Assembly: GCF_008692195.1 (NCBI RefSeq)
Contig: NZ_RXOM01000054.1
Span: forward strand, 1-64,000
Length of the DNA stretch: 64,000 bases
Reading direction: 5' to 3'
Source: Salegentibacter sp. R32
GTDB lineage: Bacteria; Bacteroidota; Bacteroidia; Flavobacteriales; Flavobacteriaceae
Shown: positions 1-64,000 of the stretch, piece by piece
Layout of the letters: each line of letters opens with the position of its first letter
Numbering within the stretch: the stretch's first letter is position 1
Made by a program: the position numbers and the translations under genes
The notes under the pieces: generated by a model
Databases searched by the model: none
Told to the model about the DNA's origin: nothing
The model's input: only the letters and a program-made list of their open reading frames with translations

Positions 1-64
1 CTTTAAAATGGTTCCGACAAGCTTCCTCACTATCAAAATGTGCTGTAAACGTGAATATATTCAT
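1..64 (-). CDS. Start of an IS1595-type (ISXO2-like) transposase, cut by the window edge
   Basis: Reading leftward from an ATG at 64, the open frame gives 21 residues that begin MNIFTFTAHFDSEEACRNHF and then leave the window. The FDSEEACRNHF stretch resembles the start of the zinc-ribbon domain that opens IS1595/ISXO2-like transposases (pattern F-x-x-E-x-x-C-R-x-x-L/F). Only the first part is visible, so neither the catalytic domain nor the terminal inverted repeat can be checked. If correct, an insertion sequence lies just left of this window and its end may fall between here and the GIY-YIG gene at 110. The call rests on few residues. Confidence 0.45.
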   Translation of the reverse strand, partial: MNIFTFTAHFDSEEACRNHFK

Positions 65-109
65 ACCATTGATTTTGAAGTAAATATAAGAAAAAATATC
101 GAGTTATGA

Positions 110-412
110 GTGTTTACGGATATTCAATTTGTGTTATGTGCAGATAATTCTTACTATATCGGGATTACAAATAATTTAGAAAAAAGAATTGAACAGCATA
201 ATGAAGGAATAAATAGAAGGAGTTATACTTTTAAGAGAAGACCAGTAACTTTAAAATGGAATATTCAGTGTACTAACCCAGAAGAGGCAATTAAAATTGA
301 AAAACAACTTAAAGGTTGGTCTAGAAAAAAGAAAGAAGCTCTAATTAAAGAAAATTGGCAAGACCTTGTTCGATTTTCAAAAAACCATACTCAATTTGGA
401 AAGCCTGAGTAA
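110..412 (+). CDS. Small GIY-YIG domain protein with an irregular N-terminus
   Basis: About 100 residues, the size of the short stand-alone GIY-YIG (UhpP/YhbQ-like) putative endonucleases. The family core is clear: CADNSYYIGITNNLEKRIEQH, then a conserved basic middle part and EAIKIEKQLKGWSRKKKEAL near the end. The N-terminus is not normal. Family members usually start with a Y-V-Y-I-L strand that supplies the first catalytic tyrosine; here the frame opens with a GTG at 110 and reads DIQFVLC at that place. An ATG at 106 lies in another frame and reads MSVYGYS before diverging. A small indel near 115-125 may have damaged the gene, or the start is simply diverged. It sits beside a probable insertion sequence. 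Substrate unknown. Confidence 0.7.
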   Translation: MFTDIQFVLCADNSYYIGITNNLEKRIEQHNEGINRRSYTFKRRPVTLKWNIQCTNPEEAIKIEKQLKGWSRKKKEALIKENWQDLVRFSKNHTQFGKPE

Positions 413-427
413 TCATCGGGTTGATAA

Positions 428-454
428 ACACTTCGACAAGCTCAGTGTGACACT
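428..454. repeat. Short palindromic intergenic repeat
   Basis: The stretch contains ACACT-TCGACAAGCTC-AGTGT, a 5-bp perfect stem around a 10-base loop, followed by GACACT. The sequence ACTTCGACAAGCTCAGTGTG is of a kind I know as a dispersed intergenic repeat in flavobacterial genomes. It lies between the GIY-YIG gene and pbpC, has no adjacent T-run and is therefore unlikely to be a terminator. Only one copy is seen in this window. Confidence 0.45.
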
Positions 455-492
455 CAACTAATTTTTACAATAAATTCAGAATAAAATCAAAA

Positions 493-2841
493 ATGCTTCA
501 CTTTCTTAAAAAACACCCTATCAAAATAGGATTATTATTTATTCTGGGAATGGTGTGGCTTTTTTGTTTGCCAAAACAACTTTTTAACGAACCTACTTCT
601 ACGGTTCTAAAAAGTCGGGAAGGTTTGATGTTGGGAGCCCGCATTGCCGAGGACGGGCAATGGCGATTTCCTGAGCAAGACAGCATTCCGTATAGATTTG
701 AGCAATGTATTCTGAATTTTGAAGATGAATATTTTTATTGGCATCCTGGTTTTAATCCGGTAGCGATCACCAAGGCGCTTTGGGAAAACCTTACCACAGA
801 AGATCGCCGTGGCGGAAGCACGCTTACGCAACAAGTGATTCGACTATCACGTAAAAACCAAGAGCGGACTTACTGGGAAAAAGTGATTGAAATTTTTCAA
901 GCTACGCGATTAGAACTTCGTTTCAGCAAAAAAGAAATTCTCAACCTTTATGCAACTTACGCTCCGTTTGGCGGAAATGTCGTCGGTTTAGAAACTGCGT
1001 CTTGGCGCTATTTTGGTCTTTCTTCACAAGATTTAAGTTGGGGACAGGCGGCAGCTTTAGCAGTTTTGCCCAACGCACCGGCATTAATATTCCCCGGGAA
1101 AAATGAGAAAATCTTTCAACAAAAACGCGACCGATTATTACTAAAGCTTTTTGAAAATGAAGTGATCGACCAAACCACCTATGAATTAGCCTTAGCTGAG
1201 AAACTTCCGGGAAAACCTTTTCCGCTACCGGAACTAACTCCGCACCTTACTGAAAAATTGAGAAATGACCATAAAGGAACGCAGTTAACCTCAACGATCA
1301 ATTATTCGCTTCAACAGCAAATTAATGAGATCGCTCGTAAAAATTACAAAGCTTTACGCCAAAATGAAATTCATAACCTTGCGATTTTAGTTCTTGATGT
1401 GAATACGCGAGAAGTTTTAGCCTATGTGGGAAATTCGTCAACTACAGCGGAACACGATCATTTTGTAGATATTATTCAGCGACCGCGAAGTACAGGCAGT
1501 ATTTTAAAACCCTTTTTATATGCTGCGATGCTTAACGAAGGAAGTTTGCTTCCGCATACGCTCGTTGCCGATGTTCCTACTTCGGTGAACGGTTATAGTC
1601 CGCAAAATTTTGATAAAGAATTTCATGGCGCTGTTCCCGCAAGTGTCGCTTTAGCTAAATCGCTAAACGTGCCGGCGGTTCGTATGCTTCAGGATTATGG
1701 CTTGCAAAAATTTTATCATCAGCTCGAAAAACTTCAGCAAAAAAATATTAACAAGTCTGCAGGTTATTATGGGCTTTCACTAATTCTAGGCGGCGCAGAA
1801 AGTTCTCTTTGGGGTATCACAAATGCTTATGCCGGAATGGCTTCAACTTTAAATCATTTTAATTCTTCTTCTAGCGAATATAAACCGAATGAATTTTTAG
1901 AACCGATTTATAAGTTGAAGAAAAAAGCTGACTTCGGAAAAAATCAATTTCAGCCGAAAGTATTTCATGCCGGAGCTATTTATCATACACTGAAAACCTT
2001 AGAAGAAGTTAATCGCCCAAGCGGAGAAGAAAACTGGAATTTCTTTTCACACTCACAAGCCATTTCTTGGAAAACCGGTACGAGCTACGGTTTTAAAGAT
2101 GCTTGGGCTGTAGGAGTTAATGCTCGTTATGCGGTTGGTGTTTGGGTAGGAAATGCCGATGGCGAAGGCCGACCGGGATTAACAGGTTTGCAAGCTGCCG
2201 CTCCCATTTTATTTGAAAGTTTTGATAAATTACCTAAAGCTGATGTATTTCAAATTCCTTATGATGAATTGGTTGAAGCTGAAATTTGCTCGAAAAGCGG
2301 TCATTTAGCCGGAATTTATTGTCAAGAAACAAAACAAGAATTAATTCCGAAATATGGAACTCGAACCAATTCTTGCCCTTATCACAAGCAAGTATTTTTA
2401 GATGAATCGGAGCAATTTCAGGTGAATTCTTCTTGTTATGAACTGGCAGAAATGAAGGTAAACAACTGGTTTTCGCTTCCGCCGGTGATGGAATATTATT
2501 ATGCACCCAAACATCCGGAATACAAAAGTCTTCCTCCATTTAAGTCGGGCTGCCTCAAAGAAGGAGAAAAATTGATGCAGTTTATCTTTCCGAAGAAAAA
2601 TGAAGCGATCTTACTTCCGAAGAATTTTAAAGAAGAAACCAATCCGGTGGTTTTTAAATTAGCACATCGCAATCCCGATACGAAAGTTTATTGGTATATC
2701 GACAAAAAATTTATTGAAGCTACACAGACTTTCCACGAAATCACCTATCAACCAGAACCCGGCGAACATCTGTTGACGGTAACCGATCAACAAGGGAATA
2801 GTTTATCGATAAAAATAGAAATAGAAAAGGATCTCAATTAA
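493..2841 (+). CDS. pbpC: Penicillin-binding protein 1C (bifunctional peptidoglycan synthase)
   Basis: Polymerises lipid II glycan strands and cross-links peptides in the periplasm. The 782-residue length fits PBP1C. An N-terminal membrane anchor lies at about residues 11-27. The glycosyltransferase 51 domain follows, with the catalytic-glutamate motif EDEYFYWHPG at 77-86 and RRGGSTLTQQ at 105-114. The transpeptidase domain has SILK at 336-339 (SxxK serine), SLN at 390-392 (SxN) and KTGT at 527-530. The last ~90 residues look like the BiPBP_C domain typical of PBP1C. It appears monocistronic. The ATG at 493 directly precedes the anchor. In other bacteria PbpC often sits beside an alpha-2-macroglobulin gene; that partner is not next to it here. 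Confidence 0.93.
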   Translation: MLHFLKKHPIKIGLLFILGMVWLFCLPKQLFNEPTSTVLKSREGLMLGARIAEDGQWRFPEQDSIPYRFEQCILNFEDEYFYWHPGFNPVAITKALWENLTTEDRRGGSTLTQQVIRLSRKNQERTYWEKVIEIFQATRLELRFSKKEILNLYATYAPFGGNVVGLETASWRYFGLSSQDLSWGQAAALAVLPNAPALIFPGKNEKIFQQKRDRLLLKLFENEVIDQTTYELALAEKLPGKPFPLPELTPHLTEKLRNDHKGTQLTSTINYSLQQQINEIARKNYKALRQNEIHNLAILVLDVNTREVLAYVGNSSTTAEHDHFVDIIQRPRSTGSILKPFLYAAMLNEGSLLPHTLVADVPTSVNGYSPQNFDKEFHGAVPASVALAKSLNVPAVRMLQDYGLQKFYHQLEKLQQKNINKSAGYYGLSLILGGAESSLWGITNAYAGMASTLNHFNSSSSEYKPNEFLEPIYKLKKKADFGKNQFQPKVFHAGAIYHTLKTLEEVNRPSGEENWNFFSHSQAISWKTGTSYGFKDAWAVGVNARYAVGVWVGNADGEGRPGLTGLQAAAPILFESFDKLPKADVFQIPYDELVEAEICSKSGHLAGIYCQETKQELIPKYGTRTNSCPYHKQVFLDESEQFQVNSSCYELAEMKVNNWFSLPPVMEYYYAPKHPEYKSLPPFKSGCLKEGEKLMQFIFPKKNEAILLPKNFKEETNPVVFKLAHRNPDTKVYWYIDKKFIEATQTFHEITYQPEPGEHLLTVTDQQGNSLSIKIEIEKDLN

Positions 2842-2916
2842 ACCATCGTAGCCCCTTTTAGTCCAAAACAAACAAATCCGTTAAGAGTTTATTTAACGTT
2901 TTTTTAAGTTTTTATA

Positions 2917-2934
2917 GTTCGGTTAATTCCGAAC
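2917..2934. promoter_or_regulatory. Candidate operator of the GbsR-like repressor
   Basis: GTTCGG (2917-2922) and CCGAAC (2929-2934) form a perfect 6-bp inverted repeat around TTAATT. It lies six bases upstream of the -7 element at 2941-2948, so a bound dimer would cover the spacer between -33 and -7. Position and symmetry fit autorepression by the regulator encoded just downstream. Binding is inferred. Confidence 0.6.
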
Positions 2935-2940
2935 CAATTG

Positions 2941-2948
2941 TATATTTG
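2941..2948 (+). promoter_or_regulatory. Promoter -7 element of the efflux operon
   Basis: TATATTTG is an exact match to the Bacteroidota -7 consensus TAnnTTTG. It lies 29 bases before the ATG of the regulator gene at 2978. A convincing -33 TTG is not obvious because the expected place is T-rich. Confidence 0.6.
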
Positions 2949-2977
2949 CAAACTTAAAACAAAAAAGCTAGAGTATT

Positions 2978-3469
2978 ATGAGCTGTTCGGAACATAAGAA
3001 AAAACTAATTGAAGAGGTTGGTTTGCACTTTGAGCAAACTCATCAAATATCTCCGTTAGCAGCGAGAATCTATGCTATTATGATTCTTTCTCCCTACGAG
3101 GGTCACACTTTTGAAGAAATTCTAGATATAACATGTGCAAGCAAAAGTTCAGTATCTACTCAACTTAATCTTTTAATTCAACTTAAAAAGGTAGAGTATT
3201 TCACAAAACCCGGTGATAGAAAAAGATATTTCAGAGCCTCTAAACGATATTTGATAAACACCTTACAAGAAAATTTAGAATCCATAAATGCAGAAATTAA
3301 GTTTATGGACAAAATCTCAGAATTCAATGCTAAATACAACAAAAACAAATTTGAAAAATATGGTGAATTCTCTAAATTATTTAAAGGATATCTTATTAAC
3401 CAAAAAGAGAATATGAAAGATACGATTGAAAAAATGTCAAACCTCACAGAAGAACTTACAGATAAATAA
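2978..3469 (+). CDS. GbsR/MarR-like winged-helix transcriptional regulator
   Basis: 163 residues of the GbsR (COG1510) group of MarR-like regulators, cytoplasmic. The winged helix spans roughly residues 30-95: TFEEILDITCASKSSVSTQL is the helix-turn-helix part and KPGDRKRYFRAS the wing. A long helical C-terminal half probably serves dimerisation. It is the first gene of a regulator-adaptor-pump-OMF cluster, all on the same strand, with 24 bases to the adaptor gene. In Bacteroidota such regulators commonly precede RND efflux genes. The inverted repeat at 2917-2934 overlapping its promoter suggests autoregulation. The inducing ligand cannot be told. Confidence 0.85.
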   Translation: MSCSEHKKKLIEEVGLHFEQTHQISPLAARIYAIMILSPYEGHTFEEILDITCASKSSVSTQLNLLIQLKKVEYFTKPGDRKRYFRASKRYLINTLQENLESINAEIKFMDKISEFNAKYNKNKFEKYGEFSKLFKGYLINQKENMKDTIEKMSNLTEELTDK

Positions 3470-3493
3470 ATTAACCTACTTACATAATAACAC

Positions 3494-4624
3494 ATGAGAA
3501 ACTTAATTAAACATATCGCACTTATAACGGGAGTTTTTGTACTTATTTCCTGTGGTGAAGATAAAGAAGCTCAACAGCAACAAGCCCATAATCAACAAGC
3601 CCCTCCATTTCCTGTAATTACTATTCCTACTAAAAGTGTTACAGGTTATAAATCTTACCCCACGAGTATTGAAGGGGTTGTGAATAGTGATGTACGAGCT
3701 AAAGTTCAAGGGTATATACAAGAAGTATTAGTTGATGAAGGTGAGAAAGTAAAAAAAGGGCAAGCCTTATTTAAGTTAGAAACGCAATCTCTATCTCAAG
3801 ATGCGGCAGCAGCAAAAGCTAATGTAAATGCAGCTCAAGTGGAAGTTAATAAACTAAAGCCTCTTGTAGAAAAAGACATTATTAGTAATGTACAACTAGA
3901 AACAGCCAAAGCAAAATTAGAGCAAGCAAGAAGTAACTATCAAAGTATTGCCGCAAATATTGGGTATGCTACTGTAAAAAGTCCTGTTGACGGTTATGTA
4001 GGCTCTATCAATTACCGTCAAGGAACACTTATAAGCCCTTCTGACACCACCCCTCTTACCACGGTTTCGGACATCGAAGAGGTGTATGCTTTTTTCACTA
4101 TGAATGAGAGCGATTATTTAGATTTTATTCAAGAAACAAAAGGAGCATCTCTGCAAGAAAAAGTAAACAATTTTCCTCCTGTTTTATTAAACCTTGCCAA
4201 TGGTAAAACGTATAGTGAAAAAGGGAAAATTCAAACGGTAACTGGACAAATTAATGAAAATACAGGTACTGTAAGTTTTAGAGCAATTTTCGAGAACCCT
4301 AATCATCTCTTGACCAATGGAAATAGCGGAACTATTAAAATCCCTGTGAATTACGAAGATGCCGTGGTAGTACCCCAATCTTCCACTTACGAGCAACAAG
4401 GCCAAGTCTTAATTTACAAAATAGGCAAAGACAATAAAGTTGCTTCTTCCGTAATTTCAGTAAAAGATGAAGTAGGAAATTTTTATGTAGTTGAAGAAGG
4501 AGTAAAAGAAGGAGATAAAATTGTGGGGAAAGGTGTTGGAAAATTAAGGAACGGAACGGCTATTTCTCCACAAGAAACACCTTTTGACAGCATTGCAAAA
4601 CCCATCGAAACAGTATTTAAATAA
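3494..4624 (+). CDS. RND efflux periplasmic adaptor (membrane fusion) lipoprotein
   Basis: 376 residues, AcrA/MexA type. The signal peptide ends in a lipobox LISC with Cys20, so the protein should be lipidated and anchored in the inner membrane facing the periplasm. The barrel-sandwich and hairpin follow: VNSDVRAKVQGYIQEVLVDE (about 56-75) is the first half-lipoyl motif, an Ala/Gln-rich helical hairpin runs over about 95-150, and ATVKSPVDGYVGSINYRQGT closes the lipoyl domain. Beta-barrel and membrane-proximal domains fill the rest. It lies between the regulator gene and the RND pump (20-base gap) and should link pump and outer membrane factor. Confidence 0.92.
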   Translation: MRNLIKHIALITGVFVLISCGEDKEAQQQQAHNQQAPPFPVITIPTKSVTGYKSYPTSIEGVVNSDVRAKVQGYIQEVLVDEGEKVKKGQALFKLETQSLSQDAAAAKANVNAAQVEVNKLKPLVEKDIISNVQLETAKAKLEQARSNYQSIAANIGYATVKSPVDGYVGSINYRQGTLISPSDTTPLTTVSDIEEVYAFFTMNESDYLDFIQETKGASLQEKVNNFPPVLLNLANGKTYSEKGKIQTVTGQINENTGTVSFRAIFENPNHLLTNGNSGTIKIPVNYEDAVVVPQSSTYEQQGQVLIYKIGKDNKVASSVISVKDEVGNFYVVEEGVKEGDKIVGKGVGKLRNGTAISPQETPFDSIAKPIETVFK

Positions 4625-4644
4625 TAAAAATTGAGCAATAAATC

Positions 4645-7600
4645 ATGCTAAAAACTTTTATAGAGCGGCCGGTACTTTCTACCGTAATCTCAATAATCAT
4701 AGTAATATTAGGTGTTCTGGGGCTTACCACACTACCTATTGAACAATATCCTGATATCGCTCCACCAACGGTAAAAGTTACAACAACTTATCCCGGAGCC
4801 AATGCAGAAACTATTTTAGAGAGTGTAATCATTCCTTTAGAAGAGCAAATTAACGGTGTAGAAGGGATGACTTATCTAACTTCTACTGCTACAAATAATG
4901 GAACTGCTGAAATAACGGTTTATTTCGATCAGAACGTAGATCCTGATATCGCTGCCGTAAACGTACAGAACCGGGTAGCCAGAGCAAACCCTTTACTTCC
5001 CGCAGAGGTAAAGCAAACTGGTGTTCTTACGCAAAAACAGCAAACCAGTTCATTAATGTTTTTGTCTTTTTACACGACCAACGAGAATTACAGTTCTACC
5101 TATTTACAGAACTACCTAAAAATTAATGTAATACCTGAACTACAAAGGGTTAATGGTGTGGGAGATGTAAATGTATTCTCTCAACAAGATTATGCGATGC
5201 GTATTTGGTTAAAACCAGAAAAATTAGCGGCATACAACTTAATCCCCTCAGATGTTACAGCTGCTTTAAACGAGCAAAGCTTAGAAGCTGCTGCAGGATC
5301 TTTAGGGGAAAACAGTGGTGAAGCTTTTGCTTATGTAATAAAATATAGTGGTCGTTTTAAAACTGAAAAACAATATTCAGATATAATTATTAAAGCCTTA
5401 GGGAATGGTCAATATTTAAAACTTGAAGACGTTGCAGAAATAGAATTAGATGCCCAGACTTATAACAAAAAATCAATTACAGATGGTTACCCAAGTATTA
5501 ACATGGCCATCTACCAAACTAAAGGTTCTAATGCACAAGAAATAATTGAAGAAATTAAATCTAGATTAGATGTGCTTGAAGAAGATTTTCCTGATGGAGT
5601 TAAAACCTTAATTCCGTATGATACTAATGAGTTCTTGAATGCCTCTATCGATAAAGTAGTACATACTTTAATTGAAGCTTTTATTTTGGTATTTATTGTA
5701 GTATTTATTTTTCTCCAAGATTTCAGATCCACTTTAATCCCAGCTATCGCAGTGCCGGTTTCTATTGTTGGTACTTTCTTTTTCTTGAATCTTTTCGGTT
5801 TTTCCATAAACCTACTTACGTTATTTGCTTTGGTATTAGCTATTGGTATTGTAGTAGATGATGCTATTGTAGTGGTAGAAGCGGTGCATGCTAAAATAGA
5901 TGAAGGGGCCAAAAGCTCAAAAAAAGCTACTTTAAATGCTATGCACGAAATTTCTGGAGCAATTATTTCAATTACTTTAGTAATGGCTGCCGTATTTGTT
6001 CCCGTAACATTTATACAAGGGCCTACAGGGGTATTCTACAAACAATTTGGAATCACATTAATTGTAGCTATTGTAATTTCGGCAGTAAACGCATTAACCC
6101 TAAGTCCAGCATTATGTGCTTTATTTTTAAAACCTCATAGTGAAGAGGAAAAGAAGAAGAGTTTTCTACAGAGATTTTACAACGCTTTTAATCGTGGTTT
6201 TAATGCCACTATCCACCGATATGGAAAGTCATTAGGTTTTCTTTATAAAAATAAATGGATAACTTTTCTTATTCTGGCCCTATCGATTGTTGGAATTTGG
6301 TGGTCTTCTACTACTACCCCAACAGGATTTATACCTAACGAAGATAGAGGAATTGTATTTGCAAATATAGAATTGCCAGCAGGGGCAACTTTAGACCGTA
6401 CCCATCAGGTCAATGAAAATCTATACCATAAAGTCAAAGATTTACCGGGAGTAGAGGCCGTTTCAATGATTGATGGGGTAAGTTTATTAAGTGGTCAAGG
6501 GGGTAATTACGCATTAGGTTTTATAAAACTTAAAAATTGGGAGGAAAGAGAGGAAGATTCACTCTCTGTAGATGCAATTACCAAGCGATTATTTGGTATT
6601 GCTGCTACCATACCTGATGCAAATATCATCTTCTTTGCACCGCCAAGTGTACCTGGCTTTAGTGCTTCTGCAGGTGCCGAAGTAAATTTATTGGATCAAT
6701 CCGGGGGTGCTTTTACAGAACTGGATAAAACCAACCAAGAGTTTATTCAATCACTTATGCAACATCCGGAAGTTCAATATGCGCAATCTGCTTTCAATAC
6801 AAGATATCCCCAATACGAAATGGACATTAATGTTCCTGTTGCCAAAGAAAAAGGAGTTTCCATAAGTAGTATTTTTACAACATTACAAGGGTATATTGGG
6901 GGAATTTATGCAGCAGATTTTGCCAGATTCGGAAAACAATACCGTGTTTATATTCAATCACTTCCCGAAGACAGAACTTCTGAAAGTGATTTAAATAAAC
7001 TTTTTGTAAGAACCAACAGTGGCGAAATGGCACCGATTACTCAATTTATTTCTCTTAAAAGGGTATATGGACCCCAGGCAGTAACACGTTTTAATTTATT
7101 TAACTCGACCAAACTTACGGTAGCCATGAATCCAGGATATAGTACGGGTGATGCTATTAATATTATTAATGAAGAAGTTGAAAAATTACCTAATAACTAT
7201 AACACAGCTTATTCTGGTTTAACACGAGAAGAAGTGAATGCAGGTAATCAAACAACCATGATTTTTATCTTATGTTTAGTGTTTGTTTACTTCTTGCTTT
7301 CAGCGCAATATGAAAGTTACTTATTGCCATTATCAGTAATCCTTTCTTTACCGTTAGGTGTATTTGGAGCTTATTTTTCAATTAAAATATTGGGACTCCA
7401 AAATAACATTTATTTCCAGATCGCACTTATTATGCTTATAGGTTTATTAGCCAAAAATGCCATCTTAATTGTAGAGTTTGCCATCCAACGACGAAAACGT
7501 GGAGAATCTATTGTAGATGCAGCAATCGACGGAGCAAAAGCACGTTTGCGACCTATTTTAATGACCTCTTTCGCCTTTATTTTAGGTTTAATGCCACTGG

Positions 7601-7788
7601 TATTAGCTAATGGAGTTGGAGCGATAGGAAACAGATCGATTGGTACTGGAGCTGTTGGCGGCTTGTTAATAGGAACATTATTAGGTGTATTCTTAATCCC
7701 CATCCTGTTTATCATGTTCCAATGGTTACAAGAGAAAATTTCCGGTGAACCTAAATTTATTGTTGAATCTACTGAAGAAAACAAATAA
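4645..7788 (+). CDS. RND multidrug efflux pump, HAE1 (AcrB-like) permease
   Basis: 1047 residues, the standard length for hydrophobe/amphiphile RND pumps. It starts MLKTFIERPVLSTVISIIIV, giving TM1, followed by a large porter loop with TLPIEQYPDIAPPTVKVTTT. TM4 carries GIVVDDAIVVVE near residue 400, with the paired aspartates needed for proton transfer. The internal repeat recurs in the second half (LLAKNAILIVEFA in TM10). TM11-12 end in a short cytoplasmic tail. It is an inner membrane, proton-driven exporter working with the flanking adaptor and outer membrane genes. Substrates cannot be predicted; HAE1 pumps carry drugs, detergents or bile-like compounds. Confidence 0.95.
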   Translation: MLKTFIERPVLSTVISIIIVILGVLGLTTLPIEQYPDIAPPTVKVTTTYPGANAETILESVIIPLEEQINGVEGMTYLTSTATNNGTAEITVYFDQNVDPDIAAVNVQNRVARANPLLPAEVKQTGVLTQKQQTSSLMFLSFYTTNENYSSTYLQNYLKINVIPELQRVNGVGDVNVFSQQDYAMRIWLKPEKLAAYNLIPSDVTAALNEQSLEAAAGSLGENSGEAFAYVIKYSGRFKTEKQYSDIIIKALGNGQYLKLEDVAEIELDAQTYNKKSITDGYPSINMAIYQTKGSNAQEIIEEIKSRLDVLEEDFPDGVKTLIPYDTNEFLNASIDKVVHTLIEAFILVFIVVFIFLQDFRSTLIPAIAVPVSIVGTFFFLNLFGFSINLLTLFALVLAIGIVVDDAIVVVEAVHAKIDEGAKSSKKATLNAMHEISGAIISITLVMAAVFVPVTFIQGPTGVFYKQFGITLIVAIVISAVNALTLSPALCALFLKPHSEEEKKKSFLQRFYNAFNRGFNATIHRYGKSLGFLYKNKWITFLILALSIVGIWWSSTTTPTGFIPNEDRGIVFANIELPAGATLDRTHQVNENLYHKVKDLPGVEAVSMIDGVSLLSGQGGNYALGFIKLKNWEEREEDSLSVDAITKRLFGIAATIPDANIIFFAPPSVPGFSASAGAEVNLLDQSGGAFTELDKTNQEFIQSLMQHPEVQYAQSAFNTRYPQYEMDINVPVAKEKGVSISSIFTTLQGYIGGIYAADFARFGKQYRVYIQSLPEDRTSESDLNKLFVRTNSGEMAPITQFISLKRVYGPQAVTRFNLFNSTKLTVAMNPGYSTGDAINIINEEVEKLPNNYNTAYSGLTREEVNAGNQTTMIFILCLVFVYFLLSAQYESYLLPLSVILSLPLGVFGAYFSIKILGLQNNIYFQIALIMLIGLLAKNAILIVEFAIQRRKRGESIVDAAIDGAKARLRPILMTSFAFILGLMPLVLANGVGAIGNRSIGTGAVGGLLIGTLLGVFLIPILFIMFQWLQEKISGEPKFIVESTEENK

Positions 7789-7789
7789 T

Positions 7790-9199
7790 ATGAAACCTAT
7801 TTTGAAACATATAAGTTGGCAAAAAGCAGTTTTACTTACACTGGCTGTCACTTCTCTTCAAAGTTGTTTTGTGGCGAAAGACTACAAGCAACCCGATATT
7901 GTTAACGAAAATTATTTTAGAACCGACAGTATTCCGCAAGACAGCCTAACAATGGCCAATGTTTCTTGGCGAGATATGTTTACCGATCCCGTTTTGCAAG
8001 ATTACATTGATGAAGGGCTTGCTAACAATATTGATATTCGGGTAGCGCTTCAGCAAATACTTTATGCTGAAGCTTACTTGAAGCAAGGAAAAGCCGGTTA
8101 TTTTCCTTCAATTACAGGAAATGCGTCGGTAACTCACCAAGAGCTTTCATCAAATAGCCAGTTTGGAGGTTTCTTCTCTTCGTTAGATCAATATGAAATT
8201 AGTGCAGATCTTTCTTGGGAAGCTGATATTTGGGGGAAAATTAGAAGTCAAAAAAGAGCTTACGAAGCTTCTTATTTACAAAGCGTGGCCGCACACCAAG
8301 CGGTAAAAACTACGCTTATTTCTAACATTGCTTCTACGTATTATCAATTGCTTTCGTTAGACGAGCAACGTAAAGTCACCGAGAGAACAATTGAAAACCG
8401 AGAAAAAAGTTTAGAAACCAACAAAGCTTTAAAAGAAGCCGGAAACATTACTGAAGTTGGTGTAAAACAAACCGAAGCGCAGCTTTATACAGCCCAAGCT
8501 TTATTGGTAGATATTAATAATCAAATTCGATTATTAGAAAACACGATGTCTATTTTATTAGGTAAAGAACCACAAGACATTAACCGAAGTGTTTTAGCCG
8601 ATCAAACAATTGAAACCGAATTAAAAACCGGAGTTCCTGCACAATTATTAAGAAACAGACCCGATGTAATTCAGGCAGAATATGGCTTGGTAAATGCTTT
8701 TGAAATGACCAATGTTGCCCGAGCTAATTTCTATCCTTCATTAACATTAACAGCAACAGGAGGTTTTCAATCTTTAGATTTGGGAGAGCTTATAGATACC
8801 AATTCATTATTTGCCACGATTGTAGGAGGTATTACGCAACCCATTTTTCAGCGTAGACAAATAAAAACGCAATACGAAGCTTCACAAGCGCAACAAGAAC
8901 AAGCTAGACTTCAGTTTAGACAAGCTTTCTTAACGGCGACAAAAGAGGTGGCCGATGCTTTATATAACTATGAAGCGGCAAGCGATAAAATCGAAATAAA
9001 AGAAAAAGAATATAGTGCTTATGAAACCGCAACTAATTATTCGCAAGAATTGTTAGATAATGGTTTAGCCAATTATTTAGAAGTTTTAACGGCAAGAGAA
9101 AATGCGTTAAACTCTAGATTAGACTTGATCAACGCTAAGTATTCACAATTAAATTCGATGGTGAATTTATATGAAGCTTTAGGCGGCGGATGGCAATAA
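7790..9199 (+). CDS. RND outer membrane factor, NodT/OprM-type lipoprotein
   Basis: TolC-like channel forming the outer part of the efflux system. I use the ATG at 7790, one base after the pump stop codon, because it directly starts a signal peptide with lipobox LQSC (Cys26). A longer frame back to 7745 would overlap the pump gene and is less likely. Two tandem outer membrane efflux domains are visible: about residues 45-255, with the long helix around YLQSVAAHQAVKTTLISNIA, and about 270-465, with RNRPDVIQAEYGLVNAF and the final helix GLANYLEVLTARENALNSR. It is the last gene of the operon, followed by a strong terminator. Confidence 0.92.
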   Translation: MKPILKHISWQKAVLLTLAVTSLQSCFVAKDYKQPDIVNENYFRTDSIPQDSLTMANVSWRDMFTDPVLQDYIDEGLANNIDIRVALQQILYAEAYLKQGKAGYFPSITGNASVTHQELSSNSQFGGFFSSLDQYEISADLSWEADIWGKIRSQKRAYEASYLQSVAAHQAVKTTLISNIASTYYQLLSLDEQRKVTERTIENREKSLETNKALKEAGNITEVGVKQTEAQLYTAQALLVDINNQIRLLENTMSILLGKEPQDINRSVLADQTIETELKTGVPAQLLRNRPDVIQAEYGLVNAFEMTNVARANFYPSLTLTATGGFQSLDLGELIDTNSLFATIVGGITQPIFQRRQIKTQYEASQAQQEQARLQFRQAFLTATKEVADALYNYEAASDKIEIKEKEYSAYETATNYSQELLDNGLANYLEVLTARENALNSRLDLINAKYSQLNSMVNLYEALGGGWQ

Positions 9200-9231
9200 G
9201 CATTTATAGTTTGTAATTTTTGGTTAGTAGT

Positions 9232-9272
9232 AATCGCCTTGTAAAACCTTTGTTTTGCAGGGCGATTTTTTT
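9232..9272 (+). terminator. Rho-independent terminator of the efflux operon
   Basis: A 15-bp stem starting ATCGCC-TTGTAAAAC pairs with GTTTTGCAG-GGCGAT, allowing two G-U pairs on the plus-strand RNA, with loop CTTT and a run of eight T. It sits 32 bases after the outer membrane factor gene, and the converging lipoprotein gene ends at 9271. Confidence 0.85.
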
Positions 9273-9774
9273 ATTTCAGCTTTCCTCCTTTCGAAGTCCA
9301 CCACGGGTGAACTTCTACTGCTAATCTTCCGGCTTTTACCATAGGGTCTAAATTGGCCAAGCTATCGGCCATTTTTAGTGTTGGCGTATTGTAAACTACG
9401 ATTCCTCTAATCTCACCGTCATCACCAAAGGGACCTGTTAAACTGGTGTAACCTTCCTGCACCATCCGTTCTAAGTGTGCTAAATGCTTTCTTTGCAAAT
9501 TTGCTGCCTCGGTAGAATCTTGACTTCTGTTCTTTCCCGATTTTAGAAAAACCATAAAATACTTTTGCATTAAATAAGTGGTATCGCCTTCTTGATAATG
9601 AAAGGTCTCATAACCTTGCTCTTGCAACTGTTGTGATCGCTCTTCTACACCCAATTTTATATTGGCTTGTTGTAAGCTATCTTGTTCTTTAACTTCTTCT
9701 GAAGTTTTAGTTTCTTTATTTTCACAACTATTTAAAAAAGCCAAAACGCATGTGGCTAAAATTAGTTTCTTCAT
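9271..9774 (-). CDS. YciI-domain lipoprotein
   Basis: 167 residues. An N-terminal signal ends in NSC (Cys17), so it is probably a lipoprotein. After a charged linker (about 18-60) comes a ferredoxin-like YCII-related domain: YFMVFLKSGKNRSQDSTEAA (about 72-91), the HLAHLERMVQEG helix, GPFGDDGEIRGIVVY, then AGRLAVEVHPWW at the end. The EVHPWW ending is common in YciI proteins. Biochemical function is unknown; YciI domains bind small molecules or act as dehalogenase-like folds. Its stop lies at the terminator of the converging efflux operon. It follows the CYTH gene by one base, so the two are probably co-transcribed. Confidence 0.8.
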   Translation of the reverse strand: MKKLILATCVLAFLNSCENKETKTSEEVKEQDSLQQANIKLGVEERSQQLQEQGYETFHYQEGDTTYLMQKYFMVFLKSGKNRSQDSTEAANLQRKHLAHLERMVQEGYTSLTGPFGDDGEIRGIVVYNTPTLKMADSLANLDPMVKAGRLAVEVHPWWTSKGGKLK

Positions 9775-9775
9775 C

Positions 9776-10243
9776 TTACCAAGTTTTAAAAGGCTTTTGT
9801 GTTAATGCAGAATTATAATATTTCTGTTCGCCGGTAACTTCATTAGCTAACCAATCGGGTAATAAAACCTGATCACTTTCAGAGTTCATTTCTACTTCAG
9901 CAACAATTAAACCTTCATTTTCACCATAAAATTCATCAACTTCAAAAATATGATTCCCAGATTTTACCAAGAAACGAGCTTTTTCAATTTTTCCCGGTTC
10001 ACATAATTGCAGTAAAGCTTCAGCATCTTTTAAATCAATTTCTTTTTCCCACTCAAAACGAGATAAACCACTCTCAGAAGATTTCCCTTTTACGGTCATA
10101 AACGCTTTATTTTCTTTTATTCGAATGCGAGTTGTTCTTTCTGGATGCGAGTTTAAATAGCCTTGTTTAATATGAAAAGATTGGTAGGCTTCCTTTTTAA
10201 AATCTTCATTTTTCACTAAAAATTTACGTTCTATTTCGAGCAT
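9776..10243 (-). CDS. CYTH domain protein (triphosphate tunnel metalloenzyme)
   Basis: 155 residues forming one CYTH domain. The diagnostic ExExK motif is at the very start (MLEIERKFLV, Glu3-Glu5-Lys7). Further conserved basic and acidic strands are TTRIRIKENKAFMTVKGK and FEVDEFYGENEGLIVAEVEM. Bacterial members include inorganic triphosphatases; the class IV adenylate cyclases share this fold. The shortness and Bacteroidota origin favour a (poly)phosphate hydrolase, but the substrate is an inference. Cytoplasmic. A clear -7 element lies upstream. Confidence 0.85.
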   Translation of the reverse strand: MLEIERKFLVKNEDFKKEAYQSFHIKQGYLNSHPERTTRIRIKENKAFMTVKGKSSESGLSRFEWEKEIDLKDAEALLQLCEPGKIEKARFLVKSGNHIFEVDEFYGENEGLIVAEVEMNSESDQVLLPDWLANEVTGEQKYYNSALTQKPFKTW

Positions 10244-10256
10244 GGTGTTTTTCTTT

Positions 10257-10264
10257 CAAAAGTA
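10257..10264 (-). promoter_or_regulatory. Promoter -7 element of the CYTH/YciI transcript
   Basis: On the minus strand this reads TACTTTTG, an exact TAnnTTTG match, 13 bases upstream of the CYTH start codon. A -33 box was not assigned. Confidence 0.5.
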
Positions 10265-10364
10265 AAGTATTTCATTTTAATTTTTTTCAATCGCTATAAA
10301 TGAATAATTTATTTATTTTTAATTTCATAATCAGCCAAGATCATCTGGCTTAAAACTTAGCGCT

Positions 10365-12014
10365 ATGTTTTTTAAGCGGTTTATGTTGCTTCTTTTTTTA
10401 AGTGTGATAAGTTTCTCTTATGGCGCAGTTCTTCCTTCTGTTAGTCAAGATTCTATCGTAAAAAAGGAAGGCTTTCCGGTAATTGGCAAGGCCGGGGAAG
10501 AATTGTTTTCTATCTATCATAAATCGGGCGATTTATCTGCAGCAGAACGGGCTAAAATTATTTCTGAAAGAATTCAAGAAATCGATGCCAATACCTTTTT
10601 AAAAGATTCACTCAACATTTTAACCGATAACGAAAGTCCGGAAGTCGTTTATGGCAATCAAATTCTATTCAATATTACCAATCTCGATACAATTGCTACT
10701 GAAAAAACAAAGCAACAACTCGCCGATTTATATGTGGAAGTAATTGCCGCCAACTTAGATATTGCAGAAAGTAAGTACATCCCCAAAAATATATTTTTAA
10801 AAGTCGGTTTTGTCATCTTGATTCTCCTGGGCTTATGGTTAGCACTTAAACTAATTGCTTTTTTAAATAAGAGAATCATTAAACTTATAGAAAGCAAAAA
10901 AGACAAATGGCTAAAAAGCCTTACGTATAATAATTACACATTTATCACTCCGGAGCAGGAACTTAACGTGATTTTATTTGTGGTGAAAGTCCTGAAATGG
11001 TTTTCGATACTACTGGTAGTTTATATTTTCTTTCCACTTATTTTTAGCGTTTTTGAATTTACCCAAGGTTGGTCCAATTACCTATTTGACTTAATTTTTT
11101 CTTCATTCAGACAAATTTTTACCGCCATTTGGGAATACTTCCCTAACCTTATCAAAATGGCAGCAATTATCATTGTGATGCGCTATTTTGTAAGAGCAGT
11201 GAAATATATTTTTTCTGAAATTGAAGATGAAAAATTACAGATTTCCGGTTTTCACCCTGACTGGGCAATGCCAACTTTTACCATTATCAGGTTCTTGCTG
11301 TACGCTTTTATGTTTGTACTAATTTTCCCGTTGTTGCCGGGCTCAGATTCTACTATTTTTAAAGGTGTTTCTGTGTTTCTTGGGGTTTTACTTTCACTGG
11401 GTTCTTCTTCTGCCATCGCCAATATGGTCGCAGGGCTCGTAATTACCTATATGAGACCTTTTAAAATTGGTGACCGAATTAACATTGGCAACACCACCGG
11501 GAATGTCATCGAGAAAACACTATTGGTTACCCGATTAAAAACCATTAAAAATGAAGAAATTACGATTCCTAATTCTGCTGTTTTGAGTGGAAATACAGTG
11601 AATTATTCCACTTTTACCAAAGAAAAAGGAGAAGGTTTAATTATTAATACCACCGTAACTTTAGGTTATGACATTCCGTATAAAACAGTTTATGCAGCCT
11701 TGATTGAAGCGGCTTTACGTACTAATCTTATTGAAAAACAACCAAAACCTTTTGTGTTACAAACCAGCTTAGATGATTTTTATGTGTCATATCAGCTGAA
11801 TGCCTACACCAAACACGCCAATAAGCAAGCCTTGATTTATTCAGATTTGCACCAAAATATTCAGGATTGCTGCAACGAGATGGATATCGAAATTTTGTCA
11901 CCACACTATCGTGCTCAACGTGACGGGAATATGACGACGATTCCGAAAGATTATTTAGATGAAAATTATGAAGCGCCAAGTTTCAATATCAGAACAAGGA
12001 AATCAAAAGAGTAG
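10365..12014 (+). CDS. Mechanosensitive ion channel of the MscS family, extended N-terminus
   Basis: 549 residues, about twice E. coli MscS. It opens with a signal-like segment and a ~125-residue mostly helical extracytoplasmic region. Membrane segments follow near residues 145-165, 205-230, 260-280 and 310-330. The pore helix plus start of the beta domain is the Gly/Ala/Ser-rich VFLGVLLSLGSSSAIANMVA (about 337-356), followed by GLVITYMRPFKIGDRINIGN. The vestibule domain reaches to about 515. It should gate on membrane tension to release solutes. Its stop is three bases from the stop of the converging mltF gene, leaving no room for a terminator. Confidence 0.9.
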   Translation: MFFKRFMLLLFLSVISFSYGAVLPSVSQDSIVKKEGFPVIGKAGEELFSIYHKSGDLSAAERAKIISERIQEIDANTFLKDSLNILTDNESPEVVYGNQILFNITNLDTIATEKTKQQLADLYVEVIAANLDIAESKYIPKNIFLKVGFVILILLGLWLALKLIAFLNKRIIKLIESKKDKWLKSLTYNNYTFITPEQELNVILFVVKVLKWFSILLVVYIFFPLIFSVFEFTQGWSNYLFDLIFSSFRQIFTAIWEYFPNLIKMAAIIIVMRYFVRAVKYIFSEIEDEKLQISGFHPDWAMPTFTIIRFLLYAFMFVLIFPLLPGSDSTIFKGVSVFLGVLLSLGSSSAIANMVAGLVITYMRPFKIGDRINIGNTTGNVIEKTLLVTRLKTIKNEEITIPNSAVLSGNTVNYSTFTKEKGEGLIINTTVTLGYDIPYKTVYAALIEAALRTNLIEKQPKPFVLQTSLDDFYVSYQLNAYTKHANKQALIYSDLHQNIQDCCNEMDIEILSPHYRAQRDGNMTTIPKDYLDENYEAPSFNIRTRKSKE

Positions 12015-12017
12015 TCT

Positions 12018-13505
12018 CTAATTGGAAGCAATTTTAACCTTTTCTTCGGAAGGATTTAATGGGATTAATTTTTTATAATGTTCATATCTAAGGAAAATTT
12101 CTTTCACATATAAATAAGGTTCGCGGCCTCTTACAAAACCATATTTCACTTCCGGTCGGCTAAAAAATTCCCGGGAACTTAACTTCAGTAAATAATCCTC
12201 CACATTATCGTCCCAAACGTAAGGGTCTTCACCAAATGCTTTTGTTAATCGTTGCGCATCCCTTACGTGACCCAATCCACAATTATAGGCTGCCAGGGTA
12301 AATTTAATTCGCTGGATGCTGTCTTCAACTTTAGTAAATTTTTTATTTAACTGTTTTAAATACCGTGTCCCGGCATTTAGGTTTTGTGAAGGATCTTTCA
12401 TATTAGTTACTCCTAAATCCTTAGCCGTTCCAGGCATTAATTGCATTAAACCTACGGCACCTGCCCAAGAATTATCATTAGGCTTAAAACGGGATTCCTG
12501 ATAAATCTGAGAACTTAACAGTCGCCAATCCCAGCCAAGCTTTTCAACATTACTTTTTATTAAATCGTCATACGGACTAATTTTCCCTTGATTTTTACTG
12601 TAAAAATCACTTTTTATCCTTCTGCGGTAAGACTTTTTATTTTTAAAATACTTGTTGTACACCACATAGTAAAAGTCTTTTTTCTTAATATTCTTCAACC
12701 ACGAATTGATTTCTGCTAATAATTCTGGAGAGTTTTTTCTTACCGCCCAAGCGATTCGTTGGGAGAAACTAATTTCAGTATCAATATCAAGAATGGGATT
12801 GTAGGTTTGATTAATCGCGGCAATGTTGTAATCTGAAATCGTATAATTAATCTCTTCATCCACTACCATTTTTATGATATCTTCGGTGGTTTTATCACCA
12901 GAAACAAATTGAATATCAATCTTCCCGCCTATCTCTTTTTCTAAATTTTTTAACCGCTCGTAATACGAAGAGTTTTTTCTTACATAAACTTTCTTCCCAA
13001 TCATATCAATTGGGTCGTTAATCAGTTGCTTTCTTATTTTATACATGGGCAATCTTCGCCAATTATCAGGTCGTCTTTGTACCAGCACCTGATGCGTTAA
13101 ATAATGGTAATCGGTAAAAGCCACCTGTTTTTTTCGATCTTCAGTCACCGAAAGTCCAAATGCTACCAAATCACCATCTCCGCGATTGAGCATATCAAAC
13201 AAATGATCGATGTCTTTGGCAACTTTTATATCTAATTCGAGTTCTAAATGCTCGGCAAGTTTTTTCACCAATTCATATTCAAAACCCATGGGTTTCCCCC
13301 GATATAAAAAATAACTGGTCGAATTATAAATAGTAATCACGGTAAGTTTCCCGTCTTCTTTAATTTCTGAAAAATCTTTTGCAAATTTTACATTTTCAGA
13401 AATCAACGCCGGTTCTTCTCCTGAAGTGACTACGTCTTCCTTGCAGCCAAAAGAGAAAATTAAAACACAAATGAATAAATAAAAAGTAGTTTTTCTTCTA
13501 TACAT
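12018..13505 (-). CDS. mltF: Membrane-bound lytic murein transglycosylase F, lipoprotein
   Basis: 495 residues with the MltF architecture. The signal peptide has lipobox FSFGC (Cys21). A solute-binding type 3 domain spans about 50-280 (LTVITIYNSTSYFLYRGKPM at its start). The SLT lysozyme-like domain covers about 315-470. The catalytic glutamate is in QIYQESRF near residue 336, followed by WAGAVGLMQLMPGTAKDLG and TRYLKQL. The enzyme cleaves the MurNAc-GlcNAc bond forming 1,6-anhydroMurNAc; in characterised homologues the binding domain senses muropeptides. It converges head-on with the mechanosensitive channel gene. Confidence 0.92.
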   Translation of the reverse strand: MYRRKTTFYLFICVLIFSFGCKEDVVTSGEEPALISENVKFAKDFSEIKEDGKLTVITIYNSTSYFLYRGKPMGFEYELVKKLAEHLELELDIKVAKDIDHLFDMLNRGDGDLVAFGLSVTEDRKKQVAFTDYHYLTHQVLVQRRPDNWRRLPMYKIRKQLINDPIDMIGKKVYVRKNSSYYERLKNLEKEIGGKIDIQFVSGDKTTEDIIKMVVDEEINYTISDYNIAAINQTYNPILDIDTEISFSQRIAWAVRKNSPELLAEINSWLKNIKKKDFYYVVYNKYFKNKKSYRRRIKSDFYSKNQGKISPYDDLIKSNVEKLGWDWRLLSSQIYQESRFKPNDNSWAGAVGLMQLMPGTAKDLGVTNMKDPSQNLNAGTRYLKQLNKKFTKVEDSIQRIKFTLAAYNCGLGHVRDAQRLTKAFGEDPYVWDDNVEDYLLKLSSREFFSRPEVKYGFVRGREPYLYVKEIFLRYEHYKKLIPLNPSEEKVKIASN

Positions 13506-13572
13506 TAAAAGTTTGATTTTCTGTAAGATACGAAAAATTTAACAAACCTTTAATTTATAAGTTGTTTAGCAA

Positions 13573-14238
13573 CTAATGTTCTGCCACAATTTCTTTTATT
13601 TCTTCTGATTCGATTATTGTTTTTGAAGAGTTGGTTTTACTCAAAATCTGCATACATTTTGCAATGGTTTCAGCTTTAATAGACCGATACTTTTTTAACG
13701 GACCTGCCATTAAAAAATTAGCGACTTTCATCACTTGTTTCCAAGCAAATTCAAAAGGTCGGGTTTCATCGCGATTACCGTCAATTAACGAAGGACGCAA
13801 AATATAAGTTTCAGGAAGTCTTTGCTCCAACACTTTTTCTTCCATTTCACCTTTGGTTTTATTGTAAAAGAAGCGGCTATTTTTATCAGCACCAAGCGCT
13901 GAAACAATAATCATTTTCGGGATGCTATTCTGCTTAGCCAATTTTGCAGCTGTGACGGGAATACCAAAATCTACTTTTCTGTAAGTTTCATTATCCGGGC
14001 TTTTCTTTTGAGTAGTTCCCACACAGCAAAACACCACATCTGCGTGAAACTGCTCTTCGTATTTTTCAAGCTGAAATAAATCAATTAAATGTTCTTCAAT
14101 TTTAGGATGTTGAAGGTTAGCACTTCTTCTAGAAAAAAGAATGATTTTGTTGAAAGCTTCATCGTTTAGCAATTGCTGAAGCAATAAATTTCCGGTTAAT
14201 CCGGTCGCACCAAGAATAATTGCAGTTTTTGTTTTCAT
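13573..14238 (-). CDS. NAD(P)-binding Rossmann protein, HTATIP2/oxidoreductase-like
   Basis: 221 residues of the atypical short-chain dehydrogenase group. The nucleotide-binding motif GATGLTG is at about residues 10-16. Later elements include VVFCCVGTTQKKSPDNETYR, VDFGIPVTAAKLAKQN and a YNKTKGEMEEKV segment that may be the catalytic-type Tyr-x-x-x-Lys. Substrate unknown; similar proteins are annotated as oxidoreductases or NAD-dependent epimerases. It is transcribed divergently from dinB, with 53 bases between start codons. Confidence 0.8.
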   Translation of the reverse strand: MKTKTAIILGATGLTGNLLLQQLLNDEAFNKIILFSRRSANLQHPKIEEHLIDLFQLEKYEEQFHADVVFCCVGTTQKKSPDNETYRKVDFGIPVTAAKLAKQNSIPKMIIVSALGADKNSRFFYNKTKGEMEEKVLEQRLPETYILRPSLIDGNRDETRPFEFAWKQVMKVANFLMAGPLKKYRSIKAETIAKCMQILSKTNSSKTIIESEEIKEIVAEH

Positions 14239-14279
14239 AAGGGTAAGTTATAAAATAAGCTGCAAAATTTAAGTTTGAT

Positions 14280-14287
14280 TAACTTTG
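14280..14287 (+). promoter_or_regulatory. Promoter -7 element of dinB
   Basis: TAACTTTG matches TAnnTTTG exactly and ends only four bases before the GTG start of dinB at 14292. Transcription would begin at or within the start codon, so the mRNA may be leaderless. Confidence 0.5.
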
Positions 14288-14291
14288 CATT

Positions 14292-15383
14292 GTGAATAAA
14301 CAGCGCAAAATTATACATATTGATATGGACGCGTTTTACGCTTCTGTAGAGCAATTGGACAATCCTGAATTGCGTGGAAAGACCATTGCGGTTGGTGGCG
14401 GTTCTAAGCGTGGTGTGGTAAGTGCTGCCAGTTATGAAGCTCGAAAATTTGGAGTGAAAAGTGCGATGAGCGGTTCGATGGCAAAAAAGCTTTGTCCGCA
14501 TCTTATTTTTGTAAAATCTAATTTTGACCGCTATCGGGAAATTTCACAACGCATCAGAAATATATTTTTTGAATATACAGATTTGGTGGAGCCGCTGTCA
14601 CTAGATGAAGCTTATTTAGATGTTACTGAAAACAAAAAGGGAAATCCCAGTGCGACTTTAATTGCAAAAGAAATTAGGGCGAAGATTAAAGAAAAAACGG
14701 GATTAAATGCTTCGGCAGGAATTTCTATCAATAAATTTATTGCGAAAGTTGCCAGCGATTACAACAAACCTAACGGACAGAAAACGGTAAATCCTGAAGA
14801 GGTGGAAGAGTTTCTGGAGCAATTGGAAATCAGAAAATTTCATGGTGTAGGAAAAGTTACTGCTGAAAAAATGTATCAGCTTGGGATTTTCACCGGAAAA
14901 GATTTAAAGACCAAATCTGAAGAATTTTTAACGGAGAAATTTGGAAAAAGTGGACCATATTATTACAAAGTGGTTCGAGGTATTCATTTAAGTGAAGTAA
15001 AACCTAACCGCATTAGGAAATCATTAGGAGCGGAACGTACTTTTTCTGAAAATATTACTTCTGAAATTTATATGTTGGAACGCTTGGAACATATCGCAGA
15101 GGAGATTGAACGCCGATTGGCAAAAAGTAAGGTTGCTGGAAAAACCGTAACACTCAAAATAAAATATAGCGATTTCACCTTACAAACCCGAAGTAAAACC
15201 ATCTCTTATTTTATTTCTTCCAAAGAGTTGATTTTAGAGGTCGCTAAGGAGCTTTTATACCAAGAACGAATGAAAGATTCAGTAAGGTTATTGGGCATTT
15301 CTCTTTCCAACCTCAACACTGATAAAAAGGAAAAACCGGAAGAAAAGGAGGAGGTTTATGTACAGCTTAGATTTGAGTTTTAG
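14292..15383 (+). CDS. dinB: DNA polymerase IV (Y-family translesion polymerase)
   Basis: 363 residues, normal length. The palm motif HIDMDAFYASVEQ (about 9-21) and SLDEAYLDV (about 102-110) supply the catalytic Asp/Glu residues. Two helix-hairpin-helix-like elements follow near 178-200 (KFHGVGKVTAEKMYQLGI), then the little-finger domain from about 240. The C-terminus QLRFEF looks like a beta-clamp-binding peptide. The start codon is GTG with no visible ribosome binding site, and no later Met precedes the active site. It copies damaged DNA; no SOS box was identified. The Fic operator array begins 26 bases after its stop. Confidence 0.95.
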   Translation: MNKQRKIIHIDMDAFYASVEQLDNPELRGKTIAVGGGSKRGVVSAASYEARKFGVKSAMSGSMAKKLCPHLIFVKSNFDRYREISQRIRNIFFEYTDLVEPLSLDEAYLDVTENKKGNPSATLIAKEIRAKIKEKTGLNASAGISINKFIAKVASDYNKPNGQKTVNPEEVEEFLEQLEIRKFHGVGKVTAEKMYQLGIFTGKDLKTKSEEFLTEKFGKSGPYYYKVVRGIHLSEVKPNRIRKSLGAERTFSENITSEIYMLERLEHIAEEIERRLAKSKVAGKTVTLKIKYSDFTLQTRSKTISYFISSKELILEVAKELLYQERMKDSVRLLGISLSNLNTDKKEKPEEKEEVYVQLRFEF

Positions 15384-15409
15384 GTTTTCTTGGAGGATTT
15401 GTCTACCAC

Positions 15410-15538
15410 TTTTGCAATACCACAACCACTATTGCAAAATTTTTAATTATTTTGCAATAAGCAGATAGCTATTGCAAATAAAACTCATATTTTGCAATAA
15501 GGCTTTTTCTAATGCAAAAATAAAGTTCTAATGCAAAA
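15410..15538 (+). promoter_or_regulatory. Phased array of seven TGCAA-core sites upstream of the Fic gene
   Basis: Seven 10-bp motifs start at 15410, 15430, 15450, 15470, 15490, 15510 and 15529: six with exactly 20-bp spacing and the last at 19. Sites 1, 3 and 5 read TTTTGCAATA. Sites 2 and 4 read the reverse complement TATTGCAAAA (last base T in site 4). Sites 6 and 7 read TAATGCAAAA. The ~10-base spacers are unrelated to each other, so these are separately conserved binding sites rather than copied tandem repeats. Site 7 contains the ATG of the Fic gene. The layout suggests cooperative binding on one DNA face, probably by the Fic protein's own C-terminal winged helix; the binder is an inference. 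Confidence 0.8.
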
Positions 15539-16655
15539 TTTTAAATCTGGTCTGTACGTAAATCAAGGACATTACAAAAGTTTTCAACCTAATTTAATCA
15601 ATAAAGAATGGAAACTGGAAGATATGGAATTACTCAGCCTATTATCTAAAGCTGATAGACAATTAGGAAGGCTAGACATGTACAGTGAACATATTCCAGA
15701 CATAGATTTGTTTATTAGCATGCACGTTCTTAAAGAAGCTACACAAAGTAGTAAAATTGAAGGAACACAAACCAATATGGAAGAAGCCTTATTAGATAAA
15801 GAAGATTTGAGTAATGAGAAGAAAGATGACTGGGAAGAAGTTCAAAATTATATTTCAGCAATGAGTAGAGCCATAGAAATGCTGAAAGAAATTCCTTTTT
15901 CAAGTCGATTAATTAAAGAAACTCATAAAATTCTTTTACAAGGGGTAAGGGGAGAACATAAACAACCCGGTAATTTCAGAAAAAGTCAAAACTGGATAGG
16001 AGGCGCTTCTATTAATGATGCTACTTTTATTCCACCAGTTCATACAAGTATAGGGGATTTGATGAGCGACCTAGAAAAGTTTACACATAATCAAGAATTC
16101 TTTTTTCCAGATTTATTGAAAATTGGTATTATTCATTATCAATTTGAAACTATTCATCCTTTTTTAGATGGAAATGGAAGGGTAGGAAGGCTTTTAATTA
16201 CTTTATATTTAGTAAATAAAGATATCCTTAAACAGCCTATCTTATATTTATCAGACTTTTTTGAGCGCAACAAAAATCTCTATTACGAAAATTTAATGCG
16301 AGCAAGGACGAAAAATGATATTAAACAATGGCTTAAGTTTTTTTTAGTCGGGATTATTGAAACTGCAAAAAAAGGTGTTGCTACTTTTGATGAAATTTTA
16401 AAACTAAAACAAAATTCAGAATTGAATATCCAAACATTGGGTTCACGGGCAAATAATGCTCAGAAAATACTTCAACACCTATTAGTAAAACCAGTAATAG
16501 ACGTAAAAAAGATAGAAGAGATTACAAATGTATCTAAACGAACAGCCTACAATTTACTAGATGATTTAGAACAGCTCGATATTCTGGAAGAAGTAACAGG
16601 TAGTAAACGTGGCAAAGTATATGTTTTTAAACAGTATGTAAATTTATTTAGATAA
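15531..16655 (+). CDS. Fic family protein (class II, putative AMPylator) with C-terminal winged helix
   Basis: 374 residues. The N-terminal Fic/DOC_N region has the inhibitory helix motif SSKIEG (about 73-78; pattern S/T-x-x-x-E-G/N). The Fic core motif HPFLDGNGRVGR is complete at about 209-220, with His and the Asp/Asn/Arg residues present, so AMP transfer from ATP to a hydroxyl residue is plausible. The last ~75 residues (NAQKILQHLLVKPVIDVKKI, NVSKRTAYNLLDDL) form a winged helix-turn-helix. No separate antitoxin gene adjoins it, fitting self-inhibition. The start codon lies within the seventh site of the upstream array, implying tight autoregulation. Target protein unknown. Confidence 0.9.
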   Translation: MQNFKSGLYVNQGHYKSFQPNLINKEWKLEDMELLSLLSKADRQLGRLDMYSEHIPDIDLFISMHVLKEATQSSKIEGTQTNMEEALLDKEDLSNEKKDDWEEVQNYISAMSRAIEMLKEIPFSSRLIKETHKILLQGVRGEHKQPGNFRKSQNWIGGASINDATFIPPVHTSIGDLMSDLEKFTHNQEFFFPDLLKIGIIHYQFETIHPFLDGNGRVGRLLITLYLVNKDILKQPILYLSDFFERNKNLYYENLMRARTKNDIKQWLKFFLVGIIETAKKGVATFDEILKLKQNSELNIQTLGSRANNAQKILQHLLVKPVIDVKKIEEITNVSKRTAYNLLDDLEQLDILEEVTGSKRGKVYVFKQYVNLFR

Positions 16656-17000
16656 GCTAAACGTGAAAGAAAGGTTTATCTCTAAGAGATCTTTAAAAAT
16701 TCAATCACTTATAAAAAAGAAAAATAAGAATATTTATTTAAAATTTTAAACGATTTTAGATCGGTTTTTATCTGAATTTTTAGACTTGGTTAATTCTTAT
16801 TACATTAAAAAAATACGGTACTCATTACTAACATCTTCTAAATTATTATTGAGTTCGTGAATACGTTAGTGATTGAAGGATTTGTTTGAGCTCTTTTTAA
16901 ATTTCTGCAAGTGCAAGAATTTAAAAAAGCGAGTCCTGAAAGCACGGCGGGTTGCCCTAAATCAACCCGCAACGCCCAAATTATTATTTAAAATAGTAGA
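16656..17000. other. Gene-free gap between the Fic gene and pyk
   Basis: About 345 AT-rich bases between the Fic stop and the converging pyk stop. I see no supported gene; a small frame reading into pyk from 16873 has no recognisable features. The only clear structure is the hairpin at 16947-16970. No promoter match is convincing. Confidence 0.5.
16947..16970 (-). repeat. GC-rich hairpin downstream of pyk
   Basis: GCGGGTTG and CAACCCGC form a perfect 8-bp stem with an 8-base loop, 31 bases after the pyk stop. On the minus strand it is followed by CGTGCTTTCAGGACTCGC and then six T (16928-16923). The T-run is too far for a classical terminator. The GC-rich block is unlike its AT-rich surroundings and may be a dispersed element or a 3'-end structure. 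Confidence 0.5.
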
Positions 17001-18431
17001 TTATTCAATTTCTGAAATACGTAAGGTGTTTACCATTCCTTTGTTTCCGATAGGCATGGCTGCTAAATTCACTACGTAATCTCCTTTTTTGACTACTTTT
17101 TGTTCTTTAGCTATTTGGTTAACATCTTCTACGGTATCGTCGGTACTTACAAACTTATCGTAGTAGAAAGCATTTACTCCCCAAAGTAAGCTTAATTGCG
17201 TTAAAATTCGCTTGTTGGAAGTGAATGCCAAAATATGGGCATCTGGACGCCAAGCTGAAATTTGGAAAGCCGTGTAACCACTATTGGTCAAGGTACAAAT
17301 GGCTTTTGCATCAATTTCGTTAGCCATTAAAGCGGCATGATAACATACTGATTTAGTAATGTACCTTTTAGTTTTTACGTGTGGTGGGTCATGCGGTACG
17401 GTAATTAATTTTGAATGTTCAACGCTCTGGATAATCTGCGTCATTTTCTTAATTACATCTACCGGATATTTACCTACCGAGGTTTCTCCACTTAACATCA
17501 CAGCATCGGCACCATCCATTACGGAGTTGGCCACATCGTTTACTTCTGCTCGGGTTGGCGTAAGACTGCTAATCATCGTTTCCATCATTTGGGTAGCGAT
17601 AATTACCGGGATTCTTGCTTTTTTGGCTTTCAGCACTAATTCTTTTTGAATTAATGGAACTTCATTTGCCGGAATTTCTACCCCTAAATCTCCACGAGCA
17701 ACCATTAAACCGTCACAAGCTTGAACGATTTCATCTATATTTTTTACACCTTCGGGTTTTTCAATTTTCGCTACGATAGGAATTTTATGGTCTCCGTGCT
17801 TATTGATTAAATCTTGAAGTTTTTTAATATCCTGGGCATGACGAACAAAAGAGAGCGCCATCCAATCTACTTGTTTCTTTACGGCAAATTCGGCGTCTTT
17901 TACGTCTTTTTCTGTTAAGGCCGGTAAAGAAATATTGGTGTTGGGCAGGTTTACTCCTTTTCTTGAACGTAAGGGCCCGCCTTGAATTACTTTGGCTTCT
18001 ACTTCGTCTTTTCCGTTGGTTTTTACTACTTCAAAGATAAGTTTACCATCATCTAATAAGATTCTTTCTTTAGCTTTCACATCTTTAGGAAAGCTATCGT
18101 AATTCATATAAACGCGCTCAGCAGTTCCTTGAAATTCTTTTCCGGTAGCAAAAGTGATAATATCGCCTTTATTGACCACGACTTCTTCTTTCATCACACC
18201 TACACGAAGTTTAGGGCCTTGTAAGTCTCCTAAAATACCGGCGTTGAAACCGTATTTTTCGTTTAATTCCCTAATCATTTTTATGCGTTCTTCTACATCT
18301 TCATAATTGGCGTGGGAAAAGTTAATTCTAAATATGTTTACTCCGTTTTCCAGCATCGCTTTCAAAGTCTTTTTAGAACTTGTTGCTGGGCCTAACGTTG
18401 CTACAATTTTTGTATTCTTAGATTTATGCAT
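17001..18431 (-). CDS. pyk: Pyruvate kinase
   Basis: 476 residues, normal length. It catalyses phosphoenolpyruvate + ADP to pyruvate + ATP in glycolysis. Visible elements are TKIVATLGPATSS at the N-terminus, FRINFSHANYEDV, the active-site lysine region IVAKIEKPEGVKNIDEI, and VARGDLGVEI. The family signature is followed by MDGADAVMLSGETSVGKYP, and a C-terminal allosteric domain comes last. Its ATG shares one base with the stop codon of the IPExxxVDY gene, so the two are translationally coupled. The order rnc - IPExxxVDY - pyk is a conserved arrangement in flavobacteria. Confidence 0.97.
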   Translation of the reverse strand: MHKSKNTKIVATLGPATSSKKTLKAMLENGVNIFRINFSHANYEDVEERIKMIRELNEKYGFNAGILGDLQGPKLRVGVMKEEVVVNKGDIITFATGKEFQGTAERVYMNYDSFPKDVKAKERILLDDGKLIFEVVKTNGKDEVEAKVIQGGPLRSRKGVNLPNTNISLPALTEKDVKDAEFAVKKQVDWMALSFVRHAQDIKKLQDLINKHGDHKIPIVAKIEKPEGVKNIDEIVQACDGLMVARGDLGVEIPANEVPLIQKELVLKAKKARIPVIIATQMMETMISSLTPTRAEVNDVANSVMDGADAVMLSGETSVGKYPVDVIKKMTQIIQSVEHSKLITVPHDPPHVKTKRYITKSVCYHAALMANEIDAKAICTLTNSGYTAFQISAWRPDAHILAFTSNKRILTQLSLLWGVNAFYYDKFVSTDDTVEDVNQIAKEQKVVKKGDYVVNLAAMPIGNKGMVNTLRISEIE

Positions 18432-18913
18432 TAGCTAAATATTAGGTTTTCTATAGTTTTTAGTTGATTAAGCTCTACTTCGTAAGCTGTCACAATCTGA
18501 TTTATTTTATTTATTTCCAGTAGTAGTTTTTTTATGTTCACCACTCCGGTATTATCTTCAATTTTTAAAAAGCAATCTACATTTTTAAAATCGGGAAGTA
18601 GGTTGACCGTTTTTTTTGTTTCATCTTCAAATAAAAAACCTTGACTCTGTAAATGGTTGGTCTTTATTTTAAACTTGTTAGCCACTACATAATAATCGCA
18701 ACCTTCTACTTCACTATAATAATTGTAGAGCTCATAAAATGCTAATCCTTCTGGATAGCTGTAATCTACATCTGTTGGTTCACGCTTTAAGCTTATCCCA
18801 AGAATTTTGTTTAGGTTGTAAACAATTCTATAAACTTCTGCTGAACAATGAATGGCTATAAGCGAAAATTCTTCTTCAACTAAATCGTCCAACAACAACT
18901 TGTTTATTGCCAT
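18431..18913 (-). CDS. IPExxxVDY family protein
   Basis: About 160 residues, a Bacteroidota-specific family of unknown function. It has the family look (KLLLDDLVEEEFSLIAIHCS at the start, a mixed alpha/beta body, then a C-terminal helix) and the typical position between rnc and pyk. I place the start at the ATG at 18913; a longer frame would need a TTG three codons earlier. The name-giving IPExxxVDY string itself is not preserved in a form I can point to. No signal peptide or membrane segment. Cytoplasmic. Confidence 0.75.
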   Translation of the reverse strand: MAINKLLLDDLVEEEFSLIAIHCSAEVYRIVYNLNKILGISLKREPTDVDYSYPEGLAFYELYNYYSEVEGCDYYVVANKFKIKTNHLQSQGFLFEDETKKTVNLLPDFKNVDCFLKIEDNTGVVNIKKLLLEINKINQIVTAYEVELNQLKTIENLIFS

Positions 18914-18962
18914 ATTATTCAATTTATAAAATTATAACAAGATAGCAAGTTTTGCACGGGCA

Positions 18963-18970
18963 CAAAGTTA
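18963..18970 (-). promoter_or_regulatory. Possible internal promoter before the IPExxxVDY-pyk pair
   Basis: The minus strand reads TAACTTTG, an exact TAnnTTTG match, in the 85-base gap after rnc. It would let pyk be expressed apart from acpP-fabF-rnc. No clear -33 element was found. Confidence 0.4.
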
Positions 18971-18998
18971 AATAATCTTCAAATTTAAAGTGAATACC

Positions 18999-19739
18999 CT
19001 ATTGTTTTGTACTGATTTTATTTTGAAAAGCATAATAAGCTCTTTTAGACGCTTTTTCTTCTGCTTTCTTTTTTGAAGTTGCCCTCGCTTTTGCGACTAC
19101 TTTGCTATCTATCCAAAGCTTTACGGCAAAATGCTTTACTTCATCTTTTCCGGTATCTTCATAAACTTCATAATTGAATTTATGTTTTTGTTTTTGACAC
19201 CACTCTATTAAAAGGCTTTTATAACTGATTACTTTGCCTTCCAGTTGCTCTATATCTACATAAGGATGAATGACTCGCTGATAAATAAATTTTTCGCAGT
19301 ATTTATAGCCTCTATCTAAATAAATGGCTCCTACTAAAGCCTCAAATAAATTTCCGTGAATGTTTTGGCCAAAATGGTCTTTTGGGATGTTGGTTTCTAT
19401 GAATTTGATAAGGTTTAAATCCCTGCCCAATTCATTTAAATGTTTCCTGCTTACCACTTTAGACCTCATTTTGGTAAGGTAACCTTCGTCTCCTTCGGGG
19501 ACTTCATTAAAAAGATAGGCCGCAATGATGGCACTTAGCATCGCATCACCCAAAAATTCTAAGCGTTCGTAATTCAAATCGTTCCCTAAAGAATCTTTTT
19601 TATTGAGTGAACGATGAATAAATGCTTTTTTGTAGTTGGTAATACTCTTGGGCTTAAATCCAATAATATTTTGTATGGCATCAAAAAAATTCCCGTCCTT
19701 ACCAGAACGGGAACTCAATATGTTTCGAATAACGTTCAT
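18999..19739 (-). CDS. rnc: Ribonuclease III
   Basis: 246 residues. It cleaves double-stranded RNA in rRNA maturation and mRNA turnover. The catalytic signature YERLEFLGDAML is at about residues 59-70, and the second acidic cluster is in GNLFEALVGAIYLDRGY (about 129-145). A C-terminal double-stranded RNA-binding domain spans about 170-240, with KSLLIEWCQKQKHKF at its start and ATSKKKAEEKASKRAYYAF at its end. It begins seven bases after fabF, in an acpP-fabF-rnc operon, a conserved order in many bacteria. Confidence 0.97.
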   Translation of the reverse strand: MNVIRNILSSRSGKDGNFFDAIQNIIGFKPKSITNYKKAFIHRSLNKKDSLGNDLNYERLEFLGDAMLSAIIAAYLFNEVPEGDEGYLTKMRSKVVSRKHLNELGRDLNLIKFIETNIPKDHFGQNIHGNLFEALVGAIYLDRGYKYCEKFIYQRVIHPYVDIEQLEGKVISYKSLLIEWCQKQKHKFNYEVYEDTGKDEVKHFAVKLWIDSKVVAKARATSKKKAEEKASKRAYYAFQNKISTKQ

Positions 19740-19746
19740 TAAACGC

Positions 19747-21000
19747 TTATTCGTTTATTTTTTTAAATAAAACACAAGCATTGTGACCACCAAAACCAAA
19801 GGTATTGCTCATGGCCACATTAACTTCTCTTTCTTGAGCCTTATTTAAAGTTAAATTCAATTTCGGATCGATATTTTCATCTACTGTTTCGTGATTAATC
19901 GTTGGAGGTATCAAACTGTGTTTCATTGCCAAAATTGAAGCAATCGCCTCAATAGCTCCGGCAGCACCCAGTAAGTGACCTGTCATAGATTTAGTAGAAT
20001 TAATATTTATAGATGGTGCGTGATCCCCAAATACTTTTCCTATAGCTTTAAGTTCCGCCACATCCCCTAATGGTGTTGAAGTACCGTGCGTATTAATGGC
20101 ATCTACGTCTTCAGGATTTAATCCTGCATTACGTAAACAATTTTCCATTACAGCAACTACTCCGGTTCCATCGGGATGAGGAGCCGTCATATGATAAGCA
20201 TCTGAAGAAAGACCTCCTCCCAATACTTCACCATAAATTTTAGCTCCACGTGCTTTTGCATGTTCGTACTCTTCTAAAATTAACGATCCTGCTCCCTCTC
20301 CCAATACAAAGCCATCACGATTGGCATCGAAGGGTCGGGAAGCTTTTTCCATATCGTCATTTCTAGTAGAAAGCGCATGCATGGCATTAAAACCACCCAT
20401 TCCTGCTTGAGTTACGGCTGCCTCACTACCACCCGTTACAATCACATCACTATATCCCATTCTTATATAGTTGAGTGCATCGATAATAGCATTAGCAGAA
20501 GAAGCACAAGCTGAAACAGTTGTGTAGTTGGGACCCATAAAGCCATGTTTGATAGAAATATTACCCGGGGCAATATCTGCTATCATTTTAGGAATAAAAA
20601 ATGGGTTAAAACGAGGTGAACCGTCCCCATTTGCGAAATTTTTTACTTCTTCTTGAAAAGTTTCCAGACCGCCAATCCCGGCTCCCCAAATTACCCCTAC
20701 TCGATATTTATCTACATTTTCCAGATCAATACCGGAATCTGCAATCGCTTCATCTGAAGCTACTATCGCATATTGGGCAAATTTGTCTAACCTTCGGATT
20801 TCTTTACGATCAAAATATTCGTTGAAGTTGAAGTCTTTGATCTCGCAAGCGAACTTGGTTTTAAATTTTTCTGTATCAAAATAGGTAATAGGAGCGCTTC
20901 CGCTTTTTCCATTGACCAATCCGTGCCAATATTCTTCAATATTGTTACCAATTGGTGTTAAGGCTCCTAAACCTGTAACTACTACTCGCTTTAACTCCAT
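19747..21000 (-). CDS. fabF: 3-oxoacyl-[acyl-carrier-protein] synthase II
   Basis: 417 residues. It condenses malonyl-ACP with acyl-ACP in fatty acid elongation. The catalytic triad is visible: Cys in VSACASSANAI (about 165), His in NTHGTSTPLGD (about 305) and His in NSTKSMTGHLLGAAGAIEA (about 342). The N-terminal RVVVTGLGALTPIG and C-terminal NTFGFGGHNA are typical. It starts 12 bases after acpP, whose product is its substrate carrier. Confidence 0.97.
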   Translation of the reverse strand: MELKRVVVTGLGALTPIGNNIEEYWHGLVNGKSGSAPITYFDTEKFKTKFACEIKDFNFNEYFDRKEIRRLDKFAQYAIVASDEAIADSGIDLENVDKYRVGVIWGAGIGGLETFQEEVKNFANGDGSPRFNPFFIPKMIADIAPGNISIKHGFMGPNYTTVSACASSANAIIDALNYIRMGYSDVIVTGGSEAAVTQAGMGGFNAMHALSTRNDDMEKASRPFDANRDGFVLGEGAGSLILEEYEHAKARGAKIYGEVLGGGLSSDAYHMTAPHPDGTGVVAVMENCLRNAGLNPEDVDAINTHGTSTPLGDVAELKAIGKVFGDHAPSININSTKSMTGHLLGAAGAIEAIASILAMKHSLIPPTINHETVDENIDPKLNLTLNKAQEREVNVAMSNTFGFGGHNACVLFKKINE

Positions 21001-21012
21001 AGGTGGGTTTTC

Positions 21013-21249
21013 TTATTTTTTTGCGTCTTCGATGTAAGAAATAGCTTGACCAACAGTTGCAATATTTTCTGCTTGGTCGTCTGGAATTTGAATATCAAAC
21101 TCTTTTTCGAATTCCATGATTAACTCTACGGTATCTAAAGAATCCGCTCCTAAATCGTTAGTGAAGCTTGCGTCGTTAACAACTTCGTTCTCGTCAACTC
21201 CTAATTTATCAACGATTATTGCTTTTACTCTTGATGCAATGTCTGACAT
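21013..21249 (-). CDS. acpP: Acyl carrier protein
   Basis: 78 residues, acidic, four-helix type. Ser in the DSLD motif ([16 protein letters not shown], about residues 34-49) receives the 4'-phosphopantetheine arm. It is the first gene of the acpP-fabF-rnc operon and has the strong upstream promoter at 21281-21309. Cytoplasmic carrier for fatty acid synthesis. Confidence 0.97.
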
Positions 21250-21280
21250 AATTTTATTTTTTTAAAATTTAAATAAGTGG

Positions 21281-21309
21281 CAAAAATAAAAAACTTTAGT
21301 TTAAAACAA
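21281..21309 (-). promoter_or_regulatory. Promoter of the acpP-fabF-rnc operon
   Basis: On the minus strand TTG (21309-21307) is followed after 18 bases by TATTTTTG (21288-21281), a good match to the Bacteroidota -33/-7 pattern. The leader to the acpP ATG is about 25 bases. Confidence 0.6.
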
Positions 21310-21406
21310 GTTTTAGTTTAAAAAATGTGCTCCTAATTTATACAAATTTAAAGGAAGTAACTATTTTTATATTTTAATTATTTCTAAAATTTACATAATT
21401 CCTGCT

Positions 21407-21997
21407 ATGGATTCTTCAAATTCTGCTAAAAAAATTGTGATTTTTGCTTCGGGACAAGGTTCTAACGCTAAGAACATTATCTCTTATTTTAACGATAGAG
21501 ATGATGTTAAAATTGCCCATGTCATGTCCAATAATATTAGGGCAAATGTGTTAAAAATGGCACACGAACATGAAATTAGCTCTCTTTATTTTGATAGAAC
21601 TGCCCTTTACAACTCTAATGAAGTGCTTCATTTATTAATAGACACCCAGCCAGATTTAATTGTTTTGGCTGGTTTTTTATGGATGATGCCTCAAAATATA
21701 TTAAATGAATTTGAAAGAAAAATAATAAATATTCATCCAGCGCTTCTTCCTAAATACGGCGGAAAAGGGATGTATGGCAATTATGTACACGAAGCAGTTT
21801 TAGAGAACGAGGAAAAAGAATCTGGGATCACCATACATTTTGTAAATGAAAAATATGATGAAGGAAAAACCATTGCACAATTTAAAGTCAAGGTAGAACC
21901 AAATGACTCTGTAAAGACTTTACGGGAAAAAATTAAGCAATTGGAAAAAAAGCACTTTCCTAAAGTAATTGACGAAATCCTTTTTAAAGAATCTTAA
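21407..21997 (+). CDS. purN: Phosphoribosylglycinamide formyltransferase
   Basis: 196 residues. It transfers the formyl group from 10-formyltetrahydrofolate to GAR in purine synthesis. Visible are the phosphate-binding loop IFASGQGSNAKNI (about 12-24), the catalytic Asn-His region IINIHPALLPKYGGKGMYG (about 104-122), and the catalytic Asp in HFVNEKYDEGKTIAQ. It is the first gene of a pair with the RNase H-type gene (stop TAA shares its last base with the next ATG). It is transcribed divergently from acpP. Confidence 0.95.
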   Translation: MDSSNSAKKIVIFASGQGSNAKNIISYFNDRDDVKIAHVMSNNIRANVLKMAHEHEISSLYFDRTALYNSNEVLHLLIDTQPDLIVLAGFLWMMPQNILNEFERKIINIHPALLPKYGGKGMYGNYVHEAVLENEEKESGITIHFVNEKYDEGKTIAQFKVKVEPNDSVKTLREKIKQLEKKHFPKVIDEILFKES

Positions 21998-22626
21998 TGG
22001 CAAAAAAAAAGTTTTACGTAGTTTGGAAAGGAAACAAAACCGGAATTTTCAATTCTTGGGAAGAATGCAAAAAAGCAGTTGCCGGATATAAGGGAGCACA
22101 ATACAAATCGTTTAAAAGTCTAGAGGAAGCAAAAAGAGCCTTTGATGTTTCTTATTTTGAATATAAAGAGAACCATCAAAATGCGGTTCCTTTACATCAA
22201 TTAGAAAAAAGAGCTCAAGAAGTTAATTTTGATTCTCTAAATGTCGATGCCGCTTCTAGCGGAAATCCCGGAAAAATGGAATATCGGGGCGTTTACACCA
22301 AAACCAATAAAGAATTGTTTAAGCAGGGCCCTTTTCCGCAGGGAACAAATAATATAGGTGAATTTTTAGCTATTGTGCATGCGTTGGCTTTTCTTCAGAA
22401 AAAAAATAGTTCTATCCCTATTTATACAGATTCAAAAATTGCTATGGGCTGGGTGAGAAAGAAAAAGTGTAACACGAAGCTTCAGCCTAATTCTAAAAAC
22501 GCGGAGTTATTTCAACTCATTAAACGAGCAGAAATCTGGTTACACAACAACAGCTATTCTAATCCTATTATAAAATGGAACACGAAGGAATGGGGAGAAA
22601 TTCCTGCTGATTTTGGAAGGAAATAA
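21997..22626 (+). CDS. Ribonuclease H with N-terminal viroplasmin domain
   Basis: 209 residues. An N-terminal viroplasmin/RNase HI-like RNA-binding module (KFYVVWKGNKTGIFNSWEEC, about 4-23, plus YKSFKSLEEAKRAF) resembles that of eukaryotic RNase H1. The RNase H domain follows: the first catalytic Asp in NVDAASSGNPG (about 85), Glu in NNIGEFLAIVHAL (about 122), Asp in IYTDSKIAMGWV (about 147), and a last acidic position near PADFGRK. It should degrade RNA in RNA-DNA hybrids. Coupled to purN by a one-base overlap. GNPG and the spacing of the acidic residues support an active enzyme. Confidence 0.88.
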   Translation: MAKKKFYVVWKGNKTGIFNSWEECKKAVAGYKGAQYKSFKSLEEAKRAFDVSYFEYKENHQNAVPLHQLEKRAQEVNFDSLNVDAASSGNPGKMEYRGVYTKTNKELFKQGPFPQGTNNIGEFLAIVHALAFLQKKNSSIPIYTDSKIAMGWVRKKKCNTKLQPNSKNAELFQLIKRAEIWLHNNSYSNPIIKWNTKEWGEIPADFGRK

Positions 22627-22632
22627 TTACTG

Positions 22633-22702
22633 AAAAAAACTGCCCTAAATAATATTGAAAATTTTGAGGATTATTATTTTTCAACATCACGTCGGGCAGT
22701 TT
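22633..22702 (-). terminator. Large-looped terminator behind the OmpW-like gene
   Basis: AAACTGCCC (22637-22645) and GGGCAGTTT (22694-22702) are perfect 9-bp arms. On the minus strand the hairpin is followed by seven T. The 48-base interior carries a second smaller pairing (TTGAAAA/TTTTCAA). It lies just after the ompW-like stop, so it most likely ends that transcript. The long structured loop is unusual. Confidence 0.65.
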
Positions 22703-22729
22703 CTGGCTTTCTAAATAAAGCAAAAAATA

Positions 22730-23377
22730 TCACAGCTTAACTCCAAAACCTAATCCAAAAAGCCAAGGGTTAATATCTACATCTGCTCCTAATGTTGCAC
22801 CTAATGCTGAAGTTGCATTTACGGTAACATCAGTTTGCAGGAATAATTTTTTAACATCAAGGTTTATAAACCATTTATCACTAATCATATAATCTATACC
22901 TAATTGTCCGGCAAAGCCAAAACTGTTGTCATAGTCTAAGTCATCTGCCACCGGCCCTTCATCTACACTATAAAAAATGGTATAATTTAAACCTGCTCCA
23001 ACGTAGGGTTTAAAATCGCCTAAAGATGTGTAGTGATATTGAAAAGTGAGGGTGGGTGGCAACAGCCAAACACTTCCTAAATCAATATTTCCTGCAGCGG
23101 TATTAATTGCTTCTACATCGTGCTTAGTAGTACCAAGAATAAGTTCCAGCGACCAATTTTCAGTAAAAAAATAAGTAATGTCAAGTTCAGGAATTACCGA
23201 AGTAGAAATATCTGCATCACCACCTATCGCCTCTATCGAAGCTTCTTCATCTGGTGAAACAACTACTCCTCTCAACCTAAACTGCCAAGGATTATCTTGA
23301 ACATTTTCACTTTCTTGAGCTTGAAATGAAAAGCTAAGCAATAATGCGGCAAAAGTTGTAAAAACAAATCTTCTCAT
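22730..23377 (-). CDS. OmpW family outer membrane beta-barrel protein
   Basis: 215 residues. A clear signal peptide (MRRFVFTTFAALLLSFSFQA) is followed by an eight-stranded barrel of the OmpW type: DNPWQFRLRGVVVSPDE near the start, DITYFFTENWSLELILGTTK, LLPPTLTFQYHYT, KPYVGAGLNYTIFY, and a C-terminal strand ending in GFGVKL. OmpW proteins form a narrow hydrophobic channel for small molecules. It appears monocistronic, with its own promoter and terminator. Confidence 0.9.
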   Translation of the reverse strand: MRRFVFTTFAALLLSFSFQAQESENVQDNPWQFRLRGVVVSPDEEASIEAIGGDADISTSVIPELDITYFFTENWSLELILGTTKHDVEAINTAAGNIDLGSVWLLPPTLTFQYHYTSLGDFKPYVGAGLNYTIFYSVDEGPVADDLDYDNSFGFAGQLGIDYMISDKWFINLDVKKLFLQTDVTVNATSALGATLGADVDINPWLFGLGFGVKL

Positions 23378-23400
23378 AATTTTTAAATTTTATTATTACT

Positions 23401-23408
23401 CAAAAATA
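23401..23408 (-). promoter_or_regulatory. Promoter -7 element of the OmpW-like gene
   Basis: The minus strand reads TATTTTTG, matching TAnnTTTG, 23 bases upstream of the start codon. A small dyad CTGAT-AAAA-ATCAG at 23431-23444 lies just upstream, about where -33 would be, and might be a regulator site. Confidence 0.5.
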
Positions 23409-23584
23409 TTTCTAATTCAATCTTGAAAAGCTGATAAAAATCAGTGATAAATATTATTTTTATTCTTATCGCTAAAACACCAAATACAATTCTTTTTAAA
23501 AAATTTGATTTATAAGAAAATCATTTTTTTGAAGATTAAAGTATTAATCCTCGCTAGCTTCCTATTCAGTTTTTATAAACACCT

Positions 23585-23592
23585 TATATTTG
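23585..23592 (+). promoter_or_regulatory. Promoter -7 element of the PfkB/PurF-like operon
   Basis: TATATTTG is an exact TAnnTTTG match 22 bases before the ATG at 23615. Confidence 0.5.
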
Positions 23593-23614
23593 CAACAAAT
23601 TCTAAGCAAGTAAA

Positions 23615-24538
23615 ATGAATAAATTAGTAGCTGTAGGTACCGTAGCCTTCGATAAAATTGAAACTCCTTTTGGCAAAACCGATAAAATCTTAGGTGGCGC
23701 CGGAACTTATATTGGCTTAGCCGCTAAAAAGTTTGGGGTAGATACCGCAATTGTTTCGGTGATTGGTGGTGATTTCCCTGAAGAATACATTAATATTTTC
23801 AAAGAAAAAGAAATTAATATTGAAGGGTTAAAAACGGTAGAAGACGGTAAAACCTTCTTTTGGAGCGGCCGTTATCATAACGATATGAATTCCCGCGACA
23901 CCTTAGATACCCAATTAAATGTATTGGCAGATTTTCAACCGGTGGTTCCTTCTTCTTATACAGACGCTAAAATCGTGATGTTGGGGAATCTGCATCCGTT
24001 AGTACAAATGAGTGTGATTGAACAAATGGAAAATCCCGAGCTTATTGTACTAGACACCATGAACTTTTGGATGGACAATGCGTTGGAAGATTTAAAAAAG
24101 GTCATCACCAAAGTTGATGTAATCACCATTAACGATGAAGAAGCCAGACAACTTTCCGGAGAATATTCTTTAGTGAAAGCTGCCCGCGAGATTGAAAAAA
24201 TGGGACCTAGGTATGTAGTAATTAAGAAAGGGGAACACGGTGCTTTGTTGTTTCATAAAAATGAAATGTTCTTCGCTCCCGCCCTTCCATTGGAAGAAGT
24301 TTTTGACCCAACCGGAGCAGGAGACACTTTTGCCGGTGGTTTTGTAGGTTATTTAGCTAAAACGGATGACACTTCATTTAAAAACATGAAAAACGCCATT
24401 ATTTACGGTTCTAATTTGGCATCATTTTGTGTGGAAAAATTTGGAACTGAAAGGATGCTAAATTTAAACGACGAAGAAATAGAAGAACGCTTAAAAACAT
24501 TTAAATCCTTAACCCAGTTTAAAATCAACTTAGATTAA
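23615..24538 (+). CDS. PfkB family sugar/nucleoside kinase
   Basis: 307 residues of the ribokinase fold. It starts KLVAVGTVAFDKIETPFGK, with the substrate-side glycine motif ILGGAGTYIGLAA (about 28-40). The C-terminal PfkB signature FDPTGAGDTFAGGFVGYLA (about 228-246) carries the anion hole and catalytic Asp (GAGD). The substrate cannot be fixed by eye: ribose, adenosine or another sugar is possible. It lies 45 bases before the amidophosphoribosyltransferase gene on the same strand, so a role in feeding or salvaging ribose/purines is an attractive inference. Confidence 0.85.
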   Translation: MNKLVAVGTVAFDKIETPFGKTDKILGGAGTYIGLAAKKFGVDTAIVSVIGGDFPEEYINIFKEKEINIEGLKTVEDGKTFFWSGRYHNDMNSRDTLDTQLNVLADFQPVVPSSYTDAKIVMLGNLHPLVQMSVIEQMENPELIVLDTMNFWMDNALEDLKKVITKVDVITINDEEARQLSGEYSLVKAAREIEKMGPRYVVIKKGEHGALLFHKNEMFFAPALPLEEVFDPTGAGDTFAGGFVGYLAKTDDTSFKNMKNAIIYGSNLASFCVEKFGTERMLNLNDEEIEERLKTFKSLTQFKINLD

Positions 24539-24583
24539 CCTAAATATCAACAACACAACAACCCTAAAATCTCTGCATAGTTC

Positions 24584-26485
24584 ATGAGTGATGCTATTAA
24601 ACACGAGTGCGGTATTGCACTTGTTAGGTTATTAAAACCTTTAGAATACTACAAAGAAAAGTACGGTTCATCTTTTTACGGGTTAAACAAGATGTACTTA
24701 ATGATGGAGAAGCAGCACAATCGAGGTCAGGACGGCGCCGGTTTGGCAAGCATTAAATTAGACACTTCTCCCGGTGAAAGATATATTAGCCGCGTAAGGT
24801 CTAATCAAACGCAACCTATTCAGGATATTTTTGCACAAATCAATGACAGAATTAACGAGGAGCTGCAAAACCATCCTGAATATGCCGAAGATGTCGCCGC
24901 ACAAAAAAAGAATATTCCTTATATAGGTGAATTATTTTTAGGTCACGTGCGCTACGGTACATTTGGCAAAAACAGCATTGAGAGCGTACATCCATTTTTA
25001 CGCCAAAACAACTGGATGCATCGTAACCTTATTGTCGCCGGAAACTTCAACATGACGAATGTTTTTAAACTATTCAATAACTTAGTTGAATTAGGTCAGC
25101 ACCCAAAAGAAAAAGCCGATACCGTTACAGTAATGGAAAAAATCGGTCACTTTTTAGATTCTGAAGTACAAAAAATTTATAAAAAATTAAAAAAGGAAGG
25201 ATTCACTAAAAAAGAAGCTTCGCCTCATATTGCCAATAGGTTAAACGTTGCTAAAATTTTACGTAAGTCTTCCAAGGATTGGGATGGCGGTTATGCCATG
25301 GCTGGTTTAATGGGACATGGAGATTCTTTTGTATTAAGAGATCCTGCCGGAATTAGACCGGTTTATTATTACATGGATGATGAAGCTGTAGTGGTTGCTT
25401 CAGAAAGACCCGTAATTCAAACTGCATTTAATGTAGATTTTAAAGATGTAAAAGAATTAGAACCGGGTCACGCGTTAATCACCAAGAAAAGCGGAAAAAC
25501 TTCCGTTAAAAAAATTATTGAACCTTTAGAGCGCAAAGCTTGTTCTTTTGAACGAATTTATTTCTCTAGGGGAAGTGATGCTGAAATTTACCAAGAGCGA
25601 AAAAACTTAGGCCGTTTTATTATGCCTGAAGTTTTAAAAGCGATAGATTACGATACAATTAATTCAGTATTTTCATTCATCCCAAACACCGCTGAAACCT
25701 CTTTCTACGGAATGGTAGAAGCTGCTCAAGATGAATTGAACCGCCAAAAAAATGAAGCGATTCTTGAAGAAAAAGAGACGCTTACCGATGCTCGTTTAAA
25801 AGAAATTTTATCGTATCGTCTCCGTACTGAAAAAATTGCGATTAAAGACGCAAAACTCAGAACTTTCATCACCGAAGACAGTAGCCGTGACGACTTGGTA
25901 GCTCACGTTTATGATGTTACTTATGGCGTGGTTAAACCAGAAGATAATTTGGTAATTATAGATGATAGTATTGTGCGTGGAACTACCTTAAAGAAAAGTA
26001 TTATTAAAATGATGGACCGATTAGGTCCAAAGAAAATCATAGTGGTTTCTTCGGCACCGCAAATTCGTTATCCGGATTGCTACGGAATTGATATGGCAAG
26101 ATTAGAAGATTTTGTTGCCTTTAAAGCGGCATTAGCACTTTTAAAAGAAACCAATCAATACGATTTAATAGAAAAAGTTTACGAAAAGTGTAAAGAACAA
26201 GTCGATTTAGAGGATAGCGAAGTACAAAACTTTGTCAAAGAGATTTACGAACCTTTTACTTACGAACAAGTTTCCAATAAAATTGGAGAATTATTGGCAG
26301 ATGAAACCGTTAAAGCTGAAGTTGAGGTAATTTACCAAAAAGTAGATAAGCTTCACGAGGCTTGCCCTAAAAATTTAGGAGATTGGTATTTTACCGGCGA
26401 TTACCCAACCCCGGGAGGAAACAGAGTGGTAAATAGAGCTTTTATTAATTTCTTTGAAGGCAATAAAGAACGTGCATATCTGTAA
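24584..26485 (+). CDS. Amidophosphoribosyltransferase (long Bacteroidota type)
   Basis: 633 residues, longer than classical PurF (about 500). The class II glutamine amidotransferase domain would use Cys9 (KHECGIALVRLL) after removal of a short N-terminal peptide. RGQDGAGLAS and LGHVRYGTFGKNSI follow the family pattern. The phosphoribosyltransferase part has FIPNTAETSFYGM and the PRPP-binding loop VIIDDSIVRGTTLKKSI (about 462-478). It should make 5-phosphoribosylamine, the first step of purine synthesis. Many flavobacteria have two such genes; this one carries about 60 extra residues around the domain junction and C-terminus. It is probably the second gene of an operon with the PfkB kinase. 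Confidence 0.88.
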   Translation: MSDAIKHECGIALVRLLKPLEYYKEKYGSSFYGLNKMYLMMEKQHNRGQDGAGLASIKLDTSPGERYISRVRSNQTQPIQDIFAQINDRINEELQNHPEYAEDVAAQKKNIPYIGELFLGHVRYGTFGKNSIESVHPFLRQNNWMHRNLIVAGNFNMTNVFKLFNNLVELGQHPKEKADTVTVMEKIGHFLDSEVQKIYKKLKKEGFTKKEASPHIANRLNVAKILRKSSKDWDGGYAMAGLMGHGDSFVLRDPAGIRPVYYYMDDEAVVVASERPVIQTAFNVDFKDVKELEPGHALITKKSGKTSVKKIIEPLERKACSFERIYFSRGSDAEIYQERKNLGRFIMPEVLKAIDYDTINSVFSFIPNTAETSFYGMVEAAQDELNRQKNEAILEEKETLTDARLKEILSYRLRTEKIAIKDAKLRTFITEDSSRDDLVAHVYDVTYGVVKPEDNLVIIDDSIVRGTTLKKSIIKMMDRLGPKKIIVVSSAPQIRYPDCYGIDMARLEDFVAFKAALALLKETNQYDLIEKVYEKCKEQVDLEDSEVQNFVKEIYEPFTYEQVSNKIGELLADETVKAEVEVIYQKVDKLHEACPKNLGDWYFTGDYPTPGGNRVVNRAFINFFEGNKERAYL

Positions 26486-26489
26486 TTAA

Positions 26490-26517
26490 TCGAATTTATT
26501 TTAAAAATTCGATAAAA
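26490..26517 (+). terminator. Hairpin after the amidophosphoribosyltransferase gene
   Basis: ATCGAATTT and AAATTCGAT form a 9-bp AT-rich stem with a short TTAA-type loop, followed by A-rich sequence on the plus strand. It lacks a T-run on the plus strand, so it is weak as a terminator there. Confidence 0.4.
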
Positions 26518-26610
26518 AAACTACAATAATTTTCATAAATACATGAAAATACAATATATTTATATCTCCATAACAAAGTAGGTTAAGTTTATGGTAAAAT
26601 TTGGGGCAAA

Positions 26611-26637
26611 AAAAGGTGGTTTTTCAACCACCTTTTT
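26611..26637. terminator. Bidirectional terminator between the PurF-like gene and sod
   Basis: AAAAGGTGGTT and AACCACCTTTT form an 11-bp stem with loop TTTC. T-runs flank it on both strands, so it can stop the plus-strand PurF-like transcript and the minus-strand sod transcript, which converge here. Confidence 0.8.
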
Positions 26638-26661
26638 TATTACATGATATTTTTAAATATC

Positions 26662-27270
26662 TTATTTTTCTTTTGCATATTTAGAAGCAACCTCTTCCCA
26701 ATCTATCACATTAAAAAATGCATCAATATATTCAGGACGCTTGTTTTGGTATTTTAAGTAATAAGCGTGTTCCCAAACGTCTAAACCTAAAATTGGAGTT
26801 CCGCCACAACCAATTCCTGGCATTAACGGGTTATCTTGGTTTGGTGTAGAGCAAATTTCTACTTTTCCTCCTTCGTGCACACAAAGCCAAGCCCATCCAG
26901 AACCAAATTGTCCGGCTGCTGCTTTAGCAAATTCTTCTTTAAAAGCATCAAAAGAACCAAAAGCATCTTCAATAGCGCTTGCTAATTCTCCACTTGGTTT
27001 TCCGCCTCCGTTTGGTGACATTACTTCCCAAAATAAGTTATGGTTGTAAAAACCACCTCCGTTATTTCTTACAGCGGTATTAGACTTATCTAAGTTCATT
27101 AAAATATTTTCAATGGTTTTTCCTTCTAAGTCAGTTCCTTCAACTGCTGCATTTAATTTCTTTGTATATCCTGCATGATGTTTTCCATAGTGAATTTCCA
27201 TGGTTTCCTTATCTATATTTGGTTCAAGGGCATCAAATGCATATTTTAGTTTTGGTTGTTCAAAAGCCAT
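26662..27270 (-). CDS. Superoxide dismutase (Mn/Fe family)
   Basis: 202 residues. It converts superoxide to hydrogen peroxide and oxygen. The metal ligands are visible: His in [16 protein letters not shown] (about 26), His in [14 protein letters not shown] (about 75), and Asp and His in [19 protein letters not shown] (about 165 and 169). TPNQDNPLM, with its Gln, and the Gly-rich GGGFYNH segment resemble the Mn-type pattern, but Fe or cambialistic use cannot be excluded. No signal peptide, so cytoplasmic. It has its own promoter, divergent from the AddA-like gene. Confidence 0.95.
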
Positions 27271-27308
27271 AATAGTTGTTTTTAGCTGTTAATATTATTT
27301 TTCACTAT

Positions 27309-27338
27309 CAAAATTAATTATTACAATTCTTATTCAAA
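27309..27338 (-). promoter_or_regulatory. Promoter of the superoxide dismutase gene
   Basis: On the minus strand TTTG (27338-27335) precedes TAATTTTG (27316-27309) by 18 bases, a full Bacteroidota -33/-7 match. The leader is about 33 bases. Confidence 0.6.
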
Positions 27339-27440
27339 ATAAAAAAATGTTATAAAATACTTAAAGATTTTGCTTTTGATAAAGAAAGATTATACCTTAT
27401 CATTTTTGCTTATATTTTTTACTTTTAAAAATCCCGAACT

Positions 27441-30400
27441 TTGAGCGTTGAAATAAAACCGACTCCTTTCCAAGTTTATAATGCTTCGGCAGGCTCAGGA
27501 AAAACATTTACCATTGTAAAAAAATATCTTTCCATTCTTTTTAAAGCTTCCCGCACCGATTATTACAAAAATATTCTTGCTATCACATTTACCAACAAAG
27601 CGGTAGCAGAAATGAAATCCAGGATTGTAAAAAGTTTGCGTGATTTTGCTGCTAAAGAAACTCCTAGCGCATCGCAAGCGCTTTTTAATGAAGTTCAACA
27701 AGAAACAGAGCTTTCTTCCGAAGAAATAAAAGAAAAAGCCGCTACTATTCTTAAAAGCATTCTTCATAATTATGCTGCTTTTGATGTTTCTACCATCGAT
27801 GGTTTTACACATCGCGTATTACGGACTTTCGCTAAAGATTTAGGTTTACCTTTAAATTTTGAAGTCGAATTGAATACCGACGATATTTTAACTGAAGCGG
27901 TAGATAAACTCATTTCTAAAGCAGGAAGCGACAAAAAACTTACGCAAACCCTTATTGACTTTGCCATTGCAAAAGCCGATGATGACAAAAGTTGGGATAT
28001 CGCCAAAGATTTATATGAAATTGCCAAACTTCTGGTAAACGAAAATAACCTGGAACCTTTAGAAGTTCTTTCGCAAAAGGACTTGGAAGATTTTCAGGCT
28101 TTTGAAAAAGAACTGAAAGGTGCTATTAAAGCTTCCGAAGAAAAACTTCAGGAAAATGCCCATCAATTTTTTAAGCTTTTACAAGAAAATGGATTAGAAG
28201 ATAAAGACTACAACCGTCAATTCATTCCCAAACACTTTCATAAGTTAGAAGATTTAAACTACCTAAAATCAAATTCCAAAAAAACAAAATGGGAAACGGA
28301 AATAGATTCGGCTCCGCATTACACTCAAAAGCAAACCGATGGTAAAAAACAGGTGATGAATGCTATTCAGCCGCAAGTAGCCGAGCTTTATTTTTCTTCT
28401 GAAGAGAAAATTCAACGCATCACTTTTTATCACAGCATCTTAAAAAAACTTACTTCACTTTCGCTGCTCAACCTTATTTATAAAGAAGTAGAAAGCATTA
28501 AAGAAGATAAAAATCTCTTGCTCATTTCTGAATTCAACAATAAAATTAGCCAAAGTATCAAAGGGCAACCTGCTCCGTTTATTTATGAACGATTGGGCGA
28601 GCGTTACCAAGATTATTTTATTGATGAATTTCAAGATACATCAGCCTTACAATGGGAAAATTTACAGCCGCTAATTGAAAACAGTTTGAGTTCCCAACAA
28701 CTCAACAGCCAAAAAAGCGGAAAATTATTTCTGGTGGGCGATGCCAAACAATCTATTTATCGTTGGCGCGGTGGTAAGGCTGAACAGTTTATGGAACTTA
28801 GCGAAAAGCACAATCCGTTTAGCGTGGAAAAGCAAACGGTAACTTTGCCCAAAAACTTTAGGAGCCAACCAAAAATTGTTCAGTTCAATAATAAATTTTT
28901 CAATTTTTGTGCTGACCAATTGCAGTGGGACAGCTATAAAAAACTTTTTGCCACTTCTCATCAAGACCCTCATCACGAAAAAGGTGGTTATGTAAATATA
29001 AGTTTCGTGGAAGCGATTAATAATGAGGAACGAGATGAAGCTTATCCTGCCAAAGTACTGGAAACCATTCAACACCTTAACGAGGAAGGTTACCGCAAAA
29101 AAGACATTTGTATTTTGGTGAGAAAAAAAGCACACGGTTATGCGGTCGCCAATTATTTAAATGAACACAATATTCCCATTATTTCTACTGAAACCCTATT
29201 GGTTAATAATTCTGCTGAAGTTAATTTTATTAGTGCTATTCTTCAATTATCACTCAATCCGGCCGATAAAAATGTAAAGTTTGAAATGATGGATTATTTG
29301 CTTCAGGAACAACCGGAAGCGAATTATTTTCATGAAATTTATTCACGACTAACAAAAGAAGGCAATGATTTTTTTGAAAGTTTACACGAATTCAACTTTT
29401 ATTTTGACTTAGAAGTTTTACAGCGTTTACCTCTTTATGATGCGGTGGAATATATTATTCGCGCTTTTCATTTAGAGGAAAAAGCCGACGCCTATTTGCA
29501 GTTCTATCTTGATTTTGTCTATGAATACACACAGAAAAACACAGGAATTATTGCCGGTTTTCTAGACCATTGGGAACTTAAAAAAGATTCGTTAAGCATT
29601 ATCGCCCCGGAAGGAGAAGATGCTGTACAAATTATGACAATTCACACTTCCAAAGGATTGGAATTTCCGATTGTAATTTATCCTTATGCTAACCAGAGTT
29701 TAGAAGATACACGAAATGATGACATTTGGGTTCCGCTTACTGAAGAGCCTAATTTAATTCCATTTGCCTATTTGAACGCCAGCAAAAAACTGGAAGAGTT
29801 TGGGGAAATTCCGGCAGCGCTTTATCAAAAATTGTTATTTGAAAATGAATTTGATGCGCTCAACATTCTTTACGTAGCGCTTACGAGACCTAAAAATCAA
29901 TTATATATTATTTCTGAGGTAAACCCTCAAAAACCGGAAGAAGAAAAAAAAGACTTTACCGGATTGTTAAAAGGGTTTTTGAAAAATCAAAATCTTTGGC
30001 AAGATACTGAACGAATCTATGAGTTTGGAAGTTTAACTAAGAATGATAAAATTGAAGAAATAACGGAAGAACACCGGATGAAGTTTATCTCATCTGCTCC
30101 AACCAATCACAATATTAGTTTGGTCACCAAATCTGGAATGCTTTGGGATACCGAACAGCAAGAAGCCATCGATAAAGGAAATTTAATCCATAATTTATTA
30201 ATGGAAGTGAAGTATGAAAACGATATTTCTTCCGCTCTTCAAAAAGCGATTAATTCAGGGCTTATTCAATCTTCAGAAAAGGAAGAGTTTCAGCAGAAAT
30301 TGGAAGAAATTGTGTATCATTCAGCATTAAATGAATTTTTCAGCCAACAGTATGAAATTTTCAATGAAAAAGAAATTATCACTCCTGATGGATTTAAAAG

Positions 30401-30584
30401 AATTGACCGGCTTTGCCTTCAAGGAAATTCAGCAGTAATTATAGATTATAAAACTGGTGACTCGCTCGAAACTCACGAAAATCAAGTGAATGAGTATGCT
30501 AATTATATTTCAGAAATTGGTTATCAAATTCACAAAAAAATATTGGTGTACCTCTACCCTACAGTTACCATTAAGATTATCTAA
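27441..30584 (+). CDS. AddA/RecB-like UvrD helicase-nuclease
   Basis: 1047 residues of a superfamily 1A helicase with a C-terminal RecB-type nuclease. The Walker A loop ASAGSGKT is at 15-22, with ITFTNKAVAEMKSRI (motif Ia) following. Motif II is DYFIDEFQDTSALQWENL, motif III LFLVGDAKQSIYRWRGG, and motif V/VI lie in IMTIHTSKGLEFPIVIYP and LNILYVALTRPKNQLYI. The nuclease motif is AVIIDYKTGDS near 1010. It should act with the AddB-like protein at 33365 in processing double-strand breaks. The start codon is TTG, and no better in-frame start precedes the Walker loop. In this genome the addA and addB homologues are separated by kbl and an OmpA gene. Confidence 0.88.
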   Translation: MSVEIKPTPFQVYNASAGSGKTFTIVKKYLSILFKASRTDYYKNILAITFTNKAVAEMKSRIVKSLRDFAAKETPSASQALFNEVQQETELSSEEIKEKAATILKSILHNYAAFDVSTIDGFTHRVLRTFAKDLGLPLNFEVELNTDDILTEAVDKLISKAGSDKKLTQTLIDFAIAKADDDKSWDIAKDLYEIAKLLVNENNLEPLEVLSQKDLEDFQAFEKELKGAIKASEEKLQENAHQFFKLLQENGLEDKDYNRQFIPKHFHKLEDLNYLKSNSKKTKWETEIDSAPHYTQKQTDGKKQVMNAIQPQVAELYFSSEEKIQRITFYHSILKKLTSLSLLNLIYKEVESIKEDKNLLLISEFNNKISQSIKGQPAPFIYERLGERYQDYFIDEFQDTSALQWENLQPLIENSLSSQQLNSQKSGKLFLVGDAKQSIYRWRGGKAEQFMELSEKHNPFSVEKQTVTLPKNFRSQPKIVQFNNKFFNFCADQLQWDSYKKLFATSHQDPHHEKGGYVNISFVEAINNEERDEAYPAKVLETIQHLNEEGYRKKDICILVRKKAHGYAVANYLNEHNIPIISTETLLVNNSAEVNFISAILQLSLNPADKNVKFEMMDYLLQEQPEANYFHEIYSRLTKEGNDFFESLHEFNFYFDLEVLQRLPLYDAVEYIIRAFHLEEKADAYLQFYLDFVYEYTQKNTGIIAGFLDHWELKKDSLSIIAPEGEDAVQIMTIHTSKGLEFPIVIYPYANQSLEDTRNDDIWVPLTEEPNLIPFAYLNASKKLEEFGEIPAALYQKLLFENEFDALNILYVALTRPKNQLYIISEVNPQKPEEEKKDFTGLLKGFLKNQNLWQDTERIYEFGSLTKNDKIEEITEEHRMKFISSAPTNHNISLVTKSGMLWDTEQQEAIDKGNLIHNLLMEVKYENDISSALQKAINSGLIQSSEKEEFQQKLEEIVYHSALNEFFSQQYEIFNEKEIITPDGFKRIDRLCLQGNSAVIIDYKTGDSLETHENQVNEYANYISEIGYQIHKKILVYLYPTVTIKII

Positions 30585-30589
30585 CTTTG
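30582..30589 (+). promoter_or_regulatory. Promoter -7 element of kbl
   Basis: TAACTTTG matches TAnnTTTG and overlaps the stop codon of the AddA-like gene. It would give kbl its own transcript, with a leader of about 15 bases. Confidence 0.5.
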
Positions 30590-30609
30590 TAAAAAACTAG
30601 AAAAAAATT

Positions 30610-31806
30610 ATGTATAGTCCAGATTTAAAAAAGCATTTACAGCAAGAAATAGAAGAAATTAAGGACAATGGTCTTTATAAAAAAGAAAGAATTATTACCA
30701 CTCCACAAGATGCAGTGATTAAAATTAGCACGGGTCAGGAAGTGATTAATTTCTGTGCAAACAATTATTTAGGACTTTCCTCGCATCCAGAAGTAATTCA
30801 AGCGGCAAAAGATACTTTAGATTCACACGGATTTGGAATGAGCAGTGTGCGTTTTATTTGTGGTACGCAAGATATTCATAAAGAATTAGAAGAGAGGATT
30901 GCTTCTTTCTACGGAAAGGAAGATACGATTCTTTATGCGGCTTGTTTTGACGCTAATGGAGGTATTTTTGAACCATTATTAGCCAAAGAAGACGCCATTA
31001 TCTCAGATTCTTTAAATCATGCTTCTATTATTGATGGTGTTCGTTTATGTAAAGCAGCCCGTTATCGTTACGAAAACGGAAATATGGAGGATTTAGAAGA
31101 ACAACTAAAATCAGCAAACGAAAATGGTGCACGCCATAAACTCATTGTCACCGATGGTGTTTTCTCTATGGATGGCTTATTAGCTCCATTAGATAGAATC
31201 TGTGATCTAGCAGAAAAATACGATGCTTTGGTAATGATTGACGAATGCCATGCGACCGGCTTTATTGGAGAAACCGGAAAAGGAACTCCTGAAGTAAAAA
31301 AGGTAATGGACAGAATAGACATTATTACCGGTACCTTAGGAAAAGCCTTAGGAGGAGCGATGGGAGGTTACACCACTGCCAAAAAAGAAATTATTGAAAT
31401 TTTAAGACAGCGCTCAAGACCTTATTTATTTTCCAACTCCCTTGCTCCAGCAATTGTAGGAGCTTCCATTAAAGTTTTTGATATGTTGGAGAACGATACT
31501 TCTCTTCGCGATAAGCTGGAATGGAACACCAATTACTTTAAAAAAGCGATGAAAGAAGCCGGGTTCGATATCATTGATGGAGATTCCGCCATAGTCCCGG
31601 TAATGTTATATGATGCAAAATTATCCCAAAAAATGGCAGATAAACTTTTAGAAGAGGGCATTTATGTAATTGGTTTTTTCTATCCCGTAGTCCCTAAAGA
31701 AAAGGCAAGAATTAGAGTGCAACTCTCTGCTGCTCACGACAAAGAGCATTTAGACAAAGCTATTAAAGCATTTACAAAAATTGGCAAAGAATTAGACGTT
31801 GTTTAA
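30610..31806 (+). CDS. kbl: Glycine C-acetyltransferase (2-amino-3-ketobutyrate CoA ligase)
   Basis: 398 residues, alpha-oxoamine synthase family with PLP. It splits 2-amino-3-ketobutyrate with CoA into glycine and acetyl-CoA in threonine breakdown. Visible are [19 protein letters not shown] at about 47-65, [37 protein letters not shown] (PLP-binding Asp and His), and the PLP lysine in [15 protein letters not shown] near residue 244. Close relatives include serine palmitoyltransferase and BioF; the RFICGTQ..HKELE pattern favours Kbl. The partner threonine dehydrogenase gene is not adjacent. Confidence 0.92.
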
Positions 31807-31858
31807 TAAAATCTATGCCATAATTGAATTTCGTTAAGAAAAATTTATTAAATTTATT

Positions 31859-31889
31859 TTTGGGAATACCCCTTTTGCATTTACTTTTG
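31859..31889 (+). promoter_or_regulatory. Promoter of the OmpA family gene
   Basis: TTTG at 31859-31862 and TACTTTTG at 31882-31889 are separated by 19 bases, a full Bacteroidota -33/-7 match. The leader is about 30 bases. Confidence 0.65.
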
Positions 31890-31924
31890 CTTTAATTAAC
31901 ATTTAAAATTAAACACTTTTTGAT

Positions 31925-33298
31925 ATGAAACATCTTAGCAGATTTTTATTAGTTACAATTCTTGTTTTGGGATGTACTACGGTACACGCCCAGGATGAAA
32001 ATAACCCATGGGTTATTGGAGTTGGGATAAACGCAGTTGATGCTTATCCTGCCAATGAAGACAGTCCTTTCACAGGGTTTTTTGATACAGAACATTATAA
32101 TATTTTACCTTCCGTATCTCGTATATCAGTGGCTCGCTATATCGGAGCTGGTTTTTCTGGAGAACTTGCAGGTTCAATTAATAGAATAGACAAAATAGGT
32201 GATAGATCTGTAAATGATTTAACTTACTATAGTGTAGATCTTACCGGATTATATGGTTTTAGAAACCTCATTAAAGAAGATGGTTGGTTTGATCCATATT
32301 TAGGTGTTGGACCTGGTTATACTTGGTTAGATGAAGAAGGTAATTTTACCGTAAACGGAACATTAGGATTTAATTTTTGGTTTACAGATAACATTGCTTT
32401 CAATATTCAAACTACTTATAAGCATACAATGGATGATGAAAGCGAAGGGGGCTTCCGTCATTTTCAACACGTAGCTGGATTTAAAATTGCTTTCGGTGGA
32501 ACTGACACAGACGGAGACGGAGTATATGATGATGAAGACGAATGTCCAGAAGTTGCTGGTTTAGAAGAATTCAACGGATGTCCTGACTCTGATGGTGATG
32601 GCATCCCAGATAAAGATGATGCTTGTCCAGATCAAGCTGGTCCTGCTGAATTTAACGGATGTCCTGACTCTGATGGTGATGGAATTGCTGATCCAGAAGA
32701 TGAATGTCCTAATGTAGCTGGTGAAATGGCTCTTAACGGATGTCCAGATGCTGACGGTGACGGAATCAAAGATAGTGCTGATGATTGTCCAAACGAAGCT
32801 GGCCCTTCAGCTAACAACGGATGTCCTTGGCCAGACAGTGACGGTGATGGTGTATTAGATAAAGATGATCAGTGTCCAGACGTTGCAGGAACTACTGCTA
32901 ATAACGGATGTCCTGAAGTTACTGTTGAAGTTATCAACGAACTAAATGAGTATTCTAAAACTATTTTATTCGACTTAGGTAAATCTTCAATCCGTAAAGA
33001 ATCTTATGATGCTTTAGATTCTATTTCAGAAATTATGAATGAATACCCACAAACTGTTTTCCATATCGAAGGACACACAGATAGTCAAGGTAGTGATTCA
33101 TTCAACTTAAAACTTTCTAAAGAGAGAGCTGCTTCTGTAAGAAACTACTTAGTAGAAGAAGATGGTATCGATGCTAGTAGAATTACTTCTGAAGGTTATG
33201 GAGAAAGTCGTCCTATCGCAACAAACAAAACTGCTGCAGGAAGACAACAAAACAGACGTGTAGAAGTTTCTTTAGAGAAAAACAGAGAAGATAAATAA
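31925..33298 (+). CDS. OmpA family protein with thrombospondin type 3 repeats
   Basis: 457 residues. Signal peptide (about 1-22), then an outer membrane beta-barrel of about 170 residues (WVIGVGINAVDAYPANED at its start). Next come five Asp-rich TSP type 3 repeats at about 195-330 (pattern DSDGDGIPDKDDACP, each closed by NGCP) that should bind calcium. The C-terminal OmpA peptidoglycan-binding domain (FHIEGHTDSQGSDSFNLKLS and RQQNRRVEVSLEKN) spans about 340-455. The protein should tie the outer membrane to the cell wall. This architecture is very common and abundant in flavobacteria. It has its own promoter and a strong terminator. Confidence 0.93.
   Translation: MKHLSRFLLVTILVLGCTTVHAQDENNPWVIGVGINAVDAYPANEDSPFTGFFDTEHYNILPSVSRISVARYIGAGFSGELAGSINRIDKIGDRSVNDLTYYSVDLTGLYGFRNLIKEDGWFDPYLGVGPGYTWLDEEGNFTVNGTLGFNFWFTDNIAFNIQTTYKHTMDDESEGGFRHFQHVAGFKIAFGGTDTDGDGVYDDEDECPEVAGLEEFNGCPDSDGDGIPDKDDACPDQAGPAEFNGCPDSDGDGIADPEDECPNVAGEMALNGCPDADGDGIKDSADDCPNEAGPSANNGCPWPDSDGDGVLDKDDQCPDVAGTTANNGCPEVTVEVINELNEYSKTILFDLGKSSIRKESYDALDSISEIMNEYPQTVFHIEGHTDSQGSDSFNLKLSKERAASVRNYLVEEDGIDASRITSEGYGESRPIATNKTAAGRQQNRRVEVSLEKNREDK
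32504..32915 (+). repeat. In-gene tandem repeats encoding TSP type 3 units
   Basis: Five units of about 78-87 bases encode the Asp-rich calcium-binding-type repeats. Identical stretches such as CCTGACTCTGATGGTGATGG recur at about 32581 and 32662. Such near-identical copies could recombine and change the repeat number. Confidence 0.7.
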
Positions 33299-33321
33299 GA
33301 AAATAAATTCTTATAAATAGT

Positions 33322-33353
33322 AAAAACGCCTCAGAAATCTGAGGCGTTTTTTT
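33322..33353. terminator. Terminator after the OmpA family gene
   Basis: AAAACGCCTCAGA and TCTGAGGCGTTTT form a 13-bp stem with a short AA-type loop, followed by a T-run on the plus strand. It is strong and nearly symmetric. Confidence 0.88.
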
Positions 33354-33364
33354 ATTTTTAGATT

Positions 33365-36070
33365 ATGAAGAGTTTTATTGAAGAAGTACTGGAAAGCTTA
33401 TTTGAAAAGAAAAATTTCAATTTAAGTGATACTGTTTTTATTTTACCAAGCAAAAGAGCCGGAAGTTTTTTAAAAGAAGCTATTAAAAGTAAAACGACCA
33501 CTTCTCTTTTTGCTCCGGAAGTATTGAGCACAGAAGAATTTATTGAGCAGGTGGCTCAACTTCAACCCATAGACAATACACAAAGTTTATTTAAGTTTTA
33601 TCAAACCTACCTGAGCTTAACACCAAAAGAAGAACAAGAAGACTTCGAAACTTTTTATGGCTGGGCACAAACACTAATTTACGATTTCAATGAGATTGAT
33701 CGTTATCTTATCGACGCTAAGCATTTCTTTGCTTACCTCTCAAGAATTCAAGATATCAATCACTGGTCGGTGGCAGACCCTCAAACCGAATTAGTCACTA
33801 ATTACTTACGCTTTTGGAATCGTCTTCCTGAATTCTATCAGCTCTATCAAAAAATATTATTGGAAAATAAGGAAGCCTATCAAGGTTTGATGTACCGCGT
33901 AGCTTCAGAACAAATTGAAAACTATCTAAAATCAAACAATAAACGCTATGCTTTACTTGGCTTTAATGCGTTGAATAATGCTGAACAAAAACTTTTTCAG
34001 ACCATTTTAAGTAAAGATAGAGGTGAAATCTTTTGGGATATTGACAAATCTTTATACGAAGATCAATTTCACGAAACCTCCCTATTTATAAGGGAATATG
34101 CTAAAACCTGGAATTACTATCAAGAAAAAAATACTTTTCAATATTTACCGAATCACTACAACGAAAAGAAAAATATTGAAGCTATAGGAATACCAAAAAA
34201 TATCGGGCAAGCCAAACAAACTGCTAAAATTTTAAGCAAGCTCACCAAAGAGCAACTGAATAAAACCGCTGTAGTTTTAAATGATGAAGGTTTGTTAATT
34301 CCGTTACTCAATTCGCTTCCTGAAAATATTGAAAAGGCAAATATCACCATGGGATTGCCTTTAAAAGAAACTCCCCTGGCAGCTTTATTTGAAGTGATTT
34401 TCGAGCTTCAACTTCAACAGGAAAGAAACTATTACTACAAACCCATTGTTGAAATTTTAAATCATCCGGCAGTTTTAAATAAATTGGGAACTGTCTCTAA
34501 AACTATTCAAGAGAAAATTCATCAAGAAAACTGGGTATATCTTTCCAAAGAACAGCTTTTCAGTTTAGATGCTTCAGTTGAAAAAATCCTGAATCCGATT
34601 ATTACTAAATATGAATCTCCAAAAGAATTATTACAAGCCTTTCTAAATTTCATTCAACAATTAAGACCAGAAAAAGCTTCCGAAAAGCCATTGGAGACTG
34701 AATATTTATTTCATTTCCATCAGTTGTTTACCAAACTTCAAAACCTGTTAGAAGAAAACCATCCTATTAAAACCATTAAAGCGCTTCAACGTGTTTATAG
34801 GGATTCTTTAGCTACGGAGCAACTCGATTTTAGCGGTTCTCCTTTTGACGGACTTCAAATTATGGGAATGTTGGAAAGCCGGGTGTTAGACTTTGAAACG
34901 GTGATTATCACTTCAGTAAATGAAGGCGTGCTTCCCGCAGGAAAAAGCACCAATTCCTTTATTCCATTCGATTTGAAAAAGGAATATGGTTTGCCTACTT
35001 ACAAAGAGAAAGATGCTATTTACACCTATCACTTTTACCATTTATTGCAACGAGCCAAAAACATTCATATTTTATACAACACGGAACCTAGCGGACTTAA
35101 TAGTGGTGAAAAAAGTAGGTTTATTACTCAATTGGAAATTGAAAGTCCTGAACAGAACCTACCTGAATTCAAATTCTTTAATCCCTACGTTCCTGCTAAA
35201 AAAGAACAATTAAAAAAGATTGAAAAATCTCCGGAAGTTCTAGAAAAACTAAAAAGCCTTGCGGAACACGGATTTTCACCCTCAGCTTTAACCACTTACA
35301 TTAGAAACCCGTTAGATTTTTATAAAAATTATGTATTGGGTATTCGGGATATAGAAGAAGTGGAAGAAACCGTGGCCGCAAATACATTGGGAACTGTCGT
35401 GCATGATGCGCTGGAACATTTCTATAAACCTTTTGAAAGCAAGCAAGTTACAAAAGAAGATTTGCTACAAATGAAAACCCGAATTGAAGATCAAGTAAAA
35501 TTTGAGTTCGAAAAAACCTACAAACAAGCGCCGATTAACAAAGGAAAAAACCTCATTATTTTTGAAATAGCCAAGCGCTATATTTTTAATTTTCTAGAAA
35601 GTGAATTAAAAGAAGTTGAAAAAAATGAACTCATTATCAAAGAAGTTGAAAATAAACTCACCTGTGAAATCCCTATCCCTGAATTAGATCTTCCCGTAAA
35701 AATTGGCGGAAAAGTAGATCGGGTAGATTACCTCAACAACCAGCTTCGCATTGTAGATTATAAAACCGGAAAGGTAGAATCCCGTGATTTAAAATTAGAT
35801 GAATGGGAAGAACTCACTGGCGATTATAAATATTCCAAGGCTTTTCAAGTACTTTGCTATGCCCGAATGATTTTTGAAGAAAACAAGTTTGAAAATGCTG
35901 AGGCGGGAATCATTTCATTTAAAAACCTAAAATCTGGTTTTATGCCGTTCAATCACTTAAAAAATAGTGCAATTGATAAAGACACGTTAAACCAATTTGA
36001 AACCGAATTGAAAAGCTTAATTTTAGAAATTTTCAACCCAGAAATTCCATTTGAAGAGAAAGAAGTTTAG
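33365..36070 (+). CDS. AddB-like PD-(D/E)XK nuclease, inactive-helicase type
   Basis: 901 residues. The N-terminal helicase-like part lacks a Walker A lysine loop (DTVFILPSKRAGSFLKEAI, about 22-40), as in AddB proteins. The region FDGLQIMGMLESRVLDFETV resembles helicase motif V. The C-terminal RecB-type nuclease has GKVDRVDY and IVDYKTGK (about 790-812) with the D-x-K active site. The 4Fe-4S cysteines of classical AddB are missing: the usual CP before FY reads NPLDFY (near residue 655) and only two Cys exist in the protein. Presumed partner of the AddA-like protein at 27441 in break repair. It begins the gene run to the antiporter. Confidence 0.82.
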   Translation: MKSFIEEVLESLFEKKNFNLSDTVFILPSKRAGSFLKEAIKSKTTTSLFAPEVLSTEEFIEQVAQLQPIDNTQSLFKFYQTYLSLTPKEEQEDFETFYGWAQTLIYDFNEIDRYLIDAKHFFAYLSRIQDINHWSVADPQTELVTNYLRFWNRLPEFYQLYQKILLENKEAYQGLMYRVASEQIENYLKSNNKRYALLGFNALNNAEQKLFQTILSKDRGEIFWDIDKSLYEDQFHETSLFIREYAKTWNYYQEKNTFQYLPNHYNEKKNIEAIGIPKNIGQAKQTAKILSKLTKEQLNKTAVVLNDEGLLIPLLNSLPENIEKANITMGLPLKETPLAALFEVIFELQLQQERNYYYKPIVEILNHPAVLNKLGTVSKTIQEKIHQENWVYLSKEQLFSLDASVEKILNPIITKYESPKELLQAFLNFIQQLRPEKASEKPLETEYLFHFHQLFTKLQNLLEENHPIKTIKALQRVYRDSLATEQLDFSGSPFDGLQIMGMLESRVLDFETVIITSVNEGVLPAGKSTNSFIPFDLKKEYGLPTYKEKDAIYTYHFYHLLQRAKNIHILYNTEPSGLNSGEKSRFITQLEIESPEQNLPEFKFFNPYVPAKKEQLKKIEKSPEVLEKLKSLAEHGFSPSALTTYIRNPLDFYKNYVLGIRDIEEVEETVAANTLGTVVHDALEHFYKPFESKQVTKEDLLQMKTRIEDQVKFEFEKTYKQAPINKGKNLIIFEIAKRYIFNFLESELKEVEKNELIIKEVENKLTCEIPIPELDLPVKIGGKVDRVDYLNNQLRIVDYKTGKVESRDLKLDEWEELTGDYKYSKAFQVLCYARMIFEENKFENAEAGIISFKNLKSGFMPFNHLKNSAIDKDTLNQFETELKSLILEIFNPEIPFEEKEV

Positions 36071-36072
36071 CT

Positions 36073-36915
36073 ATGATTAGAGAGAAAAATTTTTTATTAG
36101 AAGGAAAGCACAACAAACCCATCGTCACCGATGTTTATTTTCAACCTACCCAAAAACCCAAACCCATTGTTATTTTTTGCCATGGTTATAAAGGATTTAA
36201 AGATTGGGGCGCTTGGGATTTGGTGGCAGAAAAGTTTGCTGAAGCAGGTTTTTTCTTCATAAAGTTCAATTTTTCACACAATGGCGGTACAGCAGACGAA
36301 CCGATTGATTTTCCAGATTTAGATGCTTTTGCAGAAGACAATTACACTAAACAATTAGACGATTTACAGTCAGTTATTTATTGGATTACCACCACCAAAC
36401 AATTTCACGCGAATGCCGATGTTCAACATGTAAATTTAATTGGTCATAGCCGTGGCGGTGGAATTGTCACCCTCAAAGCTGAAGAAGAAAACAAAGTTAA
36501 AAAGGTAATTACATGGAACAGTGTTTCCGATTTTGAAAGCCGATTTCCGCAGGGAGAAGATTTACAAAAATGGAAAGAGAATGAATTCTACTTTGTAAAA
36601 AACGGACGCACACAACAACAGATGCCACATCATATTCAATTTTATGATGATTTTATCGCCAACAAAGAGCGTTTTAATATCCAAAGAGCAGTTAGTAATT
36701 TAAGAAAGCCTCATTTAATTATTCACGCGAAAGACGACCCGACGGTAAATGTTTTTGAAGCTGAAAAACTTCATCAATGGAGTAAAAAAAGTGAACTTTT
36801 TCTCCTTGAAGGAAGCGATCACGTGTTTGAAACCAAACATCCTTGGGATCAAGAAAGCCTATCTTCAGATTTAGAGAAAGTAACCCAAAAAACCATTCAG
36901 TTTATTCAGCAATAA
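36073..36915 (+). CDS. Alpha/beta hydrolase (prolyl oligopeptidase-like fold)
   Basis: 280 residues. The oxyanion region is PIVIFCHGYKGFKDWGAWDL (about 32-51). The nucleophile elbow is LIGHSRGGGIV (about 121-131) with Ser in GHSRG. A catalytic Asp lies in LIIHAKDDPTVNVFEAEKL (about 215-233) and His in LEGSDHVFETKHPW (about 254-267). No signal peptide, so probably a cytoplasmic esterase or peptidase with unknown substrate. It starts two bases after the AddB-like gene and ends directly before the antiporter ATG, so all three are probably co-transcribed. Confidence 0.85.
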   Translation: MIREKNFLLEGKHNKPIVTDVYFQPTQKPKPIVIFCHGYKGFKDWGAWDLVAEKFAEAGFFFIKFNFSHNGGTADEPIDFPDLDAFAEDNYTKQLDDLQSVIYWITTTKQFHANADVQHVNLIGHSRGGGIVTLKAEEENKVKKVITWNSVSDFESRFPQGEDLQKWKENEFYFVKNGRTQQQMPHHIQFYDDFIANKERFNIQRAVSNLRKPHLIIHAKDDPTVNVFEAEKLHQWSKKSELFLLEGSDHVFETKHPWDQESLSSDLEKVTQKTIQFIQQ

Positions 36916-38367
36916 ATGGTCATAGCCCAAATTATATTAGTTGGCGCCTTATTGCTCTTGGTGAGTATTTTGGCGGGTAAAACCTCGTACCGTTTTGGTG
37001 TTCCGACTTTGGTTCTTTTCTTAGCGGTCGGAATGTTAGCCGGTTCAGAAGGTTTGTTGGGCATTAATTTCGACAGTCCAATTGTTGCTCAATTTATAGG
37101 AATTGTCGCCTTAAACGTCATTTTATTTTCCGGGGGACTTGATACGCGTTGGGATGCGGTAAAACCTATTATGTACAAAGGTGGAATATTAGCTACACTT
37201 GGTGTTTTCATCACCGCCGGAGCAGTTGGATTATTTACCTATTATTTATTGGATTTTTCTATTACTGAAGCTTTACTGCTGGGAGCAATTGTTTCTTCAA
37301 CAGATGCAGCTGCTGTTTTTTCCATTTTACGTTCTAAAAATATAAATCTTCGTGATGGCATTAGACCTATGCTGGAATTAGAAAGTGGAAGTAACGACCC
37401 GATGGCTTATTTTTTAACCACCCTCTTTACCGGAATTGTCGTTGCGCAAGAATTTGACGCCACTAGCTCTATCTTTCAATTGATTCTACAGATTAGCATT
37501 GGCGCAGCTTCAGGTTATGGTTTAGGAAAATTAAGCAAACTGCTCATCAATAAAATTGAATTAGATTTCGAAGGCCTTTATCCCGTGTTGGGATTAGCGC
37601 TTAGTTTTATTGCTTATTCCCTCACTGAAGTGATTGGCGGAAATGGTTTCTTGGCCGTTTATATTTCTTCTGTAATTTTAGGAAACAGTAAACTTATTAG
37701 AAAAAATTCCTTACGTCAGTTTTTTGATGGTTTTGCTTGGTTAATGCAGATTATTCTATTCTTGACTTTGGGCTTATTGGTTTTTCCTTCCCATATTATT
37801 CCGGTCATTTTAACCGGATTAGCGATTGCTTTATTCTTAATTTTTGTAGCCCGACCACTAAGTGTGTTTATAAGTTTAGCCTTTTTTAAGGTGAAATTTA
37901 AAAGCAAGGTTTTTATTTCTTGGGTAGGCTTACGTGGTGCTGTGCCTATTGTATTCGCCACCTTCCCGATGGTAGCCGGATTAGAAAAAGCCGATTTGAT
38001 TTTTAATATCGTTTTTATGGTTACACTTGTTTCCATTATGCTACAAGGCACGACTATTATTAAAATGGCGAAATGGTTGGGAGTAGAAGATACCACCGTT
38101 AGAATGCTTAAAAAAGCCCGTGCTTTTGAATTTTCAGATGAATCAAAGACAGAATCGGCAGAAATTTATTTAACAGAACATAGCAAAGGTGTTGGCCAAA
38201 AGCTTTATCAACTTAAATTACCGAAGAATACTTTAGTAGTCATGATTATTCGGGAAGATAATTATTTTGTGCCGGAAGGTTCTACACAATTAGAAGCCGG
38301 CGACACGCTTCAACTAATTTCAGCTAAAAAAAGTGATTTGGATTGGGTGGTAGAAAATGTTGGTTAA
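36916..38367 (+). CDS. K+/H+ antiporter, CvrA/NhaP2 type
   Basis: 483 residues. About 12 membrane helices of the CPA1 monovalent cation:proton antiporter family occupy about 1-395. Key parts are LFLAVGMLAGSEGLLGINFD, the ion-site motif LLGAIVSSTDAAAVFSIL (about 122-139) and ELESGSNDPMAYFL with the conserved Asp. A TrkA_C (RCK C-terminal) domain follows at about 412-480 (TLVVMIIREDNYFVPEGSTQ). It should exchange potassium for protons across the inner membrane. The ATG directly follows the preceding TAA with no gap. Confidence 0.88.
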   Translation: MVIAQIILVGALLLLVSILAGKTSYRFGVPTLVLFLAVGMLAGSEGLLGINFDSPIVAQFIGIVALNVILFSGGLDTRWDAVKPIMYKGGILATLGVFITAGAVGLFTYYLLDFSITEALLLGAIVSSTDAAAVFSILRSKNINLRDGIRPMLELESGSNDPMAYFLTTLFTGIVVAQEFDATSSIFQLILQISIGAASGYGLGKLSKLLINKIELDFEGLYPVLGLALSFIAYSLTEVIGGNGFLAVYISSVILGNSKLIRKNSLRQFFDGFAWLMQIILFLTLGLLVFPSHIIPVILTGLAIALFLIFVARPLSVFISLAFFKVKFKSKVFISWVGLRGAVPIVFATFPMVAGLEKADLIFNIVFMVTLVSIMLQGTTIIKMAKWLGVEDTTVRMLKKARAFEFSDESKTESAEIYLTEHSKGVGQKLYQLKLPKNTLVVMIIREDNYFVPEGSTQLEAGDTLQLISAKKSDLDWVVENVG

Positions 38368-38413
38368 GATTCTTATCAGAATTAATTTTTTGTTTATTTT
38401 AGCCGAAGAATTT

Positions 38414-38487
38414 GGGGGATTAGCTCAGTTGGCTAGAGCGTTTGGCTGGCAGCCAAAAGGTCATCGGTTCGAATCCGATATTCTCCA
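38414..38487 (+). tRNA. tRNA-Ala, anticodon GGC
   Basis: 74 bases folding as a full cloverleaf. The acceptor GGGGGAT pairs with ATTCTCC, giving the G3-U70 pair that marks alanine tRNAs. The D arm is GCTC/GAGC. The anticodon arm is TTTGG-CTGGCAG-CCAAA with anticodon GGC. The variable loop is AGGTC and the T arm ATCGG-TTCGAAT-CCGAT. The discriminator base is A at 38487, and CCA is not encoded. It follows the antiporter gene by 46 bases and is followed by a terminator. Confidence 0.97.
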
Positions 38488-38493
38488 CAAAAA

Positions 38494-38520
38494 AGCCGAA
38501 GAGATTTTCTTCGGCTTTTT
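38494..38520 (+). terminator. Terminator behind tRNA-Ala
   Basis: AGCCGAAGA pairs with TCTTCGGCT around a short GATTT loop, followed by five T. The same 3' arm is also complementary to AGCCGAAGAA in the tRNA leader at 38401-38410. Confidence 0.85.
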
Positions 38521-38536
38521 CTATTTTTACGTTTTA

Positions 38537-39760
38537 CTACATTTTATAAATCCACAGTTCGGGATTGAGCAGATTAGTATTTCTAAATAAAGAGAAATAA
38601 AGCGTCGGTCTTCCGGTGGCGGTACTTTTACCTACTTTCCCGATAACTTGGTTTGTGGTTAACTCATCACCTACTTCCACATTAATGCTCGATAAATTTC
38701 GATAAACACTTATATAATCTCCGTGCCTTACTAAAACCAATTTATTGGCACCTTTAATCACCTGTATTTGAAAAACTATACCGTTAAAGACAGAACGGAC
38801 AGGCTCATTTTCATTGGTTTCAATTCTAACTCCGTTACTTTGTATTTTGGCGGTTTTCACGACTGGGTGCGGATGTTCCCCAAAACGCATAGCAATTACT
38901 CCAGATTTTACTGGCCAAGGTAATTTTCCTTTATTAGAAGTGAAATTGGCCGCCAATTCTTTAGCTTCAGGAGTCAGTTTAAATTTACTGGAAGAAGTAG
39001 AACCTTGTTTTTTATTTTCCGCAGCAATCGCTTCCCTAATCAATCGGTCTATTTCTTTATCGATTTTAGTAATTTCTTGCTGTTTCTCTTGTATCTGACT
39101 TTCAAAAATGCTGGTTTTCTTTTTAATGGAAGCCACCAACTCTTCTTGCTGTTTTTTATCTTCTAACAACTTACTTTGGGTCACTCTATTTTCAGCCAAC
39201 AGATTTTCTTTCGCCTTTTTCTGCTCCACCAATTCTTTATTTAATTGTTGAAGTTCTTCGGTTTGCTTTTTAATTTGAATTCCCTGCTCTTTTCGGTATT
39301 CGGTATATTGTTGCATGTATTGCAAACGCTTATAAGCTTGCAAAAAGGTTTCTGAAGAGAACAGAAACATAATTCGGCTTTGTTGAGATTTACTTTTATA
39401 GGATTTCTTAATCATCTTGGCATAATCTTCCTTCAGCTTTTCTAAATCCTTTCTAAGCTTATCTATTTTATTAAGGTTGGTGTTGATTTCTTTGGTCAAC
39501 AAATTCGCCTCTTGGTTAGTTACCCGAATCAGATTTTCAGTTGCTCTAATTCGTTTATCCAAATCCTCTACTTGGGTTAATACCGAACGTTGTTTTTGTT
39601 TGTTGTTAGAAATTAAACTATTGATTTCTTTAATTTCCTGACGTAAAGCCAAACGCTGTTTTTCCAGCTTTTCGCGTTCCTTGGTTTGAGAAAAGGAATG
39701 AAAAGAAATCCCTATAAATAGGAAAATGCAGGCTAGATATTTCAGCGAAAGTTGGTTCAT
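38537..39760 (-). CDS. EnvC-like murein hydrolase activator (M23 family)
   Basis: 407 residues. The signal peptide (about 1-24) is followed by a long charged coiled coil (about 26-245, from KEREKLEKQRLALRQEIKEI on). The C-terminal LytM/M23 domain covers about 275-400 (LPWPVKSGVIAMRFGEHPHP at its start and GRPTLYFSLFRN at its end). The zinc-ligand pattern of active M23 peptidases (HxxxD and HxH) is not complete here: the second motif reads LYFSLF, where active enzymes have HLHFE. That fits an EnvC-type activator of amidases in septum splitting. The ATG overlaps the DUF4292 stop by four bases. Confidence 0.85.
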   Translation of the reverse strand: MNQLSLKYLACIFLFIGISFHSFSQTKEREKLEKQRLALRQEIKEINSLISNNKQKQRSVLTQVEDLDKRIRATENLIRVTNQEANLLTKEINTNLNKIDKLRKDLEKLKEDYAKMIKKSYKSKSQQSRIMFLFSSETFLQAYKRLQYMQQYTEYRKEQGIQIKKQTEELQQLNKELVEQKKAKENLLAENRVTQSKLLEDKKQQEELVASIKKKTSIFESQIQEKQQEITKIDKEIDRLIREAIAAENKKQGSTSSSKFKLTPEAKELAANFTSNKGKLPWPVKSGVIAMRFGEHPHPVVKTAKIQSNGVRIETNENEPVRSVFNGIVFQIQVIKGANKLVLVRHGDYISVYRNLSSINVEVGDELTTNQVIGKVGKSTATGRPTLYFSLFRNTNLLNPELWIYKM

Positions 39761-40533
39761 TCAATAGTAATTTCTTCGTAACCTGACGGAATTTCAAAAG
39801 GAAATGATACCGATTGGTTAAATTCTAACGAACGATAATCGATATTTATTTTTGTGGTCGATTCTTTTTCGTTAGCAATAATAGTGATTCCCTTCGGCAT
39901 AAAATAATCTTCTTTTCCAAAAAAATCATCATAGGTAATCGTCACGCCTTGATTCTCTGAAGCTCTTACCAATTGCTGCGCTTTTGTTCTATAGGTCAAT
40001 AAATCGATTAGAAAAGACTTGGCAATAGGGGATTTTTCAATAGAAGCTAACTGATAACCATTTTGGGTAGAAGAAAGCTGATATTCTTTCGCTGTGGGCT
40101 CATAAATTGGTTGACCGATTAACAGGTCTTGCACTTTCTGAAAATCTAATTCTGTGTTTAACCAACTGCTCAATAAACTAAAATCACCATCAAAATACTG
40201 TCCGTTTATTTTCTCGTAAAACTGAACCCGGTTAGGTTCTACCAAGACTTTTGCCAATGGAATAATCCCAGCTAACTTTGCACTTAACCAAATGGCTTTG
40301 TCTTTTTCCATTCGAATGCTAACGGAAATAGATTGACTTTCTTCGCCATCGTCGTAACTTCCGCGTAAACGCCCTTGTAAGGTTTTAAAGTCCGGTTCTG
40401 AAGCTTTGTTTTTTTCAATGACGTTAATTTTATTTTCTTCCGCTTTTCTGGTCGTCGCGTTTTTTTTAGTTCCGCAGGAAAAAAGCGTAAGTCCAATAAA
40501 CGCCAGAATAAATATTTTTAGGGTTTGTTGCAT
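39757..40533 (-). CDS. DUF4292 lipoprotein
   Basis: 258 residues. The signal peptide ends in a lipobox LFSC (Cys20). The rest is a beta-rich domain (LQGRLRGSYDDGEESQSISV, IRMEKDKAIWLSAKLAGIIP, VQFYEKINGQYFDGDFSLLS) resembling the LolB/LolA-like fold described for DUF4292. The function is not established; a role in lipoprotein handling is only suggested by the fold. It lies between the TPR gene (6 bases) and the EnvC-like gene (4-base overlap), a typical Bacteroidota gene order. Confidence 0.82.
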   Translation of the reverse strand: MQQTLKIFILAFIGLTLFSCGTKKNATTRKAEENKINVIEKNKASEPDFKTLQGRLRGSYDDGEESQSISVSIRMEKDKAIWLSAKLAGIIPLAKVLVEPNRVQFYEKINGQYFDGDFSLLSSWLNTELDFQKVQDLLIGQPIYEPTAKEYQLSSTQNGYQLASIEKSPIAKSFLIDLLTYRTKAQQLVRASENQGVTITYDDFFGKEDYFMPKGITIIANEKESTTKINIDYRSLEFNQSVSFPFEIPSGYEEITIE

Positions 40534-40539
40534 TAGTTA

Positions 40540-41916
40540 CTAAAGGGTTTTCTGAATGTTTTCAAATTTCTGTTGAAATTTCTTTGCTTCTTTATCATTA
40601 CCTAAACCTTGATAAGCGATGGAAAGTTGCTGGTAGAAATCGCTTTCCATCTTTGGGTTATCTATTAAATAATCCAATCCCATCGATAGGTTTTCTTCCG
40701 CTTTTTTAAAGTTTTCAAGCGTATTATTTGCTACGCCGGTAACCAAATATAAAATGGGTTGTGAAGGATAGGTAGCCATAAACTCTTCTGCCAATAAAAT
40801 AGCTTTAGAAGGCATTTCTTCTTCAATGTATAACAACATCAAATCTTTGGCCGTGGTAAAATCGGTTGGGTTTTCTTGTAAAGCTGCTTGAAGTTTTAAG
40901 ATGGCTTTTTTATTATCTTTCCCTACATAGAAACTTGCCATTTGCTTATTGGTTTCTCCATCTTCTCCAAGTTCACTATCCAAAGTTTGCATTAAATCTT
41001 GCTCGTACTTGGGTTTTTCTTTTACCAACTGCATAAAATCTTTTACCACTTCTTTCTTCATCGTCTCGTTTAAATCGCCTTTTAAAACGGTTTTCATGGA
41101 ATTAACCGCTTTATCGTCTTCATAATTAGCAAGGTATTTTTTGTATAAAGCATAATGAGCTTCTTGCGCATTAGGATAAACTTCTAAGAGTTGCTCAGCT
41201 ACCTGATAGGTTTTATCCAATTGATTCTGTTTGGCATAAAAATACATTAAGACCAAATAGCTATCGGTGTCATTTGGGTATTTTGCCAACTCTTCTTTCA
41301 GGTAATTTTCTTCTAAGGAAGCATCTTCGGTTTCTGAAAATATTTTAGCTCGAAGCGCATCCCGATATTCACTTTTTCCTTCTCTCGCATCAATATAATC
41401 TAGCGCTTTTAAAGCCTCCGAATATTGCTGTGTTCTTACATACAAATTGGCAATATCTTCGTAATAATCGATATTGAACTTACTCAGCTGCGTGGCTATT
41501 TTAATCGCTTCAGGATAGTTTTGAGTGAGGTAATAAACATCGTACAACTCAGTTAGAATATCCTGATTTCCTTGTTTTTCATCAAGTGCTTTGTACAGGT
41601 AATCTTCAGCTTTGGTATATTCTTCTAAATCTTTATAGTTTTTCCCCAACTCGTAAAATACGGCAGAATTATTAGGTTTTAATTCTTCACATTGAAGAAG
41701 TGCTGTTACCGCTTTCTCATAATTTTCAATACCGCGTTGTGCTAACGCCTGAAAAAAATACTCCTGAAATTTATCGGTTACATTTCCTAAATTATCTTGA
41801 TTGACTTCCTGTTTGGCAATTGCCAAGGAATCCTGCTGCTTTTCTTGAGCTAGGGAAACGGGACTATTTCCGAAGAAAATTCCGAAGCAAATGATATGTA
41901 ATTGAATATTTTTCAA
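40540..41916 (-). CDS. Tetratricopeptide repeat protein, exported
   Basis: 458 residues. An N-terminal signal (about 1-23) is followed by a chain of TPR units over most of the length, for example YFFQALAQRGIENYEKAVTA, NSAVFYELGKNYKDLEEYTK and AHYALYKKYLANYEDDKAVN. It is the first gene of a three-gene set with the DUF4292 lipoprotein and the EnvC-like protein, so it probably works at the cell envelope as a scaffold. No enzymatic motif was seen. Confidence 0.85.
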   Translation of the reverse strand: MKNIQLHIICFGIFFGNSPVSLAQEKQQDSLAIAKQEVNQDNLGNVTDKFQEYFFQALAQRGIENYEKAVTALLQCEELKPNNSAVFYELGKNYKDLEEYTKAEDYLYKALDEKQGNQDILTELYDVYYLTQNYPEAIKIATQLSKFNIDYYEDIANLYVRTQQYSEALKALDYIDAREGKSEYRDALRAKIFSETEDASLEENYLKEELAKYPNDTDSYLVLMYFYAKQNQLDKTYQVAEQLLEVYPNAQEAHYALYKKYLANYEDDKAVNSMKTVLKGDLNETMKKEVVKDFMQLVKEKPKYEQDLMQTLDSELGEDGETNKQMASFYVGKDNKKAILKLQAALQENPTDFTTAKDLMLLYIEEEMPSKAILLAEEFMATYPSQPILYLVTGVANNTLENFKKAEENLSMGLDYLIDNPKMESDFYQQLSIAYQGLGNDKEAKKFQQKFENIQKTL

Positions 41917-41933
41917 ATAGTGTTTTTAACTTT

Positions 41934-41960
41934 CCTACAAGATCTTTTCGACCTTGCAGG
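41934..41960 (-). repeat. Short palindrome between the nucleotidyltransferase and TPR genes
   Basis: On the minus strand CCTGCAAGGTC and GATCTTGTAGG form an 11-bp stem (two G-U pairs) with loop GAAAA. It resembles palindromic intergenic repeats common in flavobacterial genomes. There is no T-run, so it is not a classical terminator. Confidence 0.5.
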
Positions 41961-41973
41961 ATGAGTACAATTT

Positions 41974-42990
41974 TTATTCCAATACTGAATAATCACCAAT
42001 ACTTATTTGGGTATAGTTCCCATCATATTTGGCGTGATTCCCAATCATGGAATTATCTAATTTAGCATTTTTAATGCTTGAATTGGTTTGAATTAAACTA
42101 TTTTTAATAGTGCTGTTCTCTACTACGCAATCATCTCCAATAGAAACATTAGGCCCAATGGTAGAATTTTTCAATATTACATTTTCGCCAATATAACAAG
42201 GTTCAATAATTTCCGAAGCTTCGTTCTTTACTGAATCACTAATTAATTTCTCTCCATCTTGCTGAAGGAAATTAAGCATTTTTCCGTTGGTTTCTACGGT
42301 TACGTTTTTGTTTCCGCAGTCCATCCATTCGTCAACGGTTCCGGTTTTGAAAATTTTTCCTTCTGCCATCATCTTTTTAATACCATCATTAATTTGGTAT
42401 TCGCCACCGTGCATTAAATTTTCTTCTAAAACTTCTTGCAGCTTTCCTTTTAAAACGGCAATATCTTTAAAATAGTAAATCCCGATTACCGCTTGGTCAC
42501 TAACAAATTCTTGAGGTTTTTCAACTAACTCAATAATTTCTTCTTTTTCATTTAAGTTTACCACTCCGTAAGCTTCCGGATTTTTCACTTTTTTGGTCCA
42601 GATTACCGCATCGGCTTCTTCATCTAACGTGAAATTGGCTTTAATTAATGTATCGGCATAGGCAACGACCGCCGGTCCAGAAAGTGACTCTTTAGCACTC
42701 ATAATGGCGTGACCGGTACCTAAGGGTTGGTCTTGACGATAAATAGAAGCTTTTGCGTTTAAACTTTTTGCTAAGCTTTTTAAGCTTTCTATAATATCGT
42801 CACCAAAAAATGCCGGATCTCCCAAGATAAAGGCAACTTCATCTATCGGTTGATTGAGGACTTTGGCAATGTCTTTTACCAAGCGGTGAACAATGGGTTC
42901 GCCCGCTACTGGAATTAAAGGTTTGGGTACTGTTAATGTATGTGGACGTAATCTTGAGCCGCGACCGGCCATCGGTACTATTATTTTCAT
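41974..42990 (-). CDS. Sugar-phosphate nucleotidyltransferase
   Basis: 338 residues. The N-terminal nucleotidyltransferase domain (about 1-235) has the signature MKIIVPMAGRGSRLRPHTLT and VPKPLIPVAGEPIVHRLV. The C-terminal part (about 255-338) has left-handed beta-helix hexapeptide repeats (CYIGENVILKNSTIGPNVSI, IGDDCVVENSTI). It should make an NDP-sugar such as dTDP- or UDP-glucose for cell-surface polysaccharides; the exact sugar cannot be told. It starts at the ATG at 42990, right beside a palindromic repeat, and is downstream of dut. Confidence 0.88.
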   Translation of the reverse strand: MKIIVPMAGRGSRLRPHTLTVPKPLIPVAGEPIVHRLVKDIAKVLNQPIDEVAFILGDPAFFGDDIIESLKSLAKSLNAKASIYRQDQPLGTGHAIMSAKESLSGPAVVAYADTLIKANFTLDEEADAVIWTKKVKNPEAYGVVNLNEKEEIIELVEKPQEFVSDQAVIGIYYFKDIAVLKGKLQEVLEENLMHGGEYQINDGIKKMMAEGKIFKTGTVDEWMDCGNKNVTVETNGKMLNFLQQDGEKLISDSVKNEASEIIEPCYIGENVILKNSTIGPNVSIGDDCVVENSTIKNSLIQTNSSIKNAKLDNSMIGNHAKYDGNYTQISIGDYSVLE

Positions 42991-42992
42991 AT

Positions 42993-43012
42993 TTATGCCC
43001 GCGTAGGCGGGT
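42993..43012. repeat. GC-rich palindromic repeat before the nucleotidyltransferase gene
   Basis: ATGCCCGC and GGCGGGTAT-type arms pair over about 8 bp with loop GTAG (one G-U pair). The core CCCGC-GTAG-GCGGG is of a kind I know as dispersed in flavobacterial intergenic DNA. It lies just upstream of the ATG at 42990. Confidence 0.5.
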
Positions 43013-43061
43013 ATCTTTTTCGATTAAACAATTTATTAAATATCTGTTGAAAGGTTATTAG

Positions 43062-43081
43062 ATTTCTGCCTTCGCAGAAAT
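43062..43081. repeat. Palindrome abutting the dut stop codon
   Basis: ATTTCTGC and GCAGAAAT form a perfect 8-bp stem with loop CTTC, one base after the dut stop. It resembles another common flavobacterial intergenic palindrome. No T-run follows. Confidence 0.5.
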
Positions 43082-43082
43082 T

Positions 43083-43514
43083 TTAAACGCCGGTACTTCC
43101 GAAGCCGCCTTCTCCTCTATCAGATTCTTCGAGTACTTCTACTTCTTGCCATTCGGCACGTTCGTGTTTCGCAATCACTAATTGTGCGATACGTTCGCCA
43201 TCGTTAATGGTAAAAGCTTCTTTAGAAAGATTTACGAGAATCACACCTATTTCTCCACGATAATCGGCATCGATAGTTCCGGGAGCGTTGAGTACGGTAA
43301 TTCCTTTTTTGGCGGCTAAACCGCTTCGAGGACGTACTTGCGCTTCGTAACCTACGGGAAGTTCCATAAACAACCCGGTTTTTACAATTACGCGATCTAA
43401 CGGACTTAAAATAATTTTGTCTTCTAAATTGGCACGAAGATCCATTCCTGCGGAAGCAATGGTTTCATAAGCAGGAAGTTGGTGATTGGATTTATTAATG
43501 ATTTTTACAGTCAT
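43083..43514 (-). CDS. dut: dUTP diphosphatase
   Basis: 143 residues, trimeric dUTPase family. It hydrolyses dUTP to dUMP and pyrophosphate, keeping uracil out of DNA. All five motifs are visible: [40 protein letters not shown] (catalytic Asp), [15 protein letters not shown], and the flexible C-terminal [10 protein letters not shown]. It starts three bases after the flippase gene, so they are co-transcribed. Confidence 0.97.
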
Positions 43515-43517
43515 TTG

Positions 43518-44951
43518 TTATGATGCTTGTACTAATTTTATAATTTCTTTTTTCTCTTTTATAAAGATGATTCCCAAAAATAAGAAAAGTAATAATGTTC
43601 CTATTAAGATATGGCTATCAAATATATAAAATGATGTAAATGCAAATAATGCTGAAAGTATAATGTACATCCCTATACTTCCTAATTGGTAAGGAACTTT
43701 ATAATATTTTCGGCTTAACGCATATGAGGTAATCACCATTGTTCCATAGGCGATTAAGGTGGTCCAAGCTGAAGCCATAAAGCCAATTTCAGGAATTAAA
43801 ATATAATTGAAAGTGATGGTAACTACAGCTCCCACAAGTGATAAATACATACCAAAGCGGGTTTTATCAGTAAGTTTGTACCAAATGGACAGGTTAAAAT
43901 AAATTCCTAAAAAAAGATTTGCCAACAATACGACGGGGACAATTTCAATGGCAATCCAATAGGAACTATCGGCAACTAACATTTCTTTAAAAAAGTCAAG
44001 GTAAACCGTGACAAAAACTAACATTAAACTTCCTAAAATCACAAAATATTTCATGACCATCGCATAAGTGGTTTTTGCATTTTTCTCTTTGGCATGACTA
44101 AAAAAGAAAGGTTCTGCTCCCAAGCGAAAGCCTTGAATAAAAATGGTCATAAACACCGCAATTTTATAACAGGCACTATAAGCTCCGTTAATATCTTTTC
44201 CTAAAATCTGCGGAAGTAGCCATTTATCAAAATTTTCATTAATAATATATGCCATTCCTGCAATCATAATTGGCCAACCATAGCTTAATAAGCTTTTCAA
44301 GATAGAAAAATCAAACTGCAATTTGGCTCTGAAAAAATAAGGGGATAGAAGTAGGAAAGTCATCGCACTTGCGGCTAAATTTGCAATGAACACATACTGC
44401 ACCGGGTCGTCACTAAAAGCAGTCAACAACTGAATATTATACTTTGGCATTGCCCAAAGGAAGAAAATATTCAAGAGAACGTACGTGAAAATATTACTCA
44501 GCTTAATTACCGAAAATTTGATGGGTCTTCCTGAAGCTCTTAAGTAAGCAAAGGGAACAACTACTAATGTATCTAATGCCAAAACACCCACCAAGAAATT
44601 AAAATAGGATAATTTTAGATTAACGAATTCTGCCAAGGATTCATTAAAGTACCAAACCATTGCAAAAAATAGCAGTGTAGTTATTGTTAAACTAATAAGT
44701 GCAGTTGAAAAAACCTGATTTTCTTTACTTTTTTCTTTATTGAAAAACCGAAAGAAGGAGGTCTCCATTCCATAGGTTAGCAATACATTGAAAAAAGCAG
44801 CGTAAATGTAAAAGGTAGTATTATCTGAATAACTAGCATTTTCTAAGGTGTCGGTATGTAAGCGCACTAATAAAAAATTCATTAATCGTGGCAATACCGT
44901 TGCCAACCCATAAATGAAAGTGTCTTGAAAGAAGCGTTTTAACGTACTCAA
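43518..44951 (-). CDS. Polysaccharide flippase (Wzx/MATE-like), oligosaccharide export
   Basis: 477 residues with 12-14 predicted membrane helices (LVGVLALDTLVVVPFAYLRA, WPIMIAGMAYIINENFDKWL). It belongs to the multi-antimicrobial extrusion/polysaccharide synthesis superfamily; NFDKWLLPQILG is typical of the loop after TM7 in such flippases. It should flip lipid-linked sugars across the inner membrane. It is the first gene of a set with dut and the nucleotidyltransferase, both downstream. Confidence 0.87.
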   Translation of the reverse strand: MSTLKRFFQDTFIYGLATVLPRLMNFLLVRLHTDTLENASYSDNTTFYIYAAFFNVLLTYGMETSFFRFFNKEKSKENQVFSTALISLTITTLLFFAMVWYFNESLAEFVNLKLSYFNFLVGVLALDTLVVVPFAYLRASGRPIKFSVIKLSNIFTYVLLNIFFLWAMPKYNIQLLTAFSDDPVQYVFIANLAASAMTFLLLSPYFFRAKLQFDFSILKSLLSYGWPIMIAGMAYIINENFDKWLLPQILGKDINGAYSACYKIAVFMTIFIQGFRLGAEPFFFSHAKEKNAKTTYAMVMKYFVILGSLMLVFVTVYLDFFKEMLVADSSYWIAIEIVPVVLLANLFLGIYFNLSIWYKLTDKTRFGMYLSLVGAVVTITFNYILIPEIGFMASAWTTLIAYGTMVITSYALSRKYYKVPYQLGSIGMYIILSALFAFTSFYIFDSHILIGTLLLFLFLGIIFIKEKKEIIKLVQAS

Positions 44952-45023
44952 ATTAGATACTAGTTAATAAGTTTTAAATGTATAGATTTTGCAAACAGTT
45001 TTCAATGTTTTTATAGAAAAAGA

Positions 45024-45049
45024 AAACCCCGAATTGTATCGAGGTTTTT
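45024..45049 (-). terminator. Terminator of the atp operon
   Basis: On the minus strand AAAACCTCGA pairs with TCGGGGTTTT (one G-U pair) around TACAAT, followed by CTTTTT. It lies 83 bases after atpG and before the flippase gene. Confidence 0.7.
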
Positions 45050-45131
45050 GTTTATAAAATAAGAGTAATCTACTCTTTTATCCGCTAATTGTTTAACGAT
45101 TCCACTTGAGAAATTTGCTCCTTGACAGTCG

Positions 45132-45995
45132 CTAATTGTTCAAGGCTTCCGCTCCACCAACAATCTCTAAGATTTCGTTGGTAATGGATGCTTGACGTGC
45201 TTTGTTGTAAGAAAGTTTTAAAGAATCTCTTAACTCAGTCGCGTTATCAGTTGCTTTGTGCATAGCCGTCATACGCGCTCCGTGTTCAGAAGCAAAAGAA
45301 TCTCTTAAAGCTTTATATAATTGAATCTTTAAAGACTTCGGAATAAGTTCTTTTACGATTTCTTCTTTTTCGGGTTCAAAAATGTAATCTAAAGTTACGT
45401 TCTCATTTTCTTCTTCCATCGGAGTGATAGGTAAGAACTGCTCTTTAGTAACTATTTGCGTAGCGGCATTTCTAAAGCTATTGTAAACCAACATTACTTT
45501 ATCATAATTGCCTTCTACGAAAGCTTTCATAATATCTTCAGCAATTTCGGCGACATCATCAAATTCAAGCTTATCGAAGATTTCGGTATTATGATTGGAA
45601 ATGGTAAAAGTCTTTTTTAGGATATCGTTTGCCTTTTTACCGATGGTATAAAGCTCTATTTCTTTCCCTTTTAATTGCTCTTCATAAAGCGATTTAACTC
45701 CTTTTACAATGTTAGAGTTAAAGGCTCCTGCCAAACCACGATTGGAAGAAATAGCTACTACCAATACTTTTTTTACCTCTCGCTGCTCTGCATATTTGCT
45801 TTCGCTTTCTTCTCCTAAAGTAGCACTTAAACTTTGAAGCAATTCTGTAAGTTTATCGGAATAAGGTCGCATAGCGGTAATCGCATCTTGTGCCTTGCTC
45901 AACTTTGCAGCAGATACCATTTTCATGGCACTGGTAATCTGCATGGTTGAAGAAACCGAGGTAATCCTGCTTCGTAATTCTTTTAAATTTGCCAT
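45132..45995 (-). CDS. atpG: ATP synthase F1, gamma subunit
   Basis: 287 residues, normal length. The N-terminal helix (NLKELRSRITSVSSTMQITS, MKMVSAAKLSKAQ) and C-terminal helix (ASEHGARMTAMHKATDNATE, SYNKARQASITNEILEIVGG) form the coiled-coil central shaft that rotates within the alpha/beta hexamer. It is the last gene of atpB-E-F-H-A-G, 69 bases after atpA; that gap holds a 12-bp hairpin. atpD and atpC do not follow, as expected for Bacteroidota. Confidence 0.97.
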   Translation of the reverse strand: MANLKELRSRITSVSSTMQITSAMKMVSAAKLSKAQDAITAMRPYSDKLTELLQSLSATLGEESESKYAEQREVKKVLVVAISSNRGLAGAFNSNIVKGVKSLYEEQLKGKEIELYTIGKKANDILKKTFTISNHNTEIFDKLEFDDVAEIAEDIMKAFVEGNYDKVMLVYNSFRNAATQIVTKEQFLPITPMEEENENVTLDYIFEPEKEEIVKELIPKSLKIQLYKALRDSFASEHGARMTAMHKATDNATELRDSLKLSYNKARQASITNEILEIVGGAEALNN

Positions 45996-46020
45996 TGTAT
46001 TAGTAATGAGTGGTTAGTAA

Positions 46021-46054
46021 TGAGTCTTGAGAGCTCGATAGTTCTCAAGACTCA
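46021..46054 (-). other. Perfect hairpin in the atpA-atpG gap, with a direct repeat
   Basis: TGAGTCTTGAGA (46021-46032) and TCTCAAGACTCA (46043-46054) form a perfect 12-bp stem with a 10-base loop. Beside it TTAGTAATGAGT occurs twice, at 46000-46011 and 46014-46025. There is no T-run. It may be an mRNA stability or processing element, or a dispersed repeat. Confidence 0.6.
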
Positions 46055-46064
46055 CCTCTCAAAT

Positions 46065-47645
46065 CTAGTTTTTATACTTTGCTGAAATTTCTGAAGCTGC
46101 GTTTCTTAGCACTTCTAGTGTTTCATCGGTTAGCTTTCCAGCTTTTAACGTATCTAAAGTATCTCTATGTTTTGCTTTAAGGTACTCTAAATAATCGTTT
46201 TCAAATTCTTTTACTTTATCTACAGGAACTTCTTTTAGTAAGTTCTTAGAACCAGCATATACAATTGCGATTTGATCTTCTACGGGATATGGATCGTTTT
46301 GCGCTTGCTTTAAGATCTCTACGTTACGTTTCCCTTTTTCGATGGTATTTAAGGTTGCCGGATCTAAATCTGAACCAAACTTCGCGAATGCTTCTAATTC
46401 ACGGAATTGTGCTTGGTCTAGTTTTAAAGTACCTGCTACTTTCTTCATCGATTTAATTTGAGCAGAACCTCCTACACGAGATACAGAAATACCTACATCA
46501 ATCGCTGGACGCACACCTGAGTTAAATAAATCTGATGTTAAGAAAATCTGACCATCAGTAATCGAAATTACGTTGGTTGGAATATATGCTGAAACGTCTC
46601 CTGCTTGTGTTTCAATAATAGGTAAGGCAGTTAATGAACCTCCTCCTTTTACTTTATCTTTTAAAGATACTGGAAGGTCGTTCATGTCTTTTGCAATGTT
46701 ATTATCGTTAATCACTTTTGCAGAACGCTCTAATAACCTTGAGTGAAGGTAGAAAACGTCTCCAGGATATGCTTCACGTCCTGGTGGGCGACGTAACAAT
46801 AAAGATACCTCACGGTAAGCTACCGCTTGTTTAGATAAATCGTCATAAATAATTAAAGCTGGACGACCTGTATCTCTAAAATATTCTCCAATTGCTGCTC
46901 CGGCAAATGGTGCATAAACCTGCATTGGCGCTGGGTCTGATGCATTTGCAGCTACAATTGTCGTATAAGCTAAGGCTCCTCTATCTTCTAATGTCTTGGC
47001 AATCCCTGCAACGGTAGAGGCTTTTTGGCCTATCGCTACATATATACAGTAAACAGGTTCCCCTCTATCGTAAAATTCTTTTTGGTTAAGAATAGTATCG
47101 ATACAAACAGTTGTTTTACCTGTTTGACGGTCACCAATTACCAACTCACGCTGACCTCTTCCTACTGGCACAAGTGCATCGATAGACTTAATCCCTGTTT
47201 GTAAAGGCTCGGCTACAGGCTCTCTGAAGATAACCCCAGGAGCTTTTCGCTCTAATGGCATTTGCACAGTTTCTCCCGAAAGTTCACCTTCCCCATCAAT
47301 TGGGGTTCCTAAGGTATCAACTACACGACCAACTATTCCTTCACCTACATTAATGGAAGCGATACGTTGTGTTCTTTTAACAGTATCACCTTCTTTAATT
47401 TGTTTTGAAGGTCCTAAAAGTACAACCCCTACGTTATCTTCTTCAAGGTTAAGTACCATTCCTTCAAGACCGCCTTCAAACTCAACAAGTTCTCCATATT
47501 GAGCGTTGGCAAGTCCGTAAACGTTGGCAATACCATCACCAACAGTTAATACTGTTCCTACCTCGTCTAAAGAAGCTTTTGCTTCAAATCCTGATAGTTG
47601 TTCTTTTAATATTGCTGATACTTCAGCAGGATTCACTTCTGCCAT
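46065..47645 (-). CDS. atpA: ATP synthase F1, alpha subunit
   Basis: 526 residues. The P-loop is [15 protein letters not shown] (about 170-184), here with GKTT as in alpha subunits. The signature [17 protein letters not shown] (about 370-386) and the start [20 protein letters not shown] are typical. It is a non-catalytic nucleotide-binding subunit of the F1 hexamer. It follows atpH by 49 bases and is followed by the hairpin at 46021-46054. The ATG at 47645 fits the family start. Confidence 0.98.
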
Positions 47646-47694
47646 AATTAATTATTATAAATGGTATAATTTCTTATACCGTTTTAATGTTAAT

Positions 47695-48240
47695 TTATAC
47701 GTGTGCTTTGTTTTTAAATCTTGTTCTAAGGGTATTTAATTTTCCTTGGATACTAGCATCGTATTGCTGGTCTCCAATTCTTAAAATAAACCCTCCTAGG
47801 ATTGACTCGTCAATCTTGTTTTTTATAGTTACTTCACTTCCGGTTAAGCTTTTTACTTTTGCTAGTAATTTTTCTTCTACGGCCGGAGTTAAAGGTTCTG
47901 CAGTAGTCACTAAAGCAACTTTTACATTGTTCTTTTCATCGTAAAGTTCAATGTATTTTTTGGTTACTAAGTTTAATTCTGCAATTCTGTTATTATTGGC
48001 TAATACAGCGAATAGATTTTTGATATCTTCTGAAGCCGATTTAAATATCGCTTTTAAAGAATTCACCTTTGCATTAACGCTAATAACAGGGCTTTTTAAA
48101 ACATTTCGTAATTCTTGACTTTCTTCTAAAGTTTTTTGAATACTACGAATGTCTTTATTGATAGCTTCCTGATTGTTTCTTTCTTCAGCTAAATCCAATA
48201 AAGCTTTTGCGTAACGTTGTGCTGCTCTACTACTTGCCAT
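47695..48240 (-). CDS. atpH: ATP synthase F1, delta subunit
   Basis: 181 residues, OSCP/delta family. N-terminal helices (SRAAQRYAKALLDLAEERNN) bind the top of F1, and a C-terminal part (LLAKVKSLTGSEVTIKNKID, GGFILRIGDQQYDASIQGKL) carries the family signature. It joins F1 to the b-subunit stalk. It begins four bases after atpF. Confidence 0.95.
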   Translation of the reverse strand: MASSRAAQRYAKALLDLAEERNNQEAINKDIRSIQKTLEESQELRNVLKSPVISVNAKVNSLKAIFKSASEDIKNLFAVLANNNRIAELNLVTKKYIELYDEKNNVKVALVTTAEPLTPAVEEKLLAKVKSLTGSEVTIKNKIDESILGGFILRIGDQQYDASIQGKLNTLRTRFKNKAHV

Positions 48241-48244
48241 AATC

Positions 48245-48745
48245 TTAGTTTAGCTTAACATCGTCAAGCATATTATCTACCAATTTCATTTGGTCTTCTT
48301 TGTTGTCCAATTCTTTCTTTACTACTTTTTCAGCAATTTCGATAGAAAGACTGGCTACTTGTGCTTTAATTTCAGATAAAGCAGCTTGCTTTTCTGTTCT
48401 AATGCTTTCTTGGGCTTTAACGATCATTGCATTTGCTTTTTCTTCAGCTTCACCTGAAGCATCTGCAATCATTTTTTCTTTTATCTGGCGCGCTTCTTTC
48501 AGCAACTCATCACGTTCTTCACGTGCTTCTTTCTTCATCTTCTCATTATTGGCCTGCAGGTTTTTCATCTCTAAACGAGCTTTTTCTGCAGAATCCAGTG
48601 CATCTTTAATGCCTTGCTCTCTTTTATCTAAAGATTTTAAAACGGGACGCCAAGCGTATTTTCTTAATAAAAGAATTAAAACAATTAAGATTAAAGCTTG
48701 CCAAAAAAACAATCCGTAGGCAAAATCGTTAACTAACTTTTCCAT
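48245..48745 (-). CDS. atpF: ATP synthase F0, b subunit
   Basis: 166 residues. One membrane helix (about 10-28, FFWQALILIVLILLLRKYAW) is followed by a long charged helix to the end that forms the peripheral stalk dimer (EKARLEMKNLQANNEKMKKE). It is separated from atpE by 80 bases containing a terminator-like hairpin. Confidence 0.96.
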   Translation of the reverse strand: MEKLVNDFAYGLFFWQALILIVLILLLRKYAWRPVLKSLDKREQGIKDALDSAEKARLEMKNLQANNEKMKKEAREERDELLKEARQIKEKMIADASGEAEEKANAMIVKAQESIRTEKQAALSEIKAQVASLSIEIAEKVVKKELDNKEDQMKLVDNMLDDVKLN

Positions 48746-48776
48746 TTATCTTTTTATGTTTCTTAATTATTAATTT

Positions 48777-48814
48777 AAAAAACAACCCCTGCAACCAACC
48801 GTTACAGGGTGTTG
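48777..48814 (-). terminator. Terminator-like hairpin between atpE and atpF
   Basis: On the minus strand CAAC-A-CCCTG pairs with CAGGG-GTTG (9 bp, one bulged A) around a 13-base loop, followed directly by six T. It lies 11 bases after the atpE stop. As atpF-H-A-G continue downstream it is probably a partial terminator that raises the amount of atpE mRNA. Confidence 0.7.
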
Positions 48815-48825
48815 TCTGTTTAATT

Positions 48826-49026
<201 letters not shown>

Positions 49027-49046
49027 CTACAATTTATAATTAATAA

Positions 49047-50174
49047 TTAAACAATATCATTTGTTTCCGCATGATGTTCGTGGTCGTGTTCTTCTACAGC
49101 TAAACCAATAAACAATGCAGATAACATAGTAAATATATATGCCTGTAAAAAGGCTACTAATAATTCTATTACTGAAATAAACAAGGTCAACAATACTGAA
49201 ATAGGTCCGTCTAACACAATATTATCGGTAACGAAAATAAGTGCAATTAAACTCATAATTACAACGTGTCCTGCAGTAATGTTGGCGAATAAACGCACCA
49301 TTAACGCGAATGGCTTTGTTAATGTACCTAATAACTCGATAGGTATCAAAATAATCTTCATGATTACAGGAACTCCCGGCATCCAGAAAATGTGTTTCCA
49401 ATAATCTTTAGTTCCACTAAACTGAGTAACTATATATGTAAATAAAGCTAAACAAGCGGTAATAGCGATATTTCCAGTAACGTTAACCCCAAGCGGAGTC
49501 ATTCCTAATAAGTTCAATATCCAAACAAAGAAGAATACAGTTAATAAAAAGCCCATAAACTTTCTATACTTTGCTTTACCAATATTTGGAATAGCGATTT
49601 CATCTCTTACATAAATCACCAAAGGCTCTAACACTCTTCCTAAACCTGTTGGGATGTGTTTATCTCTATAATGTCTAGCTAATCCACCGAACAACAATAG
49701 GAGTAAGATTGATGTTAATAAAATCGTGAATACGTTTTTGGTAATTGAAAAATCTAAAGGTTTTTCATTAGTTGGATGATGTTCTTCATCATAAGTCATA
49801 TCACCCGCTGCGTTGGTCTTATAGATTCTTCCATGGTAAAGTTTGTAGTAATTACCATCTACCTCAGCAACTTCTTCCCCGTGATGAAATTTTGAAGACA
49901 AAAACACCTTCAAACCGTCATCAATTAGGATTACAGGAAGTGGAAAACCAATATGTTCTCCTTCTTTAGAATCTGAATATAAAGTGAAATCGTAAGAGTC
50001 TTGTAAGTGATGGTTAATATATTCCTTAACCTCTTTTTTAGTGTCTACCCTTAACGACTCTTGATCTGCATGTCCTTCTTCGTGATGTTGCTGTGGATTG
50101 CTAGCAAAAACACCTAAAACATTAAATGCTACCGCAAAGAACAATAAAACTTTAATTATGTTTCCCTTTTGCAT
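49047..50174 (-). CDS. atpB: ATP synthase F0, a subunit, with N-terminal extension
   Basis: 375 residues, over 100 longer than E. coli AtpB. The N-terminal signal-like segment (about 8-25) is followed by a His/Glu-rich periplasmic region (QQHHEEGHADQESLRVDTKK) and a ~110-residue extra domain, typical of Bacteroidota AtpB. The conserved channel part has the essential Arg in FALMVRLFANITAGHVVI (about 288-305) and FLQAYIFTMLSALFIGLAVE near the end. It is the first atp gene and has its own promoter at 50207-50214. Confidence 0.95.
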   Translation of the reverse strand: MQKGNIIKVLLFFAVAFNVLGVFASNPQQHHEEGHADQESLRVDTKKEVKEYINHHLQDSYDFTLYSDSKEGEHIGFPLPVILIDDGLKVFLSSKFHHGEEVAEVDGNYYKLYHGRIYKTNAAGDMTYDEEHHPTNEKPLDFSITKNVFTILLTSILLLLLFGGLARHYRDKHIPTGLGRVLEPLVIYVRDEIAIPNIGKAKYRKFMGFLLTVFFFVWILNLLGMTPLGVNVTGNIAITACLALFTYIVTQFSGTKDYWKHIFWMPGVPVIMKIILIPIELLGTLTKPFALMVRLFANITAGHVVIMSLIALIFVTDNIVLDGPISVLLTLFISVIELLVAFLQAYIFTMLSALFIGLAVEEHDHEHHAETNDIV

Positions 50175-50206
50175 TTCAGGTTAATTTCGGTCTTTAAATT
50201 TCGGTG

Positions 50207-50214
50207 CAAATGTA
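50207..50214 (-). promoter_or_regulatory. Promoter -7 element of the atp operon
   Basis: The minus strand reads TACATTTG, an exact TAnnTTTG match, 32 bases upstream of the atpB ATG. Confidence 0.55.
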
Positions 50215-50281
50215 AGTAATTAAATTTTAAATAATCACACGAATTCGCGAATAAGTTTCATTTCTTTTAAAACCCTTACAA

Positions 50282-50689
50282 TTACTTGTCTTTCTTATAG
50301 TTAATGCGGTTTAAAATTCTAGAAACAAAGTATATTTCAACTATTAAGCAGACAGCATAAGGAATAAAAAAGGTCAATAAATAACTTTTATCCAATGCCT
50401 GATTTTGAAGTTTTGACCAAATTAAAAAAAGGGAAATTTTAAGAAAACCACCTGCCATAAATAAGAAGCCCAATTGGTCCTTAAATTTTTTGCTTAGTAA
50501 AATAATCGTGAGCGTAAACAAAATGGTGATTCCGCCATTAAACTTATAACTAAACTTTAAAATTGAAGCTAAGTCTTTATCGAAATAAGTATTCAGCAGA
50601 AATCGATGAAGAAAATACCCTCCTGCTAAAATTATAAAAATGGTAAGTAAAAATTTTAGCGCCTCTTGCTTACTATTCATATTAATCAT
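50282..50689 (-). CDS. DUF6168 membrane protein
   Basis: About 135 residues with four predicted membrane helices (ALKFLLTIFIILAGGYFLHR, NGGITILFTLTIILL, QLGFLFMAGGFLKISLFLIW, YLLTFFIPYAVCLIVEIYFV). It lies between atpZ and atpB, where many bacteria carry AtpI-like proteins, so a helper role in c-ring or ATP synthase assembly is possible but unproven. The ATG at 50689 overlaps the atpZ stop; a second ATG at 50680 is equally possible. Confidence 0.72.
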   Translation of the reverse strand: MINMNSKQEALKFLLTIFIILAGGYFLHRFLLNTYFDKDLASILKFSYKFNGGITILFTLTIILLSKKFKDQLGFLFMAGGFLKISLFLIWSKLQNQALDKSYLLTFFIPYAVCLIVEIYFVSRILNRINYKKDK

Positions 50690-50915
50690 TTAACCGCTTT
50701 AGCTGTCGGAGTACAGTAAAGATAGCTACTGCTACCCCCAACAACACAAACAAAATGGTAAACCACTCTTTATTGGAAGGGTATTTTTCATCTAGCCATT
50801 GTCCTACCCATGCAAAGACAAAAATAGTGGCTCCCATCTGGATAGCAATACCTGAAAGTACTGCCCAATTTTTAAGCGGTTTTTTCTCCTTTTGCTTTTC
50901 CTCTTTCTCGCTCAT
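50682..50915 (-). CDS. atpZ: AtpZ/AtpI family protein
   Basis: 77 residues with two membrane helices (WAVLSGIAIQMGATIFVFAW, WFTILFVLLGVAVAIFTVLR) joined by the loop VGQWLDEKYPS, the family hallmark. In other bacteria AtpZ and AtpI help assemble the c-ring or carry Mg2+/Ca2+. I take the ATG at 50915 rather than the GTG before it. The start overlaps the bactofilin gene by 44 bases, an unusually long but plausible overlap. Confidence 0.85.
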   Translation of the reverse strand: MSEKEEKQKEKKPLKNWAVLSGIAIQMGATIFVFAWVGQWLDEKYPSNKEWFTILFVLLGVAVAIFTVLRQLKRLND

Positions 50916-51294
50916 CACTTAATGATTTTACCCCTCCTTTCATAGAGCAAGTAGCATTGAAGGTGGCTCCGGGCTCTACAGATAATTTACCAGCAATTAC
51001 TTCACCTTCGATATGTGCGGTAGATTTTAGACTTAATGTATCTTTAATAACTAGTTTGCCGGAAAATTTACCTTCAATATCTGCATTTTCACATTCCATT
51101 TCCCCATCGATATATCCGGTTTTTCCTACTACAATTTTCCCTGCGGTCTTTAATGTACCTTCTACTTTTCCTTCTATCCTAAAACTTCCTTTTCCTTCAA
51201 CATTCCCAGTAATAGTGGTTCCTTGAGCAATTTTATTTTGCTCTTTTAATCCTTCTGAAGATAATCCTCTGGATTTTTTGTTTTCTGAAAACAT
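50872..51294 (-). CDS. Bactofilin (polymer-forming cytoskeletal protein)
   Basis: 140 residues with a right-handed beta-helix core built of short repeats (TGNVEGKGSFRIEGKVEGTL, VGKTGYIDGEMECENADIEG, VIKDTLSLKSTAHIEGEVIA) and a charged, disordered C-terminus. Bactofilins self-assemble into filaments without nucleotide. The gene starts ten bases after sprE and overlaps atpZ. Its 3' end reads in another frame into atpZ, so check whether the last ~15 residues are real. Confidence 0.9.
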   Translation of the reverse strand: MFSENKKSRGLSSEGLKEQNKIAQGTTITGNVEGKGSFRIEGKVEGTLKTAGKIVVGKTGYIDGEMECENADIEGKFSGKLVIKDTLSLKSTAHIEGEVIAGKLSVEPGATFNATCSMKGGVKSLSDERERGKAKGEKTA

Positions 51295-51304
51295 AACTTA
51301 AGTT

Positions 51305-53887
51305 TTATTGTGATTGTTCTGCTAAATAAGCATCTAAGTTTTTATGAACTTGAATTATTTGATAGTTGCTATCTGATATTCCGAAGTTAGTATGGTTAAT
51401 TTCATAATCTTCCTCTTCTGCCAACACCTTTCCAAAACCTTCAGCTCCCAATTTACTTTGCAATCCGTGAATGACTACGAAAATTTCTTTAGGAGTATAG
51501 AAATCTATAGAAGTGTAAAATTGATCTTGATATCCTTTATCAGCAATAGCTGAGTCCAATTTTTGCTGAAGTTCTTCTGCTGCCTCGCGCTCATTACTCG
51601 CAAATGGATAAACTAGATAAAATTTATCTTCTCCTTCATCTTTACTGAAGTTGATATTTTTTAATGCCGGTAGAGATTGTTTTATTATTTCTTCGGCTTT
51701 TTTCCCTTCTTCACTTTGCGGATAGGTTAAGGCAACATAGTTTAAAGCTTCCTCATACGCATTGAAACCTTCGTAACGTCCTTTGGCAAAAGCTTTCAAT
51801 AATTCAAATTTCGGGACGATATCATCTCCAGTGTAAACCTCAATATAATTATTAGCATCGACGATTACCTCTTTATATTTTTCAGCTTTATATTTTCTAT
51901 AAACAGAAGTATAAACGGCTTCCGGACTGTTTTCATCATCGCGTAACGAACGTGGATTCCTTAAGATACTAGCATAACGGGAATCGGGATGCTGGGTAAG
52001 GATATTTTGCTTCCATTTTTCTGCAGAAGCAGTATTTCCGGTAGCTTCGTATATTTTGTATAAATAATATTTTGAAGGAAGGATTAAACGTTCCTGCGGA
52101 TTATTTTGCAATAAAGTCTCTAATTTATCTGAAGCTAAACCATATTCTTTGAATTTTTCTTTATAAATCACCCCAAGTTGGTAATAAGCAAAATTTCTTT
52201 CTTCCCGAATACTGTCAATTACCTTTTTATCTGAAGGAATACTATCAATATAGGTTTGCGGATTGTAGGCGGGATCACTTTCGATAATCGCCATAAAATC
52301 TTCTTCCTCTTCTTCTTCAATATTTTTCTTAGCTCCGCTGGAACTTGCTTCGTAGCGCCAATTATCTTTTAACTCCCGGTCTCCCCAAGTTCTGTTGAAT
52401 TTCTGTAAGCCTCTTGCCACTTGACGAGCGTCATAGAAATAAAAATTAGATCCGCCGGCGGTATTTCCTCTTGAAGCGGTACTTTTCTTAGTTCCGAAAA
52501 GGTTGCCTGCTTTTTTGGTTTCGCCTTCCGCTTTCAAACGCTTAGCTTCTTCAATAGCTTCTTGCTTCATTTCAGCAGTGATTTCTTCAAAATAAGCCAA
52601 TCGGTCGGCTTTTGACATGGCTACTAAATTGATGATACTATCGCCCCTTCGTGCGATATCTTCATATTTAATAACATCGTCCAGGTTTTCCCGCTTTTTA
52701 CGAATACTTCTGAATTCGCGAGTACTTTCAGGAATATTCATCATTACACTGTCGTAATAAGCGCCGGCTTCTTTATATTGGGCAGCGTCAAAATTAATAT
52801 TTCCTAAATTAAGGTAATCTCGTGATTTTAGGTAATTGTTTTGTTTGGGAACATCCGCTCTTAAGGAATAGTTATAAAATTCAACAGATCCGTCTATCGA
52901 ATCTGTGTTTTTATAATATTGAGCTACTTGATAATTAATGATATCTAGATAAGGACGGTTTTCCCTGTCCTCCAACATTTCATTCATCAATTCCATAAAC
53001 GCCAGATGGTCGCCTTCATCATAATCAAAGTTTTTGGCTTTTTCCATGTAGGCATTAATCATATACTCGCGAGGCGATTTTCTGTTCAGCTCAATTACCT
53101 GATCAAAAGCTTTATTGGCGCTATCTATTTCTCCTAACCTATCGTAAATCTGACCTTTTATGTAAAGCCACCTTCCTCTTTCTTCATTAGAATCTGTAAA
53201 TTCAATAGCATTATTTAAAGGAGCAATGGCTTCTTCTTTTTGGTCGAGGTTTAAATAGGCTTGTGCCATGGCTGCCGATGCATTGGCAAGGTCTTCTTCC
53301 TCAAACTCTATTTGTTCTTCAAAAAGTTTTTGAAGGTTTTGCAAGGCAAGCTCGTCGTTGCCCATTCGCATATAGGTTTTTTCACGCCAAACTTTAGCGG
53401 TCACCAAACGGTCACTTTCGGGATAATCGGTAAGAATATAGTTGAATGCTTCTAAGGCAGGAAAAAATCGCTGGTCGTAATACCGGGCTTTTCCTAACAA
53501 CAGAAAAGCTTCGTCCATTTGCGGGTTATGCTCTTCTCCCGCAATTCGCATATTGTGTTTTTGAATGGCTTTGGTCGCTTTTTCTTCGGCTCTTTGAAAA
53601 TTAGCATTTTTAGTTTCGCCGGGTTTATTGGTTTCTTCTTCTACTTGCATTCGCTCAATAGGAAGAATTTCCCAAAAATTGTCTTGATAGTTTTGTGCTA
53701 GTTCTTCTTTACCTTCGGCAAGTGCTAAATTTCCATTGTAAATAATATTATAGTAAGTTCCCATTGCGTGGAAATTACGATTGAGCCACTTATCTTTCTT
53801 TCTCGAACAAGAGGCAATGGTTGCCAAGACCAAAATGGCCACGCAAAAATGAACGGCGGTAGAAAAGTTGTTCTTCTTCAAATTCAT
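51305..53887 (-). CDS. sprE: SprE/PorW, type IX secretion and gliding lipoprotein with TPRs
   Basis: 860 residues. The signal peptide ends in a lipobox ASC (Cys28). The start RKKDKWLNRNFHAMGTYYNI, with YNGNLALAEG following, is characteristic of SprE/PorW. Many TPR-like helical pairs follow, for example PQMDEAFLLLGKARYYDQRF and AAMAQAYLNLDQKEEAIAPL. SprE/PorW is needed for the type IX secretion system and for gliding motility in flavobacteria, acting on the periplasmic side of the outer membrane. It is the first gene of sprE-bactofilin-atpZ-DUF6168. No good promoter match was found in the gap before it. Confidence 0.88.
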   Translation of the reverse strand: MNLKKNNFSTAVHFCVAILVLATIASCSRKKDKWLNRNFHAMGTYYNIIYNGNLALAEGKEELAQNYQDNFWEILPIERMQVEEETNKPGETKNANFQRAEEKATKAIQKHNMRIAGEEHNPQMDEAFLLLGKARYYDQRFFPALEAFNYILTDYPESDRLVTAKVWREKTYMRMGNDELALQNLQKLFEEQIEFEEEDLANASAAMAQAYLNLDQKEEAIAPLNNAIEFTDSNEERGRWLYIKGQIYDRLGEIDSANKAFDQVIELNRKSPREYMINAYMEKAKNFDYDEGDHLAFMELMNEMLEDRENRPYLDIINYQVAQYYKNTDSIDGSVEFYNYSLRADVPKQNNYLKSRDYLNLGNINFDAAQYKEAGAYYDSVMMNIPESTREFRSIRKKRENLDDVIKYEDIARRGDSIINLVAMSKADRLAYFEEITAEMKQEAIEEAKRLKAEGETKKAGNLFGTKKSTASRGNTAGGSNFYFYDARQVARGLQKFNRTWGDRELKDNWRYEASSSGAKKNIEEEEEEDFMAIIESDPAYNPQTYIDSIPSDKKVIDSIREERNFAYYQLGVIYKEKFKEYGLASDKLETLLQNNPQERLILPSKYYLYKIYEATGNTASAEKWKQNILTQHPDSRYASILRNPRSLRDDENSPEAVYTSVYRKYKAEKYKEVIVDANNYIEVYTGDDIVPKFELLKAFAKGRYEGFNAYEEALNYVALTYPQSEEGKKAEEIIKQSLPALKNINFSKDEGEDKFYLVYPFASNEREAAEELQQKLDSAIADKGYQDQFYTSIDFYTPKEIFVVIHGLQSKLGAEGFGKVLAEEEDYEINHTNFGISDSNYQIIQVHKNLDAYLAEQSQ

Positions 53888-53995
53888 TAATTATTAGCTA
53901 TTTGAATAACTAAGATTTGCTACTTTTAGTATGATAGCGCGTAAAAATACGTTTCTTTGTAAGAATTTAAAGAATATCTCGAAGATTTTTGACGT

Positions 53996-54691
53996 TTATC
54001 TGTTAAAATAAGCTTCCAATTCTTCTAACGTTGCTTGACTGGTTTGGATGTCTTTTACGGTTTCTCCTTTATCTAACACCACAATTCGTTCACAAACTTC
54101 AGTTACGTGAATCAAATCATGACTGGAGATAAGAATAGTTGTATCGGTTTTTTCGTTTAATTCTTTAATAATTTTCTTCAGTCTAATTTGAGTGGTTGGG
54201 TCTAAATTGGCAAAAGGCTCATCTAAAATTATTACTTCGGGATTACCAATAAGTGCAGCAATGATTCCGGCTTTTTTCTGGTTTCCTTTAGAAAGGTCTC
54301 TTAAATATTTCTTCTGGTGAAGTATTTCATCATTAAAAAATTCTTCATATTGCTTCAGAAAAGCATTCACATCGGCTTTGTTTTGGCCGCGCAACTCTCC
54401 TATAAAGTAGAAGTATTCTTCCGCCGTAAGGTAACCTATTAAAAAGCTTTCATCTATAAAAGAAGAAGTAAAGGGTTTCCATTCTTCACTTTCGTTCACC
54501 ACAATATTGTTGTTTTTTATGTAACCGCTGGAAGGTTGAATTAAATCTAACAGCAAACTAAAAAAGGTAGTTTTCCCTGCTCCGTTATTTCCTACCAAAC
54601 CAAAGCTTTCTCCAGTTGGAATGTCTAAATTATCTATTTTTAAAACGGTCACGCCGTTATAATCTTTGCTTAAATTGCTTACACTTATCAT
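53996..54691 (-). CDS. ABC transporter ATP-binding protein
   Basis: 231 residues. Walker A is GLVGNNGAGKTTFF (about 32-45). The signature is LSKGNQKKAGIIAAL (about 135-149; LSKGN instead of LSGGQ, common in exporter-type CcmA subunits). Walker B is VIILDEPFANLDPT and the switch His is in ILISSHDLIHV. It should power the DUF5687 permease encoded just upstream (six bases apart). It is the last gene of the PadR-controlled operon. Substrate unknown. Confidence 0.93.
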   Translation of the reverse strand: MISVSNLSKDYNGVTVLKIDNLDIPTGESFGLVGNNGAGKTTFFSLLLDLIQPSSGYIKNNNIVVNESEEWKPFTSSFIDESFLIGYLTAEEYFYFIGELRGQNKADVNAFLKQYEEFFNDEILHQKKYLRDLSKGNQKKAGIIAALIGNPEVIILDEPFANLDPTTQIRLKKIIKELNEKTDTTILISSHDLIHVTEVCERIVVLDKGETVKDIQTSQATLEELEAYFNR

Positions 54692-54697
54692 CGTGAT

Positions 54698-56170
54698 TTA
54701 TTTTTTCTCGCTGAATGCCGCGATGGTTTTGTATTTCTGTTTTTGGTACACTTTTTCTATCTGGTTTAAAAAGAAGTTGGTAAACACCAATCCTAAAACT
54801 CCCGAAACCGCCAGACAAATAATTCCGGTTTCAAAATTTATCAGTTTATACGGAATGTAAAAGATAAGGATAGGGCCAAAAATTTTAGGCAGCGCAATTA
54901 ACAACTGCGTAGGATTAAATCCTTGTGTGTTGCTAAAGGCTTTTGCTTTTACATTCAACTCTACGGGAACCCGGTTTAAAACTCCACCATAAAGTGTGAT
55001 GAAAGAATTTAATCCCATATTGAATAAGGCTCCGGCGGCAATCATACCGAAAATATCCCACCCAAAATAAATATAAGGTGTACTTAAAATAAAGGAAATC
55101 AAGACAGCAACAACCATCAACGACCATTTAGATTTTAAGTATTCACGATAGGGAATATTCTGACTCATTAACAATTTGTAATATTCGCTATCCCAAGAAG
55201 GCACTAATTGACCGAAAGACATTAAAAAACCTCCCGTAACAAACATGGAAGCAAAAGCTAAAAATGCCGGCATTTCCTGATAGGTTTCTTGAGTGTAGAA
55301 AATGAGTCCGTAAAAAAGAAATAAGAACGACATAAACAACACCTGTTTGGGGCGCTTGTTTCTAATAATCATCCGCACGTCATTTTTTAAGAAGGGTGCT
55401 ACTTTACCAAATCTATTTAGCCAAGTGAGTTCTTGCGTGTGAACATCTTTGGTTTCTTTTGAAATGGCTCCGTCCAAATAAAAATCTTTTCTAATGAATT
55501 TAAAATTAACCCGATATAGCATAATCATTAAAAGCAAAGGGATTAATACTGCATAAGGTTTATTGTAAATGGTATTGAAAAAATATCCGGCTGGTTCTGT
55601 AATAGAGTAAATTCCATAAAACTGAAGCAATCCAGCAGCAATTAAAAGAGTCGCAATAACATAGAAAACCTTGTTGTTTTTATTCAGTAGAAAATTAAGG
55701 TAGTTAACGGAAAGCGTAAAAAACATCATAGAAAAAAACCAAGCAACAACATTTAAAACTGAATAATCATGCGCTAATAATACTATTGAAAAAGGCAGAA
55801 AGAAAAACAGCGGCAAGAAGTTGAAAAAAGAAATGGTGGTTTTCCCTAATAAAAAATGAATGACCGTACTCCGTTTTATAGGAATTACCATATAAGGCTT
55901 AATATTTAATACCGGTAACTGCTGCATAAAAAACCGGATAACCATATCTGTTAAGAACCAATAAATTACAAAGTTATTAATGACCTCTACGGGGTTTTTA
56001 TCCGGGAGCATTTTCTGTATTCCAAAATAAGCTCCGATACCAGCAAAAACTGCCATCGCGATAAAGTACAAAGCAGCTAGTACTAAAAGTATTTTTATGG
56101 CCAATCCTTTTTGAAAATAGGAAGACCGTGAAAATTGCTTCCATTCTAAGGACACAAATCGTTTAAACAT
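54698..56170 (-). CDS. DUF5687 membrane protein, ABC permease
   Basis: 490 residues with at least ten predicted membrane helices (LAIKILLVLAALYFIAMAVF, FLPLFFFLPFSIVLLAHDY, QVLFMSFLFLFYGLIFYTQE). FKRFVSLEWKQFSRSSYFQK at the start resembles ABC-2 type permeases. It is paired with the ABC ATPase gene that follows. DUF5687 is a Bacteroidota family commonly found with such ATPases. The transported compound is unknown. Confidence 0.82.
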   Translation of the reverse strand: MFKRFVSLEWKQFSRSSYFQKGLAIKILLVLAALYFIAMAVFAGIGAYFGIQKMLPDKNPVEVINNFVIYWFLTDMVIRFFMQQLPVLNIKPYMVIPIKRSTVIHFLLGKTTISFFNFLPLFFFLPFSIVLLAHDYSVLNVVAWFFSMMFFTLSVNYLNFLLNKNNKVFYVIATLLIAAGLLQFYGIYSITEPAGYFFNTIYNKPYAVLIPLLLMIMLYRVNFKFIRKDFYLDGAISKETKDVHTQELTWLNRFGKVAPFLKNDVRMIIRNKRPKQVLFMSFLFLFYGLIFYTQETYQEMPAFLAFASMFVTGGFLMSFGQLVPSWDSEYYKLLMSQNIPYREYLKSKWSLMVVAVLISFILSTPYIYFGWDIFGMIAAGALFNMGLNSFITLYGGVLNRVPVELNVKAKAFSNTQGFNPTQLLIALPKIFGPILIFYIPYKLINFETGIICLAVSGVLGLVFTNFFLNQIEKVYQKQKYKTIAAFSEKK

Positions 56171-56216
56171 AAAGATTGGTTTGTTTTTTAGATTGGTATA
56201 AATTTAATGAAAAACG

Positions 56217-56930
56217 TTACATGTTTTCTAAATTCATTTCGGGATAAGTCTTTTTTAATATGCTTTCTTTTTTAGAGGGAAGAACATTTATCATAATATG
56301 AAGAACAACTAAAGCAATAGTAAAGATTAAGGTAAAAGAAAGGTGAAATAAATTTCCGAAATTTTCTGTGTTATCAAGATAGTCTGAAATATTAAACAAA
56401 TGAACGGGTATAAGAAATAAACCACAAAATTGTCCTGAATTCAGTAATGTTTTTTCTAGCAAGTAAAGTTTCTTTCTCCCGTTTTTAACTGCTTTTTTTA
56501 GTTTAAATAGTCTTATACTTGTTATTATTAACAAGAAAATAATTGCCACAATAAACGAAAAAAACAAAATAGTCGTACCATATTTTAGTTGAGTTATAAA
56601 AGTAAAAACCATCCACATGGTAATTATGAAAAGAATTATTGTTGGCAGCTTTAGGTATTTTAATATTTCTTTTCCTATTAATTTAAAATACTTTTTCTGC
56701 ATTACTTTTTGGCGTTCTTCTACCACATTCATAAAACCAAAAACCCCAAATTTTTTAAACTCTTTTTGCAATAGCACTTCAAAATCCTGATGAGGGTTTT
56801 CCTGCCAATGATCTTCAATGGCAGAAGCTAGATGATCTACCAATTCAGTTTGCACATCGTAATATTCTACATAATGTTGACTTGTGAATTCGTATAAACG
56901 TTCAATTTGATCAACAGAAAGATTACTCAC
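56217..56930 (-). CDS. Membrane protein of the PadR-linked twin family (copy 2)
   Basis: 237 residues. The N-terminal soluble helical domain (about 1-65) has the motif YYDVQTELVDHLASAIEDHW, shared with the neighbour gene. About four membrane helices follow (for example LPTIILFIITMWMVFTFITQ, LFHLSFTLIFTIALVVLHIM). The ATG overlaps the copy 1 stop by four bases. I do not recognise a named family. Its position, between a PadR regulator and an ABC transporter, recalls the HAAS/DUF1700-type proteins that accompany PadR regulators in Firmicutes and may act as membrane sensors. No enzyme motif. Confidence 0.75.
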   Translation of the reverse strand: MSNLSVDQIERLYEFTSQHYVEYYDVQTELVDHLASAIEDHWQENPHQDFEVLLQKEFKKFGVFGFMNVVEERQKVMQKKYFKLIGKEILKYLKLPTIILFIITMWMVFTFITQLKYGTTILFFSFIVAIIFLLIITSIRLFKLKKAVKNGRKKLYLLEKTLLNSGQFCGLFLIPVHLFNISDYLDNTENFGNLFHLSFTLIFTIALVVLHIMINVLPSKKESILKKTYPEMNLENM

Positions 56931-57547
56931 GAGATTTGGTATTTTTGTTTGTATTCTCTAGCAAAACAAATAGAGGTATAACCAAAGGAAATTAAAATCC
57001 AGAATAAAATAGAATAAGTCACTTGATAATAGGAGAAAGACAACCCTTCTGTTAAAATTATATTATGAGCTATTAGAAAAGGTAAATTACCTAAGACCCC
57101 GATTCGGTTCAAAAAAGATAATTTTATTTTTCGATAAAGAAGTATAGGGATAAAAGCTAACATCAATAAAACAGCATAAAAAGCAATCGAAATTTGAGTA
57201 GAGTTCAAATATTCCTGTATATCTACAGCAAATAGTATGATAGCTATCACAACTGCAGGAGTTAAAACCTGCAGATTAATCAAATTTTTTAAAACTTCTT
57301 TTAGCACCTTTTTGTCTACACTCCATCTATATTTCCCAGCATTCTTCAACAAACAGTTTTTATGCTGAACCATATAAATTTTAAATTCTTCGTAAAAATC
57401 TGATGTATTATTTTCTTCTAATCTATTCTCAATTTCAGAAGCTACATGGTCAACCATCTCGGTACGTACATCTACAAAATCTACTCCAGAATTTTTTAAA
57501 TAATTATCTATAAACCTAATTTCTTCTAGCGTTAAATTCTGTTTCAT
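56927..57547 (-). CDS. Membrane protein of the PadR-linked twin family (copy 1)
   Basis: 206 residues. The N-terminal helical domain (about 1-70) has FVDVRTEMVDHVASEIENRL, a clear match to the motif of the following gene. The C-terminal half holds four to five membrane helices (VLTPAVVIAIILFAVDIQEY, SIAFYAVLLMLAFIPILLYR). It is translationally coupled to padR (its ATG overlaps the padR stop by four bases) and to copy 2. Function unknown; a partner or target of the PadR regulator, or a helper of the ABC exporter, are inferences from gene order. Confidence 0.75.
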   Translation of the reverse strand: MKQNLTLEEIRFIDNYLKNSGVDFVDVRTEMVDHVASEIENRLEENNTSDFYEEFKIYMVQHKNCLLKNAGKYRWSVDKKVLKEVLKNLINLQVLTPAVVIAIILFAVDIQEYLNSTQISIAFYAVLLMLAFIPILLYRKIKLSFLNRIGVLGNLPFLIAHNIILTEGLSFSYYQVTYSILFWILISFGYTSICFAREYKQKYQIS

Positions 57548-57882
57548 CCTAAACTTGGTTTTGGGTTCACGATACCTTGAATGGTTTCAATAAATCTTTC
57601 CAACTCTTCTATTCTATTCACTTTTTCTTGAGTTCCGGCTTGAGTAAGTTTATAATATTTTCGCAGGCGATTATCTACTTTTTGCATTTCCACTTCTAAA
57701 AAACCATCGGCCTCCAGTTTGTGCAATGCCGGGTAAAGCGCTCCTTCAGTAATAGTTAATTCTCCTTGCGTGAGCTCTTTTACTTTCTGGGTGATTTCAT
57801 ACCCGTACATTTTAGAATTTTCTGCCAACAGCTTTAAAATAATTGTGGAAAGACTTCCTTTGTATAATTTAGAGTTAGACAT
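57544..57882 (-). CDS. PadR family transcriptional regulator
   Basis: 112 residues, the PadR-s1 (short) type. The winged helix comprises KGSLSTIILKLLAENSKMYG, YEITQKVKELTQGELTITEG, ALYPALHKLEADGFLEVEMQ and wing residues DNRLRKYYKLTQAG. A C-terminal dimer helix follows (VNRIEELERFIETIQGI). It is the first gene of a five-gene operon (padR, copy 1, copy 2, DUF5687, ABC ATPase). An inverted repeat over its own promoter (57904-57944) suggests autorepression. Ligand unknown. Confidence 0.93.
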   Translation of the reverse strand: MSNSKLYKGSLSTIILKLLAENSKMYGYEITQKVKELTQGELTITEGALYPALHKLEADGFLEVEMQKVDNRLRKYYKLTQAGTQEKVNRIEELERFIETIQGIVNPKPSLG

Positions 57883-57903
57883 TTTTCAGTTTTAATTTCA
57901 TTT

Positions 57904-57944
57904 CAAATATACCTAAATTCCTTATGCATAAAAAACTTAGGTAT
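57904..57944 (-). promoter_or_regulatory. padR promoter with overlapping inverted repeat
   Basis: On the minus strand TATATTTG (57911-57904) is an exact -7 match upstream of padR. ATACCTAA (57909-57916) and TTAGGTAT (57937-57944) are perfect 8-bp arms 20 bases apart; one arm overlaps the -7 element. This fits a PadR operator. The region also lies ~45 bases upstream of the paaE-like promoter. Confidence 0.6.
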
Positions 57945-57985
57945 TATATTTTTAAGTAAAATGTTTTAAAAAACACCTGACTTTG

Positions 57986-57993
57986 TATTTTTG
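57986..57993 (+). promoter_or_regulatory. Promoter -7 element of the paaE-like gene
   Basis: TATTTTTG matches TAnnTTTG, 15 bases before the ATG at 58009. The mRNA leader would be only about nine bases long. Confidence 0.5.
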
Positions 57994-58008
57994 CTGAAAA
58001 TTTTTTTA

Positions 58009-59061
58009 ATGAAGAACTTTCATTCCTTAGCTGTCAAAAAAATAATTAGAGAAACTCCCAAATCTGTTAGTTTGGTTTTTGACGTTCCTGAAGATTTAAA
58101 ACCCGTTTTTAAATTTACATCAGGACAATACCTCACCATTAAAAAAGACTTTGATGGAAAAGAGCTTAGACGCTCATATTCCATCTGTTCTACCCCGAAC
58201 AGCGGTGAGCTAAAAGTAAGCGTAAAAGAGGTCGCTGATGGCCGTTTCTCTTCTTTTGCTAATAATGAATTGAAAGAGGGTGAAAATTTAAATGTTTTCC
58301 CACCGGAAGGAAAATTTATTTTTGAAGCCAAGCCAGGAAAATCGCATCATACCTATGCTGCGTTTGCGGCAGGAAGCGGAATTACCCCGGTGATGTCCAT
58401 TATAAAAACTGCCTTAACCGAAGAAGAGCACAGTAAATTTGTGTTGGTTTATGGTAATAAAACCCCGGAAGAAACTATTTTCTTTAAAGAACTGTTAGAA
58501 CTTCAGGCAAAATATCCCGACCGGTTTTTTGTAGAATTTGTATACAGTCAGGCAAAAGATGAAAACTCTTTCTTTGGAAGAATTGAACGCAGCACGGTCA
58601 ACTTTGTGATGAAAAACAAATTTAAAGGTCATCAATTCAACGATATTTATTTATGTGGTCCTGAAGAAATGATAGATTTGGTTTCAGAAGTGCTTCAAGA
58701 AAATAATATTGCTAAAGAAAATATTCATTTTGAATTATTTAGCACTAGTGATGAAGGCGAAGTAGAAACTACTCTTGAAGGAAAAACACAGATTACTGTA
58801 ACTGTAGATGATGAAGTTCATAGTTTCGTGATGGACCAAAAGAAAAGAATTTTAGATGCAGTACTCGATGAAGATTTAGATGCTCCCTATTCCTGCCAAG
58901 GCGGAATTTGCAGCTCTTGCATCGCTAAAATTACTGAAGGAAAAGCTGAGATGGCTAAAAATCAAATCTTAACCGACGAAGAGATTGAGGAAGGTTTAGT
59001 GTTAACCTGTCAAGCACATCCCACCACTCCAACCATCAAGATAGATTATGATGATGTATAA
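58009..59061 (+). CDS. Ferredoxin-NADP reductase-like oxidoreductase with 2Fe-2S domain (PaaE-type)
   Basis: 350 residues. The FAD-binding barrel has the motif LRRSYSICSTPN (RxYSxCS; about 51-62). The NAD(P)-binding domain starts at AAFAAGSGITPVMSIIKTAL (about 117-136) and contains IYLCGPEEMIDLV. A C-terminal plant-type 2Fe-2S domain has CQGGICSSCIAKI with Cys ligands (about 298-310) and a last Cys in LVLTCQAHP. It resembles PaaE of the phenylacetyl-CoA epoxidase, yet no paa genes are adjacent, so its partner is unknown. I chose the ATG at 58009; a TTG at 57991 would add six residues but lies in the promoter. Confidence 0.86.
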   Translation: MKNFHSLAVKKIIRETPKSVSLVFDVPEDLKPVFKFTSGQYLTIKKDFDGKELRRSYSICSTPNSGELKVSVKEVADGRFSSFANNELKEGENLNVFPPEGKFIFEAKPGKSHHTYAAFAAGSGITPVMSIIKTALTEEEHSKFVLVYGNKTPEETIFFKELLELQAKYPDRFFVEFVYSQAKDENSFFGRIERSTVNFVMKNKFKGHQFNDIYLCGPEEMIDLVSEVLQENNIAKENIHFELFSTSDEGEVETTLEGKTQITVTVDDEVHSFVMDQKKRILDAVLDEDLDAPYSCQGGICSSCIAKITEGKAEMAKNQILTDEEIEEGLVLTCQAHPTTPTIKIDYDDV

Positions 59062-59087
59062 AAATTAGTAGAGCCGACAATAAAAAA

Positions 59088-59123
59088 TTAAATCCTCGTC
59101 ATTAAAATTGAACGAGGATTTTT
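59088..59123. terminator. Bidirectional terminator between the paaE-like and GT9 genes
   Basis: AAATCCTCGT and ACGAGGATTT form a 10-bp stem around a ~12-base loop, with seven T after it on the plus strand and T-rich sequence on the minus strand. The two genes converge here. Confidence 0.83.
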
Positions 59124-60212
59124 TTATAACACCTCTTCGATTCTTTTCACAATTGTTTCAGAAAAGATACTTTCCATTACTTTTTCGTAACCTTCTACTT
59201 TTTTATTACCGTAAATTGATGTCGGTAGAAATGGATACTTTTTTAAGTCCGGCAAGAGCTGATTGTCTTTTGGCTGCTTAAATGGCGTAAATCCGGCAAA
59301 AGGATGTGTGGCTCCCCAAATTGTGATGACAGGAATGCCAAACATTGCCGCTAAATGTCCATTACCGCTATCCATCGACAACATTACATCTAAATTAGAA
59401 ACGGTTTGCAGTTCTTCTTTAAAACTCAATTTTCCTGCAATGCTAACTATATTTTTATACTTTGAAGCTATGTTATTAAGTTGTTGCTCCTCTTGCTTTC
59501 CGCCACCAAAAAGGAGAATATCATATTTATTTTCTGCATCTAACTTCGCTATCACTTCTTCCATTTTTGAAAGCGGATACATTTTAGGTTCGTGAGCCGC
59601 AAATGATGCAATTCCAATCCATTTTCGAGATTGCTTGAGTTGTTCTTTTATTAACTGCGGAACAGGGTGTTTTTTCACCTCAACGGGAATATTCAAATCT
59701 ATCGGGAAACCTAATTCAGCAAAAACATCGGCATAGCGTTGATGCGTTGTTTTTAAAGGACGAATGATTTTAGGTTGAAGCTTGGTTAACTCTTTTTTCT
59801 CTTTTCTACCCTTATCAACCACTGCTGATTTTATTCTGAAGAAAAAAAAGAAAAAACGTAAAATTTTAGTTCGTAGAACATTGTGTAAGTCGGCTACTGC
59901 ATCTAGTTGAAGCGATTGAAGTTCTCTAGCTAACTTCCAAAGCCCCAAAATTCTTTTATGCTTTGTCTTAACTTCAGCTGAAGTAATATTTACACCAGAA
60001 ACTTCTTCAAAAATAGGTTGAAAAAAAGGCTTGGTTAAAACGGTGATTTTCAATTGAGGATAGGTCTTCACCAGCCTTTGTAAAACAGGAACTGTCATCG
60101 CCACGTCTCCCATAGCCGAAAGACGAATTACTAACAAGTGAAAAGGTTTCTCAACCTTCGATGATTTTCCCGATAGGGAAGAAACATTTCTATTTTTTGA
60201 AGTTTTCCCCAT
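59124..60212 (-). CDS. Glycosyltransferase family 9 (heptosyltransferase-like)
   Basis: 362 residues. The N-terminal tail (about 1-25, charged) is followed by LLVIRLSAMGDVAMTVPVLQ (about 28-47), the GT9 start. The C-terminal donor-binding half has NLDVMLSMDSGNGHLAAMFG and IPVITIWGATHPFAGFTPF. It should add a sugar to lipopolysaccharide or another surface glycan at the cytoplasmic face. LRTKILRFFFFFFRIKSAVV contains six Phe coded by an A/T-rich run (about 59840-59860), a possible slippage spot. It is the last gene of the downstream-directed set. Confidence 0.88.
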   Translation of the reverse strand: MGKTSKNRNVSSLSGKSSKVEKPFHLLVIRLSAMGDVAMTVPVLQRLVKTYPQLKITVLTKPFFQPIFEEVSGVNITSAEVKTKHKRILGLWKLARELQSLQLDAVADLHNVLRTKILRFFFFFFRIKSAVVDKGRKEKKELTKLQPKIIRPLKTTHQRYADVFAELGFPIDLNIPVEVKKHPVPQLIKEQLKQSRKWIGIASFAAHEPKMYPLSKMEEVIAKLDAENKYDILLFGGGKQEEQQLNNIASKYKNIVSIAGKLSFKEELQTVSNLDVMLSMDSGNGHLAAMFGIPVITIWGATHPFAGFTPFKQPKDNQLLPDLKKYPFLPTSIYGNKKVEGYEKVMESIFSETIVKRIEEVL

Positions 60213-60227
60213 TTTTTATTGAATAAA

Positions 60228-60254
60228 CCCCACAAGCTTTGAAAAACTGTGAGG
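60228..60254 (-). terminator. Weak hairpin between DUF4254 and GT9 genes
   Basis: On the minus strand CCTCACA pairs with TGTGGGG (one G-U pair) around a 13-base loop, followed by GTTTATTC. The T-run is poor, so read-through into GT9 is likely. Confidence 0.4.
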
Positions 60255-60267
60255 CTAATTTCCTAAC

Positions 60268-60879
60268 TTATTTTTTCTTACTTCGAAGAACAGGATTTAA
60301 TTCATCGTCGTTGTACATTTTCATTTGCTTGTAGACTTTCATGTATTTATCTCCATTTTCAATATCTTCTAATAATTGATTGATGGCTAAAGATAAATCT
60401 ACTCGCTGTTCTAATAAAATATCAAGTTTTGCTTGACAAGCTATTTTGTGCTCTTGAGAAGCATCTTCACGAGTGGCTTCTTCATTCATATGATAAATCT
60501 TTAAAGCGAGAATAGAAAGACGGTCAATAGCCCAAGCAGGACTTTCTGTATTGATAGTTGCGGTTTGCTTAACACCTACATCTTTATATTTATCTAAAAA
60601 ATAACTGTCGATATACTCCACCATATCGGTACGATCCTGATTAGAAGCATCAATTTGACGTTTTAGTTTTAAAGCAGAAACAGGGTCTATTTCCGGATCA
60701 CGAATAATATCCTCATAATGCCATTGCACGGTATCTATCCAGCATTTTCTGTACAATAAATGCTCAATGAGGTCTTGTGTTTCGTCATAAGGATTTTCAA
60801 AAGGTTGGTCTACTGTGTTAAGTACATGATATTTTTCGATGACCTCTTCAAAAATGTGATTTGCTTTATCTGAAAACAT
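60268..60879 (-). CDS. DUF4254 protein
   Basis: 203 residues, all-helical, cytoplasmic, no signal peptide. It has the family hallmarks LLYRKCWIDTVQWHYEDIIR (about 42-61), ASNQDRTDMVEYIDSYF and INTESPAWAIDRLSILALKI. Function unknown. In Bacteroidota DUF4254 genes commonly adjoin GT9 glycosyltransferase genes, as here, so a role in surface glycan synthesis is likely but unproven. It begins six bases after the methylase gene. Confidence 0.85.
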   Translation of the reverse strand: MFSDKANHIFEEVIEKYHVLNTVDQPFENPYDETQDLIEHLLYRKCWIDTVQWHYEDIIRDPEIDPVSALKLKRQIDASNQDRTDMVEYIDSYFLDKYKDVGVKQTATINTESPAWAIDRLSILALKIYHMNEEATREDASQEHKIACQAKLDILLEQRVDLSLAINQLLEDIENGDKYMKVYKQMKMYNDDELNPVLRSKKK

Positions 60880-60885
60880 ATATTT

Positions 60886-61884
60886 TTATTTTTCTAAAAT
60901 GTGTAAATATTCTATGGTTGCGTTGGCTTTATGTTTACGGTTTTCTGTTTTATCGGCTTTAAAACGTTGATAGTTTTTGGTTGCCAAACTATACTTTCCG
61001 TATTTGCTCATTATTGTTTTTATTACTTCAGGAGGCATTAAACCTTCATTATTGTAACTTAAAAAAATGTAAGAAAATTTTGCTTTCTTGATTAATTCTT
61101 CAAACTCAGCAGCCACTTCTTTTCGCTTACAATATACCGATTTATAATAATCCCGTAAACCGGTTTTTCCTTTGGGTGCAAAGGTATCATATTTTGCGAT
61201 AGTGGTAAGCAAATGATAATTAGCTCCGTACTGCCGGGCATTGTACGGCGGATCTAAATATAAAATATCGCCTTCTATTTGCTGAATTAACTTATTGGCA
61301 TCTTCCTGAAATACTCGATGAGCATTTTCCGTTGCTACAAATTCTGCAGGTTGAATCACCAATTCTTTGGCCGCAGAAGTTTTTATTTTTTTTAGAAAAG
61401 CTCCGTAAACCGAAGCGGTATTGGCTACTTTGTCGGCACTTTCTAGCAAGGAAGCTAAGAGAAAATAATAGAGGTTTTCTGAAATTTCTTCGGAAGCTTT
61501 CCAAGTTTCAATTTGTTGTCGGCAAGCATCTATTTTTTCAGCATTCTTTTCAGAAAAAAATAATCGTTCGGCTTTTCCGTTTTCTCCGTATTCTTCAGCA
61601 ATAAATCCTTTTTTACCTGCTAATTTATTCAACTGTCGAATATAGTTTTCTGCGGAAGGAATTTCTTGATGGTTTTCAATGTAATTTTTCAGCAATATAA
61701 AACTGTAGAATTCGATATCGTTGGCAATTACTTGTTTTACGAGTGGTTTAAAAGTTCTGCCTACAATTCCTGTTCCGGCAAAAAGATCGCAAAAAACACG
61801 CTCAGAAAGTGGTTGCTGAATGGTGTTTTCGACAACTTCCAAAATCCAAGAAGAGAGTTTGTTTTTAGACCCGATGTAATTCAT
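60886..61884 (-). CDS. D12-class DNA adenine N6-methyltransferase
   Basis: 332 residues. MNYIGSKNKLSSWILEVVEN is the D12 start. SAM-binding motif I is FCDLFAGTGIVGRTF (about 32-46). The catalytic DPPY motif lies in DILYLDPPYNARQYGANYHL (about 205-224). A large inserted target-recognition region spans about 75-195. It is translationally coupled (ATGA overlap) to an upstream gene of unknown family with nuclease-like residues, so it may be the modification half of a type II restriction-modification pair. An orphan methylase is the alternative. Recognition site unknown. Confidence 0.88.
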   Translation of the reverse strand: MNYIGSKNKLSSWILEVVENTIQQPLSERVFCDLFAGTGIVGRTFKPLVKQVIANDIEFYSFILLKNYIENHQEIPSAENYIRQLNKLAGKKGFIAEEYGENGKAERLFFSEKNAEKIDACRQQIETWKASEEISENLYYFLLASLLESADKVANTASVYGAFLKKIKTSAAKELVIQPAEFVATENAHRVFQEDANKLIQQIEGDILYLDPPYNARQYGANYHLLTTIAKYDTFAPKGKTGLRDYYKSVYCKRKEVAAEFEELIKKAKFSYIFLSYNNEGLMPPEVIKTIMSKYGKYSLATKNYQRFKADKTENRKHKANATIEYLHILEK

Positions 61885-62519
61885 TTAACCGCCCAAATTA
61901 TATCTGAATAGATGCTTTTATTATTCAGTTGAAGTTGTTCTAATTTTGAAGCGTCAAAGGTAGAAACATATTTTTGAATGCATTGTTTTAGGAGCCTGAT
62001 TTCTGCTTTTAATTTCCAGTGTTCTCCATCTTCTGCATAGGTTACGATAAACAATCGGTTTTCTAAATGTTTTCGTTGTTGCTGACTTTGATTTTTATAC
62101 AACCAATACAATAATTCTTCGTGATGATGCTGGGCATAATAGAAGGTTTGCTTGTAAGCTTCGGGAAAAACAGATGTTTTATGATCAAAATCTATTCCGC
62201 GTAAATTAAAATCGACCAATCGGTCTTTATGATTTAAAGATGGGGTGACGCCATCAATTTCAGTAAAAATTTGTTCAACGGCCATCGCACTCCAAAAGTT
62301 AAACCATCTGTTGGCTGCATAATTAAAGAGTTCACGTTTGTTTAATCCATAAGCTTCGGTGGTAGCTTTCATCGCTTCAACCACGGCTTCCCAAGAAAGA
62401 AAATCATAAATAAAATTGGTGTAGTTATCCCATTTATCGTTTTGCTTTTTGCCCCATTGATAAGGATAGGGTAAACGCTGTTTTAATTGATTTTCGATGT
62501 AGGTTAAATCTAAATTCAA
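61881..62519 (-). CDS. Unnamed protein coupled to the methylase, possible PD-(D/E)XK restriction enzyme
   Basis: 212 residues, no signal or membrane segment. I do not recognise the family. The middle part contains E82 and E87 in AVEQIFTE, D103 in DRLVDF and D112-H113-K114 in GIDFDHKTSVFP, an order (acidic helix residue, Asp, then D-x-K followed by small or hydrophobic residues) typical of PD-(D/E)XK nucleases. It starts with TTG at 62519 overlapping the preceding TGA, and its own TGA overlaps the methylase ATG. Such coupling suggests the two act together. Nuclease activity is an inference. Confidence 0.6.
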   Translation of the reverse strand: MNLDLTYIENQLKQRLPYPYQWGKKQNDKWDNYTNFIYDFLSWEAVVEAMKATTEAYGLNKRELFNYAANRWFNFWSAMAVEQIFTEIDGVTPSLNHKDRLVDFNLRGIDFDHKTSVFPEAYKQTFYYAQHHHEELLYWLYKNQSQQQRKHLENRLFIVTYAEDGEHWKLKAEIRLLKQCIQKYVSTFDASKLEQLQLNNKSIYSDIIWAVK

Positions 62520-63445
62520 AAGGCAATAAACGGAACTAAAATGGTTAACAATACTAACGATATTAATAGTACTTCTTTAAAGATGTATTCTCCTTTTTGC
62601 TCAAAATAATTGGCTCCCATAATGCAAACCGGTAAAATAAAAAAAAGCAGTTCTGAACCATTTTTACGCGGCGATAGAATAATTACCAAAATAGAAATTA
62701 ACCAAGCCGCGAGTACTAAATAAAGGGTTGCTTTTAACCTTCTGGTAGCATTTTGCAAACTTTTAAAAAAGTAAAATAACGCCCAGATGGTAAAAGTTAA
62801 GAGCACACTTACCGGTAAAATTATTTTTGCTGAATGATAATTTGAAAAGCTTAATACAGGAAAGTTAAATGAAGATAGTGGGTAAAAAAAACTTTCGTAA
62901 AAAAGCAGACTGAAACAAGTTTCTATAACGTATACAGCCATCAAGGCAACCAATGGAATTAGCCAGTTTTTAAAATCGTTGTTGGCATAAAGTAAAATCC
63001 CGAAAAATGGCAATATGATGAATAAGATACTTTCGGGATAAAACAGATAGGCAAAACCAATCCAGAAAGAAGCATCGAAAAGCTTCTTTTTAATATGAAC
63101 GCCAGACCGTAAACTTACAATTCTTCTTAAACTCAATAAAATAAACAGTCCCGAAATTAAAACATTACTTGATTTTAAAATGGGCAAGAACATCATGCTA
63201 AAAACCGCAAAAAAGAAAATGGTGTAAGTATTTTTTTTGGTGACCCTATTTCTTTTTACAATAAAATTGATAAGCACCATTAAAAATAAATAAACCAGTA
63301 AAAGCCCTACTTTTTTTAAAGTATACGACCAAGAAATAGTTCTCTCTGCAATAAAAAAATTAACAAACAAAAAATAAAACCCCATTAAAAAGCCCACTAA
63401 TAAGAAGTTGATAGGTTTAGATTTTTTAAAAAAGCTTGTTAACAT
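62516..63445 (-). CDS. DUF6427 membrane protein
   Basis: 309 residues with about nine to ten membrane helices and very short loops (INFLLVGFLMGFYFLFVNFF, NTYTIFFFAVFSMMFLPILK, SILFIILPFFGILLYANNDF, KATLYLVLAAWLISILVIIL). It is a Bacteroidota family of unknown function, somewhat like O-antigen/glycan membrane proteins. It is the first gene of a five-gene run to GT9 (DUF6427, unknown, methylase, DUF4254, GT9). It is divergent from the DUF6341 gene. Confidence 0.78.
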   Translation of the reverse strand: MLTSFFKKSKPINFLLVGFLMGFYFLFVNFFIAERTISWSYTLKKVGLLLVYLFLMVLINFIVKRNRVTKKNTYTIFFFAVFSMMFLPILKSSNVLISGLFILLSLRRIVSLRSGVHIKKKLFDASFWIGFAYLFYPESILFIILPFFGILLYANNDFKNWLIPLVALMAVYVIETCFSLLFYESFFYPLSSFNFPVLSFSNYHSAKIILPVSVLLTFTIWALFYFFKSLQNATRRLKATLYLVLAAWLISILVIILSPRKNGSELLFFILPVCIMGANYFEQKGEYIFKEVLLISLVLLTILVPFIAF

Positions 63446-63465
63446 TGTCTAATTTATTACTTTTG
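63436..63465 (+). promoter_or_regulatory. Promoter of the DUF6341 gene
   Basis: TTG at 63436-63438 and TACTTTTG at 63458-63465, separated by 19 bases, form a full Bacteroidota -33/-7 match. The -33 part lies inside the 5' end of the divergent DUF6427 gene. Confidence 0.6.
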
Positions 63466-63493
63466 TATCTAAATTATATTAAAGTTTCTTCTA

Positions 63494-63724
63494 ATGAAAG
63501 ATTTTTTTGAATTTATAGAATATATTTTTGTAGATATTCTTTTTAAACCATTGGATTGGTTGAGAGAACTTCAATTAGATAGTTGGGCAGCAGCGAATGC
63601 TTTAAACTGGATATTTATAATTATAGGAATCGTTGCCTTTTGCTACTGGTTAAAGCAATTACGTACTTTTGCTGATGAGGAGCACAAAAGGCAAGAAAAA
63701 TATTACGGTAAGTACTGGAACTAG
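63494..63724 (+). CDS. DUF6341 small membrane protein
   Basis: 76 residues. FEYIFVDILFKPLDWLREL-type start (amphipathic), then one clear membrane helix at about 37-54 (NWIFIIIGIVAFCYWLKQLR), then a charged tail. It is a flavobacterial small-protein family of unknown function. It lies between DUF6427 and purD, its usual place in flavobacterial genomes. It converges with purD: the stops are only three bases apart. Confidence 0.75.
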   Translation: MKDFFEFIEYIFVDILFKPLDWLRELQLDSWAAANALNWIFIIIGIVAFCYWLKQLRTFADEEHKRQEKYYGKYWN

Positions 63725-63727
63725 AAA

Positions 63728-64000
63728 TTAGTTCAAGTCCTTACCTAAGTCTTTACGATAATACATCTTATCAAAATGAAGTTTTTCTACATTTTGATAA
63801 GATTTTTTTAGTGCTTTATTGTAATCTTCTCCAAAGGAAGTGATGGCAATCACCCGACCTCCATTAGTGACTACTTTCCCATTTTCTTCTTTTGTTCCGG
63901 CGTGAAATACGATAGAATCTTTGATGCTTTCTATTCCGTTGATTTCCTTTCCTTTCTCATAAGCCTCAGGATAACCTCCAGAAACCGTCATTACTGTGGT
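63728..64000 (-). CDS. purD: Phosphoribosylamine-glycine ligase, C-terminal part (runs off the window)
   Basis: The last ~91 residues of PurD (GAR synthetase), continuing beyond the right edge. TVMTVSGGYPEAYEKGKEIN, IVFHAGTKEENGKVVTNGGR and VIAITSFGEDYNKALKKSYQ match the C-terminal domain of the family, which closes over the active site. The enzyme joins 5-phosphoribosylamine with glycine using ATP; it acts between the PurF-like and PurN enzymes encoded elsewhere in this window. Confidence 0.93.
   Translation of the reverse strand, partial: TTVMTVSGGYPEAYEKGKEINGIESIKDSIVFHAGTKEENGKVVTNGGRVIAITSFGEDYNKALKKSYQNVEKLHFDKMYYRKDLGKDLN

Follow-up and report, generated by a model that had tools for sequence, protein, structure and literature searches.

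Among the Fic proteins met in the literature searched, the closest counterpart of the system analyzed here is CccR of Yersinia pseudotuberculosis, a Fic-helix-turn-helix (HTH) toxin that is also reported to be an autorepressor, acting through two inverted half-sites in a manner that requires dimerization (PMC9755527). It was the sole Fic autorepressor among them. CbFic2 is a class II Fic protein whose C-terminal HTH binds DNA; random DNA was studied in that work, and no specific operator is reported in the cited part of it (PMC10628234). For Escherichia coli Sofic, AS1, a small antitoxin, has been described, as has a contact of the C-terminal domain with the AMPylase domain; the cited part of the report mentions neither DNA binding nor an operator, and the regulation of Sofic toxicity was termed elusive there in 2025 (PMC12249575). 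Dimers have been reported for both Sofic (PMC12249575) and CccR (PMC9755527).

Here we analyzed a fic locus of Salegentibacter sp. R32 lying in a 64,000-nucleotide stretch of contig NZ_RXOM01000054.1 (the window). The locus resembles that of CccR, since both involve a class II Fic protein with a C-terminal HTH and inverted half-sites in its own promoter region. The two differ in that CccR is served by a single pair of 10-bp half-sites separated by 26 bp, whereas the window carries seven at an alternating 20-bp pitch; moreover, CccR is secreted by a T6SS, and no recognition code is reported for it in the cited part of the source (PMC9755527). The preliminary description of this DNA had held that no Fic operator of such design was known. 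Autorepression of a Fic-HTH protein through two half-sites is already in print with CccR (PMC9755527), and the statement has to be narrowed accordingly; the many-site 20-bp lattice does differ from it. No literature report of the 20-bp alternating lattice or of a Fic recognition code was found, a weak negative given that most subscription journals and all preprints were uncovered.

The Pfam domains Fic_N and Fic were recognized in the window protein, and its best solved relatives are SoFic chains (PDB 3eqx and 3zcn), with which it shares fold, domain order, and intact catalytic and inhibitory motifs. The PADLOC SoFic model matched residues 12 to 373 with 407 bits (E 2e-122), and the NCBIfam SoFic equivalog model, with a cut-off of 550, gave 176 bits, so the window Fic is related to that equivalog but is not the same one. 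The patterns HPFx[DE]GN[GK]R and [ST]xxxE[GN], which we take to define the catalytic motif and the class II inhibitory motif, are both intact. An AlphaFold model built with seven sequences (the window and L027 to L032) was fair overall (mean pLDDT 65.8, pTM 0.63), with block means of 90 to 94 over residues 291 to 350 and of 73 and 86 over the wing. In this model, the C-terminal part folds into a winged helix whose recognition helix is capped by S335 (Table 1), as had been proposed from the DNA letters. Judged from these motifs and profile matches, the window Fic appears to be an intact protein of the SoFic type (anti-phage Sofic), whose function as a toxin is probably abortive infection.

The seven half-sites in front of fic were present at the positions and in the orientations given earlier (F R F R F R R), and the region had an alternating-chain score of 16, a value that 500 dinucleotide shuffles, averaging 4.3, never approached beyond 6. 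The spacing, described before as exactly 20 bp, is so for five steps but not for the sixth, which measures 19 bp and at which the alternation is broken. By eye, the spacers, in order CCACAACCAC, TTTTTAATTA, AGCAGATAGC, AAAACTCATA, AGGCTTTTTC, and ATAAAGTTC, have no common sequence, in line with the earlier view that they are unrelated, and the fic ATG at 15531 indeed falls inside the last site. Site matches at no more than one mismatch numbered 35 in the whole window versus 22.8 expected, a count reached by 2 of 100 shuffles; single sites are thus nothing remarkable, and it is their arrangement that stands out. In the 4.08-Mb genome, the pair pattern TTTGCANTA-N9-11-TANTGCAAA occurred at three places, all within the array. 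Of the matches to TTGCAATA-N9-11-TATTGCAA, two lay in the array and one was a lone pair elsewhere, at C48:6946. No TTGCA site was seen by eye just downstream of the window fic.

Table 1. Features of the fic locus in the window, and second arrays found downstream of fic in homologous loci
Feature	Position	Strand	Remark
Gene immediately upstream of the array, dinB-like (DNA polymerase IV)	14292..15383		by eye
Proposed operator array, seven 10-bp half-sites	15410..15538	none	20-bp pitch, last step 19
Site 1, TTTTGCAATA	15410..15419	+	exact
Site 2, TTTTGCAATA	15430..15439	-	exact
Site 3, TTTTGCAATA	15450..15459	+	exact
Site 4, ATTTGCAATA	15470..15479	-	one mismatch
Site 5, TTTTGCAATA	15490..15499	+	exact
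Site 6, TTTTGCATTA	15510..15519	-	one mismatch
Site 7, TTTTGCATTA	15529..15538	-	one mismatch; covers fic start codon and codon 2
fic gene, 374 aa, SoFic type	15531..16655	+	Fic_N, Fic, and C-terminal winged helix
Inhibitory-helix motif SSKIEG, residues 73-78	15747..15764	+	class II pattern
Catalytic motif HPFLDGNGR, residues 209-217	16155..16181	+
Winged helix-turn-helix domain, residues 304-366	16440..16628	+	AlphaFold model
Recognition helix 336-348 and cap S335	16533..16574	+	S335, R337, and N341 co-vary with half-site bases
Second array downstream of fic, L028	5133-5245		precedes sulfatase-like gene (by eye)
Second array, L057	+1140 to +1207 from fic start
Second array, L066	+1137 to +1209 from fic start
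Second array, L086	+1176 to +1225 from fic start

Among 299 family genomes, 22 yielded a Fic relative in protein searches at an E value of no more than 1e-40; at no more than 1e-100, relatives turned up in 48 of 395 genomes of the phylum and in 39 of 395 of the class, the genome of the window included in each case. From 86 homologue loci (L004 to L089), three without a start (L014, L015, and L082) and 11 below 47% identity (L016 to L026) were left out, and the remaining 72 were taken as Bacteroidota on the strength of the named loci L027 to L032. Alternating arrays scored above all 20 shuffles in 61 of the 72 fic promoters and in 20 of 25 promoters from loci fetched later, so most homologous fic loci do carry an array, contrary to what would have refuted the earlier reading. 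The chain search presupposes a period of 40 or 41 bp in real and shuffled sequences alike; without that assumption, direct repeats still peaked at 40 bp (39 of the 72 loci, with 3.8 expected from shuffles) and at 41 bp (37 loci, with 2.2 expected). The loci at which the array did not exceed shuffles were L007, L010, L013, L045, L050, L051, L058, L059, L061, L070, and L081 (11/72) and, in the later group, L127, L130, L133, L139, and L140 (5/25).

Among relatives that are 74 to 82% identical, L005, L006, L028, L029, and L062 carry TTGCA arrays above shuffles, the array of L027 is above shuffles with letters that are mostly TTGTA, and L007 has visible TGCA sites with a score that is not above shuffles. 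In homologues at about 70% identity and below, the architecture is kept and the letters TTTTGCAATA are replaced by others. The scan of flavobacterial genomes for TTTTGCAATA that had been proposed would thus miss most of the family, since it is the architecture and not the wording that persists in distant homologues. The dyad spacing is about 20.0 bp in the window clade and mostly 20.5 bp in the TTATTTAAG clade. In L040, the fic homologue contains one internal stop codon, yet its promoter array is above shuffles. L072 (genome G855) has a very long array, from about -400 to -36 relative to fic, with visibly duplicated longer blocks, and growth by block duplication is likely at this locus.

Eight plasmid homologues from other phyla were inspected as well. 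Because just two of them exceeded shuffles, namely L159 and, with two sites, L162, we limit the claim of an array to the Bacteroidota set. L159, from a Microvirga plasmid, has four alternating CTTATTATCG-like sites before a 43% identical Fic, and from this locus the lattice may extend beyond Bacteroidota. In L161 and L163, TTATTTAAG-like words were seen by eye and did not exceed shuffles, which leaves hints in Alphaproteobacteria.

The array was then compared with other promoters. A chain score of at least 6.5 was reached by 58 of the 72 fic promoters and by 18 of the later 25, versus 1 of 42 other promoters, all of the latter taken from the window and L027 to L031, and the single scoring control is the second cognate array beside fic in L028. 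Locus-specific matrices gave chains of at least two sites in 0/60, 0/60, 0/61, 0/61, and 0/57 control segments. A three-site TTGCA array was found in 3 of 299 family genomes, at nine places and at fic in each genome, while the reversed control pattern matched none; the possibility raised before, that the array accompanies unrelated genes, was not borne out in these genomes. Of 295 class genomes, a single one had the pattern CTTATTTAAG-N12-14-CTTAAATAAG, located some 400 bp upstream of the fic gene there, and the reversed control of this pattern matched one other genome, G749. Both of these searches used exact patterns and are insensitive, as illustrated by a fourth family genome, G238, which the three-site search missed; the sites at its fic, a relative at 78% identity, are weaker and do not match the exact pattern. 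On 23 viral contigs having a site pair, no fic was found in the stretches examined, and by eye these were mostly isolated pairs. One viral contig, L110, shows three TATTGCAATA-like words in steps of about 20 bp around position 361, with no fic in the stretch examined.

In Bacteroidota, the -7 promoter element has the consensus TAnnTTTG. A box of this type was within reach in 36 of the 79 loci of the combined set, at +3 to +4 (14 loci) or +7 (4 loci) from one kind of dyad, at -5 to -7 (12 loci) from the other kind, and otherwise placed in 6. There was no single phase of the box on the lattice (Rayleigh R 0.13, p 0.53, 36 loci), and the offset clusters were noticed only afterwards. No TAnnTTTG box was seen near any of the seven TTGCA/TTGTA-type loci with a scored array, and the window promoter was not located; for the window, repression by promoter coverage is thus a supposition. 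Could the array instead activate fic or work as a positive-feedback switch? Some sites lie far upstream, to about -400 in L072, as activator sites can. We nevertheless consider activation unlikely, since the sites extend through the start region, with the last one on the ATG in the window, since they surround or overlap the -7-like box in many other loci, which is a usual position for repression, and since CccR is a repressor (PMC9755527).

A same-strand frame of at least 60 codons, ending no more than 60 bp from fic or running into it, was present in 8 of 16 array-less loci versus 8 of 81 loci with an array. This fits an arrangement in which an array-less fic would sit in an operon without a promoter of its own; such frames can also arise by chance. 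In the array-less locus L045, fic directly follows an upstream frame, without a gap, that resembles by eye the S subunit of a type I restriction system, and an annotated restriction S subunit stands beside fic on Synechocystis plasmid pSYSX (L165). An empty-site test at the dinB-like gene showed neither pyk nor fic within 1.5 kb of dinB in four relatives, two of them of the same genus. In G053 and G273, both from this genus, no fic relative was found at E 1e-40, nor was pyk within 1.5 kb of dinB. Just downstream of fic, a second cognate array was found in 4 of 60 loci (Table 1). It might permit bridging or loops, or it might serve the next gene instead.

To relate the array letters to the protein, the half-sites of 61 loci were set in a common frame counted from the dyad, T6 A7 n8 T9, followed by the variable bases 10 to 13. 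This TAnT-[10-13] frame fits the half-sites of the homologue arrays, the specificity block being GCAA in the window, and when the scaffold alone was used to set it, 60 of the 61 training cores stayed the same. Mutual information in the training set (58 non-redundant proteins), the values of which are inflated by relatedness among the proteins, ranked R337 top for bases 10 and 11, S335 for base 12, and N341 for base 13. For bases 6, 7, 8, 9, and 14, the top protein columns lay elsewhere than in the recognition helix, no helix column ranking top for base 8, and bases 6, 7, and 9 hardly vary. At residue 337, R went with GC in 6/6 cases, P or V with A11 in 34/35, S with G11 in 4/4, and A with T11 in 5/6, and K was divided between T11 (5) and G11 (4) among nine. 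At residue 335, S or T went with A12 in 55/55 cases and N or H with C12 in 5/5; at residue 341, K went with G13 in 19/23 and D or E with C13 in 3/3. The natural variant L027, 79% identical to the window protein, has K337 and the half-site TATTGTAA in place of TATTGCAA.

The prediction rule was fixed in writing before 25 further loci were fetched. On these, it was correct at 16/19, 16/19, 18/19, and 14/19 of the positions that could be scored. Altogether this gave 64 matches, as compared with a permutation mean of 53.7 and a maximum of 65, and 3 of 5,000 permutations were as good; the baseline is high because one type, K337 with D or E341, accounts for many of the held-out loci, which makes the test less diverse than its size suggests. 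Misses were L125 (R337 but TTTTAC), L134, L144, and base 13 of L138 and L135. The combined set comprised 79 loci after L040 (no helix residues) and L134 (only two sites) were left out, and 74 once near-identical proteins were removed. Over the 373 columns of these 74 proteins, R337, S335, and N341 again ranked first for bases 11, 12, and 13, respectively. For base 10, Q2 was the best predictor and R337 the second; in the window clade, the Q2 codon itself lies in the last site. These data suggest that residues 337, 335, and 341 would largely predict the letters of the lattice.

A conserved array would also be expected if a separate host-encoded regulator bound it and fic were merely its target. 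We regard such a regulator as quite improbable on three grounds. Firstly, in a partial Mantel analysis of 71 proteins, the half-site letters followed the recognition helix of the adjacent Fic when the rest of the protein was given (partial r 0.52, 0/2,000 permutations), but not the rest when the helix was given (-0.10). Secondly, L028 has window-type letters together with a window-type helix. Thirdly, other targets would be expected of a host regulator, but the three-site array was at fic only in the 3 of 299 genomes having it. L028 belongs to Leadbetterella, which we take to lie outside the flavobacteria. The earlier proposals that the sites are under selection for protein binding and that Fic itself recognizes them both gain from the co-variation between array letters and helix.

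The inverted pairs might alternatively form RNA leader hairpins that mask the start codon, since each F-R pair could give a 10-bp stem in a covering transcript and the last site includes the ATG. This is very hard to maintain, because many loci with a TAnnTTTG box have most of their sites upstream of it, and thus untranscribed from that box, and because RNA pairing leaves the match between half-site and DNA recognition helix unexplained. That the array is a functionless by-product of tandem duplication, for which the duplicated blocks of L072 might speak, can practically be dismissed, since the window spacers are unrelated and the orientation alternates, homologues retain the architecture while the letters change along with the protein, and the held-out prediction contradicts it, provided that this outcome also stands in a larger set.

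Since the helix predicts the letters of the adjacent array and, among the genes of the genomes searched, fic alone has the array, self-recognition is the best reading. We hold with considerable confidence, on the strength of these comparisons, that the array would be a dedicated fic operator read by Fic itself and that it would serve negative autoregulation of a SoFic-type toxin. Four elements of this explanation were computed directly, namely, the array, its conserved architecture, its co-variation with the encoded protein, and its restriction to fic within the genomes searched. Binding, repression, cooperativity (filament or loop formation included), and what relieves repression are inferred. 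The operator would work as follows. One C-terminal winged helix per protomer would bind one half-site, the 4-base specificity block after TAnT being read mainly by residues 337, 335, and 341. A dyad lattice of 20.0 to 20.5 bp with alternating half-sites would make the sites face one side of the helix and create two kinds of two-fold axis. Fic dimers would each bridge two half-sites and sit side by side so that neighbors touch, which could make their binding cooperative. An array occupied in this way would cover the start codon as well as the promoter region, keeping toxin expression low.

A further possibility, which we put forward as a doubtful one, is that Fic is held harmless as dimers parked on its cognate array, in some genomes on both sides of the gene, and that the array is an infection sensor. 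A phage that degrades or strips host DNA would then remove the lattice, and active toxin would be freed and fic derepressed at once.

Taken together, the reading of the array as an operator for negative autoregulation by Fic means that a branch of the SoFic family, across at least several Bacteroidota groups, is very probably self-controlled through a private DNA lattice. The DNA target would become readable from the protein sequence via three helix residues, and natural protein-operator pairs are available for studying the evolution of DNA specificity. It also becomes directly testable whether Fic binds and represses, and whether its binding to DNA is linked with toxicity.
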